Positions 1 through 50,739 of a DNA stretch of 50,739 nt are shown one piece after another (position 1 is the first letter of the stretch; the number at the start of each line of letters is the position of its first letter). The stretch comes from Arcticibacter eurypsychrophilus (GTDB taxonomy: Bacteria; Bacteroidota; Bacteroidia; Sphingobacteriales; Sphingobacteriaceae): contig NZ_MDFN01000036.1 in the NCBI RefSeq assembly GCF_001730525.1, forward strand, positions 1-50,739. Reading direction: 5' to 3'. A program made the translations under genes and the position numbers. The notes under the pieces are model-generated. The model did no database searches, had not been told where the DNA came from, and was given only the letters and a program-made list of their open reading frames with translations.

Positions 1-1
1 A

Positions 2-157
2 TCAAATATGTAGTTCATAGGACGGATACATACTAGCGTATAAATTATATACTGGACATTTACCTTTCGGAGCGACAAAAGAAGAAATTTCAAATACATT
101 CTCAAAGCCACTGTTACCTGTTGATTCTGGCAGTTTAGCAATTAATACATTCTGCAT
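2..157 (-). CDS. possible 51-aa small protein, unrecognised
   Basis: A short reading frame from an ATG at 157 to a TGA at 2-4, preceded in frame by a stop about four codons upstream, so it is not the visible end of a longer frame. The product starts MQNVLIAKLPESTG and contains FVAPKGKCPVYN. I recognise no family and see no signal peptide or membrane segment. It is divergent from the 386-aa gene that starts at 227. It may be a true small gene, a decayed fragment, or chance; the length alone does not separate these. Confidence 0.2.
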   Translation of the reverse strand: MQNVLIAKLPESTGNSGFENVFEISSFVAPKGKCPVYNLYASMYPSYELHI

Positions 158-226
158 TGCAAATTTTCATATTAGCCCATCCGCTAGGCCCAGAAAAATA
201 GAAACCTTTTTAAATTTAACTAAAAA

Positions 227-1387
227 ATGAAAGTTACACATGTACTTGGGCATAATTCAAATTGGAATGTTGATAGTTATTTAAACCATGATATAGGAGA
301 CTATTTTCTTATCACAGCTTTTACACATGGTATAGACTATGATAAAAAAAAGACCATAAAAGGCATCTTAAGTGAATCCATGATTGATTTGCAATTTTAT
401 GGCAAAAAATCAAGTGGTGACATTTCCAAAGGTAAGCTTTCGGAGTTCCCATTTCACCCAGCGAATTGCACTGACAGTGAAGTAACTAATGTTTATTTTG
501 ATACTTGTTTAAAAAGATCTATCAAATTCCAAATAGAAAAGGGTTTTAAAAACATTATCATACCGCATTTTTATGAAAATGAAGAAGTTAGTGACATCGT
601 CAGCACAATTAAAAGCATTAATCAATACATTATAAAATCTCGAGTAGAAGGACATAAGTATTTCATGACCTTAGCATTTGCTCACCATGTAATTATTGAT
701 CGATCGAAAGTTGAAGAAATTCTATTTTGTTGTACTGACATGGATATACACTTTGATGGGTTTTTTATAACCTGTGAAAATAAGCCTGAAGCTAAAAAGA
801 AATTAACAACCGACATAAAGATCCTAAGAAACCTTTCAAAAGTATTTAAAACACTTAAACAGCAAGAATTTGAAACAATATATGCCTATGCAAACTGGGA
901 TGCCATAATTATGTTAGCACAAACAGATATTGATTATGTCACGATTGGCACTTATGAGAATTTACGGAAATTCGATATAGCAAGATTTACAGAAGATCAA
1001 AGTGGAGGAGGTTCTAAAGGATTTTACTTTTCAGAAAAACTATTAAATATGGTTAAGGCTAATGATTTAACAATTATACGAGATATGGGGCAACTAAATT
1101 TAATTAGAAACGAAAAAAATATATTTTCAGACCTAATACTGGACCCAGGGTATGCTTGGAATATCCATAAACCCGATGTTAACAAGAACTATTTATTAGC
1201 TATTTATCGACTTTTGAATGAAATTGCCGCCATTAGCAATTTGAATGAAAGGAAGAATTATGCATTAACACTTATTAATAGTGCAATTCAAACGTATAAT
1301 TCACTTGAAGCAAGCCATATTTATCTTAATGACGAAAGCTGTAATTATCATTTAAACGTATGGAAAAGCTATTTGGCTAGTTCATAA
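227..1387 (+). CDS. unrecognised 386-aa protein, possibly TIM-barrel-like
   Basis: I do not recognise the family. No signal peptide or transmembrane helix is visible, so it is probably cytosolic. Hydrophobic strand-like segments ending in polar or aromatic residues recur at regular intervals (SMIDLQFYG near 51, KNIIIPHFYE near 107, YFMTLAFAHH near 144, DGFFITCEN near 176, ETIYAYANWD near 215, IDYVTIGTY near 233), each followed by a helix. This alternation suggests an alpha/beta barrel; that is an inference from pattern, not a match. A glycine-rich stretch, SGGGSKGFYFSEKLL near 259, could bind a phosphate. The gene faces the nuclease/phosphatase pair and overlaps the nuclease gene by 19 bp at their 3' ends. 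The surroundings are more AT-rich than the rest of the window, which fits acquired accessory DNA. A tRNA-guanine-transglycosylase-like enzyme was considered but no diagnostic motif was found. Confidence 0.8.
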   Translation: MKVTHVLGHNSNWNVDSYLNHDIGDYFLITAFTHGIDYDKKKTIKGILSESMIDLQFYGKKSSGDISKGKLSEFPFHPANCTDSEVTNVYFDTCLKRSIKFQIEKGFKNIIIPHFYENEEVSDIVSTIKSINQYIIKSRVEGHKYFMTLAFAHHVIIDRSKVEEILFCCTDMDIHFDGFFITCENKPEAKKKLTTDIKILRNLSKVFKTLKQQEFETIYAYANWDAIIMLAQTDIDYVTIGTYENLRKFDIARFTEDQSGGGSKGFYFSEKLLNMVKANDLTIIRDMGQLNLIRNEKNIFSDLILDPGYAWNIHKPDVNKNYLLAIYRLLNEIAAISNLNERKNYALTLINSAIQTYNSLEASHIYLNDESCNYHLNVWKSYLASS

Positions 1388-2028
1388 CTTTTAACCTTCT
1401 CTGAAAAAAGCATTTGCATTTTTAAATCAATTGGAACTTCTCTCTTTGGATTAAAATGCCGCTGTAGTTTACCATCGACACTAACAGAAGCAAGACCAAC
1501 ATTATACTTTTCAAATAAATTAAGATTTTTTAGTGCAGGTTTAGAATAGTATGCGTCCAATACTACAAATGAATACTCTGCAAACCATTTATATCTATAT
1601 GCTTGCTTCAAAGCCCTTCTCCAATCTTTTAACTTTGCTTCGACAGCAAAATTGCTTACAAAGTTTAGATTATAATGATCAATAACTTGGTAAGTGTCGT
1701 CTATCTCAATTAGATATTCACGTGAAAGAAGCTTTTTTACTGATTGTACAATTGACACCTTTGAACAGCGAGTAATATCAATTAAGCCCTCAAGACTTAC
1801 TTCAGGAGTGCTCTTTACCACCGTATAAATATTTATATCACTAATATTTAAGAGATTATCAAGACAGATATCCTTTGAAGATTGGCTTTTAAGTTCACTA
1901 ACTACTATATCTGCTATTCCGTACCCTAGAGATACTTCTTGAAATATTTTAATATGTGATCTCCTATATGTTGCTATAAGATATTCCTTCAACGCTTCAA
2001 CAAGGTCACTTTCAGCTTGGAATTTCAT
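1369..2028 (-). CDS. PD-(D/E)XK nuclease-like protein with winged-helix insert
   Basis: A 219-aa cytosolic protein. The pattern of the PD-(D/E)XK nuclease fold is visible: an N-terminal helix, E30, a hydrophobic strand with D40 (GYGIADIVV), then the E130-x-K132 motif (FAVEAKLKDWRRAL) followed by a helix with Q142 and a further strand (YSFVVLDAY). Between D40 and E130, residues about 65-118 look like a winged helix-turn-helix (STPEVSLEGLIDITRCSK, then VSIVQSVKKLLSREYL and a short wing), so the nuclease core seems split by a DNA-binding module. The start codon lies inside the end of the upstream phosphatase gene (17-bp overlap), which implies translational coupling. The family assignment rests on motifs read by eye; a nuclease role, DNA or RNA target, and immunity function are inferred. 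The C-terminus overlaps the convergent 386-aa gene. Confidence 0.7.
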   Translation of the reverse strand: MKFQAESDLVEALKEYLIATYRRSHIKIFQEVSLGYGIADIVVSELKSQSSKDICLDNLLNISDINIYTVVKSTPEVSLEGLIDITRCSKVSIVQSVKKLLSREYLIEIDDTYQVIDHYNLNFVSNFAVEAKLKDWRRALKQAYRYKWFAEYSFVVLDAYYSKPALKNLNLFEKYNVGLASVSVDGKLQRHFNPKREVPIDLKMQMLFSEKVKSYELAK

Positions 2029-2671
2029 GTTTAATCAAGATGTATGAGGAGTCATCATTATTTTTACGGCGTTGTAAATATGACAATTTCTTTTCTATAT
2101 TTTTTAATTTTTTAAAATTGTAGGTACTAAAATACTCTTTTAGGTTACTACTCATTAAACTATAAAACCCATCTGTACATATTAGAAAGTTATAATCTGT
2201 ATTAACCTCTTTGAGTTTAAAATCCTCTAAAGACAATTCGGAACTTCCCAGACATTTTGTAAGAATATTTGGTCTATTCTCCATTGAATCATCACTGGTT
2301 ATTTTTTCGATAAATTGATTAGAAAATATATAAACCCTTGAATCTCCAATGTTTACAAATTTGGCTAAACCCTCTATTTTGCTATAAAAAAGACCTGAAA
2401 CAGTACTCATCCCATAGCAACCAGATGCTAACACCTCTTTATGGGACTCGAACAACAGCTCTTCCAAATTATTCCCATCGGATAATACTCCACTTAACTT
2501 TGATCTTAATATCTTTTTATATTGATTTATAAAAGCATAACTACGTGGATGTGAACTCACCCCGTCAAAAATTAAAAACAAGTAATAACCAGGTTGTTCT
2601 GCAATCAAAACACGATCTTGATTTCGGTCACGTCTCAAACCTTTTTTGGAATTTGTTAAATACTTGAGCAT
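2012..2671 (-). CDS. PP2C-family protein phosphatase
   Basis: A compact 219-aa phosphatase domain of the PPM/PP2C family, which removes phosphate from Ser/Thr using two metal ions. The ordered PP2C motifs are all present: RDRNQD (D19), FDGVSSH (D36-G37), MSTVSGLFY near 89, NIGDSRVYI (D110), NILTKCLGS near 136, LICTDGFYSLM (D167-G168) and NNDDSS (D206/D207). The metal-binding aspartates are retained, so it should be active. There is no membrane segment or sensor domain. It is the first gene of a two-gene unit and overlaps the nuclease-like gene by 17 bp. No partner Ser/Thr kinase is in the window; in other organisms PP2C enzymes counteract such kinases. Pairing with a nuclease suggests the phosphatase controls it or responds to a phosphorylated trigger; that is inference. 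Confidence 0.88.
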   Translation of the reverse strand: MLKYLTNSKKGLRRDRNQDRVLIAEQPGYYLFLIFDGVSSHPRSYAFINQYKKILRSKLSGVLSDGNNLEELLFESHKEVLASGCYGMSTVSGLFYSKIEGLAKFVNIGDSRVYIFSNQFIEKITSDDSMENRPNILTKCLGSSELSLEDFKLKEVNTDYNFLICTDGFYSLMSSNLKEYFSTYNFKKLKNIEKKLSYLQRRKNNDDSSYILIKHEIPS

Positions 2672-2987
2672 AATTAATGATTAACAACCGAGATGAACAA
2701 TGTTTACTAATTTAACAATATCTTATAAAGATTAAGCAATTTAGCAGCTGTCTTTTGGTAACATATTTTTCGTACGCGGCATCTAGTCTAACAGTAACCT
2801 AATTATTAAAAATTCCAATATGAATGCAATATGATTCCCACATAAGTCCAACCTACACTACTTTAAGTCGGACTTTTGTTGGAAACATACCACTTTAATT
2901 CTGCTAAGAATAGCATTCAGGTTAGTGTCAATCCCTTAAATATTCCTTCATTCTCCCTAGTTAAATAGTAAGTAATCAAACAAATCC
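2672..2987. other. gene-free gap upstream of the phosphatase gene
   Basis: An AT-rich stretch with no reading frame of note. It should contain the promoter of the PP2C-nuclease pair, but no clear TAnnTTTG element was found on the minus strand. A weak dyad, AAGTCC at 2844-2849 and GGACTT at 2870-2875 with a 20-nt loop, is the only structure seen; it is too poor to call a terminator. Confidence 0.5.
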
Positions 2988-3926
2988 CTACACCTTATTT
3001 TCATTAAACCATTCCGCAGTAGCTTTAACCCCCTCTTCATAAGAAGTAGGTTTAACATCAAAAGCCTTCTCAAACTTGGATGAATCAAACCGGAAAGGAA
3101 ACTCATCCTGATAATTCATTTCATACAGTTCCTTCATAAAGGGCATAAACCAGCCTAATATTTTCAACACAAACTTAGGCAAAACCTGAACCTTATCTGA
3201 TGCATTCATATACTTAGCAGCTAAGGCAACAAACTGCCGGCCAGTTAATGGGGGATTGATAGATGGTAAATGCCATACCTCACCAATTGCCTCTTCATGT
3301 GTTGCTAAAATATATACGGCCTGTGCGCAATCAGGGACATAAGTATAAGCACGTGGTAAGTCCGCATTGATAAACCATTGCGCCTTCTTACCCTTTTCCA
3401 TGTTGGTAAACACTAAGATACTTGCTGCACTTTTATCTGTTACACCTGGCCCATAAAAGTCTACTGCACGAGCGATAGCTGCTTTAATAGTGCCAGCCTT
3501 CATTTCTTTAAGCAACATAGAAGCAATTTCAGCCCTTACCTTTCCTTTTTTGCTGCTTGGCTTATAGGGCGTTTCTTCTGTCATTACGCCATCCACCTTG
3601 CCGTACATATAAACATTGTCAAAAAAGATAAGTTTAGCACCCGTTGCCTTACATGCCCTGATCACATTATCCATAATAATTGGCCACTCTTGCTGCCAGA
3701 TCTTTGCATTATAGGTGACGCCTATCAGCAGGTATACGATTGTTGAGCCTTCCAATGCATGTAAAACCTGATCGTAATTTAATACGTCGGCAGCCCTAAC
3801 TTCTGCACCGGCAACCGGTTTAGGGGTACGGGATACCAATCTTATATTTTCCTGATTTGCTTGCAAAATAGGGATTAGCGCATTGGCAATTGTACCATTT
3901 GCTCCCAGAATAGTGTGTAAGGCCAT
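2988..3926 (-). CDS. atypical NAD(P)-binding SDR / NmrA-like epimerase family protein
   Basis: A 312-aa Rossmann-fold protein of the extended or atypical short-chain dehydrogenase group. The N-terminal dinucleotide-binding loop is GANGTIANAL (residues 8-17), followed by a strand ending RLVSRTPK, where the basic residues suggest NADP preference. A second strand, KLIFFDNVYMYGK, sits where extended SDRs have the substrate serine. The usual YxxxK is not present in the expected place; the region reads KPSSKKGKVRAE, so catalysis by the classical tetrad is doubtful. The C-terminal part (RAYTYVPDCAQAVYILAT, then a WFNE tail) matches the general layout of NAD-dependent epimerase/dehydratase proteins. 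Substrate unknown. It stands alone, about 160 bp downstream of the TonB-dependent receptor gene in the same direction. Confidence 0.8.
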   Translation of the reverse strand: MALHTILGANGTIANALIPILQANQENIRLVSRTPKPVAGAEVRAADVLNYDQVLHALEGSTIVYLLIGVTYNAKIWQQEWPIIMDNVIRACKATGAKLIFFDNVYMYGKVDGVMTEETPYKPSSKKGKVRAEIASMLLKEMKAGTIKAAIARAVDFYGPGVTDKSAASILVFTNMEKGKKAQWFINADLPRAYTYVPDCAQAVYILATHEEAIGEVWHLPSINPPLTGRQFVALAAKYMNASDKVQVLPKFVLKILGWFMPFMKELYEMNYQDEFPFRFDSSKFEKAFDVKPTSYEEGVKATAEWFNENKV

Positions 3927-4088
3927 ATTTAATTAAATTTTAATTGTTATTTAAAGTTAATACAGAACTGTGTTAATAAATGTTGAAGATTCTATTAATT
4001 CTCTTCTTCAATACCCAAATGACATATGGATTGATTATTTCTTACAAAAACTAAATATTATTTACCTGGAAGTGTTAAGTCAGACTTC

Positions 4089-6530
4089 TTAATTTTTAAC
4101 TCTTCCTGCTTCTGAATCTAGTCCGGTTTCGCGTTTACGACTTGGCTTCAGTTCATTATTCCCGAATTTATAGGATAACGTTAAGCGGGCTGTACGCGTA
4201 TCATTCTTTTGATATAACTTATAATCCAACCCTGGGAAGGCACTGCTGATTTTACCATTCCGGGTATTGAATACATCGTTTACAGCGACTTTCACATTGA
4301 TCTTCTTTTTGTAAAAAGACTTGTTTATGCCTAAATCCATCGCATATTGCGGTTGAATCTTAAGCGTACCCCAGATGATTTCAGATTGATAATTTCCACT
4401 TGCTTCAAACGACATGGTATTATTGATTGTAAAGGTCTCACTGTGATATACCTGGAATGCAGATTGATTATTATCCAACACCTGTCCATTCAAATCAGGC
4501 GATTTAAACTGGTTGTTAAAGGCAGTGAAGTTCGTATTGCTATTCCACCATTTTGCAAAAGTAAAAGGGATGCTCAGGTTGAATGAGTAAGAAAGCTGCT
4601 CAGCCAGGTTCCTATCCGTCTGAAATAATGCGCTTCTTTCAGGGTCAGGAAGTATAACTTGCGTAATTACATCAGTGGTTTTGGTATACCCAATAGAAGC
4701 TGTGTATTTTTTTAAAAGTGTGTATGACAACTCATACGTATTGGTATATTCCGGTTTAAGAAACGGATTTCCCTGGCTGTAAGTGTATCGGTCAAGGTAA
4801 TTTTCGAAAGGGTTCAGTGCATTATAACTGGGACGGGTAATCCGCCTGCTATAGGTCAATCCTACAGAATTATTTTCGTTGAAATTATGATTTAGCGCAG
4901 CACTTGGGAAAAAGTCCAGGTAATCTCTTTTAACAACTTGGCCTGTAGTAACCAGATTGCCTTTAGAGTTGGTTTGCTCTACACGCAACCCAACCTGAAT
5001 ATTTGTATTCTTATATTCTTTTCTCAGGTTGATATAACCTGCATTTACGTTTTCGTCATAAATAAAGCGGTTGCTTCTTAATGGGTCATTGTCCCACTGG
5101 TCGTTTTCAAAACGATTGAATTGGAAGTCGTTATCTGTCTTCACCCAGCTTACTTTAAAACCAGTTTCCATTTTGATACTTTTAGAAAACGGATGAGTAT
5201 AATCTAATTTTGCTGAATAGATATCAATATTAGATGGTGTACGGTTTTTTATTAATTCATTTACTGTCTGATTTAAAGCGGTATAGGTGTAGCTATTATC
5301 GTACATGGTTTTGTCATTTCCATAATTATCGGCATAATCGAGATCCACGCTTAACTCCTTTCCAGAGGTGTCCAGAACTGACTTAAAGTTCAGATTATAA
5401 CTTAGGTTACGATAATTGGAACGGGTTACATTCTTTGAGAGTACAGTGGAATCAAGAGTTCCCTGCATGGATCTGATTTGTGTGGCATTGTTAAAGTCAT
5501 CATTCCACTCATTGAAATATCCGTTTACCATTGCGCCAATCGTATTGTTTTTGTTGATAAAGAAATCCGCTCCAGCCTTAAAGTTATTGTTATACCAGTA
5601 ACGGTCGCTATTCCCTTTCTGACTAAAGAGAGTCTGAACTTCAGCGCCCGAATTCACACGGTCAATATCTAATACTTGTTCTCCTTTATTATTGTTGTAA
5701 TTGTAATTTCCAAATAGATTTAATTTTTTGTTCCTGTTGTTCAACGAGATTCCTGCATTCGCTTTTCGCTTAGTACTATATCCTCCTCCTGCTGTCAGGG
5801 TTCCATTTGTACCATAATTTTTATTCTTTTTTAAGCGGATATTGATAATCCCTGATTTTCCTTCTGCTTCATAACGTGCGGATGGATTGCTGATAATTTC
5901 AATAGCTTCAATTTCATTGCTTTGCATATTGCGGAGCATAGACGCCAAATCAGCACTGCTGAGATAAGTTGGCTTTCCATCTATCATAATTAATACGCCT
6001 CCTTTGCCTTTTAAGTTAACGTTATCGTCTTTATCAAGTGTAATACCTGGTGCTTTTTGTAAAACTTCGAGCGCTGTTGATCCTGCAGATACACTGCTAT
6101 TTTCTACATTGATGATTAATTTGTCGCCACGACGTTCAATAAGAGGCTTTTGAACAGTGACGGTTACTTCTTTTAATTGTTTACTATCCGTTTTTAGTAT
6201 AACAGGTTCTAAATGAACTACGGATTGTTGTTTGTCAATTTTGATCGACGCACTGGTATGTTTTTGATGACCGATTTGTGTAACGACTAATTTGTAGCTA
6301 GACTCAGGGACACTTTTAAAAGCAAACTGGCCCTGTTCGTCGGTTAATGCCGTAAGGAATACAGCGGAATCCTGGGCACGGATTAAAGATACAGTTGCAT
6401 AATCCAGTGGGCGTTGGTTTTCATCTTTGATGCTGCCATCTATTTGATTTTGTGGATTTTTGCTTTGTGCCTTAAGCGTGCCTGTTACTGTTACAAGAAG
6501 GATTAAGGCTAAATTTTTTATTGCATTCAT
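4089..6530 (-). CDS. TonB-dependent receptor, outer-membrane beta-barrel family
   Basis: An 813-aa outer membrane protein. A signal peptide (residues 1 to about 21, ending KAQ) is followed by a carboxypeptidase-regulatory-like domain (about 30-115, GSIKDENQRPLDYATVSL), a plug domain (about 140-235, ALEVLQKAPGITLD ... VLIMIDGKPTYLS ... EIISNPSARYEAEG) and a long C-terminal beta-barrel with alternating aromatic strands (GLTYSRRITRPSYNALNPF). This layout is that of the Bacteroidota 'outer membrane beta-barrel family' receptors, related to but distinct from SusC. No SusD partner adjoins it. The substrate cannot be read from sequence; peptides, metals or glycans are all possible. It has its own predicted promoter just upstream and is therefore probably not a simple extension of the PUL operon. 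Confidence 0.9.
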   Translation of the reverse strand: MNAIKNLALILLVTVTGTLKAQSKNPQNQIDGSIKDENQRPLDYATVSLIRAQDSAVFLTALTDEQGQFAFKSVPESSYKLVVTQIGHQKHTSASIKIDKQQSVVHLEPVILKTDSKQLKEVTVTVQKPLIERRGDKLIINVENSSVSAGSTALEVLQKAPGITLDKDDNVNLKGKGGVLIMIDGKPTYLSSADLASMLRNMQSNEIEAIEIISNPSARYEAEGKSGIINIRLKKNKNYGTNGTLTAGGGYSTKRKANAGISLNNRNKKLNLFGNYNYNNNKGEQVLDIDRVNSGAEVQTLFSQKGNSDRYWYNNNFKAGADFFINKNNTIGAMVNGYFNEWNDDFNNATQIRSMQGTLDSTVLSKNVTRSNYRNLSYNLNFKSVLDTSGKELSVDLDYADNYGNDKTMYDNSYTYTALNQTVNELIKNRTPSNIDIYSAKLDYTHPFSKSIKMETGFKVSWVKTDNDFQFNRFENDQWDNDPLRSNRFIYDENVNAGYINLRKEYKNTNIQVGLRVEQTNSKGNLVTTGQVVKRDYLDFFPSAALNHNFNENNSVGLTYSRRITRPSYNALNPFENYLDRYTYSQGNPFLKPEYTNTYELSYTLLKKYTASIGYTKTTDVITQVILPDPERSALFQTDRNLAEQLSYSFNLSIPFTFAKWWNSNTNFTAFNNQFKSPDLNGQVLDNNQSAFQVYHSETFTINNTMSFEASGNYQSEIIWGTLKIQPQYAMDLGINKSFYKKKINVKVAVNDVFNTRNGKISSAFPGLDYKLYQKNDTRTARLTLSYKFGNNELKPSRKRETGLDSEAGRVKN

Positions 6531-6552
6531 AATTTCTGATTCGATGTTGACC

Positions 6553-6583
6553 CAAAAATATATGACTGTGGATATTCAAACAA
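6553..6583 (-). promoter_or_regulatory. Bacteroidota-type promoter for the TonB-dependent receptor gene
   Basis: On the minus strand a perfect -7 element TATTTTTG (6560 to 6553) is preceded by TTGTTTG (6583 to 6577), giving a -33 TTG/TTTG at a spacing of 16-20 bp. This matches the TTG-N17-23-TAnnTTTG consensus known for Bacteroidota primary sigma factor promoters. Transcription would start near 6546, close to the ATG at 6530. Confidence 0.5.
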
Positions 6584-6675
6584 GTGCTATTAGGTGTACG
6601 TATAGGAATTTTCGGTAAATGGTGGTTTTCGGTCGGTAAAAAATAAATTCCTGCCGCATCGCACGTATTGAAACT

Positions 6676-8415
6676 TCAATTCTTTCCGTAATTATAATCC
6701 ACGACTACACCTCCAAACAATAGTTTATTATCCTGAACAATTTTAACGGCACCGGTAGGGACACAAACCAGTACAACAGATTCTAATGCAGGAATTTTAA
6801 CCTTAGATCCCGAAGCTAAATTGCGGACGATAAACTTTTGGGAGACTAAATCATAAATGTCTGTTCTTCCCTTTTTTACTTTACCGGCAGGTATCTTGAA
6901 AAAGATACTTTTAGCTGTGCGATAAGGGTTATAATACAAGAAAGTGGGATAAGCTTCCTGTCGGTAAAAATCAGTAGCAAGAAGATCCAACCTCAAAATT
7001 CCATTCACTTCCGTATTTTTCACCATACTGCCAAAGATCCCGGCGTGTGCACTTCCATAAACACTAAACTGTGAAACTTCGGGATTCTGTCCGGGCACCC
7101 ACTTAGGGCCATCCCCTTGAGCAACAGGCGCTTTCAATGACTGATATAAAGAATCAAAAGTTGAGCTCTTGGCAAAACCTTCATACGCGATCACTCCTTT
7201 GGTTACAGAAGCATGCTCTGGAATCGTTTGATGATCCTTGGGCATATATTGAGGATAAAATAAACGGGAGGCATTTACAGCATTCAACATCCATTTACCG
7301 ATGGCATGCGCATATCCCTGTTGGTACCTCACTAAAGGCACCAATGGCCATGCGGCATCAAAAGTATTCATCAAAAAAGCATACCCTCCATGATCAACTG
7401 TGCTCCCAACGGTTCCGGAGATATCTATACCATTCCAATTGCCAACGAGGAAACCCCAGCCTTCCCGACAAACAGCAGTACCGTCAAATGTCCAGTTTAG
7501 CATTTTCTGCACATCAAAATTGGTTCCCTGCTCGGCATTCATCCGGGCAGCCATATATGCGCCAAAAGGCATCAGCAATTCATAGGTAGGATTAATCTGC
7601 TGACTTTCAAGTGCCTTCATCGCACTAATTGCGCCTTTAAGGTAACGCAGATCGCCATACTTCTTATGCGCTGCATATAATACATAAGCATGTCCGGCAG
7701 CAGCATCTGGTTGTGCACAGATCTGTGTTCTAAAAGGTTTCATTTGCCCATAATCGAAGTAGGAATAATTGTAATTTCCATTCAGGATAGAATCTGCTTT
7801 AAAAAATTTTTCCGCAATACTTTTGCCTATGAAGTCAAAATCAGGCTCATGGGGATACTGATCATAAATGGCATAAAACAATAGATTAGGGTATACATCG
7901 TACCACCAATCGCGACCATAACCCCCACCAAGTAAGGCGACTTCGGGTGCGGTGTTGTTCATCATGATATCCCAGCCAGTATCCTTATTAAAATAATTCT
8001 TGAGCATGCCGACATAATTCAGCCCGTTCTGTTTGCTTTTATCCAGTCCTACAAGAGTTGCACCCAACACAGAACCCATATTGGCCAATGCTTCATGAAA
8101 CATCCCTTTATTATGCAGTTTACCTTGTCGCACATCACCTACCGCGGTATACATACCCATTATGGGTTGACCAAAATTCTTGCCCGTGCTATCCATCCAC
8201 ACCATTGGCCAATATTTTCCTGTGGCATTAAAATCATAAATAGTGCGGTCAAAATTTAGCGCCATATCTTTCCAATCAATGATCTGGAGTGGCTGTGGCT
8301 TGTTTGCCATGCTATCCACTCGGCTGACCCGAATTTGTTGTACCTGCGCAAAAGAGAAAAAAGAAATAAAGAGCGATATAATGGTGAGTCCGGTACTCCG
8401 TTTAAGTTTAATCAT
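6676..8415 (-). CDS. secreted alpha-toroid protein, putative glycosidase (unassigned family)
   Basis: A 579-aa protein with a clear signal peptide (residues 1 to about 23, ISLFISFFSFAQ), so it is periplasmic or secreted; no lipobox. The central part has repeated helix pairs rich in aromatic residues (GGGYGRDWWYDVYPNLLFYA, AAAGHAYVLYAAHKKYGDL, MPFGAYMAARMNAEQG, WGFLVGNWNGIDISGTVG), typical of (alpha/alpha)6 six-hairpin glycosidases or lyases. The last 120 residues look like a beta-rich C-terminal domain (GSKVKIPALESVVLVCVPTG). I cannot place it in a CAZy family by eye, and no catalytic residue can be named with confidence. It is the last gene of the PUL operon, 37 bp after the MFS gene, so it probably works on the same glycan. 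A glycoside hydrolase, a polysaccharide lyase or a phosphorylase-like toroid remain possible. Confidence 0.75.
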   Translation of the reverse strand: MIKLKRSTGLTIISLFISFFSFAQVQQIRVSRVDSMANKPQPLQIIDWKDMALNFDRTIYDFNATGKYWPMVWMDSTGKNFGQPIMGMYTAVGDVRQGKLHNKGMFHEALANMGSVLGATLVGLDKSKQNGLNYVGMLKNYFNKDTGWDIMMNNTAPEVALLGGGYGRDWWYDVYPNLLFYAIYDQYPHEPDFDFIGKSIAEKFFKADSILNGNYNYSYFDYGQMKPFRTQICAQPDAAAGHAYVLYAAHKKYGDLRYLKGAISAMKALESQQINPTYELLMPFGAYMAARMNAEQGTNFDVQKMLNWTFDGTAVCREGWGFLVGNWNGIDISGTVGSTVDHGGYAFLMNTFDAAWPLVPLVRYQQGYAHAIGKWMLNAVNASRLFYPQYMPKDHQTIPEHASVTKGVIAYEGFAKSSTFDSLYQSLKAPVAQGDGPKWVPGQNPEVSQFSVYGSAHAGIFGSMVKNTEVNGILRLDLLATDFYRQEAYPTFLYYNPYRTAKSIFFKIPAGKVKKGRTDIYDLVSQKFIVRNLASGSKVKIPALESVVLVCVPTGAVKIVQDNKLLFGGVVVDYNYGKN

Positions 8416-8452
8416 ATTGGTTTAAATTATGCTGATTCAAAAGTAGATTCGT

Positions 8453-9748
8453 TTAAAGAATAGAATGATTAGGTGTGATGGTTTTAGCTAAGCTACTATT
8501 TTCCAATTCCAGTTCCTCATTCATTATTTTTCCGTTTTTAATAATTCCTTTAGCCACCCAAAAAGAACTTAACTGAAGCACCGCAACAATTATAATGGCA
8601 TACCGTAAAGCAATTTCATTCGAAAAATAATAGGCTAGTATAAGGAATGTTCCTGCCCCGGTTAGGCGGCCTACATATAAGCCTGCTTCATGATTCAGGA
8701 TATAAGCAAACTCACTCCTTTTTTCTTTTTTTGTGAGGATGTCAATGACACTGAACTGGATAGGAAAATAAGCAAGATCCAATAAGGGCTTGGCTAACAG
8801 AAGAAAGAGCATAAATAAAATCACCCCTGTTGCGTTAAATAAGATGCCATTAATCAATGCGGCAATCGTAAATAAAACTAAACCAGTACCAAATACATAG
8901 ATCCGATGCTCCGGTGTGGTATTGCGACCAATAATGTACATCAGTACAGCAGCAAAAACAGCCCCTACGGATTGCGCTGTTCCTAATGCCCCTTCTTTCC
9001 CGAGCAGCAACATGATCAGCATAGCTGGAGCCGTAACCAGAAACCCCTGTACCAATCCTTTTAATACCGCCAGGAACATTAGCCTGTACCAATAGGGGTG
9101 AAATTTGAAATAGATAAACTTTTTATTCGTGGGATTGATAAACTCGCCTTTAAAACACATCACCGAAGCGCCTATAGTGACCACAAATACAATTCCTGTA
9201 ACCATGATATAGGCTAGTTTCGCATCACCTGATCCTGCCCAAAGTTCAATGAACCAACCAATCAGAACAGGTATAATTACTGCTATTATGGTATAGAAGA
9301 AGGTTTCCAATCCATAATAATAATTTCGGTTGCTATCGTTAGTGGTGGCTAAAGCAAGGAAATCCCTATTGGCCCAGTAGAAACCGAAAGACATGCCCAT
9401 TACGATACCGGCGACACCTATCCCTGTAATATCCAGCGTCTTTAATGACATCATAATCATCATTGAGATTCCACTCAACACCATTCCTAAGGAGTAAAGC
9501 ACCTTAATTGGAAAGTGATTGAGCAGCCAGCCATTGATTAAAAAGGTCAAAGGAATTCCTGTATATATGGTGAGCTGGTAGACCACCACTTTGACCGGAT
9601 CATTAGAACTTCGCATGACATAGGCGGCTACGAAAATATCGATCACAGGCAAGACAATACTGTATATTAAGTTGGTTAAAGTGAGGATTTTAAAGTTATG
9701 CGATTGTGCCTTGAAATGTGCTAATTCAGAATTTAATTTATTCATCAT
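8453..9748 (-). CDS. MFS transporter, probable oligosaccharide importer
   Basis: A 431-aa inner membrane protein with about 12 hydrophobic segments (for example IYSIVLPVIDIFVAAYVM, GVAGIVMGMSFGFYWA, VILFMLFLLLAKPLLDLAYF), the size and layout of the major facilitator superfamily. Its ATG overlaps the stop codon of the GH130 gene by 4 bp (ATGA), so the two are translationally coupled. In Bacteroidota, MFS symporters beside cytosolic GH130 enzymes are known to import short mannosides (as in beta-mannan pathways); a similar role is inferred here. Transported substrate and direction are not visible in the sequence. Confidence 0.88.
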   Translation of the reverse strand: MMNKLNSELAHFKAQSHNFKILTLTNLIYSIVLPVIDIFVAAYVMRSSNDPVKVVVYQLTIYTGIPLTFLINGWLLNHFPIKVLYSLGMVLSGISMMIMMSLKTLDITGIGVAGIVMGMSFGFYWANRDFLALATTNDSNRNYYYGLETFFYTIIAVIIPVLIGWFIELWAGSGDAKLAYIMVTGIVFVVTIGASVMCFKGEFINPTNKKFIYFKFHPYWYRLMFLAVLKGLVQGFLVTAPAMLIMLLLGKEGALGTAQSVGAVFAAVLMYIIGRNTTPEHRIYVFGTGLVLFTIAALINGILFNATGVILFMLFLLLAKPLLDLAYFPIQFSVIDILTKKEKRSEFAYILNHEAGLYVGRLTGAGTFLILAYYFSNEIALRYAIIIVAVLQLSSFWVAKGIIKNGKIMNEELELENSSLAKTITPNHSIL

Positions 9749-10797
9749 GACGCATAAGTTAAGGCGGTTAATATTTCGGTTATAGAAAATTTAGCTCCGC
9801 AAACATGTTCATCCGCAGCACCATAATAAATGGTTAATTCGTCACCTTGCACCACATGTCCGTTGCTGAACACGACGTACCCGAAAAAGCCGCTTAACTC
9901 ATAAGTTTCGGTAGGCACCATAATTGGGTCTTCTGTTCTTGCCAATACAATGGAGGGATCATTCAGATCGAGTAAAAAAGCGCCTAAACAATATTGGTGA
10001 CTGCTATTTGCTCCATGGTAAATTTCGAGCCATCCCTGAGGCGTTTTAATTGGTGCAGCTCCTGCTCCCACTCTTGCGCTGTCCCAGCTATCTTTCCTTG
10101 TACGGATGATACACTTGTGTTTTCCCCAATGGATTCCATCAGGCGATTCGGCAATCCAGATATAATTGCCGCCAATGTCTACACTGCTGGGCCGATGCAG
10201 TGCATAAAAATTGCCATTTATCTTTTCCTCAAAAATAGCGCAGTCCTTATTATGTGGAGGAAGGATCATGCCTTCTGATGTAAAGGTCTTCCAATCCTGG
10301 GTTTTACGTAAACCTACACCTACTCCTTGTCCGGAAACTGCGGTGTAGGTTAGGTAATAGGTACCTTCCAGGTTGATCACCCGGCAATCTTCTACCCCAA
10401 AGGCTTCCTGATCTGTCTCCCCCTGTAAAATGGGATAGCCTTCGGGTTCATAAAAGCTGATGCCATCATCACTGCATAACAGGCGTAGATGAGACAATGT
10501 GGTTAAAAAATCAACCCCTTTATATTTGATAACCCTGGGATCATCTTTGTTCAGGTCAGGATCATTTGCTGCGATCTCTATAATTTCTATCCCCTTCTCC
10601 TGGAGCACTGGAAAGGAAATTATGCCTTCTTGCTGGTGTGGTCGCTCTGCCACACGAACAAGTAGCCAGGTTTTATCCTGGAAAGTAAATACGCCTGGAT
10701 TCAATAAACAAGTGATTTCCAATCCGGGTCTGCTTGGAACCAAATCTTTAGGTGATATAAGTGGATTTTGAGAAAATCGTTTAGCAATATCTGTCAT
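9745..10797 (-). CDS. glycoside hydrolase family 130 (mannosyl phosphorylase or mannosidase)
   Basis: GH130 enzymes cleave beta-mannosides by phosphorolysis or, in some subfamilies, hydrolysis. The five-bladed propeller motifs are visible: LNPGVF near 45, RVAERP, GVEDCRV, PHNKDCAIF, LHRP, EIYHG and YYGAADEHV. Counting from the upstream ATG at 10836, the likely catalytic aspartate is D150, and R152, K197, R215 and H274 sit where phosphate- or substrate-binding basic residues are usual, which favours a phosphorylase, though the subfamily is not settled by eye. There is no signal peptide, so it is cytosolic and depends on the coupled MFS gene for substrate. The start chosen is the ATG at 10797 (MTDIAKRFSQNPL), which fits the family's N-terminus; an in-frame ATG at 10836 lies only 9 bp after susD and may also be used. 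Confidence 0.9.
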   Translation of the reverse strand: MTDIAKRFSQNPLISPKDLVPSRPGLEITCLLNPGVFTFQDKTWLLVRVAERPHQQEGIISFPVLQEKGIEIIEIAANDPDLNKDDPRVIKYKGVDFLTTLSHLRLLCSDDGISFYEPEGYPILQGETDQEAFGVEDCRVINLEGTYYLTYTAVSGQGVGVGLRKTQDWKTFTSEGMILPPHNKDCAIFEEKINGNFYALHRPSSVDIGGNYIWIAESPDGIHWGKHKCIIRTRKDSWDSARVGAGAAPIKTPQGWLEIYHGANSSHQYCLGAFLLDLNDPSIVLARTEDPIMVPTETYELSGFFGYVVFSNGHVVQGDELTIYYGAADEHVCGAKFSITEILTALTYAS

Positions 10798-10845
10798 TAT
10801 CTTGGAGATAAATTTATTGAACTGCAAATAATTCAATAGTTAAGT

Positions 10846-12330
10846 TTAATAGTTTGGATTTTGTGCTATGGTTCCCCCGGATTTATCAATCTCACCCTGA
10901 GGAATAGGATATATATAGTTGCGGTCCTGGAAATTTATACCCAAAGACTTTAAAAAATCTTTTGCTAATCCCCATCTCTTCAAGTCATTAAACCTTTGAG
11001 ATTCAAAACCTAATTCTGCTCTCCTTTCCTTAACTAACCAATCTTTGATTTGAGTTTTGTCAGTTGAGGAAACATTCCTGTTTGGAAGTGTACCGGCTGG
11101 AGTTATGGTTCCATCTGCAGTTACAGTGTTTCTTGCCCGAGTCCTTATGCTATTAATTATTGTTATAGCGGCAGGATAATCTCCAGTTTCAAGTAACGCT
11201 TCAGCTTTCCATAAAATCACGTCTGCCCAACGGATAAATATTTTATTACTTGGAGAATCTTCATTGCCTTTATTGCTGCTATTTAATTCACCAAATATCT
11301 TGTATGCATTCTGTGTCTGAACGTCTACAGTGTATCCTAATCTTGGATCGTTAGCTTCAAATGAAACAATAAAATTGGTTGTTGGTGCAATAAAACCCCA
11401 GCCTGCAAGGGCACAAAGCCCGTTTCCCATAGCAGGTGTTTTTGCGGATTGATGATCGTAAGCAAAAATCACCTCGTTATCATTAAACTCTTTTGCCACA
11501 CTAAAATTATCGAAGTAATTTGTATTTAGGCTATAGAAGCCTAATGCTTCAAGTTCGTTGATATCTGCAATCACTTCCTGCCATTTTTTATTATAAAGTG
11601 CCACTTTTGCCTGTAAAGCAATTACTGCACCCTTAGATACCCGCCATTTTTCTGTGTTATCGCTATACTTTGAAGAAGGCAATAATGGTTTAGCTAAAGC
11701 TAGATCTGCACTTATCTGCTCCCAAATCTGAGCTTGGGGAACACGGGTGGCTACGTCATAGGCTTCTGCGAAATTTTTAAGTGGCTTGGTTATTAAGGGA
11801 ACATCTCCAAAGCTATTTACGAGATCAAAATAATAAAATGCTCTTAAAAAATAACTTTGCGCCAAGAGCTTGTTTTTCGAAGCTTCATCTATTCCTACTT
11901 TCGCTATAACAGTTGCATCTGTTAAATACGCAATGGCTCTATTACATCGGGAAACTCCTTCAAAATCGTAACTCCACACACCGTTAAAGCCGCCGTTAGA
12001 TGCTGTAAAGTTAAATTTTGAAAATTCATCCATCCAGGCTTGATCTCCGTCTGGGTTCCATTTCTTTTGCATATCCCCTGATGCGATATCCTGCAAAATA
12101 AAATCATTCCGAAGAACTGTCCCGTCGTCCCATCCCCATTGTCCAATAATATTAAGGGTACTTGCCAACATTTTATAGGATGATGTCACTGAGGATACTA
12201 CGGTACCCAACTTAGGGTCTGTTTCATCTTGATTGGATGTTATTAACCCAATAGGTTCTTTATTTAATTCCTTTTTACAACCGGCAACAGCTACAATTGC
12301 CACAATTGCTATTATATAAATGACTTTCAT
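10846..12330 (-). CDS. SusD/RagB-family glycan-binding lipoprotein
   Basis: A 494-aa outer-surface lipoprotein: signal peptide II with lipobox AVAGC (C18), N-terminal helical TPR-like region (LLAQSYFLRAFYYFDLVNSF, the typical SusD motif near residues 160-180), and the C-terminal SusD signature RRAELGFESQRFNDLKRWG followed by IYPIPQGEID near the end. It sits directly after susC (24 bp) and forms the lid of the SusCD import complex. Its size is usual for the family. The ligand is unknown; the linked GH130 gene points to a mannose-containing oligosaccharide. Confidence 0.95.
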   Translation of the reverse strand: MKVIYIIAIVAIVAVAGCKKELNKEPIGLITSNQDETDPKLGTVVSSVTSSYKMLASTLNIIGQWGWDDGTVLRNDFILQDIASGDMQKKWNPDGDQAWMDEFSKFNFTASNGGFNGVWSYDFEGVSRCNRAIAYLTDATVIAKVGIDEASKNKLLAQSYFLRAFYYFDLVNSFGDVPLITKPLKNFAEAYDVATRVPQAQIWEQISADLALAKPLLPSSKYSDNTEKWRVSKGAVIALQAKVALYNKKWQEVIADINELEALGFYSLNTNYFDNFSVAKEFNDNEVIFAYDHQSAKTPAMGNGLCALAGWGFIAPTTNFIVSFEANDPRLGYTVDVQTQNAYKIFGELNSSNKGNEDSPSNKIFIRWADVILWKAEALLETGDYPAAITIINSIRTRARNTVTADGTITPAGTLPNRNVSSTDKTQIKDWLVKERRAELGFESQRFNDLKRWGLAKDFLKSLGINFQDRNYIYPIPQGEIDKSGGTIAQNPNY

Positions 12331-12353
12331 ATTTGTAATTTTAATTGATTGAG

Positions 12354-15300
12354 TTAAAACTTAACATTTACACCAAACAGAATTGCTCTTGACTGCGGGT
12401 AAGTACCCTTATCCAAAATATCGGTCGACTCTGGATCTAAACCTGTGTAGTTGGTAACTGTAAACAGGTTCTGTCCTGATACATATAAGCGAATATTTTG
12501 AAGATTCATTTTAGATTTAGCAAGTAAGGACCTGAATGAATAACCAAGTTCAATATTCTTTAACCGCATGTAAGAAGCATCCTCAACGAAAATACTGGAT
12601 GTTTTACTGCTTCCATTGTCATTGAAAGTGGAACGTGGTATTGTATTACTTGTTCCTTCCCCATGCCAGCTATCCAATACCCGTATGGAGTGATTGAATG
12701 GACGAGAATCATAATCTATAATCTTCTTTAGGTCATTGTATTTATCTACTCCTCCTACACCTTGAAGTAAAGCTGAAAAATCGAATCCTTTATAACTTGC
12801 AGACAAGTTTATACCGTAAGAGAATTTAGGATTAGGGTTTCCTATATAAGCTCTATCCTGATCATTAATAATTCCATCCCCATTAAAATCTTTAAATTTA
12901 ATATCTCCAGGTAATTCCGAAGGATTTAAAGTTCCAAAAAGGTAATTATCAATTTCTGCTTGATTTTGATAAATACCATCCATTTTAAAACCATACAAGG
13001 AATTAAGGGGATGACCAACTTCAGTTTTAGTAACCTGGCCTATAATATTTGGCAAATTAGGATGCAACTTATCGACGCGGTTTGTTAATGTACCTATATT
13101 ACCGCTGACGCTGTATTTAAAAGCCCTATCACTATTACGGTAGCTTAAATCTACTTCAATCCCTGAATTGCTTACTTCTCCGGCATTTACAATGGTTGCC
13201 TCTACATCGCCAACGATTCGGGGAAGAGATAGTGGTAACAAAATCCCCGTAGTCTTCTTTTTAAAGTAATCAACAGTAAAATAGACTTTATTCTTTAGCA
13301 TCCCTAAATCAAGACCTATGTTATTTTGAGTGGTACTTTCCCATTTCAGATCAGGATTACCATATCTCAGTAGTTTGACTTCTTCTCCGGTTTTTGTGAA
13401 CAGGGTTAAATAGGTATAATTACCAATTTCTTGATTTCCCAATTTTCCGGTACTTGCTCTCAACTTAAGGTCAGATATCCAGTTTACCGATTTCATAAAA
13501 TTTTCTCCTGAAACTTTCCATCCTATTGATACAGAAGGGAAATAGCCCCATTGATTGTTTGGTCCAAAACGGGAAGACGCATCTCCTCTTATGTTTCCTG
13601 TGATGAAATACTTAGAATCGTAAGCGTAATTTGCAGATCCAAACAGAGAGAATAAGGTCCATTCAGATCCAGAGCCTGAACTCCATACATTGGTTAAGGA
13701 GTTCCCATAATCAAGATATTGAAATTCTTGCTGAGTATATTCAAACCGGTTTCTTGTTCCTCCGATTGAAGATGAATGGTTGGTAATGTATTCACTACCT
13801 ACCAATGCACTAAACACATGTTTTTGAATTGATTTGTTGTAATTTAAAGTGTTGTTCCAAGTAATGGTACTTTCCTGTCCTCGATCTTCATTTAATGAGT
13901 TGGGGCGGTTTTTTCGTCCTAATCCTTTATCTTCAGTAGCTCCCCCGCCATCATCATCTCCAAAATTCTGATTAAAGGCTTTATTGTGACTAAAATTTAA
14001 ATCAACACCAACATTAGTCCTGAATTTTAAGTCTTTATTTTTTAGTAATGCGTATTCTCCATAAATATTTCCAAAGGTTTTGAAATTAGATCTTTTATCA
14101 TTAGTAAAATAAGCCAGAGCAATAGGATTGCTGCTAAATTCATATTTATTACTTTCGTAAGTACCATCTCCTTTATAAAAAGGGAGATCTGTAAAAGGAT
14201 TAGCAGTTGAATAGGTAGGGTCATCTACACTTTTGAATACGGAAAGAACTGGAGGCCGGATGAAGGCATGACGAATAATACCGGGATCATCGCCTTTAGA
14301 AGAAAGTTTATCCTGCTTTCCGTAAGTAAACTGCACGTTTGAACCAACTGTTAAACGATCATTCAGGTTAGCGACAACATTGGATCTGAAATTCAAGCGC
14401 TGATACTGATCATTCTTATAGACTACAATCCCATCTTGGCTATAATATGCACCAGATAATAGATATTTTATTTTTTCGCTTCCTCCATTTGCACTGAGTT
14501 GCAAGTTTTGAGAATGTCCGGTTTCAAATAATTCATTCAACCAATTCGTATTAGAAAGATCTGTTCTGCTTTTATCGCCTGTGTAAGGATTAGTGCCTGG
14601 ATACCCAGAGTTATTCCATGCTTCCTCCACTTTATCCATGTATTGCGTTTTATTTAACATGGTTGGAAGGTTGCTTACTCGCTGAATACCATTGAAATAG
14701 TTGATGTCTACCACCGATTTTCCTGTAGTTCCCATTTTAGTGGTGATGACAATTACTCCCGCTGATGCTCTGGCTCCATAAATTGCTGCTGCAGATGCAT
14801 CTTTAAGCACAGTAACTGATTGCATATCGGATGGATTCAAGAAAGAAATATCCCGTGTGGGAGTACCATCTACGATAAACAGCGGACTGTTATCTCCGAA
14901 TGTACCTTCACCGCGAATACGAATATTAATACCTTCACCTGGAGCACCTGTCGACTGTGTGATCTGCACCCCTGCTACCTGTCCCTGTAATACCTGGGCA
15001 ACATCAGCCACTCGCCGGGGTTCAACTTCTGCCATCCGTACGGAACTTACAGCTCCTGTTATATTTGATCTTTTTTGTGAAGTATAACCAAGCACAACTA
15101 CTTCATTTAATGATTCTCTTTTTTCTTTGAGAATCACATTAATACTAACTTTTCCGTTAACCAGAATATCTTGTGTTTCAAAGCCAATATAATTAAACAC
15201 GATCGATTGAGGGGCATCATTCCTCAAAACAAGGGTGTATCTTCCTTGCAGATCAGTAACATTGCCATTAGTAGTATTTTTTTGAATTACATTGACACCT

Positions 15301-15449
15301 GGTAATTGCTCACCCTTTATGTCCCGAACTGTTCCAGATATTTTAATCTGGGCAAAGAGACTTTGGTCTGCTAAGGCTATAATTAACATTATAAGCCATG
15401 CATGATTAATTGTTGCTTTCATTTGATTATTTTGGTTAGATTTCTTCAT
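12354..15449 (-). CDS. SusC/RagA-family TonB-linked outer membrane transporter
   Basis: A 1031-aa receptor. After a signal peptide ending SLFAQ near 34 there is a carboxypeptidase-D-regulatory-like domain (GTVRDIKGEQLPGVNV, about 38-115), a TonB-box-like segment (LNEVVVLGYTSQKR), the plug (VAQVLQGQVAGVQITQ, SPLFIVDGTPTRD, SVTVLKDASAAAIYGAR, the standard SusC signature) and a C-terminal 22-strand-type barrel ending in SRAILFGVNVKF with a terminal aromatic residue. It follows the 828-aa glycosidase-like gene by 9 bp and precedes susD, so all are in one operon. It imports the glycan fragment captured by SusD, powered by TonB. Confidence 0.96.
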   Translation of the reverse strand: MKKSNQNNQMKATINHAWLIMLIIALADQSLFAQIKISGTVRDIKGEQLPGVNVIQKNTTNGNVTDLQGRYTLVLRNDAPQSIVFNYIGFETQDILVNGKVSINVILKEKRESLNEVVVLGYTSQKRSNITGAVSSVRMAEVEPRRVADVAQVLQGQVAGVQITQSTGAPGEGINIRIRGEGTFGDNSPLFIVDGTPTRDISFLNPSDMQSVTVLKDASAAAIYGARASAGVIVITTKMGTTGKSVVDINYFNGIQRVSNLPTMLNKTQYMDKVEEAWNNSGYPGTNPYTGDKSRTDLSNTNWLNELFETGHSQNLQLSANGGSEKIKYLLSGAYYSQDGIVVYKNDQYQRLNFRSNVVANLNDRLTVGSNVQFTYGKQDKLSSKGDDPGIIRHAFIRPPVLSVFKSVDDPTYSTANPFTDLPFYKGDGTYESNKYEFSSNPIALAYFTNDKRSNFKTFGNIYGEYALLKNKDLKFRTNVGVDLNFSHNKAFNQNFGDDDGGGATEDKGLGRKNRPNSLNEDRGQESTITWNNTLNYNKSIQKHVFSALVGSEYITNHSSSIGGTRNRFEYTQQEFQYLDYGNSLTNVWSSGSGSEWTLFSLFGSANYAYDSKYFITGNIRGDASSRFGPNNQWGYFPSVSIGWKVSGENFMKSVNWISDLKLRASTGKLGNQEIGNYTYLTLFTKTGEEVKLLRYGNPDLKWESTTQNNIGLDLGMLKNKVYFTVDYFKKKTTGILLPLSLPRIVGDVEATIVNAGEVSNSGIEVDLSYRNSDRAFKYSVSGNIGTLTNRVDKLHPNLPNIIGQVTKTEVGHPLNSLYGFKMDGIYQNQAEIDNYLFGTLNPSELPGDIKFKDFNGDGIINDQDRAYIGNPNPKFSYGINLSASYKGFDFSALLQGVGGVDKYNDLKKIIDYDSRPFNHSIRVLDSWHGEGTSNTIPRSTFNDNGSSKTSSIFVEDASYMRLKNIELGYSFRSLLAKSKMNLQNIRLYVSGQNLFTVTNYTGLDPESTDILDKGTYPQSRAILFGVNVKF

Positions 15450-15458
15450 TGGGTTGAA

Positions 15459-17945
15459 TTATTGATGTTTCACATAATCAGGATCCATATCAGGGCTGCG
15501 TAATCCTGCCACTTCATTGGCCATTAAAATAAAAACATTCCAGCATAACCCTCTAGTCGATGGCCACCAGGAATCAGTTGTTGTCCATTTGGTAGGTATA
15601 AACTCTTTGCTGTAAGGCCATTCAGGATTCAGGTTTATTTCGGCCCAAACACGGTTTTCCATTAACGCTGGAGCTTTTTTCCATCCATGTTTTAATCCTG
15701 TGACATATGCACAGTATTCAGCTCTCAACCAGCTCCCTCCATTATAATAGAAGCCATCGCTTTGACCATTTGCATAGTTACTGGCTCCAAATTCTGCGAA
15801 TGGTTGATAGTCAGCACTTAAATAGGCAAATCCTTTTTGATCCGAGGTTACTCTTACACATATTGGAGCAGTGGTGCCATATTGTGGATGTGGTGAATTA
15901 GCAACTTTATTGAGCATCGGGATTTGCTCCAGATGATTAATGACCATTTCGTCTGTTAGCAAGGGTCGGTTGAATAACCAAAGAGAAAAGAACTCCGGTT
16001 CCAAATCGGTTAGGGTTATAATATCTGGATAATTACGATCAAAAAGCAGATGTTTTCTTTGAGGGTCATAGAACTTTCTGTATTCCTGCTCTGCTTTCTG
16101 AATGTAAGCTTCTTCTATTGGGAAACCTAGTTCCTTAATTGTTCTCAATGCGATAGCGAGCATCCCTTGATTCACAGCTAGGCGATCCGTTTTGGGCTGA
16201 TAATCTACAATATCAACCTGACTCATAGAAAAATGAGATCTGCATTTCCCATCTTTGCCCGCATCAAATTCATTAAGAACATAGTCTACGGCCTTTTTAA
16301 TTTTATCAGCCGGCAGTGTAACATTAAAGCGCCTTTTGTTCATCATTGCCCAGATCAGCCATTCTATTGTTGCCTCATTATCTTTAGCTTCTACCGAACC
16401 CATGTAGGGTGTAATTATCGTTCCGATACCTCCTTTCGGAGTTTGAGTTTTAGACCACTGATCCCAAATACTGAGGTTTAATTCCTTATTGTAGGTAGCT
16501 ACTATGGAAAAGAATGAATCGCGGTTATACATATCTGGCGAGTAATTCATGTTAGGCACATTAAATGGTTTAAAATCATTTATAGCTGTAATCCAGGTCA
16601 GCATATTAAGATTCGCATACAACATTTTCTCTATTTGTGACCCTTTAAATCCCTTTCCTTCTGCAAGCCTTGTTTGGGCAGACAGCACGAATTCCCGATG
16701 ATCTTTCCATGGTTCCACAAAAATATAGCTCGTTTTTTCTACTTTTTCTCCCATTGGAAGAATGTTGTAGGATTCCCTTTGTGGCTGATGTTCGGTGACC
16801 TGTAAGTCCTTTATTTGTAACTGGCCTGTTTTATTAGCTTGCGTCCCGATGAATAGCGAGACACTATCATTTTCAATATAGGGAACCATAATACTGCCTT
16901 TGAACAAGGTCCATTTTTGTTCATTAGTCTTAAAATTGTCAATATATTTTACTCCATTTTCTAATTCTACCGTCTTGTTACCATTTTTAATTCTAAAAAG
17001 CTTCAATGCTACGGAAGCACTTCCCTTGCAAAGAAAAGATAGTGTGTAATATCGTTGATCCTTAAATGGAGCGATCATTTCTATACCTGCCTGAGGGGAA
17101 GGCTTGCAATCCATGGTAATTAGCGGTCCTACTTTGGTTACCTTGAGGTTCCCTATTTTTTGATACACATCAGGAAGCTTTACCGCTTTGTTTGTCCCTG
17201 CATCAAGATTAAATAATTCGCCGAAGGTTTGCTTTATGTAATCCTGGTTGGCAGATTGTTCAGCTAGTGTGGCTACAGAAAGCAATTCGGGGTCAGGAAG
17301 TTTACGCATCCCGACAAATCCGCCACCTCGTCCATTGAATCTACGACGGGTAGTTCGCGTATATTGATTTTTGTAACCGGCTTCCATTAAAAAACCAATT
17401 ACCTGATTTTCTTTGTTTACGAAGCCCACTGCAGGATACATTTCATGAACAAAGCCACCAGGAAAATTATCGTGTTCAAAGCTTATATATTTCTTTGGTT
17501 TTTCAGCCGGAATAAACTTTTCCCTTAATGTATAAAACATAGATGGCATACCAGGCTGAAATAGACTTATAGTCTTCTTTACAACATGACTATTAATGAT
17601 CTTGTAAATCACGGTTATGGAAAGATTTACATCAAACTCTGGTATGTAACTTTCCCTGCTTAATGTAACTATACTATCATTACCTTCCCATTTTGCCCCT
17701 TTCCAGTTGGGCAATAACGCCTTTTCACTTAAGTCTGCATTTGTTATTAATAGGGAGAGCTCTTCCGTATTATTTAACAGCATCTTATTGCCATCATATA
17801 AACCTACCCGAAATCCACTAGTGGTATCGCCCAAAACTTTAAGTTGAATATTTTGTGCAAAGAGACTAGTAACACTTAAAATAATACTAAAAAATACAGT
17901 TACAAAGTTCGGCGGATAAGACCGATAGGAAAGGTTGAGCTTCAT
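15459..17945 (-). CDS. secreted multidomain glycosidase-like protein (unassigned family)
   Basis: An 828-aa protein with signal peptide (1 to about 31, VFFSIILSVTSLFAQ) and no lipobox, so periplasmic or secreted. Three parts can be seen. Residues about 32-250 form a beta-rich domain like the N-terminal super-sandwich of many toroid glycosidases. Residues about 255-395 resemble a jelly-roll carbohydrate-binding module (YYTLSFLCKGSASVALKLF, KWTLFKGSIMVPY, SLFIGTQANKTGQLQIKDL). Residues about 420-828 are helical and aromatic-rich with NRDSFFSIVATYN, NEATIEWLIWAMMN, NQGMLAIALRTIKELG and SDGFYYNGGSWLRAEYCAYV, as in (alpha/alpha)6 enzymes. I cannot name a CAZy family. It is the promoter-proximal gene of the PUL operon, which suggests an important degradative role. 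A candidate new glycosidase family, or a distant member of a known one. Confidence 0.8.
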   Translation of the reverse strand: MKLNLSYRSYPPNFVTVFFSIILSVTSLFAQNIQLKVLGDTTSGFRVGLYDGNKMLLNNTEELSLLITNADLSEKALLPNWKGAKWEGNDSIVTLSRESYIPEFDVNLSITVIYKIINSHVVKKTISLFQPGMPSMFYTLREKFIPAEKPKKYISFEHDNFPGGFVHEMYPAVGFVNKENQVIGFLMEAGYKNQYTRTTRRRFNGRGGGFVGMRKLPDPELLSVATLAEQSANQDYIKQTFGELFNLDAGTNKAVKLPDVYQKIGNLKVTKVGPLITMDCKPSPQAGIEMIAPFKDQRYYTLSFLCKGSASVALKLFRIKNGNKTVELENGVKYIDNFKTNEQKWTLFKGSIMVPYIENDSVSLFIGTQANKTGQLQIKDLQVTEHQPQRESYNILPMGEKVEKTSYIFVEPWKDHREFVLSAQTRLAEGKGFKGSQIEKMLYANLNMLTWITAINDFKPFNVPNMNYSPDMYNRDSFFSIVATYNKELNLSIWDQWSKTQTPKGGIGTIITPYMGSVEAKDNEATIEWLIWAMMNKRRFNVTLPADKIKKAVDYVLNEFDAGKDGKCRSHFSMSQVDIVDYQPKTDRLAVNQGMLAIALRTIKELGFPIEEAYIQKAEQEYRKFYDPQRKHLLFDRNYPDIITLTDLEPEFFSLWLFNRPLLTDEMVINHLEQIPMLNKVANSPHPQYGTTAPICVRVTSDQKGFAYLSADYQPFAEFGASNYANGQSDGFYYNGGSWLRAEYCAYVTGLKHGWKKAPALMENRVWAEINLNPEWPYSKEFIPTKWTTTDSWWPSTRGLCWNVFILMANEVAGLRSPDMDPDYVKHQ

Positions 17946-17966
17946 TCAATTAGTTTTTGATTGAAG

Positions 17967-17974
17967 CAAATATA
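17967..17974 (-). promoter_or_regulatory. -7 element of the PUL operon promoter
   Basis: Minus-strand TATATTTG is a perfect match to the Bacteroidota -7 consensus TAnnTTTG, about 20 bp before the first PUL gene's ATG at 17945. There is no good -33 TTG at the right distance, as expected for a promoter that needs an activator. A start site near 17960 would put the repeats at 18000-18030 at roughly -40 to -70. Confidence 0.55.
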
Positions 17975-17999
17975 GACTGGCAATGCACCTATGGTGGTA

Positions 18000-18030
18000 C
18001 ACTATAGTTGCATTCTAGTTCACTATAGTT
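18000..18030 (-). promoter_or_regulatory. triple 10-bp direct repeat, probable binding site of the PUL regulator
   Basis: On the minus strand AACTATAGTG occurs twice exactly 21 bp apart (18030-18021 and 18009-18000), and between them AACTAGAATG matches the same unit at 8 of 10 positions. Three units in phase with the DNA helix, just upstream of the -7 element, are what a dimeric AraC-type activator needs. The site lies in the 83-bp gap after the hybrid two-component gene and overlaps its stop codon. Binding by that regulator is inferred from position. Confidence 0.55.
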
Positions 18031-21000
18031 ACAATGAGGTTAAATTTTCCTCGTATTGTTGCTGGCGGTACTCATTTGGTGCACAATGGTAGATCTTTTT
18101 GAATTCGCGGAAGAAATAAGATTTGTTATTAAACCCGGTACGGTAAAAAATTTCCGATACAGTGTACTGTGAGGTTAGCAGCATATCAGCAGCATGTTTT
18201 AAACGAATCCTTTTTATGAATTCGGCAGGAGTCATCCCGGCAAGTGATTTTAACTTTCGGTACAATTGCATTTTACTGATCGAAAGTGCATCTTCAAGGA
18301 TGGCTGCATTCAAATCAGGCTCGTTTAGATTGGTATCAATAACCTTCAACAAGGCTTCAAGAAATTTCTTATCTGTATCTGCAATATCAGCATCCATAAA
18401 CTGATTCGTAATATTTTGATCCTTGATCAGGCTTTTCATCCGTTCCTGGTAGTCGAGTAGCTTTCTGATCCTTACATGGAGGTAGCTAATTTGAAAAGGT
18501 TTTGGAATATAGGCATCAGCGCCCAGCTCATAACCTTCGGCTTTATTATCTTCCGATCCTCTTGCAGATAGGATAATAAAAGGGATTTGGGCCAAAGCAG
18601 GCGTTTGTTTTACCGCTTTACACAATTCAAGACCATCCATATCTGGCATCATGACATCACTTATAATCAGGCTTGGTATCGTTTTGTAAAGAAAATTTAA
18701 TGCATCACGACCATTCTTCGCTTCGTAGATAATATACTGTGCTTTTAAGATATTGCGTAGCAGATAACGAAGTTCGGGATCGTCTTCTACTAACAGAATA
18801 CTGGACCTCTTCTTTTGTTGCAGGGTATCAATTAAGCTATTTTTATTCTCTTCTTCTGAAGATCCCAAATCAGGATGCTCATATACTTTCACCAGGGATT
18901 CATACAAAGATGAAGGTGCTGAAGTGATGACCTTTGCTTCCTTACCATCAACGGTTACCAGTTCAAGTTGGAGGGTAACTGTAAATTCGATCCATTCATT
19001 TACTAAATTGACTTTTATATCACCTCCCATCAGTGATACCAGTTCTTTGGCAAATGCTAATCCTATCCCTGTGCTGAATTCCTGATGTTCGCTACTGACA
19101 TAAAACTTATTGAAAATCTGTTGCAGGTTTTCTGGACTTAACTTGCAACCTGAATTGGATACGCTCACCTTTAATATATTTTCTTCCAGATAGAATACCG
19201 ATTTAAATAGAATCGTTTCGCCTTTTCCGGAGTGCTTAAAGGCATTGGACAGCAAATTAAAGAGAATTTTTTCAAGTTTATCTTTGTCTATAAAACCAGC
19301 TACATCTCCTTGTACCGTTCTGATAAAGGTCTGGTTATTTCGTTCGCCGACAGGAATAAATAAAAGGGAAAGACTATCGAGCATTTTACTGATATCCAAA
19401 TAGTCATTATTTTTAGTCAGGTACCCTGCTTCTGCTTTTCTGAATTCCATCAGTTGCTGCACCAGATAGGTGAGTCGGGCCGTATGCTGATGCACCATGG
19501 ATATAAAATAATCGGTACCCTTGGTTTGTAAAAAATGTTCTACCGAACCCATGATCATCGTTAATGGGGTTTGAATTTCATGTGCGATGTTGGTAAAAAA
19601 CTTTAAACGTTGCTGATGTTCCTCTTCATCTTTTTCTCTTAAAAGATGTTCCATCTGCAAGCGATATTTCATATCTAGTTTATTTTTTCGATAGAGATGA
19701 AAGGAATATCCGGCAGCTATGATTAATAGAAGATATAAAAACAGAGCAGGATAGGTTAACCATATATATTGTTCGACACGAAACGTAAACACTTGCACTC
19801 CATTCGTCCAGACCCCTTCCCCGTTGCTCCATCTGACACTAAGTGAATACTTACCGGGCGGAATGTTATTATAGGCAATATTCCCAACGGAGCCTGAGTA
19901 GATCCAGTTTTTATCCAGACCTTCCAATTTATAAGCGAATTCATTCTTGGCCTCGTTTAAAAAGCTCATTGACTTCAACTTGATTTGAAAGAAGTTATTT
20001 TTGCGTTCCAGGGTATATTCAGGAATATTTCCCTGTGCTTTTTTCAAAACCTGCACTATATTTTCTTCCCGATTCTTTCCGCCCATTTGAAGAGCGGAAA
20101 CCAGTAAATTAGGCTGAACTTTATTGCTAATAATATTTTCAGGAAGGAAATAGTTGAACCCATAAATTCCACCAAAATATAGGGAACCAACTGGAGATTT
20201 CCACACTGCACCATCACTGAATTCATTACTTTGCAGTCCATCACTCTCTCTAAAATTAGCAATAGCACCATTTATGGGATTGACGCTGGCTAATCCTTTA
20301 TTCGTGCTTACCCAAATACTTCCCGAACGCGCCCCTTCAATGGCATGAATCGTATTATTTGGAAGGCCTTCATTCATCGTAAATTTCTTAAATATCGGTT
20401 TGTCTTTTAGAGACTCTTTATGGTTCAGCATGTTCAACCCATAGCTGGTACCAATCCATAACCTTTTCTGCTGATCCTGATATAAGGAGAGCACATCGTT
20501 ATTTGATAAACTGTTTGGGTAGCTAAAGGCTTTAAAAGTTTTGAATCGTTCGGTTTTTTTATTTAAAACGCTTAACCCTCCATACCGACATGCTATCCAT
20601 AAACGGCCATCACCTCCATCACTTAATGCATAAATAATGTCGTTAGCAGGTCCATTGCCGCTATTGGAAAGATACTGCTTCATGTACTTTAAACTCAATG
20701 ACCCGTTGGGGTTCACTATAAAATCCAAATGGATCAGCCCACTGCCACTGGTTCCCAACCATAATGATTGGTCCCGATCCTGCAGGATCGCATAAACAGA
20801 ACCAAAAGCCGGCAATTTTGCTCTGCCTAAAATTTCAGACCATCGAATACTTCGTTTTCGTTTTAAATCATAAACGCCAATTCCATTGCCATCTGTACCA
20901 ATATAAACGTAAGGGTAGACGCCCTTTTTTATAGCGTAAACCGAGTTATTCTCCAGACCATTAGCAGTAGTTAAATCTTTTCCGGAATGGAGCAGCTTTG

Positions 21001-22135
21001 ATTTTGTCCAGAAATCGTTTAAGATTACAATGCCTTTGCCTTTTGTCCCAACCCACAGGTTACCATCAACCTCCTCAAAGGCGCGAACTGGTTTATTTAA
21101 GTCATTGGCCGTATTTCTGTTTACCAAGCCAAAGTGGTTTATTTTAGGGTAAATTTTGATCAATCCATTGCCATCTGTTCCAACCCATAACACATGGTCT
21201 TTTGCTGAGGTTATGGAAGTCACCTTGCTATTTACGAGTTGTTTCACCTCCTCCTTCATAAAAGCACTTGGCTCAAAATTCGTGTTAAAGGTGGATATTC
21301 CCTGTGAATCCCAAGCTATCACATAATTGGATTGATAAAAACTAATCAACTTGATTCCACTGGAGAAATGAGCTATCTTTTTCACTTTAAATTCAGGGTC
21401 TAAAGCGAACAAATTATTCGTATTGTCCGTGAGGAAGATTTGATTATTTGCTAAGAAAAAGTTACTGATCTGGCCTTTAAGTTCGAGGGTTCTAATACGG
21501 TTGAGTCCTGTTGATGTGACCTTACATGCTATCAAAGTTCTATCACTTTGTAAAAACCATAGCAGTCCTTTCCTGCTGCTTTCCATTTTTACTGTTTCCC
21601 CTTTACCGGAAAGCGGAAGGATCCTTTTAAAAGTATTGGTATTCGGGTCAAAGCGACTTAATCCAAATGTTTTACTATTGCAGAAGACGGTTTCATCAGC
21701 AACAATTGCTAACTCATACTCTTTTTCTGCTATGCTTTTTTTGGTAGCCAGATTATAAAAATAAGTATAAAACTTACCGCTTGATTTCTCAAACCGGGTA
21801 ATTCCACCAATTGTGCTGATCCAGATATTGCCATTCTTATCTTCCTTAATATCTTGAATAACATTATTGCCTATACTGCCTGACTGATTTTCACTGGTGT
21901 AATTAAAAACCCTGAAATCAGTACCATCATACATATTTAATCCATCCCATGTTCCTATCCAAACCAGTTGATCCTTGTCTTGAAAAACGATGTTCACGGC
22001 GCTGTTGGACAATCCATTCCGATTATCAAACCGTTGATAATAGAAATATTCAGGCACTTTTATTTCAAAAGCGGAGGTAGTTTTGAAAAGACATGTTAAA
22101 AGAGTTAGTATATAAAACCCAGACAAATTTCTCAT
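18029..22135 (-). CDS. hybrid two-component system: sensor kinase, receiver and AraC regulator in one
   Basis: A PUL sensor-regulator of about 1368 aa spanning the inner membrane. Order, counted from an upstream ATG at 22171: signal peptide, periplasmic two-component propeller repeats (about 45-700, many copies like VWIGTWDGLN, LWVGTDGNGL), a Y_Y_Y domain (about 735-805, EFAYKLEGLDKNW), one TM helix (about 815-835), HisKA with H864 (FFTNIAHEIQTPL), HATPase with N-box NLLSNAFKHS, receiver with D1172 (IISDVMMPDMDG), and a C-terminal AraC HTH (FNNKSYFFREFKKIYHCAPNEY). The ATP-lid D-x-G-x-G box reads SNSGCKLSP, lacking the usual aspartate, while the second glycine box STGIGLAFA is intact. The start at 22135 (MRNLSGFYILTLL) gives the cleaner signal peptide; 22171 is in frame. 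It should bind a glycan in the periplasm and activate the adjacent PUL operon, probably at the repeats at 18000-18030. Confidence 0.94.
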   Translation of the reverse strand: MRNLSGFYILTLLTCLFKTTSAFEIKVPEYFYYQRFDNRNGLSNSAVNIVFQDKDQLVWIGTWDGLNMYDGTDFRVFNYTSENQSGSIGNNVIQDIKEDKNGNIWISTIGGITRFEKSSGKFYTYFYNLATKKSIAEKEYELAIVADETVFCNSKTFGLSRFDPNTNTFKRILPLSGKGETVKMESSRKGLLWFLQSDRTLIACKVTSTGLNRIRTLELKGQISNFFLANNQIFLTDNTNNLFALDPEFKVKKIAHFSSGIKLISFYQSNYVIAWDSQGISTFNTNFEPSAFMKEEVKQLVNSKVTSITSAKDHVLWVGTDGNGLIKIYPKINHFGLVNRNTANDLNKPVRAFEEVDGNLWVGTKGKGIVILNDFWTKSKLLHSGKDLTTANGLENNSVYAIKKGVYPYVYIGTDGNGIGVYDLKRKRSIRWSEILGRAKLPAFGSVYAILQDRDQSLWLGTSGSGLIHLDFIVNPNGSLSLKYMKQYLSNSGNGPANDIIYALSDGGDGRLWIACRYGGLSVLNKKTERFKTFKAFSYPNSLSNNDVLSLYQDQQKRLWIGTSYGLNMLNHKESLKDKPIFKKFTMNEGLPNNTIHAIEGARSGSIWVSTNKGLASVNPINGAIANFRESDGLQSNEFSDGAVWKSPVGSLYFGGIYGFNYFLPENIISNKVQPNLLVSALQMGGKNREENIVQVLKKAQGNIPEYTLERKNNFFQIKLKSMSFLNEAKNEFAYKLEGLDKNWIYSGSVGNIAYNNIPPGKYSLSVRWSNGEGVWTNGVQVFTFRVEQYIWLTYPALFLYLLLIIAAGYSFHLYRKNKLDMKYRLQMEHLLREKDEEEHQQRLKFFTNIAHEIQTPLTMIMGSVEHFLQTKGTDYFISMVHQHTARLTYLVQQLMEFRKAEAGYLTKNNDYLDISKMLDSLSLLFIPVGERNNQTFIRTVQGDVAGFIDKDKLEKILFNLLSNAFKHSGKGETILFKSVFYLEENILKVSVSNSGCKLSPENLQQIFNKFYVSSEHQEFSTGIGLAFAKELVSLMGGDIKVNLVNEWIEFTVTLQLELVTVDGKEAKVITSAPSSLYESLVKVYEHPDLGSSEEENKNSLIDTLQQKKRSSILLVEDDPELRYLLRNILKAQYIIYEAKNGRDALNFLYKTIPSLIISDVMMPDMDGLELCKAVKQTPALAQIPFIILSARGSEDNKAEGYELGADAYIPKPFQISYLHVRIRKLLDYQERMKSLIKDQNITNQFMDADIADTDKKFLEALLKVIDTNLNEPDLNAAILEDALSISKMQLYRKLKSLAGMTPAEFIKRIRLKHAADMLLTSQYTVSEIFYRTGFNNKSYFFREFKKIYHCAPNEYRQQQYEENLTSL

Positions 22136-22319
22136 TTGTAAGAATATAATTTTCGCGATTAGCTCATACAATATAGTGATAATAACGGAAGGAATTGCTT
22201 TTTGAAGTTTGGTTTGCAGATATAATTTTTAGGTTAGCAGGACTATTTATATCGCCTTATTAGCGTTTCTAATTGTGGGGTTGGCTTTGATGGTAGAACA
22301 GAAGGATAAAAAGGTAATA

Positions 22320-22359
22320 TTAAAAAGGGCCTGCAAAATAAATTGCAAGCCCTTTTTAA
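22320..22359 (-). terminator. intrinsic terminator of the four-helix-bundle protein gene
   Basis: A 17-bp stem (22320-22336 with 22343-22359, one mismatch) closed by a 6-nt loop, AATAAA. Read on the minus strand it ends CCCTTTTTAA, giving a U-tract. It lies 18 bp past the stop of the minus-strand gene at 22377 and in front of the sensor-regulator gene. The symmetrical A and T runs could also allow termination from the other side. Confidence 0.8.
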
Positions 22360-22376
22360 TTCACGTGAAAAACTAA

Positions 22377-22835
22377 TTAACTTTGTGCATCACGAAGACC
22401 TTTGATCTTATCATGTGCTACCTTAAGCTCAATCTGCTGATCTACAATCATAGACCTGATATCCTGTGGAAGATCATTATCTGTAGATAATGCTTCTTTA
22501 TATGCTTTCTGAGCAGCATCTTCTCCAAACTCACAGTTTTCTAATACTGACTTACGGTCATGTCCTGTGAATGTTGCTTTCACATCCATCCAAACTCTGT
22601 AAATCTTGCCACTGTTTGTTGTGCCTTTATCAGGACTGCCACCTAAAGCAATCACTTGTTGCTCCAGACTGCTTTTATAAAGTTTACTTTGTGCAATTAA
22701 CGTTTCAAAAATTGCCTTTAAATCCAGGTCTTCGACTTTAGATTCATCAATGGCATGTTCGTAACCTGTAATACGATCATTGTTGATTTGTAATAGGTCA
22801 TTTAAAACCTCAACGGTATTTTCAATAGTTCCCAT
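22377..22835 (-). CDS. PA2169-family four-helix-bundle (DUF2383) protein
   Basis: A 152-aa cytosolic protein of ferritin-like helical character: MGTIENTVEVLNDLLQIN, DRITGYEHAIDESKVEDL, IAQSKLYKSSLEQQVIALGG, and a C-terminal helix IELKVAHDKIKGLRD. The spacing of acidic and histidine residues (E and H in GYEHA) is that of the DUF2383/PA2169 family, common in Bacteroidota and linked in some species to stress; the biochemical role is not known. The start at 22835 is preferred over an in-frame ATG at 22868 because MGTIENT begins the conserved helix and the extra 11 residues (MRLNLSINYLL) do not fit. It is a single-gene unit with its own predicted -7 element (22944-22951) and terminator (22320-22359). 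Confidence 0.85.
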   Translation of the reverse strand: MGTIENTVEVLNDLLQINNDRITGYEHAIDESKVEDLDLKAIFETLIAQSKLYKSSLEQQVIALGGSPDKGTTNSGKIYRVWMDVKATFTGHDRKSVLENCEFGEDAAQKAYKEALSTDNDLPQDIRSMIVDQQIELKVAHDKIKGLRDAQS

Positions 22836-22943
22836 AAGAAGATAATTAATAGATAAATTTAATCTCATAATAACCTCTGCCTAATGCATTTGTTTCAGGA
22901 AATTAAAGAATTTATCAGGCCTTATACTATTGTTTTCTTGAAC

Positions 22944-22951
22944 CAAATGTA
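22944..22951 (-). promoter_or_regulatory. possible -7 element for the four-helix-bundle gene
   Basis: Minus-strand TACATTTG fits TAnnTTTG. A TTG lies upstream (22968-22966), but the 14-bp spacing is shorter than usual. The long palindrome at 22972-23009 lies immediately upstream. Confidence 0.35.
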
Positions 22952-22971
22952 CCTTGAGAAGGAACCAATTT

Positions 22972-23009
22972 CTGAATACCAATAGCTAGTGCTAGCTATT
23001 GGTATTCAG
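22972..23009. repeat. perfect 18-bp palindrome (38 bp in all)
   Basis: Arms 22972-22989 and 22992-23009 are exact reverse complements around a 2-nt TG centre (left arm CTGAATACCAATAGCTAG). No T-run follows on either strand, so it is not a standard terminator. It lies about 240 bp past the LuxR-type gene and just ahead of the promoter of the next minus-strand gene. It may end the LuxR transcript, act as an operator, or both; it resembles the longer hairpins at 41553 and 48238 in being perfect and lacking a U-tract. Confidence 0.8.
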
Positions 23010-23038
23010 TCCCATTCATATAAATTTATAGACTTGAC

Positions 23039-23236
23039 ATGAAGCAAATATTAGCAGCTTGCAGAGATGACGACACTAGTATTGACGGTTTATTTTTTTC
23101 AAATGTTTTAATCAGTGGCTCAGTGACAGAAACAGCAAATTTAATTTTACCACTGGGAGAAGCAAATTATACCAGCAAATTTATCGACGGTGCCTCCCTA
23201 AAAAATAGAGCAACAGGATTTACCGGTGAAAGGTAG
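23039..23236 (+). CDS. doubtful 65-aa hypothetical protein
   Basis: An open frame starting MKQILAACRDDDTSIDGLFF in the gap between two minus-strand genes. I recognise no family, and see no signal peptide, membrane segment or good TAnnTTTG promoter on this strand. It would stop 13 bp before the end of the convergent LuxR-type gene. It may be non-coding 3' sequence of the LuxR transcript. Confidence 0.25.
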   Translation: MKQILAACRDDDTSIDGLFFSNVLISGSVTETANLILPLGEANYTSKFIDGASLKNRATGFTGER

Positions 23237-23248
23237 AATTACACAGAA

Positions 23249-23974
23249 CTAAACAATATTAAAAGCATAAGCAAACTTGATCAGCTGCGAGAGACAGTTA
23301 ATCTCCAGCTTACGTAAAATATTTTTTCTATGATTGTTTATCGTATGAATAGATAAGAAAAGTTGATTTGCTATCTCAAAACTACTTTTACCTTCCACAA
23401 TCAGGTGAATAATCTCCTTTTCGCGAACACTTAAAAGATTAAAATGATGGTAGTTTTTACGCATAAAAGCATCATCTTCAATCAGATCTGTAAATTTCTT
23501 ACCCACTAAATTACACATATCAGCAGGAACGGCTATATGAACTAATTTCAATGGATTACCAGGAACATCAGCAGGGTACAACTTTGAGGTAGTAAAATAC
23601 CATTTATAGTCACTATTTGCATCCGCCCTAACGCGCTGAAAAAAGGAATACACCTTGTTTTCATCCCCTTGCATTACAAATTTTATTAACTCAGGTTTAA
23701 GTATCGATATTTCTTCTATTGGAAAGAAACGATCAAAATATTCCACACCCATCTTTTGCAATTCTTCACTACTATGTCTTAAATAATCACATCCATATTT
23801 GTTCATATATGTATTTTTCATTGCGCCCAAATCCTGCACCATCACACTGCCAGGAATATAATCGCCAATATCCTCAATCCGGAATAAGTTCTTTGCAACA
23901 TTTTTACCGAGGGAGAGAAGCTGTGCTTCGAATGTTTCCTGGAACTCAGTTTGAACGAGGGCTTGAGCATTCAT
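23249..23974 (-). CDS. LuxR-family transcriptional regulator with PAS-like N-terminus
   Basis: A 241-aa cytosolic regulator. Residues about 175-241 are a GerE/LuxR helix-turn-helix: LLSVREKEIIHLIVEGKSSF, EIANQLFLSIHTINNHRKNI, LRKLE. The first 165 residues look like a PAS-type sensory domain (MVQDLGAMKNTYMNKYGCDY, RVRADANSDYKWYFTTSKLY) rather than a phospho-receiver, as no receiver aspartate motif is present. This is a common one-component regulator type in Sphingobacteriaceae. It sits alone between the small helix-bundle gene and the end of the exopolysaccharide operon; neither is proven to be its target. The ligand is unknown. Confidence 0.88.
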   Translation of the reverse strand: MNAQALVQTEFQETFEAQLLSLGKNVAKNLFRIEDIGDYIPGSVMVQDLGAMKNTYMNKYGCDYLRHSSEELQKMGVEYFDRFFPIEEISILKPELIKFVMQGDENKVYSFFQRVRADANSDYKWYFTTSKLYPADVPGNPLKLVHIAVPADMCNLVGKKFTDLIEDDAFMRKNYHHFNLLSVREKEIIHLIVEGKSSFEIANQLFLSIHTINNHRKNILRKLEINCLSQLIKFAYAFNIV

Positions 23975-24102
23975 AGTGATAAAAATATGTTGTGATTAAT
24001 TATGAGAGCTACATAGCAGATTTATAGCTACTTATATAAATGTAATAAGAATAATACGAAACAGAAATAAATCATTGAAATATATCAACCATTAAAGTAA
24101 AT

Positions 24103-24142
24103 AAAAAAGCCGCCGTATTACGTTAAACGATATTACGGCGGC
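24103..24142 (-). terminator. intrinsic terminator closing the exopolysaccharide operon
   Basis: A GC-rich 9-bp stem, GCCGCCGTA at 24109-24117 with TACGGCGGC at 24134-24142, followed on the minus strand by TTTTTT (24108-24103). It lies 57 bp past the esterase stop codon, so it ends the leftward operon that begins at wza. Confidence 0.85.
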
Positions 24143-24198
24143 AAATAAGAAATTTAAGCACTAAATGGGTTCAAACTTAAGGTTCGAGTTGATCATTT

Positions 24199-24927
24199 TT
24201 ATAAATAAAGCTGTACCATACGTCTCCAGTAACGAGGTCGGTGAGCATCTTTATCCCAAACGTACAGATGATGCGGTATGCCTTTTGTCCACAGCACGCG
24301 ACTGAATTCCTGATTACCGGATAAAAAAGAATCTGTTTGCCCGATGGCCATAATAATCTCCATCTTTCGAATGTTATTTAAAATATGCTCATCGTGCATA
24401 TTAGCAATGAACTGCACAGGTGTATTAAAATAAATGTTTTCATTATGGTAACCATCAAAAAGGTCTTTAAAATATTGGATATTTTGACTAAGATCATATC
24501 TGCCACTCATGCCTATTACTTTATAAAACAGATAAGGATATTTCAAAGCCAAATTAATTGCATGGTAAGCCCCCATGCTACATCCGGCCACTTCAAGATG
24601 ATTTCCATTATTTTTACTGTGCATTAATGGAATAACCTCATGTAAAATATATTGCTCGTACTGCAAATGGCGGTTGATACGTTCCGATGGATGTACATAT
24701 TGATTATAAAAACTTTCAACATCAACACTATCCACACAAAACAGCTGAAGTTCTCCATTTTCAATGCGATCTTTCAAGGCATCTATAATTCGCCAATTTT
24801 CATAATCGTAAAACCGGGCCATTCGGGTAGGAAAGAATAATACAGCCCTGCCTCTGTGGCCAAAAACTAAAAGCTCCATATTCCGTTGCAGACTGGGGCT
24901 GTACCACTTATGATATTCTCGGTTCAT
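24199..24927 (-). CDS. alpha/beta-hydrolase esterase (esterase D-like)
   Basis: A 242-aa alpha/beta hydrolase. The nucleophile elbow is AGCSMGAY (S117), a GxSxG variant; the acid is probably D in GQTDSFLSG and the base H in DKDAHRPRYWRR near the C-terminus. No signal peptide, so cytosolic. The N-terminus (REYHKWYSPSLQRNMELLVF) and PTRMARFYDYENW match the putative esterase family seen widely in Proteobacteria and Bacteroidota. It is the last gene of the exopolysaccharide operon, following an SGNH hydrolase and preceding a strong terminator. A role in removing acyl groups from sugar precursors is possible but inferred from position only. Confidence 0.85.
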   Translation of the reverse strand: MNREYHKWYSPSLQRNMELLVFGHRGRAVLFFPTRMARFYDYENWRIIDALKDRIENGELQLFCVDSVDVESFYNQYVHPSERINRHLQYEQYILHEVIPLMHSKNNGNHLEVAGCSMGAYHAINLALKYPYLFYKVIGMSGRYDLSQNIQYFKDLFDGYHNENIYFNTPVQFIANMHDEHILNNIRKMEIIMAIGQTDSFLSGNQEFSRVLWTKGIPHHLYVWDKDAHRPRYWRRMVQLYL

Positions 24928-24988
24928 TCTTTCCTGATCAAGAGATGGAAATATATCTACTGCATGTTACCTAAATAAAAAAAAATGA

Positions 24989-25585
24989 TTAATAATTGTG
25001 TGTAATATGATTGCTAATTACTTCCTTCCATAATTCATATCCCTTATCACTTAAGTGAAGTCCATCACTGGAATAATATTTTTTTTGAGGATGGCCTGAA
25101 ACATCCAGCATTTCGTTAAAAACATCTACAAACTTCCAGGTATGGGCACTATTTACAATTTCATTTTTAATTAAAGTATTAGCACTCTTAAATTGATTAA
25201 CTATATGCCATCGACTAGGGCTAGGCTTTAAGGACACAAAATAACAAGGAATGTTGCCAAAATGCAGGGCCGTTTTTGCTACCAGTTGCTGAAAAAAAAT
25301 AAGCACCTCTTCGGGATTCCTACCATCCCCAAGATCATTATCGCCAGCATACAGCACTAGTCTTTTAGGTTGATAAGAAAGCATTATTCGATCAAAAAAC
25401 CAAACGCAGGCTGCTAGAGTAGAGCCCCCGAATCCTAAGTTAACTGGTTTAATATATTTAAAATCATCATATAGGCTAGTCCAAAGACGTATAGACGAGC
25501 TGCCATAAAAAAGCGTTTCAGGCTCATATTCAATAGTCAAATGAACTTTTTCCAATTCTTTCACTTCATCCTCGTACCAATTCAT
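24989..25585 (-). CDS. SGNH/GDSL-type hydrolase
   Basis: A 198-aa esterase of the SGNH fold. Block I is LFYGSSSIRLW (serine at 29-31), block II NLGFGGSTL (G53-G54), block III LYAGDNDLGDG (N83), and block V SSDGLHLSDKGYELW (D174, H177). All four catalytic blocks are present, so it should act on acyl esters, for instance acetylated sugars. No signal peptide is seen, indicating a cytosolic enzyme. It lies between an SDR and the esterase gene at the end of the exopolysaccharide operon. The presence of two ester hydrolases beside an acyltransferase remnant suggests a past or present acetylation step. Confidence 0.9.
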   Translation of the reverse strand: MNWYEDEVKELEKVHLTIEYEPETLFYGSSSIRLWTSLYDDFKYIKPVNLGFGGSTLAACVWFFDRIMLSYQPKRLVLYAGDNDLGDGRNPEEVLIFFQQLVAKTALHFGNIPCYFVSLKPSPSRWHIVNQFKSANTLIKNEIVNSAHTWKFVDVFNEMLDVSGHPQKKYYSSDGLHLSDKGYELWKEVISNHITHNY

Positions 25586-25718
25586 TTTCTGTTTATTATT
25601 TTATCTAAGCTCTACTATTAATTAAAGATCAGGTAAAATAGTTTACAAAATCTGCAATCAGACAAATAACTATCTAAATCTTTGTTCCCTCCGTAATACC
25701 CCAAAGACATTTTAAATT

Positions 25719-26429
25719 CTAAATAATACTTCCTAATCCCCCATTAACACCTATAACCTGACCTGTCATCCATGCACTATCTGTTGATAACAGAAAGCCA
25801 ATTGCTTTTGCTATATCATCAGGTTCTCCGATTTTACCTAGTGGATGTCTTACAGCAGAGGCATTCCTTTTTTCTGGTGTATTCAACAAATGTTGAGCTA
25901 AAGGAGTATCCGTAAGCGAAGGAGCAATTACATTTACACGTATATTTTGATTAGCCAGTTCGGCCGCTAGTGATATAGCCAAGCCTTCCACTCCACTTTT
26001 TGCGGCCGCTATACTGGTATGAAAACCCATGCCTATTTTTGAAGCAACTGTACTTATTAAAACAATGGAAGCACCCTTGGCATTCTTCAATGATTTTAAT
26101 CCCTGCTGAATAACTTTTACAGCACCCACAACATTCAACCGGTAATCATTTATAAAGTCCTCTTCAGTTAAACGGCTGAACGGTTTCAGATTAATACTTC
26201 CAACAGAGTAGACTAAGCCATGTACCTGTTCTGGAAGATACGTTACTAGCGAGCTGACGTCCTCCAAAACATCTAAAGACAGATGCTGCACACCCTCAGG
26301 CCAATCATCTGATGTTGATCGGGACACATTATAAACAGTAGCTCCACTTGTTGATAGTAATTTGACCAGAGCCAATCCTATTCCTGAACTACCACCAACG
26401 ACTAAAATATTTTTTTTTGAGAAATTCAT
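25719..26429 (-). CDS. short-chain dehydrogenase/reductase with altered active site
   Basis: A 236-aa classical-size SDR. The cofactor loop is VGGSSGIGLAL (residues 11-21), the conserved N99 of the fourth helix is present (RLNVVGAVKV), and the active-site strand is SIVLISTVASK (S126). The expected YxxxK reads I140-A-A-A-K144 (HTSIAAAKSGVEGL): the lysine is kept, but the catalytic tyrosine is isoleucine. The rest (NIRVNVIAPSLTDTPL, DIAKAIGFLLSTDSAWMTG, VIGVNGG) is standard. Either H137 or another residue stands in, or the protein has lost reductase activity. It is in the tail of the exopolysaccharide operon, 133 bp before the SGNH gene; a role in sugar or lipid modification is inferred. Confidence 0.88.
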   Translation of the reverse strand: MNFSKKNILVVGGSSGIGLALVKLLSTSGATVYNVSRSTSDDWPEGVQHLSLDVLEDVSSLVTYLPEQVHGLVYSVGSINLKPFSRLTEEDFINDYRLNVVGAVKVIQQGLKSLKNAKGASIVLISTVASKIGMGFHTSIAAAKSGVEGLAISLAAELANQNIRVNVIAPSLTDTPLAQHLLNTPEKRNASAVRHPLGKIGEPDDIAKAIGFLLSTDSAWMTGQVIGVNGGLGSII

Positions 26430-26513
26430 TAGTAGATTTTAATTGGAGTACAGCTGATTGGTAAATTAGTTTGTTGCTAAGTTGCAATAATTGATGGATT
26501 AGAAACAATTTCA

Positions 26514-26648
26514 TTATTTAACACCTTCTTGCTTTTTTTTAAGCATCAGAAAAGGACGTTCACACAACAGAAAAAGCAGGCATGACAATACAATAACTGC
26601 AGGTGTTCCTAATGGTAGCAATACATATATAGAATTCTGCTTACTTAA
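26514..26648 (-). pseudogene. C-terminal remnant of an acyltransferase (family 3, OafA/YrhL-like)
   Basis: A minus-strand frame of about 44 codons with no start, ending at TAA 26514-26516. It encodes one hydrophobic helix followed by a basic tail: YVLLPLGTPAVIVLSCLLFL, then CERPFLMLKKKQE. The last transmembrane helix plus 'ErPf' and basic residues is the usual C-terminus of membrane acyltransferase-3 proteins that O-acetylate polysaccharides. An in-frame stop lies directly upstream and the preceding 68 bp to the GT2 gene show no continuation, so the first ~300 codons are gone. Confidence 0.55.
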
Positions 26649-26716
26649 TTAAAGTGGTGTTATGTATTAAAATAATTCTTTTTGCAGTATAGATTACAAC
26701 GCTAATGCTCCAACAC

Positions 26717-27715
26717 TCAAGATTGCTTCTGTTTAAGATTGATTAACATTTTAGCCATATGAATAGTAAACTTTTGATGACTGTTAAAAAGTGCAAATGG
26801 TAAACAAGCAGCAACTTGCAACCCCTTTGACCAAGTAATAGAGGAGTTCGTTTTCAACAGCGTTTTGAAGTACCCGAAACGACCATTTAAAGCTGATTTA
26901 AATGCATTCCTATAATGATAAGAACAAATCTCATAATTAAAGTATGCGATAAGTTTTTTTCGGTCATAATGCGAATCTAACTCCTTTATGAGATATTCGT
27001 AAATCATAATATGCTGAAGATAGAATTCTCCTTTTTGACTAAGATAATTAGAAGCTACGTTATCATGCCGCCTAATATAAACAGTTGATTCATTTTGTAT
27101 TCCCATAGAAACTTTACTTACCGCACGACTCCAGAATTCAAAATCACCTGCAGCAGGTAAATTTTGATTGAAGTAGCCAATATCAGCAACAAGCTGAGTA
27201 CGCAAACTTACATTAGAGAGATTACCCGGAATATTTCCAAAAATAAAAAGCCAAAGAGTCGCTTCATTCCGACTAAGAATTTCAGGCATAATCCTATTTT
27301 GAAGATCAACAATACGTCTAATTGATGCGTCTGTTTCATTATGATTAAATCTTACAAAGCCTATATCAGGCGAAGCTTTTTCCCAATACTTAACAATAGT
27401 ATAAAGAGATGATGACCCTGTAAAATAATCATCTGCACATAAAATCTGACTTATTGTAGCGTTCGCTTGTGTAAATAGGAAATTAATATTCCCCATAATA
27501 CCCAGATTTTTCTCCTGTTTAAAGATCTTTATTCGTGAATCATTCAGGCTATCCAGATATTCTCTTGTTCCATCAGTTGATCCATTATCGCTGACCAAGA
27601 GCTCCCAATCCTTAAAATCTTGTATCAATACAGATTCAATACATTCCTTTATATAAGGGAGTCCATTCCATACAGGAGTAAGAATAGAAATTATTGGTTT
27701 TTCTATCATATACAT
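26717..27715 (-). CDS. family 2 glycosyltransferase
   Basis: A 332-aa GT-A fold enzyme. N-terminal: ISILTPVWNGLPYIKECIES, then the nucleotide-sugar motifs VSDNGSTDGTREYL (residues about 41-54) and CADDYFTG (DxD-like, near 94). The middle has the acceptor-side ED/FEFWSRAV pattern (GDFEFWSRAV near 180), the probable base region. No signal peptide; a weak hydrophobic stretch near the C-terminus (VAACLPFALFN) may contact the membrane. It adds one sugar during repeat-unit assembly at the inner leaflet. The true start may be Met3 (MIEKP). It is the last glycosyltransferase of the operon, 10 bp after the preceding gene. Confidence 0.92.
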   Translation of the reverse strand: MYMIEKPIISILTPVWNGLPYIKECIESVLIQDFKDWELLVSDNGSTDGTREYLDSLNDSRIKIFKQEKNLGIMGNINFLFTQANATISQILCADDYFTGSSSLYTIVKYWEKASPDIGFVRFNHNETDASIRRIVDLQNRIMPEILSRNEATLWLFIFGNIPGNLSNVSLRTQLVADIGYFNQNLPAAGDFEFWSRAVSKVSMGIQNESTVYIRRHDNVASNYLSQKGEFYLQHIMIYEYLIKELDSHYDRKKLIAYFNYEICSYHYRNAFKSALNGRFGYFKTLLKTNSSITWSKGLQVAACLPFALFNSHQKFTIHMAKMLINLKQKQS

Positions 27716-27725
27716 TCTATATTAA

Positions 27726-28817
27726 TTAAATACTATTCGCATAAACCGCGATACTTTGAAAACATTTTTCATACTGCGTGGCTACTATATTCGGATGAAA
27801 TAAACGCTCAGCGCGTTTCTTCGCCATTTCACCTAAATGCATCATATATATATTATCTTCAATCAATCGAAGTAACGCATTTGCAATATGTTTTGAAGAT
27901 CCAAATGGCACATAAATAGCTGTATTGTCCAATATTTCTTTGCGTGTTTCGTCATCATCCGTTATAATGGCACATTTACACATCATCGCCTCTATCAATA
28001 CCAAGCCATAAGATTCCTGTCTTGGGACTAAAACAAAGATAGAGGCTTCCTGCATTAGTTGAATAACCTCACGGTGTGGAAGTTCAGCGTGCCAAGTGAT
28101 GTGAATATCAGACTTTGGTTGTGGCTTATCTTTCGACACAATTGTAACACATACTTGGTGCAATTTCAGGAAATCAGACCCTAGTGAATCAAGAGCTTCT
28201 ACCAGTTCATGCAAACCTTTACGTTTTCCTTCACGTCCAATAAATAGCACATGAATGCCCTTCTTATTCGATTCATTATTCTCTACTCTACTATTCGGAA
28301 GTGATATCCCAGGCAGGAAAAATGGTATAGCAACCGTTTTCTTTTCAAACTCTGGGCGATAGCTCAGAAATCGTTGTCGACCGCCTTCCGTATGAAAATG
28401 AATCAAAGAAGCTTTATCTACTCTTCTCGCTAAATCATCTGCTTCTTTCTGACGATCTGTGAGTACCCCAAATAGATCCTTTACGTAATGATCAGTCATA
28501 AATCCAGCGGTTACAAAAACTGGGGTCGCACCTACTGATTTAAAAAAAATGTCTTTGCTTAAAGGTGCGCCATAAAGGTAAATTACATCATTATCCTGTT
28601 TGCTGTTTTTTAACCCGTGATACATTGAAATAGACTTCCCCGTTATGCGCTCAACAACCCGATTAATATTAAAACTTAATGTATAACCAGAATTCGCAAT
28701 GAAATTAGTTTCCAAATCAGTAAAATCTTGTATTCGTGCAAATGATTGCACGACTCGCTGATCCGTGTTATAGAACCCTAAAATCCAGGAAGGGCAATAA
28801 ATACCAACTTTTGTCAT
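27726..28817 (-). CDS. family 4-type glycosyltransferase (GT-B)
   Basis: A 363-aa retaining GT-B enzyme. The C-terminal half is clear: VLFIGREGKRKGLHELVEAL (residues about 190-210), SIFVLVPRQESYGLVLIEAM (the E-x7-E motif that binds the donor), then CAIITDDDETRKEIL. The N-terminal acceptor domain includes KVGIYCPSW and HFHTEGGRQRFL. It is cytosolic, probably membrane-associated, and transfers a sugar onto the lipid-linked repeat unit. Neighbouring genes are all glycosyltransferases with gaps of 10-65 bp. Donor and linkage cannot be told from sequence. Confidence 0.92.
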   Translation of the reverse strand: MTKVGIYCPSWILGFYNTDQRVVQSFARIQDFTDLETNFIANSGYTLSFNINRVVERITGKSISMYHGLKNSKQDNDVIYLYGAPLSKDIFFKSVGATPVFVTAGFMTDHYVKDLFGVLTDRQKEADDLARRVDKASLIHFHTEGGRQRFLSYRPEFEKKTVAIPFFLPGISLPNSRVENNESNKKGIHVLFIGREGKRKGLHELVEALDSLGSDFLKLHQVCVTIVSKDKPQPKSDIHITWHAELPHREVIQLMQEASIFVLVPRQESYGLVLIEAMMCKCAIITDDDETRKEILDNTAIYVPFGSSKHIANALLRLIEDNIYMMHLGEMAKKRAERLFHPNIVATQYEKCFQSIAVYANSI

Positions 28818-28882
28818 AATGGTGTAGTATATAAAAATGAACTGAATCGTTTAAACGACTTATATTAAAAATTAATTTCTTA

Positions 28883-29941
28883 TTATCTTAATTCACTAAA
28901 AGCAGTAACTCTATTTGATCCCTTTAATTCCTTCAATTGCTTGGTAACCAATTTGTCTATTGTTTTTATCGCCTTTTTATTATGAAACAGAGTACATACA
29001 GCAGCATAGTTTTTTTCAATCAGTCCCTTGTAATCAGAAGGATTTCTAAGTATATTTTTAATTTGATCAACCGGGTTGTTCCAATCAACCTCAATCACAG
29101 GATTATAATCCAAAAGGTATTGCACTTCTAGAGGGGCAGAACCAATTATCAAACTCTTTGAAGCCATAGCTTGCAAATACCGAATAGTTAAAGTAGATAC
29201 ATTACCGGCAAGATCAGGATGAGTAAGCGAGCGGGGAAAACAAATACATATTTGCGCATCTGCTAAACCATCAATAAAGCTTTCCTGAGTAGGGAATTGT
29301 AAATTCTGCTTCAGCCCTTGCACTGCAACATCCGTTTTATCATTTCTTTCCTGATACACATAACGAATTTGGTTTTGCTTACAGCCTTCTTCTATAACAT
29401 TATGATATTTCATATAAGAGCGGCCAAAAGAAAGAATATGAATACTGCGCTGGTCCCAGGGTTTAAATTTAAAATTATCAGGATTGATAGTTTCCGGTAC
29501 CCACTGCACTGCACAATTAGGTATATGAAGTTTTCTAAAATGTTCAGTTGCCTGGTAACTGGATAATAAAAGCAATTGGATCTTACTTTTGCGTACCAGC
29601 TGCTCAACTTCTTTAAATCGAGGCTCCCAAACATCATATGTCCATAATACCCGCAAATCGCAATCGTAGCTATAATAAGGAAATGACTTTGAGTGTAAAT
29701 AATAAGCATAAGGAAGACCTAAACTTATTACAGCACCAGGTATTTTAAACTCCTTTAATACAGGGCTTAAAAACCTGTTCATCCATGTATATAGACGGGT
29801 AGAAATTTTGCTAGGTGCAAAAAGCACAATCCCTTTTTTGATGTTCCAATGACTGTTTTGAGCACAGTATTGTTCAAAATCTCCTAACAAAACCAAATCA
29901 GGACTATTATTTCGAATTCTGGATGTGATTAATGTTATCAT
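28883..29941 (-). CDS. GT-B-like glycosyltransferase, divergent
   Basis: A 352-aa protein that fits a GT-B fold but without the canonical E-x7-E. Features: an N-terminal Rossmann-like half (GIVLFAPSKISTRLYTWMNR, LRVLWTYDVWEPRFKEVEQL), a linker with QWVPETINPDNFKF, as in GT4/CgeB-like enzymes, and a C-terminal donor half with IHILSFGRSYMKYHNVIEEG, ADAQICICFPRSLTHPD and IRYLQAMASKSLIIG. The position inside the glycosyltransferase block supports the call. Its exact CAZy family is uncertain. It probably adds one residue of the repeat unit. Confidence 0.8.
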   Translation of the reverse strand: MITLITSRIRNNSPDLVLLGDFEQYCAQNSHWNIKKGIVLFAPSKISTRLYTWMNRFLSPVLKEFKIPGAVISLGLPYAYYLHSKSFPYYSYDCDLRVLWTYDVWEPRFKEVEQLVRKSKIQLLLLSSYQATEHFRKLHIPNCAVQWVPETINPDNFKFKPWDQRSIHILSFGRSYMKYHNVIEEGCKQNQIRYVYQERNDKTDVAVQGLKQNLQFPTQESFIDGLADAQICICFPRSLTHPDLAGNVSTLTIRYLQAMASKSLIIGSAPLEVQYLLDYNPVIEVDWNNPVDQIKNILRNPSDYKGLIEKNYAAVCTLFHNKKAIKTIDKLVTKQLKELKGSNRVTAFSELR

Positions 29942-29979
29942 GAATAGAGTATATATGTATGACCAAAAAATAAATTCAA

Positions 29980-31176
29980 TTAAACACGGATGGTATGACG
30001 GTTAACAATTTTTTGATAAATAACCTCAATGCTGTTCATAGCAAGATCATGATCAAATCTTTTTGCATTATTAATAGCGGCTTCTACGACAATATGGCGT
30101 TCTTCATCTGATAGATCAATAACCTTGCTTACTACTTTTGCTGCTTCAACAGCCCATTCCTGAATTGCGGGCCCATGATCCGGACGGAGAGGAATAAGAA
30201 ATCCTGCATCACCAGCCACTTCAGACATTGGAGCTTCATCGGTGGTAATAACCAAACAGCCGCAAACCATTGCTTCAGCAATAGGCCATCCAAATCCTTC
30301 TGCCAGCGATGGAAATACAAACACAGAAGCACCCGCATATGCTAAACGTACATCCTGATCCACTAACTTGCAGATGATATGAATATCATTTTTGAAAGGA
30401 GATTGCTCAAGTGTCTTGGCTAATTGAGGAGAAAGACCCTCGCCTACAAGTAACAGCGGCAATTTAACCTTGCTTTTAGTTCGCCATGCATTGTAAATTT
30501 CTATAACTCCCGAACGATTTTTATACCATTGGTTATTACCAACGTGCAAAATGTAACCTGGTCTTAAATCCAGACCAACTTTCTTCCCCAGTATAACTCT
30601 TGCTTCAAATAAATCAAAAGGAGCAAATGTTTTAACTATACCATTATAAACCACATCAGTAGATAAAGGGTATTCAGGAAAAAATTTAAGCAATTCATCT
30701 TGTGTCTTTTTAGAACCAGAGATAAAGTGTTTTCCTTTAGTAAGCCCTTTCCGGATTAAGTTTTGATATTGTCTTCCGGTCCAACTTATCTTAATATCAG
30801 TTATTTTACCAGATGCTGAAGCTTGAGCCAAAAAATCATGACAATGGACAACATGATGTCGGTTTGCCACCAAAGGAACCCAAGGCCCTTGTGCCTGATC
30901 TGTAAAAACAAAAAGAGTATCCGCAGAACATTCTTTTAGCAATTCATGAACGCGGGCAGGAAACACAATATATTGATCGATATAGCCCATCCATTTTTTC
31001 ATACTTCCTTTCAATGGAAGATTAAAAAAACTGGACTTAGGAGCCCATATTTCAACATGATGACCACGCTCCTCCATTCCATCGGCCATCATCTTTGTAA
31101 ATCGAGGCATACTCGAGAACTTTGGCCTAATCTGATCACCAAAAAAATCAGGATTTGAAAATACAACAATATTCAT
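29980..31176 (-). CDS. family 4 glycosyltransferase (GT-B)
   Basis: A 398-aa GT4 enzyme with both halves recognisable. The acceptor half starts MNIVVFSNPDFFGD and contains HHVVHCHDFLAQ. The donor half has GYILHVGNNQWYKNRSGVIE, LPLLLVGEGLSP, and ASVFVFPSLAEGFGWPIAEA, a complete E-x7-E, followed by GCLVITTDEAPMSEVAGDAG. It is cytosolic. The closest general type is the mannosyl- or galactosyl-transferases of capsule loci, but the donor cannot be fixed. Gap of 6 bp to the upstream CgeB-like gene suggests coupled translation. Confidence 0.93.
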   Translation of the reverse strand: MNIVVFSNPDFFGDQIRPKFSSMPRFTKMMADGMEERGHHVEIWAPKSSFFNLPLKGSMKKWMGYIDQYIVFPARVHELLKECSADTLFVFTDQAQGPWVPLVANRHHVVHCHDFLAQASASGKITDIKISWTGRQYQNLIRKGLTKGKHFISGSKKTQDELLKFFPEYPLSTDVVYNGIVKTFAPFDLFEARVILGKKVGLDLRPGYILHVGNNQWYKNRSGVIEIYNAWRTKSKVKLPLLLVGEGLSPQLAKTLEQSPFKNDIHIICKLVDQDVRLAYAGASVFVFPSLAEGFGWPIAEAMVCGCLVITTDEAPMSEVAGDAGFLIPLRPDHGPAIQEWAVEAAKVVSKVIDLSDEERHIVVEAAINNAKRFDHDLAMNSIEVIYQKIVNRHTIRV

Positions 31177-31182
31177 GTGAGA

Positions 31183-32232
31183 TCAGCTAGTAATTAACTC
31201 GGTTAACTTATTCATTTCATCCAGAATGCTTTGGCAGATATCCTCATTGCCAACAGAATTCGATCTTACCCTTTGCATACCAGCCTGACGAATACTTTCG
31301 CGCCTTGCATCATTAGACAAAAGTTCACTGCAAACTGCTGCACATTCTTTCGCATCAGCCCAAAAAACAGCTTCCACACCTTCTGTGTACATCTCCAAAT
31401 GCTCTGTAGTGCGTTCAGCACATAACAGTCCTCCAGCATACGGAATTTCTAAGGATCTGGTGGTATGTAAATCCCTATTACCTTTAGAAAGGAGGCCTAA
31501 ACATATTTTCGCACCCTGCATTGCTGCCACATAGTCCCTACCACTCAAACTACCACCACCATACACGAATTTTAAGCTATTCCAATAAGGCGACTTTTGC
31601 CATCGGTCTCCCCAAATACGAATGGGAATATTGTACTTCATCAATTCCAAAAAGAACTCATCCCTCTTTTCATGACGCATCCATGTACCAATAAAAACAA
31701 CTTCCGACTTAAATCTTGCAGGGATATCGGCTACTTGAATATAGGGTTGATGGGAAACTTCATCATAACTTCTCAGAACACGCAGCACGCGTTTTGCACC
31801 CAGCTTGATACATTCCCTTTCAGTTTCTTCTCTAACTACTACTACCTGATCATAATAAGGTAATGCCTTAATAAGCGAATCAAATTTACGACCATCTCGC
31901 TTACCTGTAGGGTCGTCAATATTGTACAGCACAATTGGGATGTTGAAAGTTTTTAAAATTTTCAAACACTGAGGTCCTAATAATTCCCCACCATCAACCC
32001 AAATAAGATCAGGTTTTTGTACGGTATGAATAATATCCTTTGCCCATTGATTAATTCGGTTCTGCATAAAAAAATAACCAGTGCGAAAATGTATAAATTC
32101 AAACCTCCGGCTGGTGAATATCTCATATGGATCTTTTTGTATGATCACATGCCCTAGCCGTTCAAGTGACTTAGCCCTGTGTGCCGCTGTTGAATTTAAA
32201 TTACTATCTCCAATATAAATGATATTAGCCAT
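31183..32232 (-). CDS. CgeB-like glycosyltransferase (glycosyl transferases group 1_2)
   Basis: A 349-aa GT-B protein of the CgeB / Glyco_trans_1_2 type. N-terminal: NIIYIGDSNLNSTAAHRAKS and PDLIWVDGGELLGPQCLKIL, then NIPIVLYNIDDPTGKRDGRK. C-terminal: SEVVFIGTWMRHEKRDEFFL, IPIRIWGDRW, KICLGLLSKGNRDLHTTRSL, EIPYAGG, and the characteristic H-x-E-M-Y near the donor pocket (EHLEMYTEGVEAVFW). Its start overlaps the end of the polymerase gene by 8 bp. It is likely one of the assembly enzymes of the exopolysaccharide repeat unit. Confidence 0.88.
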   Translation of the reverse strand: MANIIYIGDSNLNSTAAHRAKSLERLGHVIIQKDPYEIFTSRRFEFIHFRTGYFFMQNRINQWAKDIIHTVQKPDLIWVDGGELLGPQCLKILKTFNIPIVLYNIDDPTGKRDGRKFDSLIKALPYYDQVVVVREETERECIKLGAKRVLRVLRSYDEVSHQPYIQVADIPARFKSEVVFIGTWMRHEKRDEFFLELMKYNIPIRIWGDRWQKSPYWNSLKFVYGGGSLSGRDYVAAMQGAKICLGLLSKGNRDLHTTRSLEIPYAGGLLCAERTTEHLEMYTEGVEAVFWADAKECAAVCSELLSNDARRESIRQAGMQRVRSNSVGNEDICQSILDEMNKLTELITS

Positions 32233-33913
32233 AAACGTTTTTATTTAGGTTAGAGTTAGAGAACAGTGCCGGAATATATTTACAGGCCACACGTGTAAAC
32301 TGATACATAAAAAAATAAAGTAAAATCATTTGAAACCAGCCTCTTAAGAGAAAGGTACCTAGTCCAGCCACACTTTCAGTAGGCAGAAACTGGAATATAG
32401 AAGTAAGTGCTAATAACCCGCAAACGCTGAAACATAATTGAGGCCGAATACCTGATATGGAAAGACCATATTGTTTTTTTATAAAAACCAATTTATCAAA
32501 TAACAGATATATCGGTATAATACCTATACCGAGTATTAATAAGTACCAAAGCCCAAAAGCACCCATGCCAGTACCCGCAAAATGACCTGTCCTGAATCCT
32601 CCATATGCCGACTTTCCGGCACCAGCCAAACTGTAAATGTAATCACCAAATGAAACTGAATAAACCATTTCCTTGTCAACAGAGGGATGAAGTACCTTTA
32701 AAATTGGTGTAGGAAGAGCTCCCCATACATAATCTATAGAAAATTTTTGCAAGGAAGGATTGTTATCACCAATTTTAGCAGCCTGTACCAGACTGGCATC
32801 ATTGAACTTTAAATTAGCAAATCGGGCTGTAAAAATATTGTCCAGATACCTTTCATCCCAATCACCCTGCGCCTCATTATCATTCAACCGACGCAACGAA
32901 ATTGCTTTCTTATTGCTAAAAGCATCTAGTGTCAAGTCAATTAATTCCGACTTGGAGATGTCCTCCCGCTGCGATCTAACTATAACCATTGCCGTACCCA
33001 AATCAGCCATAGGGCCAGTAATTAACCAAAACCCAACTACCGAAAAAATTAACGTTTTAAATGAAATTGAAGGTGACTTGAATACCCCAACAAGCAAACC
33101 CAGTAAATAAGAAAATCCAACTGATGTAAATCCTATCATAAATGCCCCCCTGCTATTACGGGCCATACTGATAATGAAAAGCAGGATTGTAAAAGCAATT
33201 AAAAAAGAAATGGTTCTTCTTGTGATACTTTTCTCACTACCATATAAAGAGGTGAATGGTATAAAATAAGGTGCGTAGCCAAACGGTAGTAGGGCAAAGA
33301 TTGCTTTTTCAGATACATTGCCCGCTACCTCAGTAGCTATCGTTGGTGAAAAGAAAAATACGTAAATATTTGCCGCTAATCCTATCGCGCCCATACTCCA
33401 TAACTGCAATTCGCTTGGTGGCTCGAAAAAGCCCGCCCTGCTTAATAGCGAATTACTTCCTCTATAGGTGTTTATTGGTAGTAAACGATAAACATAATGA
33501 GCAATTACTAATACAAAAAGCGCTGCTGTGGAATGAAAAAATACTTGTAAAGGGAGTTCCAGATTATATACAACAGGCTTGCCTTCTAAAAGAGTAAAAA
33601 GTATTGGAAAATATAACTGTGTGGATGCAAAACCGATTACTAAGAAAGCAGACAAAGGATAACTATTTAACACATCACGCTGTAAAAAAACTTTAGAAGT
33701 AATCGTCCAGGCAATTAATATACACCCAATAGCTATAAAATTCTCATTAGTTGAAAAAATAAGCGCTTGTAAAAAAGCGGCAATCAGAAGGATTACCCAC
33801 GACCATTTCACCAGCTTTGTGACGAATATTCCATTATCCTCAACCTCTATTTTAGCCCTTCTCTTTCTTAACTTTAATGTACGTGCGCCAAAGCGATCTA
33901 TCACATTATTCAT
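32225..33913 (-). CDS. Wzy-like polysaccharide polymerase (O-antigen polymerase type)
   Basis: A 562-aa inner membrane protein with about 12 hydrophobic segments (WSWVILLIAAFLQALIFS, IAIGCILIAWTITSKVF, AFTILLFIISMARNSRGAF, ILGIGIIPIYLLFD). A long hydrophilic loop of about 120 residues (roughly 300-430, SQREDISKSELIDLTLDAFS to SLAGAGKSAYGGF) lies before the last membrane segments, the arrangement expected of Wzy polymerases, with conserved-looking arginines (MARNSRG; GGFRTGHFAG). It would join repeat units on the periplasmic side. Sequence identity in this family is low, so the call rests on topology and on its place after the flippase gene. An O-antigen ligase is the main alternative. Confidence 0.8.
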   Translation of the reverse strand: MNNVIDRFGARTLKLRKRRAKIEVEDNGIFVTKLVKWSWVILLIAAFLQALIFSTNENFIAIGCILIAWTITSKVFLQRDVLNSYPLSAFLVIGFASTQLYFPILFTLLEGKPVVYNLELPLQVFFHSTAALFVLVIAHYVYRLLPINTYRGSNSLLSRAGFFEPPSELQLWSMGAIGLAANIYVFFFSPTIATEVAGNVSEKAIFALLPFGYAPYFIPFTSLYGSEKSITRRTISFLIAFTILLFIISMARNSRGAFMIGFTSVGFSYLLGLLVGVFKSPSISFKTLIFSVVGFWLITGPMADLGTAMVIVRSQREDISKSELIDLTLDAFSNKKAISLRRLNDNEAQGDWDERYLDNIFTARFANLKFNDASLVQAAKIGDNNPSLQKFSIDYVWGALPTPILKVLHPSVDKEMVYSVSFGDYIYSLAGAGKSAYGGFRTGHFAGTGMGAFGLWYLLILGIGIIPIYLLFDKLVFIKKQYGLSISGIRPQLCFSVCGLLALTSIFQFLPTESVAGLGTFLLRGWFQMILLYFFMYQFTRVACKYIPALFSNSNLNKNVYG

Positions 33914-33955
33914 ATTTTTAACTATTTATCAGGTAAAATTTAAGGACATGACGCC

Positions 33956-35503
33956 TTAACTATTAGAAAAAAGAAACTTAACTCCTGGCAAATTAATCAC
34001 TAAACGCATTGCATGTTGGGTAGCTAACACAGGCAAGGTATGCCAGTACCTCCAGAAATTCCAAAACAAAGCCAGCATAGAAATGCATATAATAATCCAT
34101 TTGTACTGTGGCAGCCAGATCATACCACTCATGGAAATTGCCGCAATCCATACTGAAATAAGTGCTCTGTTAAAAGATCGTTGAGGCCATATAAGTTCAT
34201 GTTGTGATAGCCATTGTTTTGCAACCATACTGTATGCAACACAAGCAATAATTTCGGCGAGCAATATGGCCATTCCTGCTCCCATGATTCCGAACAAAGG
34301 CACTAAAATAACTATACCTAAAATGACTACCCCTGCTGTTAATGACGAAATAGTAATTTGCTGTTTGAGTAAATTATTACCTCTTACAACTGATATTGCA
34401 GGTTGCGATATCGCATATACCAACACACCAAGAGAGAGAAGAGCGAAAAGCCAGTGATTAAAAGGAATTTGACCACGCGTCCATGCCCTATAAAGAGGTT
34501 CAAAAACAGCTTGTAAAACTATTAACGCAGGAGCCATAAGAGCTATAGCAACTACCCATACTGTACTGAAAGCTATATTACTACGAACTTGATCCCTCTG
34601 GTGTAAAAAACGCATCAGATCAGGCATAAGTGGGTTAGTAATCGTATGCAATCCCTGCATGGCGACGTTTGCACCAGTTCGCATAGTAGCAAAAGCCGCC
34701 AGACCAATAGCTCCTACAAATGGAGTTAAAAATAATCTTGCACCCTGCTGACGAAAGTTTTCGAACAGATTGGTTACCGATATAACTGATGAACGAACAA
34801 AAATCTGCCATCCCAGCATTAAAGAAGGGAACACAATTTTAACCCCCTCTTTGCGAAGTAAGCGGATCATATCCACATATATTGGGACATCGGATAACAC
34901 CCTGACAATGGCCAAGATTATACCGGTATATAACAATCCTGCTCCATTCATCACTGCGATAGCAGGTGTAAGATTCATCAGTACCGATGCAAAAATACCC
35001 CACCAAGCCATTCTCGGATAGTAGCCAAAGACAGATAATACACGATTTAATAAACCACCAATACTGCCACAGATAAGCCATGCCGCACCTTGCAATAGCA
35101 AAACAATGCCTGCGTCGTATATGGTATTAGTATTATTTATTCTGGTTAACCTTTCTCCTAAAAGGTGAGGCAATATTCCCCAAAAAACTGCCCCTATCAT
35201 TATAACAATCTGAATGATGCCTAACACCACACCAATAAAGATACTTGAACATAAATATTCACTTATTTTTGAAAGATCTTCCCTTCCAATTTTCAAAAAC
35301 TCATACCCTAAATATTCTTGAAAGCCAAGATCGAGTGAGTTAAGGATAGCAGCAAAAGATAAAATAGCGAGCCATAAGCCATACGTTTCAACCCTCCAAT
35401 ATGTAAGATATATGGGTACAAGAGCTAATTGTGTCAACAAGTTTATACCTATTTGCACCCATGCAGCAACAGTCCCCGATATTAATCTTGATGATACAGA
35501 CAT
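33956..35503 (-). CDS. Wzx-type polysaccharide flippase (MATE-like)
   Basis: A 515-aa inner membrane protein with about 12-14 helices. It begins SSRLISGTVAAWVQIGINLL, the typical first helix of the polysaccharide-synthase/MVF family, and later has LYLTYWRVETYGLWLAILSF-like segments, GIVILVPLFGIMGAGMAILL and AEIIACVAYSMVA. It should flip lipid-linked repeat units from the inner to the outer leaflet for polymerisation by the neighbouring Wzy-like protein. It starts 10 bp after the WaaE-like glycosyltransferase gene. Confidence 0.92.
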   Translation of the reverse strand: MSVSSRLISGTVAAWVQIGINLLTQLALVPIYLTYWRVETYGLWLAILSFAAILNSLDLGFQEYLGYEFLKIGREDLSKISEYLCSSIFIGVVLGIIQIVIMIGAVFWGILPHLLGERLTRINNTNTIYDAGIVLLLQGAAWLICGSIGGLLNRVLSVFGYYPRMAWWGIFASVLMNLTPAIAVMNGAGLLYTGIILAIVRVLSDVPIYVDMIRLLRKEGVKIVFPSLMLGWQIFVRSSVISVTNLFENFRQQGARLFLTPFVGAIGLAAFATMRTGANVAMQGLHTITNPLMPDLMRFLHQRDQVRSNIAFSTVWVVAIALMAPALIVLQAVFEPLYRAWTRGQIPFNHWLFALLSLGVLVYAISQPAISVVRGNNLLKQQITISSLTAGVVILGIVILVPLFGIMGAGMAILLAEIIACVAYSMVAKQWLSQHELIWPQRSFNRALISVWIAAISMSGMIWLPQYKWIIICISMLALFWNFWRYWHTLPVLATQHAMRLVINLPGVKFLFSNS

Positions 35504-35512
35504 AAATTATTA

Positions 35513-36520
35513 TTAATTGCTTTGGATAAACCGAAGTCTTCTGCTTAATACATACAGGTTATCAATTACCCTTAGCATAGTGGAAACTACTTTATTTGGT
35601 TTCTTAATAGGCCATTCAGGCACTTCTCTTCCACTTTTATGAGCTGCATACCAACAAGCCTCCCAATCAAAATCCCATATATTGTCTACATGAAATTTAC
35701 TATACCCATACTCCTTAAAATACTTAAGTACTTCAAAATCCTGATATGAAAATTTAGGCTCCTTAAATACTTTCAAATTAATATTTCTGTTTTCCCAGCC
35801 TGCTAACCATTCTTGTGGAGTATTTTCAATACGATTCATATTAAAATTCAACTTAGTTGGGTTATAGGCATATCTCCTGATATAAAAGCCACTAGTCTTT
35901 TTTACGTTTTCCAGCACCGCGTAATATCTCATTTTCGAATAACTCACCTTCATTCGGGAAAATATAAAATGGACAATTTTAATATCATCAATATACATAT
36001 CCTTGCCAGCAGGGTTATGAGGCACACGTCTGGAATGTATCATTGTAGGCTTATGACTATTGCCATCATCTACGTAACCAATAGGATAATACGATTCGTG
36101 ACTATTGCCTCTTATGCATTTTTTTTTATCATTTAATAGATCTGACCTTTCAAAATACAAAGAAGTCCCTGGTTCCAATTCCCTTATCGTATCCCAGGTT
36201 TGTTTAAAAAGCAGACTATCGGCAGAAATCAATTCGTCGGAATCTAAACCAAGTAGAATTCTCTTTTCTTGTGGAAATATCTTTCTGGCCGTTTCAATTA
36301 ATAAGACCTGCCTCGCGTCTTCGCAAAAACCATCATTATTGTTATTTATTAAATGAACTTTAGGAAATTTTGAGCAAATAACCCTACTGTTATCCGTTGA
36401 TTGCTGATCAGCAATAATGATACAATCAGCAAACAGACTCGTAACTTCAAGAAACTGCTCCAAAATCCAATCTTCATTTTTAACAGGAGTAAGGACAATA
36501 ATTTTAGCTTTTTCAATCAT
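35513..36520 (-). CDS. family 2 glycosyltransferase (WaaE-like)
   Basis: A 335-aa GT2 enzyme. N-terminus KIIVLTPVKNEDWILEQFLE, donor motif IIIADQQSTDNSRVI (residues about 34-48) and LLGLDSDELIS (DSD, near 88). The acceptor side contains HESYYPIGYVDDGNSHKPTM, and later residues (DDIKIVHFIFSRMKVSYSKM) give a histidine often seen in this family. This resembles the glucosyl- or galactosyl-transferases of the WaaE/KdtX group. No membrane helix. It is the first glycosyltransferase after the tyrosine kinase in the operon, so it might add the second sugar, but order of genes does not prove order of action. Confidence 0.9.
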   Translation of the reverse strand: MIEKAKIIVLTPVKNEDWILEQFLEVTSLFADCIIIADQQSTDNSRVICSKFPKVHLINNNNDGFCEDARQVLLIETARKIFPQEKRILLGLDSDELISADSLLFKQTWDTIRELEPGTSLYFERSDLLNDKKKCIRGNSHESYYPIGYVDDGNSHKPTMIHSRRVPHNPAGKDMYIDDIKIVHFIFSRMKVSYSKMRYYAVLENVKKTSGFYIRRYAYNPTKLNFNMNRIENTPQEWLAGWENRNINLKVFKEPKFSYQDFEVLKYFKEYGYSKFHVDNIWDFDWEACWYAAHKSGREVPEWPIKKPNKVVSTMLRVIDNLYVLSRRLRFIQSN

Positions 36521-36538
36521 AAAAACTATAAAATCAGG

Positions 36539-38896
36539 TTAAAACCGCGTACCAAAATTCTTAAATAAACTAGAAATAATTGACGGTTTAGCGCTATCAG
36601 CTAAATATCCATAATCAACAGCATAGCCATAACGCTGGTCCATGTGTACCCCATTAAATACTAAATGCATATTTGGCAATTTCTTTGCCTGGTATACCTC
36701 TTGAATAAAACCTAATTCCGACTTGGAAGTATAATTATGACGCACCATATACAAGCAGATATCGCATAACGGTGCCAATACCAAGGCATCTGTTACCAGA
36801 CGTAATGGTGGGCTGTCAATCAAAATATTATCAAACTCAAAACGCAGCTCGTTAATCAATACTTCCATCTCTGTACTTTCCAATAATTCCGAAGGATTGA
36901 ATGGAATAGGTCCCGACTTCATCACAAAAAGATTAGGATGAACACCCGATGGCTGAATAACCTCTTCTTTTGTTGCCTCACCATTCAGCAAGTCACTTAA
37001 ACCTGGCTGTTCATTATCCAGATTAAATATTTTGGTAATTTTAGGTTTACGTAAATCCAGTTCCAAAATAATTGTTTTCTTACCTGAAGCGGCTAATGAA
37101 GCTCCAATGTTGCTGGTAACAAAGCTTTTGCCTTCACCTGCTATACTCGAAGTAAATAAGGTTACTTTAGCTTTCCCTTTTCTGTTGTTTACTTGTAATA
37201 GGTTAGTCCGCAATGCTCTCATTTGTTCCCCAATTGCATAAGAAGCACGGTTTAAAACTACAATTGGAGCTTTGCTTTCTGAATGACTTAACTCACAGAT
37301 CACAGGAACACCTGTTGCCATTTCTAACTCATTCTTAGTAAGTACCACATTCTTTATCGTATTTCTTCCCGCAATCAATCCCATTGGAAGCAGCAATCCA
37401 CCCAATAAAGCCAATGCAATCGGATACTTTTTATTCGATTTCGGTTCATCAAAATAAGGCTCTTCTACCGTACGGGCATCCGTTAGTGTGGAAGCATAAC
37501 TAAGTGCTACTTCTTCTCTCTTTTGCAATAGATACACATAAAGGTTTTCCTTGATACCTTGTTGTCTTTTAATACTCACGTACTGTCTTTCCTGTCCCGG
37601 TATATGTTTAATTGACGATTCAATACCCGAATTAAAAGATTGCAATTGTTTTCTGGTCGTTATGTATGACGATTTAATTCCATCAACTTTACTCTTAATC
37701 GCGTCTTTTATGCTATGTATCTGGCTATTGATAGGCGCAAATATGGGGTTCTCCTCCGGAGTGGTTGCCAATAATCTATTTCGCTGTAACTGAAGACGAG
37801 TCAATTGTTCAACCAGACTCACTAATCCCGGATCTGCAATTCCCAGCGTTGCAGGTGCAGTACTGGAATTAGAAGAATTCACATACCTTTCAATGCCGTT
37901 GATTACATTTAGCTGAATATTAACCTCGTTTAATTTACTCTCATTCGATTGTACATTATCTAAATAGAGCTGCGATTGAGATGATATATCAGTTAACCCG
38001 ATACTGCTTTTATAATTTTCAACATCTTTCTCTACATTGGTTAACTCTCCGGTAAGAGATGCAAGACGATTGTCGATGAATTTTAAAGTACTTTGCGTTT
38101 CCTTGTTTTTGTCCTTAACATTCGAAACCTGATAGGCCCCTATCAATGCATTCAGTATGGCTAAACCACGTTCAGGGACTTCGTCGCTTACTTGCAATCC
38201 TACTATAGGAGCTGATTTATCCAAGGTAACGGTAATAAGCTGCTGATAGTCTGTAACAACTTTTTCAGGCCTTTCTACATTAATCTGTATATTTTTTCCA
38301 ACATACTCATTAATTTTCTCCGTTGATTTCAACACCCAGGTTCCCAATTTATTCTTTAGAGGTGTATTAAAAGCAAAGCTTTGGCTACTGCCATCTTCAT
38401 TTTTTAAAATAAAATTGCTGGCATTTTTAACTGTGATTTCAAAGGTTCTGCTCTTAATCCTTTTTTCATCTGTTAATAATTCAAATTGAACTGGTGATTC
38501 CGCATATAAATCTTTGTACGAGTAGTTAATACGTGTTTTGTAATTGACCCAAAGGTGCAATTGATTCACTACTTGCTCCATTAGTGGTCGTGACTTAATA
38601 ATAGCCACCTCATTTTCTATGATTTTTGGTGACTTTAAGATATCAAGTTCCTGAAGAGCAGCTTTGGCTGTTGACGATGATTTTTGGTCGTCTTTAATAG
38701 ATAACTTAGCCTGAATATTATATACAGGGATATCATTTTTTATATAAAAAACTGCTGCTGACACGCAAATCAAAATACTCAACAAGAAAAGCGGCCAATG
38801 GTACAAGTATTTATTTAATAACTCTCTGACCACTTTATTCGGGTTCTCTTCTTTATTGTCGCCAAAAGATGTATAAGGAAGCTGTTTGTATTTCAT
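36539..38896 (-). CDS. Wzc-like polysaccharide co-polymerase / tyrosine autokinase
   Basis: A 785-aa inner membrane protein. A first TM (about 35-52, PLFLLSILICVSAAVFYI), a Wzz chain-length domain (about 55-200), a long periplasmic coiled coil (about 255-470), a second TM (about 495-512, YPIALALLGGLLLPMGLIAG) and a cytosolic BY-kinase domain. Kinase motifs: Walker A SSIAGEGKSFVTSN (about 583-596), Walker A' IILELDLRKPK (about 605), Walker B DNILIDSPP (about 692). The C-terminus carries a short tyrosine cluster (QRYGYAVDYGYLADS), the expected autophosphorylation site. It controls chain length and export with the Wza-like protein 6 bp upstream. Confidence 0.94.
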   Translation of the reverse strand: MKYKQLPYTSFGDNKEENPNKVVRELLNKYLYHWPLFLLSILICVSAAVFYIKNDIPVYNIQAKLSIKDDQKSSSTAKAALQELDILKSPKIIENEVAIIKSRPLMEQVVNQLHLWVNYKTRINYSYKDLYAESPVQFELLTDEKRIKSRTFEITVKNASNFILKNEDGSSQSFAFNTPLKNKLGTWVLKSTEKINEYVGKNIQINVERPEKVVTDYQQLITVTLDKSAPIVGLQVSDEVPERGLAILNALIGAYQVSNVKDKNKETQSTLKFIDNRLASLTGELTNVEKDVENYKSSIGLTDISSQSQLYLDNVQSNESKLNEVNIQLNVINGIERYVNSSNSSTAPATLGIADPGLVSLVEQLTRLQLQRNRLLATTPEENPIFAPINSQIHSIKDAIKSKVDGIKSSYITTRKQLQSFNSGIESSIKHIPGQERQYVSIKRQQGIKENLYVYLLQKREEVALSYASTLTDARTVEEPYFDEPKSNKKYPIALALLGGLLLPMGLIAGRNTIKNVVLTKNELEMATGVPVICELSHSESKAPIVVLNRASYAIGEQMRALRTNLLQVNNRKGKAKVTLFTSSIAGEGKSFVTSNIGASLAASGKKTIILELDLRKPKITKIFNLDNEQPGLSDLLNGEATKEEVIQPSGVHPNLFVMKSGPIPFNPSELLESTEMEVLINELRFEFDNILIDSPPLRLVTDALVLAPLCDICLYMVRHNYTSKSELGFIQEVYQAKKLPNMHLVFNGVHMDQRYGYAVDYGYLADSAKPSIISSLFKNFGTRF

Positions 38897-38902
38897 AGAT
38901 AA

Positions 38903-39631
38903 TTAGTTTAAAATGCTTGTAATTACAATTGCAACTACCGAAAGTGCTGACAGTAAAATACTAACTGTCCTGTAGCTATTATCAACCGAAGCATACTTGG
39001 TTTTATCAGGTTGCACATAGATTACATCATTATTTTTAAGATAATAAGAGGAAGACTTAAATGTACTTGCTGAAGTTAGATCGATATTCAGATATGCACG
39101 CTTGCCATTCACTTCCCGAATAAGCAAAACATCAGTACGTTTGGCCGTTATATTTAGGTCGCCAGCTAAACTTAATGCTTCTAAAAGTGTGATCCTGGTG
39201 TTTGATACTTTAAAGACGTCTGGATGCGCCACATCTCCTAGAACAGATACTTTAAAATTGATGATCCTGACATTGACTGTTGGCATCTTTAAATACGCTA
39301 ACAATTTAGCCTGTATCTGCTTTTGAGCAACCGTAGCGGTCAATCCGGATACTTTTATCGTACCAATGAGCGGGAGTTGAATTTCCCCATCCTGATTAAC
39401 CAGATACTCCGCTTTATTAGTGGAATCCTGCCATGCTCCAGGGTTTAAGCTGGTTACATTTATACCTAAAATATCCTCCGGCTGAATAGTAAGCGGAGAA
39501 AAGTTCTCAACGTTCTCCTGTAAAGTCCCCGATCGGTTTAAATTCTGGAAGTAGGGAATCTTTTTATATGAATTACAAGAAGACAAAAGTACTATTAAAA
39601 GAAACGCTTGAAAAATGAAAAATTTACTCAT
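38903..39631 (-). CDS. Wza-like polysaccharide export lipoprotein
   Basis: A 242-aa outer membrane lipoprotein. Signal peptide II with lipobox LLSSC (C19), polysaccharide-export domain (about 45-125, TIQPEDILGINVTSLNPG and VNQDGEIQLPLIGTIKVSGL), then a SLBB domain (FKVSVLGDVAHPDVFKVSNT, ITLLEALSLAGDL). It ends in a hydrophobic helix (TVSILLSALSVVAIVITSIL), the short transmembrane tail seen in many Bacteroidota Wza proteins in place of the long E. coli helix. It is the promoter-proximal gene of the exopolysaccharide operon and forms the export channel with the Wzc-like kinase. Confidence 0.93.
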   Translation of the reverse strand: MSKFFIFQAFLLIVLLSSCNSYKKIPYFQNLNRSGTLQENVENFSPLTIQPEDILGINVTSLNPGAWQDSTNKAEYLVNQDGEIQLPLIGTIKVSGLTATVAQKQIQAKLLAYLKMPTVNVRIINFKVSVLGDVAHPDVFKVSNTRITLLEALSLAGDLNITAKRTDVLLIREVNGKRAYLNIDLTSASTFKSSSYYLKNNDVIYVQPDKTKYASVDNSYRTVSILLSALSVVAIVITSILN

Positions 39632-40486
39632 AGGACTACGGGATGTATGTGATTGAATTAATTAATATTTCTATCATTACCTCATATATTTCAACTCCAT
39701 TTAATCCTGTTTTTATTAAAATTTATTCGCTAATCAGTTGATACACATAAATACTTGCCAAAAGCTTCGCCACTTCGCTTACAGCAACTATTTTTCAGCT
39801 TAGAGAATAAAAATTATTAGATACTATTAAATAGAGTGATTATTATGTAAACACTTGTAATAATGTTTTTTAAAGGTAAAGACTAAAACCAACACTAAAT
39901 GCTCATTTTAACTTGTGGATATTGTAGCGTGCAATAGTGGGAAATTTATTGTGGTGAATTGACTATTATTGAACTAAAATTTAGAAAAAACAGGTTAAAT
40001 CTTACAAATTATAAAGGCTATATGAGCAAACAGAAAGGTTAAAAAGCGGAACATTATGCCCATTTGGTATAAATCAGGGTAAAAAAGACCCTAAAACAAG
40101 TTTTTTATTAAATAACTAAACCGTTCAGACCATGCATTTTTAAATCAAATTAAACTGCACAAACGTGATAATTTTTATACCACTTTCAACAGGTAAACGT
40201 AAATTATCTGTTGAATTAAAATATTTATAATTTTGAAATATGAGGTTGTAGAATATTCAATCAAAAGAAATTGCCCAAAGCAATAAACAATATTATCAGA
40301 CCAGCAATAAGCTTTCAAACAACTATCATCACTATTCAAATAAATTGCTGCTACAACGATTTATAAAGCTTTAATTAGGTATAGCGTAATAAATTATTAA
40401 AATTATTTATTGCCATTTATTAAAATGGTTGACTAACTTGTGCTCTCAATAGCCCAACAATTAATTTCATTGCTATAATAAAAACG
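39632..40486. other. 855-bp AT-rich gene-free region between divergent units
   Basis: Strongly AT-rich with no reading frame that looks coding. It must hold the promoter of the leftward exopolysaccharide operon, yet no exact TAnnTTTG was found on the minus strand, so that promoter may be non-canonical. A short dyad AGGGT/ACCCT near 40076-40092 and a plus-strand -7 candidate at 40228 are the only signals seen. A long 5' leader or a small RNA is possible but not shown. Confidence 0.5.
40228..40235 (+). promoter_or_regulatory. possible -7 element upstream of the fucosidase remnant
   Basis: TAATTTTG fits TAnnTTTG; a TTG occurs 14 bp upstream, closer than ideal. It would read toward the broken GH29 gene and the secreted peptidase gene with a leader of about 245 nt. 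In such AT-rich DNA a chance match is quite possible. Confidence 0.25.
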
Positions 40487-40776
40487 ATGATTAAATTTAA
40501 ATTTCTCCGAACAGCCTTCATGGTGATTGGCTTAATTTTAATTAGCTCTGATGTTAAGCAATTAATGGCGCAGGAAAAGCCTGAAAAACTCCTGCCCAAA
40601 CTTCAACAACAATTTATTGATCTGGCTTTCGGTATGTTTATCCATTACAATATCCCGACCTACATAGAGGATGACTGGCCCGAAGATGAAAAATTTCACA
40701 GCTCCCCCTGCTATTGCTGAATTTGGCGTTTACCAGGAAAGAAGATAAAGAGCTATTGTATAAAAATCAATCTTAA
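40487..40776 (+). pseudogene. broken alpha-L-fucosidase (GH29), N-terminal remnant
   Basis: An open frame of 77 codons to 40720 encodes a signal peptide (FMVIGLILISSDVKQLMAQ) and then KLQQQFIDLAFGMFIHYNIP and DDWPEDEKF, the start of the catalytic barrel of GH29-type fucosidases (fGMFIHfn...W). The remaining ~400 residues are missing: the frame ends in SSPCYC. In another frame, 40720-40776 reads FTRKEDKELLYKNQS, which could be the shifted extreme C-terminus, so an internal deletion is likely. It is not expected to be active. Confidence 0.6.
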
Positions 40777-40780
40777 TCAT

Positions 40781-41500
40781 ATGTTTAAAGTTAACTTAAT
40801 AAAGAACTGTGTTCTTATTGCCTTGGTATCCTTAGGTAACACCTCTTTTGCACAGAAAAGCTGGGAAACTATCGACTCTGCTGCTACTGTATCTTCAGAT
40901 ACCATAAAGAAGGGTAAAAACATCCTTGTATTCATTAATCAGTCAAAGAGCTTTAGCGTTGAAGTGAAAGACCGCCTTATTGATGTATTTTTCAAGGTCT
41001 ACCCTAAAGAAGTAAAAACTTATAACAAAAGTTCAATCAGGAAAGTGATCTTCATTATTGATCCAGGATATGATGGCGTTGCTGCAACTTCTGGTGATAT
41101 CGTTCGCTTTAATCCGGAATGGTTTAGGAAAAACCCAGGAGACGTTGATGTAGTTACCCATGAAGTGATGCACATTGTGCAAAGTTATCCAGGTGGAGCC
41201 GGACCTGGTTGGATTACAGAAGGTATTGCGGATTATGTACGCTTGACAATGGGTGTAGATAATAAAGGCGCAAACTGGAAAGTACCTGAATATACCGATA
41301 AACAGTCTTATACCGATGCTTATCGTGTTACTGCCCGCTTTTTATACTGGTTAGAAAAAAACAAGGATAAAGGACTCGTTAAAAAGTTAGATCATGCTAT
41401 GCGCTCAAAAAAGTATACGGAGGACTTTTGGGTTAAGAATACGGGAAAAACAGTGGATCAGCTTTGGGACGAATACAGTAAGAAACCGGCTATCGGATAA
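40781..41500 (+). CDS. secreted basic-secretory-protein family metallopeptidase
   Basis: A 239-aa exported protein with signal peptide (residues 1 to about 25, VLIALVSLGNTSFAQ). It contains a zinc-peptidase signature HEVMHIVQ (H127-E128-x-x-H131) and a downstream glutamate in WITEGIADYVR (E147), the pattern of the plant 'basic secretory protein' (BSP) peptidase family, which also occurs in Bacteroidota. The flanks VVTHEVMHIVQSYPGGAGPG and DAYRVTARFLYWLEKN are typical of it. Size is about the family norm. The substrate is unknown. It starts five bases after the fucosidase remnant ends, so the two may share a transcript; a long hairpin follows at 41553. Confidence 0.88.
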   Translation: MFKVNLIKNCVLIALVSLGNTSFAQKSWETIDSAATVSSDTIKKGKNILVFINQSKSFSVEVKDRLIDVFFKVYPKEVKTYNKSSIRKVIFIIDPGYDGVAATSGDIVRFNPEWFRKNPGDVDVVTHEVMHIVQSYPGGAGPGWITEGIADYVRLTMGVDNKGANWKVPEYTDKQSYTDAYRVTARFLYWLEKNKDKGLVKKLDHAMRSKKYTEDFWVKNTGKTVDQLWDEYSKKPAIG

Positions 41501-41552
41501 AGGGTTTTGATTAACCTAAACCCTATCTTTTACTTAATGTATCTATAAATAG

Positions 41553-41622
41553 TCTATGAAAAGTCCATGTTGAGTCCGTATTTTTGTGCAGAAACACGGA
41601 CTCAACATGGACTTTTCATAGA
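41553..41622. terminator. 27-bp perfect hairpin between convergent genes
   Basis: Arms 41553-41579 and 41596-41622 are exact reverse complements (left arm begins TCTATGAAAAGTCCATG) with a 16-nt loop. It lies 52 bp past the peptidase gene and 89 bp before the stop of the oppositely oriented GNAT gene. No T-run follows either arm, so a bidirectional terminator or an RNA-stabilising 3' structure is inferred from position and symmetry. Confidence 0.7.
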
Positions 41623-41710
41623 TTCATTATAGGATGGAAGATAATCGGGTATAACCTTTCCAGGTTTTCCTACATCTCATTTCTTGTTTCTGACCCTGTC
41701 TATATTGTCC

Positions 41711-42214
41711 TTAAGCGATACGCTTTCCGAGAATTTTTAGTCCCCTCTCCTGCCCATCAAGGACTGCTATATTGGGTAATGTTGCCCAATCTTCGAATCC
41801 AAAGTTCCTGAATAACTTTAAACTGGGTTCGTTATGTGCAAAAATATAGCCAAGAAGGGTTTTTATGCCAAACTGAGGGGTGGTATCAATGCAGTACTTT
41901 AAAATTTCTTTGCCTAACCCTTTACCTCTATGTGTGGCATCCAGATAAATACTAATTTCCACAGTGGCATGGTAGGCGGGACGGCCGTAAAAGGATTGAA
42001 AGCTTACCCAACCAATGGTATTGTGATCGGAATCTTCTACTACCCAAAGAGGCCTATTATCGGGAGTATGTTCTTCGAACCATTTTTGTTTGCTTTCAAG
42101 GGAAACAGGTTCTGTATCTGCAGTGACCATTCTGGAGGCTACGGTTGAATTGTAGATCTCAACTACTTTTTTCAGGTCTTCCTGGACTGCATCTCTATAT
42201 TTTAAAACTGACAT
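41711..42214 (-). CDS. GNAT N-acetyltransferase, phosphinothricin-acetyltransferase-like
   Basis: A 167-aa GNAT enzyme that uses acetyl-CoA. It starts LKYRDAVQEDLKKVVEIYNS, contains the PAT-type segment VASRMVTADTEPVSLESKQK, WVSFQSFYGRPAYHATVEIS and the acetyl-CoA loop HRGKGLGKEILKYC (Q/RxxGxG/A), ending with FRNFGFEDW. This is the layout of phosphinothricin/methionine-sulfoximine acetyltransferase-like proteins, usually detoxifying small amines; the actual substrate is not known. A single gene, with a possible -7 element (TACTTTTG, 42263-42256) about 40 bp upstream. Confidence 0.9.
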   Translation of the reverse strand: MSVLKYRDAVQEDLKKVVEIYNSTVASRMVTADTEPVSLESKQKWFEEHTPDNRPLWVVEDSDHNTIGWVSFQSFYGRPAYHATVEISIYLDATHRGKGLGKEILKYCIDTTPQFGIKTLLGYIFAHNEPSLKLFRNFGFEDWATLPNIAVLDGQERGLKILGKRIA

Positions 42215-42558
42215 AAAAGGATTATCGTTTTGAAAACTGCATTTGCTTTCTGCTGCAAAAGTAGTAAAGTAAACAGGAAGTTTAGCGGTTATAAAAGGGG
42301 AAGAACGGATTTACTTTCGGATTTAAACTTACAATAAATTGCGTTAAACGATACCACTGTGTGGGCCATCTATATAGATTTGCCCAGCAAAAAAAAGCGT
42401 TTCTTTAACCAACTCGTTTAAAATCGCTTTAACTTCAGCACCGAATATTTTATGTTGATGCTGAATGAAGAGAGGAATTAAACCGATTACGAATTATTAC
42501 TATTTATAATTAGATTGCTAAATTTATTAGTATTTTAGCATTTCTATTATCAGGAAAT
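42215..42558. other. 344-bp gene-free region upstream of dinB
   Basis: No reading frame of note. It holds a possible minus-strand -7 element for the GNAT gene at 42256-42263 (TACTTTTG on the minus strand) and, just before dinB, an inverted repeat at 42516-42540 described separately. Confidence 0.5.
42516..42540. promoter_or_regulatory. 7-bp inverted repeat ahead of dinB, possible damage-response operator
   Basis: TGCTAAA (42516-42522) and TTTAGCA (42534-42540) are separated by 11 bp and end 18 bp before the dinB ATG. The right half overlaps a -7-like TATTTTAG. The placement suits a repressor site for an SOS-type regulator, but no lexA-like gene is in the window and the motif is not one I can name. 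Confidence 0.4.
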
Positions 42559-43737
42559 ATGGCCATCATCTCTAATCATCGGAACATAGCGCATTTTGAT
42601 CTTGATACTTTTTTTGTCAGCGTGGAACGGCTCAAAAACAGCAAACTGGTCAACAAGCCTGTCATTGTAGGTGGATTGAGTGATAGAGGGGTTGTTGCGG
42701 CATGTAGCTATGAAACGCGTGCTTTTGGCGTGCACAGTGCCATGCCAATGAAACTTGCACTTCGCTTATGTCCTGACGCCAATGTGGTTCGGGGAGATCA
42801 TGATAATTACAGTCACTATTCCCGTATTGTAACAGATATTATCAGACAAGAAGTTCCTGTTTTGGAGAAAGCCAGTATTGATGAGTTTTATCTGGATTTA
42901 ACAGGGATGGACAAGTTTTTTGGTTGCAGCAAGTTTACCGGGGAGCTGAAACATAAGATCATGAAGGAGACTGGCCTCCCCATTTCATATGCGCTTGCTT
43001 CTAATAAACTAATTTCTAAAGTAGCCACCAATGAAGCGAAACCTAATGGGCAGATTGAGATTGATTATGGTCAGGAGAAACCTTTCCTGGCACCATTGAA
43101 GATTGAGAAAATGCCTGGAATTGGAGATAAAACATCCAAATTACTTCGGCAGATGGGGATTGATACCATCCGGACGCTTAGTGAAATTCCACTTAGATTG
43201 ATGGAGAGCCGATTTGGAAAGAATGGGATTGACCTGTCCAGGAAAGCAAATGGCATTGATTTTTCGCCTGTGGTGCCTTTCTCGGAACAAAAGAGCATTG
43301 GAAAAGAGGATACTTTTGAGAATGATACGATCGATATGCAGTTTCTTCACAGTGAACTGGTTCGGATGACTGAGAACATTGCTTTCCAGCTTCGGCAACA
43401 GCATAAGCTCTGTGGATGTGTTACGGTTAAGCTTCGCTATTCAAATTTTGATACGTATACCCGGCAGGCGAGTATTTCTTATACGGCTTCGGATGATGTG
43501 ATTCTGCAGACGGCTAAGGAATTGTTTAAGCGGTTGTATGACAAAAGAATGCTGGTGAGGCTAATTGGCGTGCGACTAAGTGACCTTGTTTATGGGCAGC
43601 ATCAGATTGATTTATTTACGGAAACAGAAGAAAGTGTCCGGCTTTACCAGGCACTGGATCATATCCGTACACGGTTTGGGGAAGATGCTATATTCAGGGG
43701 GACTGCAAAGCATTTAAGAAATCCGAAATGTACTTAA
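42559..43737 (+). CDS. dinB: DNA polymerase IV, Y-family translesion polymerase
   Basis: A 392-aa error-prone polymerase that copies past damaged bases. Motifs: IAHFDLDTFFVSVE with D14 (metal), ACSYETRAFGVHSAMP, ASIDEFYLDLTG (second catalytic acids), KLISKVATNEAKPNGQ, and the helix-hairpin-helix MPGIGDKTSKLLRQMGI. A little-finger domain follows (about 250-345), then a beta-clamp binding motif QIDLF (349-353). The fingers, palm and thumb are complete. The stop codon overlaps the start of dnaE2 by 10 bp, so the two are translated together, as in many Bacteroidota damage-tolerance cassettes. Expression is probably raised by DNA damage. Confidence 0.95.
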   Translation: MAIISNHRNIAHFDLDTFFVSVERLKNSKLVNKPVIVGGLSDRGVVAACSYETRAFGVHSAMPMKLALRLCPDANVVRGDHDNYSHYSRIVTDIIRQEVPVLEKASIDEFYLDLTGMDKFFGCSKFTGELKHKIMKETGLPISYALASNKLISKVATNEAKPNGQIEIDYGQEKPFLAPLKIEKMPGIGDKTSKLLRQMGIDTIRTLSEIPLRLMESRFGKNGIDLSRKANGIDFSPVVPFSEQKSIGKEDTFENDTIDMQFLHSELVRMTENIAFQLRQQHKLCGCVTVKLRYSNFDTYTRQASISYTASDDVILQTAKELFKRLYDKRMLVRLIGVRLSDLVYGQHQIDLFTETEESVRLYQALDHIRTRFGEDAIFRGTAKHLRNPKCT

Positions 43738-46652
43738 ACTGCAAGACTTATTTTAGTTATCACTACGGTACTTATAGTACGGCAGAACTGGTTAAGCAGG
43801 CCTTGAGTCAGCAGGTCCGTTCTTTGGCCCTGACGAATATTAATGGCACTCCTGATGTTTGGGAGTTTGTGAAGCTCTGCAGAGAAGGGAATATCAAGCC
43901 TCTGGTGGGCTGCGAAATAAGGAATGACCACCGGTTTTGTTATATCCTGCTGGCTAAAAATGAAATTGGCCTAACGGATATTAATCGGTTTTTATCTGAA
44001 CATAAAAGAGATAAAACCGCATATCCCGATCGTCCGGACTTAGGTGATGACGTTTATGTAATTTATGCGTTAAATAAGTTTGATCCGGCAGCGCTTAGAA
44101 CCAACGAATTAATAGGTGTTAAACCTGCTGAGGTGAATAAACTTTACAGGGTACCAGCAGCGCTGCATCCGGACAAGTTTGTGGTGAGACAGCCTGTTAC
44201 GTTCCAGAATACACGTTACTTTAGTTTACATCGTCTCTTGCGGGCGATAGATCTGAATACCTTGTATACAAAACTTAATCCGGAAGATTTAGCTGGAAAA
44301 GATGAAACGTTCAAACTGGAATCGGAGATCATTTCCACTTTTGAAGAACACCCTACTATCCTTAACAGAACCAATTTACTCGTTGAAGAATGTGGAATTG
44401 AAACGGAACTTAAGACGGATAAAAACAAAAAGTGCTATACCGGTTCCTTGCAGGAAGACCGCAAACTTTTAAAAAAGCTTGCCTTAGAAGGGATTAAAAA
44501 GAGATATAAAAATGCTACTCAGGAGATTGAAGATCGCATTAATAAAGAGCTGAAGGTAATTGACAAGTTAAACTTTAATGCCTATTACCTCATGGTATGG
44601 GATGTGATTAAGTTCGCTCAGGCATCAAATTTTTTCTATGTGGGTCGTGGTAGTGGGGCTAATTCCATTGTTGCCTACTTGTTGGAGATTACGAATGTTG
44701 ATCCTATTAAGCTTGACCTTTATTTTGAGCGTTTCTTAAATGAGTTTAGAACGTCGCCACCAGACTTTGACATTGACTTTAGCCATAAGGATCGGGATGC
44801 AGTGATCGGCTATATTTTTAATCGCTATGGTGAAAATCATGTTGCTTTACTGGGTATGTACAGCACGTTTAAGCGGCGGGCAATTATCCGAGAATTAGGA
44901 AAAGTAATGGGTTTGCCAAAAGCGGAAATAGATAGACTGGTGAGAAACCAGCAAGTTCGGTTGCCTGAAGATAGCTGGCAACACAAGATAGAGCAATTTG
45001 GCAGTTTATTGCTGAAGTTCCCTAATCATCATAGTATTCATGCTGGGGGAATGCTGATCTCCGAAAACCCTATCTATGCTTATTCGGCTCAGGAAATGCC
45101 GCCTAAGGGATTTGCTACTTCGCAAATGGATATGATCCTGGTAGAAACAATCGGCTTGTTTAAGCTTGATATTTTAAGTCAGCGTGGATTGGGGCATATA
45201 AAAGATACGATCAGTCTGGTTAAAAAAAACAAGGGCATTACGATCGATATTAATCGTGTTGACGATTTCATGCAGGATGAAAAAGTCGCCGCACAGATTA
45301 GAAAGGCAGATACAATTGGTTGCTTTTATATTGAAAGTCCGGCTATGCGTCAATTGCTATTAAAGTTGAAATGCGATGATTACCTGACACTGGTTGCTGC
45401 CAGTTCTATCATTCGTCCCGGTGTGTCGCAATCCGGTATGATGAAGACTTATATTCATAATTACCATCATCCGAATCAGGTTAAATATCTGCATCCGAAG
45501 ATGGAAGATTTGCTTCAGGAGACCTATGGGGTAATGGTTTATCAGGAGGATGTGATTAAAGTGGCCCATCATTTTGGGGGTCTGAACATGGCGGAATCAG
45601 ATATTTTGCGGAGAGCTATGTCGGGAAAGTATCGTGGCACAAAAGAGATGGATCGGCTGCAACAAAAGTTCTTTGCCAATTGTGAGGAACGGGGGTATCC
45701 GGAAAAGATCAGTCTGGAAGTATGGCGGCAGGTTGCAAGTTTTGCAGGATATTCCTTTAGTAAAGCACATTCTGCCAGTTTTGCGATTGAAAGTTACCAG
45801 AGCCTCTACCTGAAAACGTATTATCCGATGGAATTTATGGTCGGTGTGATTAATAACTTTGGAGGGTTTTATAGAACTGAATTTTATTTCCATGAGCTTA
45901 AGCGTGCGGGGGCTAAAGTACATGCTCCCTGTGTGAATAACAGTGAGCTGTTTACTTCGATTATTGGCGATGAGGTCTATGTAGGTTTGATTCATATTGA
46001 AAAGTTAAATGATAGTCTGAAAGAGAAGATTCTTTATGAAAGGCATCACAATGGTTTGTTTCAAAGCTTGAAAGATTTTATTGAACGGGTGCAACCTGGA
46101 TTAGAGCTACTTAATATTTTAATCCGGATTAATGCCTTACGCTTTACCGGTATAAACAAAAAAGACTTGTTATGGCGGGCTAATTTCATGCAAAAAAGAG
46201 CAAAGGATCAAGCTGTAGTAGCGGTCTTATTTCAGGAGGAGGAAGTAGAATTTCAACTTCCGGAACTGTATAGTAATCCCTTGGAAGAAGCTATTGATGA
46301 AATTGAGATCCTGGGGTTCTCACTGGGTGATTTATTTAGTTTGGCTGATACCGATCGGGCAGGAATTACTTTGGCTACAGAACTCTCGGCTCATGTAGGG
46401 AAAGATGTGACAGTGACCGGAAGGCTGGTTACGACTAAAGATTCCTGGACAAAAAAAAATGAACATATGATGTTCGGGACCTTTCTTGATGAGCAAGGTA
46501 ACTGGCTGGATACGGTTCATTGGCCCAACTCTATTGTAAAGTTTCCTTTTTTAGGGAATGGATTCTATAAGATGACAGGTAAAGTCATGGAAGATTTTGG
46601 CGTATATGCTGTTGAAGTGAGTTCAATGGTTAAAATTGGCTACAAAGTGTAG
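43728..46652 (+). CDS. dnaE2: error-prone DNA polymerase III alpha subunit, DnaE2/ImuC type
   Basis: A 974-aa C-family polymerase, shorter than a replicative DnaE (usually over 1100 aa). The N-terminal PHP domain is degenerate: MYLNCKTYFSYHYGTYS has no HxH metal motif. The polymerase core has YVGRGSGANSIVAYLLEITN and the catalytic acids in PPDFDIDFSHKDRD, followed by HHSIHAGGMLIS, LFKLDILSQRGLGHIKDT and EDVIKVAHHFGGLNMAESD. The last 80 residues form an OB domain (DVTVTGRLVTTKDSWTKKNE). Overlap with dinB indicates a two-gene translesion unit; the third usual member, imuB/imuA or a lexA-like gene, is absent from this window. Confidence 0.92.
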   Translation: MYLNCKTYFSYHYGTYSTAELVKQALSQQVRSLALTNINGTPDVWEFVKLCREGNIKPLVGCEIRNDHRFCYILLAKNEIGLTDINRFLSEHKRDKTAYPDRPDLGDDVYVIYALNKFDPAALRTNELIGVKPAEVNKLYRVPAALHPDKFVVRQPVTFQNTRYFSLHRLLRAIDLNTLYTKLNPEDLAGKDETFKLESEIISTFEEHPTILNRTNLLVEECGIETELKTDKNKKCYTGSLQEDRKLLKKLALEGIKKRYKNATQEIEDRINKELKVIDKLNFNAYYLMVWDVIKFAQASNFFYVGRGSGANSIVAYLLEITNVDPIKLDLYFERFLNEFRTSPPDFDIDFSHKDRDAVIGYIFNRYGENHVALLGMYSTFKRRAIIRELGKVMGLPKAEIDRLVRNQQVRLPEDSWQHKIEQFGSLLLKFPNHHSIHAGGMLISENPIYAYSAQEMPPKGFATSQMDMILVETIGLFKLDILSQRGLGHIKDTISLVKKNKGITIDINRVDDFMQDEKVAAQIRKADTIGCFYIESPAMRQLLLKLKCDDYLTLVAASSIIRPGVSQSGMMKTYIHNYHHPNQVKYLHPKMEDLLQETYGVMVYQEDVIKVAHHFGGLNMAESDILRRAMSGKYRGTKEMDRLQQKFFANCEERGYPEKISLEVWRQVASFAGYSFSKAHSASFAIESYQSLYLKTYYPMEFMVGVINNFGGFYRTEFYFHELKRAGAKVHAPCVNNSELFTSIIGDEVYVGLIHIEKLNDSLKEKILYERHHNGLFQSLKDFIERVQPGLELLNILIRINALRFTGINKKDLLWRANFMQKRAKDQAVVAVLFQEEEVEFQLPELYSNPLEEAIDEIEILGFSLGDLFSLADTDRAGITLATELSAHVGKDVTVTGRLVTTKDSWTKKNEHMMFGTFLDEQGNWLDTVHWPNSIVKFPFLGNGFYKMTGKVMEDFGVYAVEVSSMVKIGYKV

Positions 46653-46696
46653 GACTGAAATATCATTATGGGGTCATCTCTTTTCAGCTTATAGGG

Positions 46697-46716
46697 ATAT
46701 CGGGAAAATCCGATAT
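46697..46716. promoter_or_regulatory. inverted repeat, probable ArsR-type operator
   Basis: ATATCGG (46697-46703) and CCGATAT (46710-46716) around a 6-nt spacer GAAAAT, ending 11 bp before the repressor's ATG. A dyad at the start of a repressor gene suggests autoregulation of the two-gene operon. Confidence 0.55.
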
Positions 46717-46727
46717 ATCTTTATATC

Positions 46728-47027
46728 ATGAATCAGGTAGAGATATTTAAAGCGCTTTCAAATAAAACCAGATTACAGATTTTAAATTGGCTTAAAGAAC
46801 CGGAAGTTAACTTTCCGGAACAGCTGGATAATGGCTTTGAAGAAGGAGTCTGCGTAGGTCAGATCCAAAAAAAAGCAGGACTTACCCAATCTACCGTATC
46901 TGAGTATTTATCAACTCTTCAGCGTGCTGGTTTGGTTAAATCTACCCGTGTAGGTCAGTGGACCTATTACAAAAGGAACGAAGAAGCATTTTCTATTTTA
47001 AGCCAGATCATACAATCAGAACTATAA
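46728..47027 (+). CDS. ArsR-family winged-helix repressor
   Basis: A 99-aa regulator starting MNQVEIFKALSNKTRLQILN, typical of ArsR proteins, with recognition helix QKKAGLTQSTVSEYLSTLQR (about 48-67) and wing GLVKSTRVGQWTYYKRNEEA. It has an unusual insertion before the HTH (EPEVNFPEQLDNGFEEGVCV) and a single cysteine (C42 area), so the classical metal-binding ELCVCDL motif is absent. It may sense an organic electrophile or oxidant instead. It is 15 bp upstream of the Old Yellow Enzyme gene and probably represses it together with itself. Confidence 0.9.
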   Translation: MNQVEIFKALSNKTRLQILNWLKEPEVNFPEQLDNGFEEGVCVGQIQKKAGLTQSTVSEYLSTLQRAGLVKSTRVGQWTYYKRNEEAFSILSQIIQSEL

Positions 47028-47042
47028 TTAAAAAAATTCGAT

Positions 47043-48149
47043 ATGAATAATGAAAGTTTGTTCAGACCTTTTCAGCTGAAATCATTAAATATTAAAAACA
47101 GGATTGTGATGGCGCCTATGACGCGTTCATTTTCACCCGATGGTGTTCCTACTGCAAATGTTGCGGCATATTACCGTAAAAGGGCAGAAGGTGAAGTAGG
47201 ATTAATCCTTTCAGAAGGAACAGTAATTGACCGTATTTCTTCTTCTAATGACGCTAGTGTTCCTCATTTTCATGGCGAGCAGGCATTAGCAGGATGGAAG
47301 AATGTGATTGATGGCGTACATCAGGCAGGTGGTGAGATGGGTCCCCAATTATGGCACATGGGAATAATGGATAATCATCATTCAGGATGGTTGCCTTCTG
47401 AGCCATTTGAAGGTCCTTCTGGTTTAAACAGACCCGGTTTTAGTAATGGCAGAACGATGACTGAAAGCGATATTGCGGATACCATTATTGCTTTTGGTAA
47501 GGCTGCAGCTGATGCAAAAAGATTGGGCTTTGATTGTCTTGAACTTCATGGTGCGCATGATTACCTGATCGATCAGTTTTTTTGGGAAGAAACCAATAAA
47601 CGCACAGACGTTTATGGCGGCAAAACATTGCCGGAACGAAGCAAGTTTGCGATTGAAGTGATTAAGGAAGTAAGAAGACAGGTGGGAGAGGATTTTGCGA
47701 TAATCATTCGGCTATCTCAATGGAAACCTGCAGATTATTCATACAAATTAGCCAAAACACCTCAGGAAATGGAAGCATGGCTTAATCCAATGGCTGATGC
47801 TGGGGTGGATATCTTTCATTGTTCACAACGTCGGTTTTGGGAACCTGAGTTTGATGGTTCAGACCTAAACTTTGCTGGATGGGCTAAAAAACTAACAGGA
47901 AAAGCAACTATTACCGTTGGTTCTGTAGGTTTAACAGGTGAATTTCTGGCTGCTTTTGCAGGAGAGAGCTCTCAGCCAAGTTCATTGGATGAACTCATCC
48001 GCCGTATGGATAGAGGCGACTTTGACCTTGTAGCAGTAGGCAGACCTTTATTATCAGATCCAAATTGGGTTAGAAAAATAAGAGAGAAGGATACCAGTGA
48101 TTTAAAGGGATTTACGAAAGAAGCACTTGCTCAACTGGTTTTAGAGTAA
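47043..48149 (+). CDS. NADH:flavin oxidoreductase, Old Yellow Enzyme family
   Basis: A 368-aa TIM-barrel FMN enzyme that reduces activated C=C bonds with NAD(P)H. FMN-site motifs: NRIVMAPMTRSFSPDG near the N-terminus, GPQLWHMG, LELHGAHDYLIDQFFWEETN (the HxxH pair that binds the carbonyl), and near the C-terminus TVGSVGLTGEF and FDLVAVGRPLLSDPNWVRK. This is the usual size for the class. Linked to an ArsR-type repressor, so it is probably induced by electrophiles such as enones or quinones. A long hairpin follows at 48238. Confidence 0.93.
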   Translation: MNNESLFRPFQLKSLNIKNRIVMAPMTRSFSPDGVPTANVAAYYRKRAEGEVGLILSEGTVIDRISSSNDASVPHFHGEQALAGWKNVIDGVHQAGGEMGPQLWHMGIMDNHHSGWLPSEPFEGPSGLNRPGFSNGRTMTESDIADTIIAFGKAAADAKRLGFDCLELHGAHDYLIDQFFWEETNKRTDVYGGKTLPERSKFAIEVIKEVRRQVGEDFAIIIRLSQWKPADYSYKLAKTPQEMEAWLNPMADAGVDIFHCSQRRFWEPEFDGSDLNFAGWAKKLTGKATITVGSVGLTGEFLAAFAGESSQPSSLDELIRRMDRGDFDLVAVGRPLLSDPNWVRKIREKDTSDLKGFTKEALAQLVLE

Positions 48150-48237
48150 TAGTATAACCTCCCTTATTATAGGACAGAAGATTTATTTAAAATCTGTTTA
48201 GACTCCTCAAAGCTGCCAGTCTATCTTTGAAAAGGCA

Positions 48238-48302
48238 TAATACGTATTACTACAAAGGGCAATCTTCTTATGGAAGATTGCCCTTTGTAGTAATACGTAT
48301 TA
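48238..48302. terminator. 30-bp perfect hairpin between convergent genes
   Basis: Arms 48238-48267 and 48273-48302 are exact reverse complements with a 5-nt loop TTATG. The stem contains AAAGGGCAATCTTC near the loop. It lies 88 bp past the oxidoreductase and 34 bp before the stop of fcl on the other strand. No T-run follows either arm, so classical rho-independent termination is unlikely; it probably ends or protects both transcripts. Confidence 0.75.
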
Positions 48303-48336
48303 GTTTTAGAGGTCAATCACAATTCAGTTATCTCCT

Positions 48337-49278
48337 CTATAAGAGAACGTTCTGATGTTTGCTTAAGAAATCTTGATAAGCTAATTGAATTCCTTCTGGT
48401 AGCTCAATTGTATGTTCCCAACCGTAACCATGGAGTTTGGAAACATCCATTAATTTCCGGGGAGTGCCATCGGGCTTGCTGGTATCAAACTCAATACGAC
48501 CTTCAAAGCCTATCACATCTTTTACCAATTCAGCCAACTCTTTAATCGTCACATCTGTACCGGTTCCTATGTTGACCAAACCGGGTTCATTGTAGTGCTG
48601 CATCAGATAATAACAGGCTTCTGCAAGGTCATCTGCATATAAGAACTCCCTCATCGGCGTTCCTGTTCCCCATATCACCACTTCTTCAGCTCCGCTTTGT
48701 TTTGCTTCATGAAAGCGCCTGATCATGGCAGGTAAAACATGTGAATTTTGTGGATGATAGTTATCATTTAAACCATAAAGATTGGTAGGCATGACAGATA
48801 TGTAATTACATCCATATTGATCACGGTAGGCATCGCACATCTTTATTCCTGCTATCTTCGCAAGAGCATAAGGCTCATTGGTATATTCCAGGGGGCCTGT
48901 TAACAAGTACTCTTCTTTTAAGGGCTGAGGTGCCATTTTAGGATAAATACAGGAGGAGCCCAGAAACATTAATTTCGTAACCCCATTAAGGTAGGAATTA
49001 TGGATAATATTATTCTGTATACATAGGTTTTCGTACAAAAAATCGGCCCTGTAAGTACTATTAGCGACAATCCCTCCTACTTTTGCTGCGGCAAGAAAAA
49101 CATAATCTGGTTTTTCTGTTTTAAAAAACCCTGTAACAGCGGCCTGATCACGAAGATCAAGTTCTTTAGAACCTCGTGTTAAAAGGTTTGTGAATCCTTC
49201 GGCCTTTAGTTTTCGTGTTATTGCTGAGCCAACCATTCCATTATGGCCGGCAACATAAATTTTACTCGTCTTTTCCAA
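48337..49278 (-). CDS. fcl: GDP-L-fucose synthase
   Basis: A 313-aa extended SDR that converts GDP-4-keto-6-deoxymannose to GDP-L-fucose by epimerisation and NADPH reduction. The cofactor loop is [17 protein letters not shown], the active site has [20 protein letters not shown] and the catalytic pair in [20 protein letters not shown] (YxxxK), followed by [20 protein letters not shown], all diagnostic of Fcl/WcaG. It follows gmd by 80 bp, which includes a hairpin that may lower its expression. The product may feed the exopolysaccharide operon. Confidence 0.96.
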
Positions 49279-49296
49279 AAGGTTTATTTTATATAA

Positions 49297-49342
49297 AAAC
49301 TAATGCGAAGTACGAGTATACAACTCTAAGCCGCATTAGTTT
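49297..49342 (-). terminator. hairpin with U-tract between gmd and fcl, possible attenuator
   Basis: An 11-bp perfect stem (49297-49307 AAACTAATGCG with 49332-49342) and 24-nt loop. On the minus strand the stem ends in GCATTAGTTTTTATAT, giving a short U-tract. It would stop part of the transcripts after gmd, before fcl. The loop is large, so efficiency is uncertain. Confidence 0.55.
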
Positions 49343-49358
49343 AAACGAATGAATTAAA

Positions 49359-50480
49359 TTATTCAAATTGATTTTTAACAGCATAACCCAGTTCTTTAAG
49401 CGTGCGTTCTTTGCGGAACAGCTCTACATCTGAAGTCATCATGTCTTTTACCAGTGCTGGCAGATCATATTTAGGAATCCATCCCAGCTTGGTGTTGGAT
49501 TTAGTTGGATCACCGATCAATAGTTCAACTTCTGTTGGACGGAAATAACGGGGATCGACGGCAACAACCTGAGTGCCGGCTTCAACCTGGTATTCGGAAT
49601 TAGCGCAGGAAACAACGAACCCTTTTTCCTCAATTCCTTCTCCTTTGAACTCAATATGGATACCTACTTCTCCAAAAGCCATCCGGATGAAATCACGAAC
49701 GGTAGTAGTAACACCTGTAGCAATGACAAAGTCTTCAGGAACTTCCTGTTGCAGAATCAACCACATGGCTTCTACGTAATCCTTGGCATGGCCCCAATCT
49801 CTTTTGGCATCCAGGTTTCCAAGGAATAAGCTACTCTGCATTCCCAGGGCGATCTTAGATACCCCTCTTGTGATTTTACGGGTTACGAATGTTTCTCCGC
49901 GCAACGGGCTTTCATGGTTAAACAGAATTCCGTTACATGCAAATATACCGTAGGCCTCACGGTAGTTGACCGTGATCCAATACGCATACATTTTAGCCAC
50001 AGCATAAGGAGAGCGCGGATAAAAAGGTGTCGTTTCTGATTGAGGAACTGCTTGTACCAATCCATATAATTCGGATGTGGATGCCTGATAGATTTTAGTC
50101 TTTTTAGTTAAGCCTAAAATACGAATAGCCTCAAGCAAACGAAGCGTACCAATACCATCTGCATTTGCAGTATATTCCGGTGTGTCAAAACTTACCTTCA
50201 CATGGCTCATGGCCCCAAGGTTATATATTTCATCAGGTTGTACCTGCTGAATGATACGGATCAGGTTAGTGGAATCGGAAAGATCGCCATAATGTAAAAA
50301 GAAACGAACATCTTCGTCATGCGGATCCTGGTATAAATGATCAATACGATCGGTATTAAACATGGAACTTCTGCGTTTTATACCATGTACTTCATATCCT
50401 TTGGATAATAGTAATTCGGCAAGATATGCACCGTCCTGACCTGTGATACCTGTTACTAAAGCCTTTTTTCTCATTTGCAA
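49359..50480 (-). CDS. gmd: GDP-mannose 4,6-dehydratase
   Basis: A 373-aa SDR catalysing the first step from GDP-mannose to GDP-L-fucose. Motifs: [55 protein letters not shown], the active site QASTSELYG and [20 protein letters not shown] (YxxxK), then [18 protein letters not shown] and [20 protein letters not shown]. These are essentially the canonical Gmd signatures at full length. The start may be Met3 (MRKKALVTG). Upstream DNA to the window's right edge is AT-rich with no gene seen. Confidence 0.97.
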
Positions 50481-50739
50481 TTTTTTAATTCTTAACTATT
50501 TTGAAATATTATGATAGAACAGATTAGACAATTTATACACTTAGCGCTATTTCCTAAACGATATATTACCTAACACTAAATAACCATTTCTATTTTGGTA
50601 GTAAATATAAGTTGATAATTCAAAATCATCAACAGATTTCATATTTTATTATGAATTCCACTACAGTTATAGCTTTTTAAACTTATATAATTATTAATAT
50701 TAGCTCGAGATTCTAAATCAATTTCATCAGATACTGTCC

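Follow-up and report, generated by a model that had tools for sequence, protein, structure and literature searches.

A mobile module of nuclease, kinase and orphan protein: probably an undescribed defence system, switched by phosphorylation, of bacteria and one archaeon

The gene cluster at the start of a 50,739-nucleotide stretch of Arcticibacter eurypsychrophilus DNA (contig NZ_MDFN01000036.1; the whole stretch is called the window here) looks like part of an undescribed phosphorylation-switched defence system of bacteria and one archaeon. With a probability of roughly 0.6, we read it as a mobile module with a core of nuclease, kinase and ~386-aa partner protein, which is controlled by phosphorylation and is most likely directed against phages or other mobile elements such as plasmids. 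Gene content, homology, active-site conservation, layout and the absence of common flanks are the observations behind this reading, and judged from sequence a function as defence is likely. Kinases and phosphatases recur in anti-phage systems, but few examples are known of a DNA nuclease under the direct control of reversible protein phosphorylation. If the reading is right, a kinase, an eraser, a nuclease and an orphan partner within about 3.3 kb would make a small testable model, and the 386-aa family, which is unnamed in the libraries searched, would gain its first function.

As listed in Table 1, the first genes of the window include two overlapping minus-strand ORFs. The original prediction had described these as a PP2C phosphatase and a PD-(D/E)XK nuclease. 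Their places, their length of 219 aa each and their 17-bp overlap were confirmed. The prediction had also taken the two genes for a possible module of their own that lacks a kinase, which was not borne out. A Ser/Thr kinase gene was found in all seven close loci that reach far enough, the window among them: it begins inside its kinase gene, whose remaining piece was found on a different contig of that genome. In the close relatives, the unit consists of four genes in about 3.3 kb, with the PP2C and nuclease genes on one strand, convergent with the kinase gene and then the 386-aa gene. The prediction had seen half of a real, conserved module; its reading of the nuclease-type protein was right, and the kinase had escaped it. 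A Bacteroidota promoter pattern matched the window twice, in neither case close to the module and not more often than by chance. The kinase remnant and the 386-aa partner gene, both listed in Table 1, are two features of the window that had been passed over.

Table 1. Features of the module in the window and on a second contig of the same genome.
Feature	Position	Strand	Basis or remark
End of a putative multicopy transposable element, at contig break	1..29		Interrupts kinase gene; repeated contig-end sequences
Putative 8-bp target-site duplication, ATACTAGC	30..37		Also beside other element end, contig C24
Ser/Thr kinase gene, C-terminal piece	30..230	+	HMM E 3.5e-11
Ser/Thr kinase gene, N-terminal piece (profile positions 1-202)	G000:C24:18-623	-	Same genome
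386-aa partner protein, fold unassigned	227..1387	+	Homologues in close and remote loci
219-aa predicted PD-(D/E)XK-type nuclease with winged-helix insert	1369..2028	-	Motif, model
D40 codon, putative metal ligand	1909..1911	-	Invariant 17/17
Winged-helix insert, residues about 55-120	1669..1866	-	Model; weak Pfam HTH_27 match, E 0.071
E130-A131-K132 codons, (D/E)xK part of predicted active site	1633..1641	-	E130, K132 in 17/17
219-aa PP2C-type phosphatase, first gene of minus-strand pair	2012..2671	-	Pfam PP2C_2, aspartates

A scan of GTDB contigs with the nuclease yielded six relatives at 50-60% identity. All six have a PP2C gene directly upstream of the nuclease gene and overlapping it, together with a convergent 386-aa gene (384 aa in L004; the L006 contig stops within the gene), and the kinase gene lies upstream of the 386-aa gene in 5/5 of these contigs that extend far enough. 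A seventh relative, L053, carries the same four genes, so that the close set comprises eight loci (the window, L002-L007 and L053). The PP2C and nuclease genes overlap by 4 to 23 bp in all eight, which indicates that the pair is more than chance, and the convergent overlap of the nuclease and 386-aa genes is 19 bp in seven of the eight and 11 bp in L053. For the boundaries of the unit, ORFs of at least 70 aa were compared among the eight close loci and the C24 contig; of the window, the first 14 kb were used. Homologues of the four module genes turned up in 6 or 7 of the other stretches, and those of each flanking ORF in 0 to 2. The best reading of these results is that the module is compact and moves horizontally.

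The nuclease protein has no Pfam family above cut-off and only a weak winged-helix match. In an alignment of the 17 nucleases that lie beside a 386-aa protein, G37, D40, E130, K132, W136, Q142 and G178 are invariant, and E6 and E31 are present in 16. D40, E130 and K132 had been named correctly; for the claimed E30, the window has Gln at this variable position, and the conserved acidic residue is E31. In the best of five structure models (pLDDT 88.7; the other four, 76 to 56), a helix and two strands come first, then the winged helix, and last a strand, a helix and a further strand; the winged helix accounts for the HTH-like insert expected between D40 and E130. D40 falls within strand 38-46, and strand 123-132 carries E130-x-K132, as in a D...(D/E)xK active site on adjacent strands, and the invariance of the motif supports a site of the PD-(D/E)XK type. 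Foldseek searches with this model returned nothing at E <= 0.001, with mostly winged-helix proteins in the list and a chain of Nse1-Nse3-Nse4 at rank 1 (E 1.4e-3). With VIA-align, 3dnx came first, aligned over 129 residues with Z 11.7 and rmsd 3.4, and the nuclease PaqCI was tenth, over 133 residues with Z 10.9 and rmsd 3.2; these two are the sole alignments longer than 70 residues among the first ten rows, and the full list is dominated by winged-helix proteins. The 3dnx record, which we take to be MmcB-like, is titled as a protein of unknown function. PaqCI carries D54, E73 and K75 in a nuclease domain at its N-terminus (PMC10201449). The winged helix is missing from three relatives (L026, L055, which is the same as L024, and L015) that keep the motif, and therefore it looks like an add-on to a nuclease. 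Three stand-alone haloarchaeal relatives were also aligned, among them L029, which is without the lysine. A triad that is invariant in 17/17 and is kept when the winged helix is missing points to catalysis rather than regulation.

The phosphatase matches Pfam PP2C_2 (PF13672) at 28.1 bits against a cut-off of 24, and its metal-binding aspartates D19, D36, D110, D167 and D206 are, as predicted, all invariant in a seven-member alignment. Its best PADLOC match is the C component of PDC-M21 (44.9 bits, partial coverage). For the kinases, PF00069 was above cut-off in all six relatives scanned (2 + 4). The HRD motif (HRDxKxxN) is present in 14/14 kinases examined, one of which has S for the K, and a DFG-type motif is likewise present in all 14 (13 by pattern, and L026 by reading).

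The 386-aa protein is 63-77% identical across seven close loci, and remote members share 13-21% identity with the window protein. Searches of Pfam, NCBIfam, PHROGs, PADLOC and the PDB sequences gave no significant match for the family. Its conserved marks are D54 (within IDLQFY in the window), P113 and G241; the structure model was poor (pLDDT 44.8) and was left unused. The best single matches were weak and confined to one member each: DUF1490 from Pfam (E 0.001 in one of 15 members), ribosomal protein L6 from NCBIfam (E 0.0074 in one of 15), the best PHROGs match (E 0.091 in one of 11) and a designed repeat protein from PDB (E 0.38, a single member). Since several remote members also have a late CxCxxC, tRNA-guanine transglycosylase (TGT) was tested by profile comparison. 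The hhalign P fell from 0.12 to 0.02 and to 0.007 with deeper alignments, the last of these against 20 TGT sequences, and an unrelated kinase profile reached 0.016 against the same set. Pfam TGT had no match in any of 15 members, and a TGT identity is not claimed, as the signal was not clearly above controls.

The wider family, gathered by tblastn and profile searches of plasmids and other genomes, shows which of the genes travel together. The recurring set is nuclease, 386-aa protein and kinase, and it is present in Bacteroidota, Priestia, Actinomycetota, Polaromonas and one haloarchaeon. Among 24 nuclease-family loci (the window, L002-L007, L053, L052, L054, L055, L017, L018, L019, L020, L026, L030, L015, L016, L021, L027, L028, L029 and L031), a profile scan of ORFs found the 386-aa family in 17, plus a fragment in L016, and the kinase in 15 (only the last piece in the window; the L006 stretch is too short to judge), these presences being partly by construction because the two profiles were built from the same loci. 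Because L026 and L052 came to light through the 386-aa protein, the count of pairings carries some ascertainment bias. As an independent test, and in view of the low identity of the remote 386-aa members, profiles of the partner and the nuclease were rebuilt with one group left out at a time; the kinases rest on Pfam. Every group was recovered with both: for the 386-aa protein, the window clade at E 1.3e-13 to 2.7e-18 and the weakest member, Kineococcus, at E 4.5e-4; for the nuclease, the weakest at E 6e-22. The kinase and the 386-aa protein are fused into a single polypeptide of 677 aa in Priestia, 675 aa in Kocuria and 682 aa in G1015. L054 has partner and nuclease and no kinase; the place of the kinase is taken by another protein, whose PADLOC scan was empty and which we read as PIN-like, a name given by reading and not by a family scan. 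Seven further nuclease relatives are without an intact kinase-partner set, including the lysine-less L029, which suggests that the nuclease family also lives elsewhere. The 386-aa protein occurs alone within a 13-kb stretch of Gordonia (L058). One candidate member, L025 (G174), was dropped, as the profile matches it, at 20 bits, in its winged-helix section alone.

PP2C was found in 8/24 loci, all within the close Bacteroidota set. A profile of the close-set PP2C found none in any of the nine remote sets, and a laxer search (E up to 10) of the other loci returned nothing above noise (best E 4.9). The remote sets keep the partner in 9/9 and the kinase in 8/9. The pairing of phosphatase and nuclease is conserved in all eight close loci and is missing from the nine remote sets; homologues that never co-occur with the phosphatase, which had been named as grounds for giving up the prediction, exist among the remote sets only. 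Because these sets have the nuclease and the 386-aa protein without PP2C, the earlier proposal that phosphatase activity gates the nuclease cannot alone be the core mechanism.

The kinase and the partner are adjacent or fused, the nuclease lies alongside and PP2C is restricted to one clade, and the simplest account of this is a sensor-kinase acting on a nuclease with PP2C as a brake. The 386-aa partner would serve as sensor or scaffold and act as a switch on the kinase. Phosphorylation of the nuclease or the partner by the kinase would then arm DNA cleavage, and in the close Bacteroidota version PP2C would reset the system or hold it in the off state. In the haloarchaeon Natribaculum, the nuclease, kinase and 386-aa genes are co-directional and are followed by a metallophosphatase gene, which may be a counterpart of the PP2C off-switch. 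Nuclease and kinase activity, the direction of phosphorylation, the sign of its effect, the trigger and the DNA target are what we infer here. Put in its most specific form, as an unnamed bacterial and archaeal defence system in which the kinase, coupled by fusion or gene linkage to a new family that senses the invader, activates a dedicated PD-(D/E)XK nuclease by phosphorylation, with a PP2C off-switch in Bacteroidota, the account is tentative.

The interrupted kinase gene of the window bears on the direction of control. At the window side of the break, an end sequence of 29-31 bases recurs at contigs C53, C66, C40 and C21; the opposite end, on C24, recurs on C28 and C17, and the recurrences of both are mostly at contig ends. 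The same 8 bases, ATACTAGC, are found in the kinase flank on either side of the break, and another 8 bases, GTTGTGCC, are common to C40 and C28 beside the same two end sequences. From the recurring ends and the flanking ATACTAGC, we take it that a multicopy transposable element split the kinase gene, although the split could be the product of a mixed assembly. The window's genome (99.99% complete) has no second kinase copy by the kinase profile at E <= 0.001, and the nuclease ORF is intact, which, in this one assembly, argues against the kinase as a restraint. The system may be off in this strain, and the disrupted copy makes the direction of control directly testable.

Two other arrangements of the same parts were weighed. 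In a toxin-antitoxin of the KKP kind, the kinase would be a toxin acting on host proteins, PP2C would be its antitoxin, and the winged-helix protein would be mainly a DNA-binding regulator or a secondary nuclease. This fits KKP itself, which has two Ser/Thr kinases and a PP2C antitoxin that is in turn inhibited by a phage protein (PMC11341870), and a transposable element in the kinase gene fits the loss of a toxic gene. However, PP2C was not found in any of the nine remote sets, so that their kinases would have no such antitoxin. The winged-helix protein has an invariant catalytic triad, and three relatives keep the triad without the winged helix. This alternative is unlikely. Less probable still is the opposite sign, with kinase and partner restraining the nuclease and the loss of phosphorylation during infection setting it free. 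The phosphatase would then be the activator, which agrees with the overlap of the phosphatase and nuclease genes, in a common orientation, in all eight close loci, but no phosphatase of the PP2C kind was found in the remote sets, and the window's genome combines a split and single-copy kinase gene with intact nuclease and PP2C ORFs.

The genomic setting fits a defence or conflict module, and to this extent the earlier suggestion of a defence module holds; a defence-type neighbour was found in five of the seven loci scanned, where the neighbours were picked by hand and eye and no background rate applies. In G1015, the set sits inside a type I restriction operon, with a type I methyltransferase gene upstream (E 4.6e-195) and, downstream, a PD-Lambda-3_A-like gene of 163 aa (E 4.2e-14), a putative hsdS ORF and, at 1131.7 bits, a gene for type I restriction. 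The Natribaculum set is near a DrmMI or type IIG-like enzyme, the L054 set is near BilC- and BilD-like genes, and a neighbour in L002 has an HNH-effector-like N-terminus. L016, which itself holds only a remnant, is near a type III restriction enzyme and PDC-S06; the scanned neighbours in L017 and L018 gave no match. Plasmid records carry six of the sets, which in part reflects the use of a plasmid collection in the search. With query P0003, neither plasmids (at 1e-5) nor phages (at 1e-2) gave a match, and query A3 found nothing in viral contigs. The family is sparse: with the own genome included in each count, the nuclease profile was found in 5/395 genomes of the phylum, one of the five being spurious, and the 386-aa profile in 3/400 genomes of the order, two of which are the L002 and L003 records, and in 2/395 of the class. 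A DNA-repair, plasmid-maintenance or stress-response module that is not directed at phages, to which the 3dnx record and the plasmid-borne sets might be referred, is highly improbable given this sparse distribution, the lack of flanks in common and the restriction neighbours at some loci.

Going by titles and the openings of abstracts, no description of this gene set was found in the open PMC literature. Of the tested systems found, KKP and vapKSC come closest in logic, and neither has these parts. Like the module here, KKP (kinase-kinase-phosphatase) of Pf prophages sets Ser/Thr kinase against a PF13672-type PP2C, is mobile and is linked to phage defence (PMC11341870). It has two kinases, one with a cold-shock domain and one with an FHA domain, in addition to PP2C, whereas each locus here has one kinase match and Pfam scans of six module kinases found no cold-shock or FHA domain; the module adds the PD-(D/E)XK protein and the 386-aa partner, and its remote sets are without PP2C. 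In vapKSC, an anti-phage toxin-antitoxin, a kinase and a middle protein control a nuclease, as is proposed for the module, and the parts are a CapK-like GHKL kinase, a STAS protein and the PIN nuclease VapC (PMC13373217). Here they are a eukaryotic-like kinase (Pkinase), the orphan 386-aa protein and a PD-(D/E)XK protein, and the module proteins scanned by Pfam, which did not include the PIN-like protein of L054, had no STAS or PIN match. PglW and DndF, with S/T/Y kinases, also combine a nuclease with a Ser/Thr kinase in defence, and they are described as single large proteins with an N-terminal NERD nuclease, a pseudokinase and further domains (PMC12839542); the module has small separate proteins and a different nuclease. 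A relative among the 42 E. coli systems that DefensePredictor reports is possible (PMC13092281).

Of the PADLOC candidate system PDC-M21, the C component resembles the PP2C of the module, and the match covers only part of the PP2C; PDC-M21A and PDC-M21B were not among the matches listed for the partners (for the kinases, the best 25 of 34-35 families). The TerY-P triad combines a kinase and PP2C with the expected vWA protein TerY. The kinase and PP2C are alike in the module, which has the nuclease and the 386-aa protein instead of TerY, and no vWA match was found in the module proteins scanned. No paper on PDC-M21 or MADS was found in the open PMC literature. MADS was considered and set aside: PD-T4-6 and mad6 are the best PADLOC matches of the kinases, and the similarity is confined to the kinase part, as in the Priestia fusion, where the mad6 match spans residues 3-302 of 677.

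The convergent genes for the nuclease and its partner, the 386-aa protein, overlap by exactly 19 bp in seven of the eight loci (positions 1369-1387 of the window and the equivalents in the close Bacteroidota relatives L002-L007), and the C-termini of the two proteins are therefore encoded by the same base pairs.

Features of the remote loci and of the split kinase gene are listed in the table. In the G1015 locus, L052, the type I restriction-modification operon also holds a gene for a 163-aa PD-Lambda-3_A-like protein, and the L054 set lies close to BilC/BilD-like genes. An ORF of ubiquitin-like appearance is also close by in L054. Near the L016 remnant lies a type III restriction enzyme. In addition, stand-alone relatives of the nuclease, with neither the kinase nor the 386-aa protein, are found on haloarchaeal plasmids (L021, L027, L028, L029 and L031), two of them (L027 and L028) with DNA methyltransferase genes nearby. 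The plasmid region around the lone 386-aa family member of Gordonia includes a HEPN-associated protein as well as a DNA methyltransferase.

The 386-aa family members in L018, L030, L017, L052 and L054 carry a CxCxxC motif near the C-terminus, which is possibly a zinc site; the window's clade lacks this motif. In the haloarchaeon Natribaculum (L019), the calcineurin-like phosphoesterase might replace the PP2C phosphatase.

Coordinates of the features in the window and the compared loci
Feature	Locus	Positions
Broken remnant: 386-aa family piece and nuclease reading frame in two parts	L016	9394-10270
Type I restriction-modification operon enclosing the genes for the nuclease and the kinase-386 fusion	L052	4487-13535
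386-aa family member and 148-aa PIN-like protein, convergent with nuclease, no kinase	L054	2641-8843
Lone 386-aa family member, no kinase or nuclease	L058, Gordonia plasmid pGBRO01	6034-7242
Calcineurin-like phosphoesterase directly after the archaeal nuclease-kinase-386 set	L019	8779-9468
Multicopy transposable element splitting the kinase gene, with 8-bp duplication	window	1-37
Same element	L056	1-38

The ends of the transposable element in the kinase gene recur in its other copies. On C66, another contig of the same genome, one end of the element is close to a tyrosine recombinase-like ORF (L012, 178-1026).
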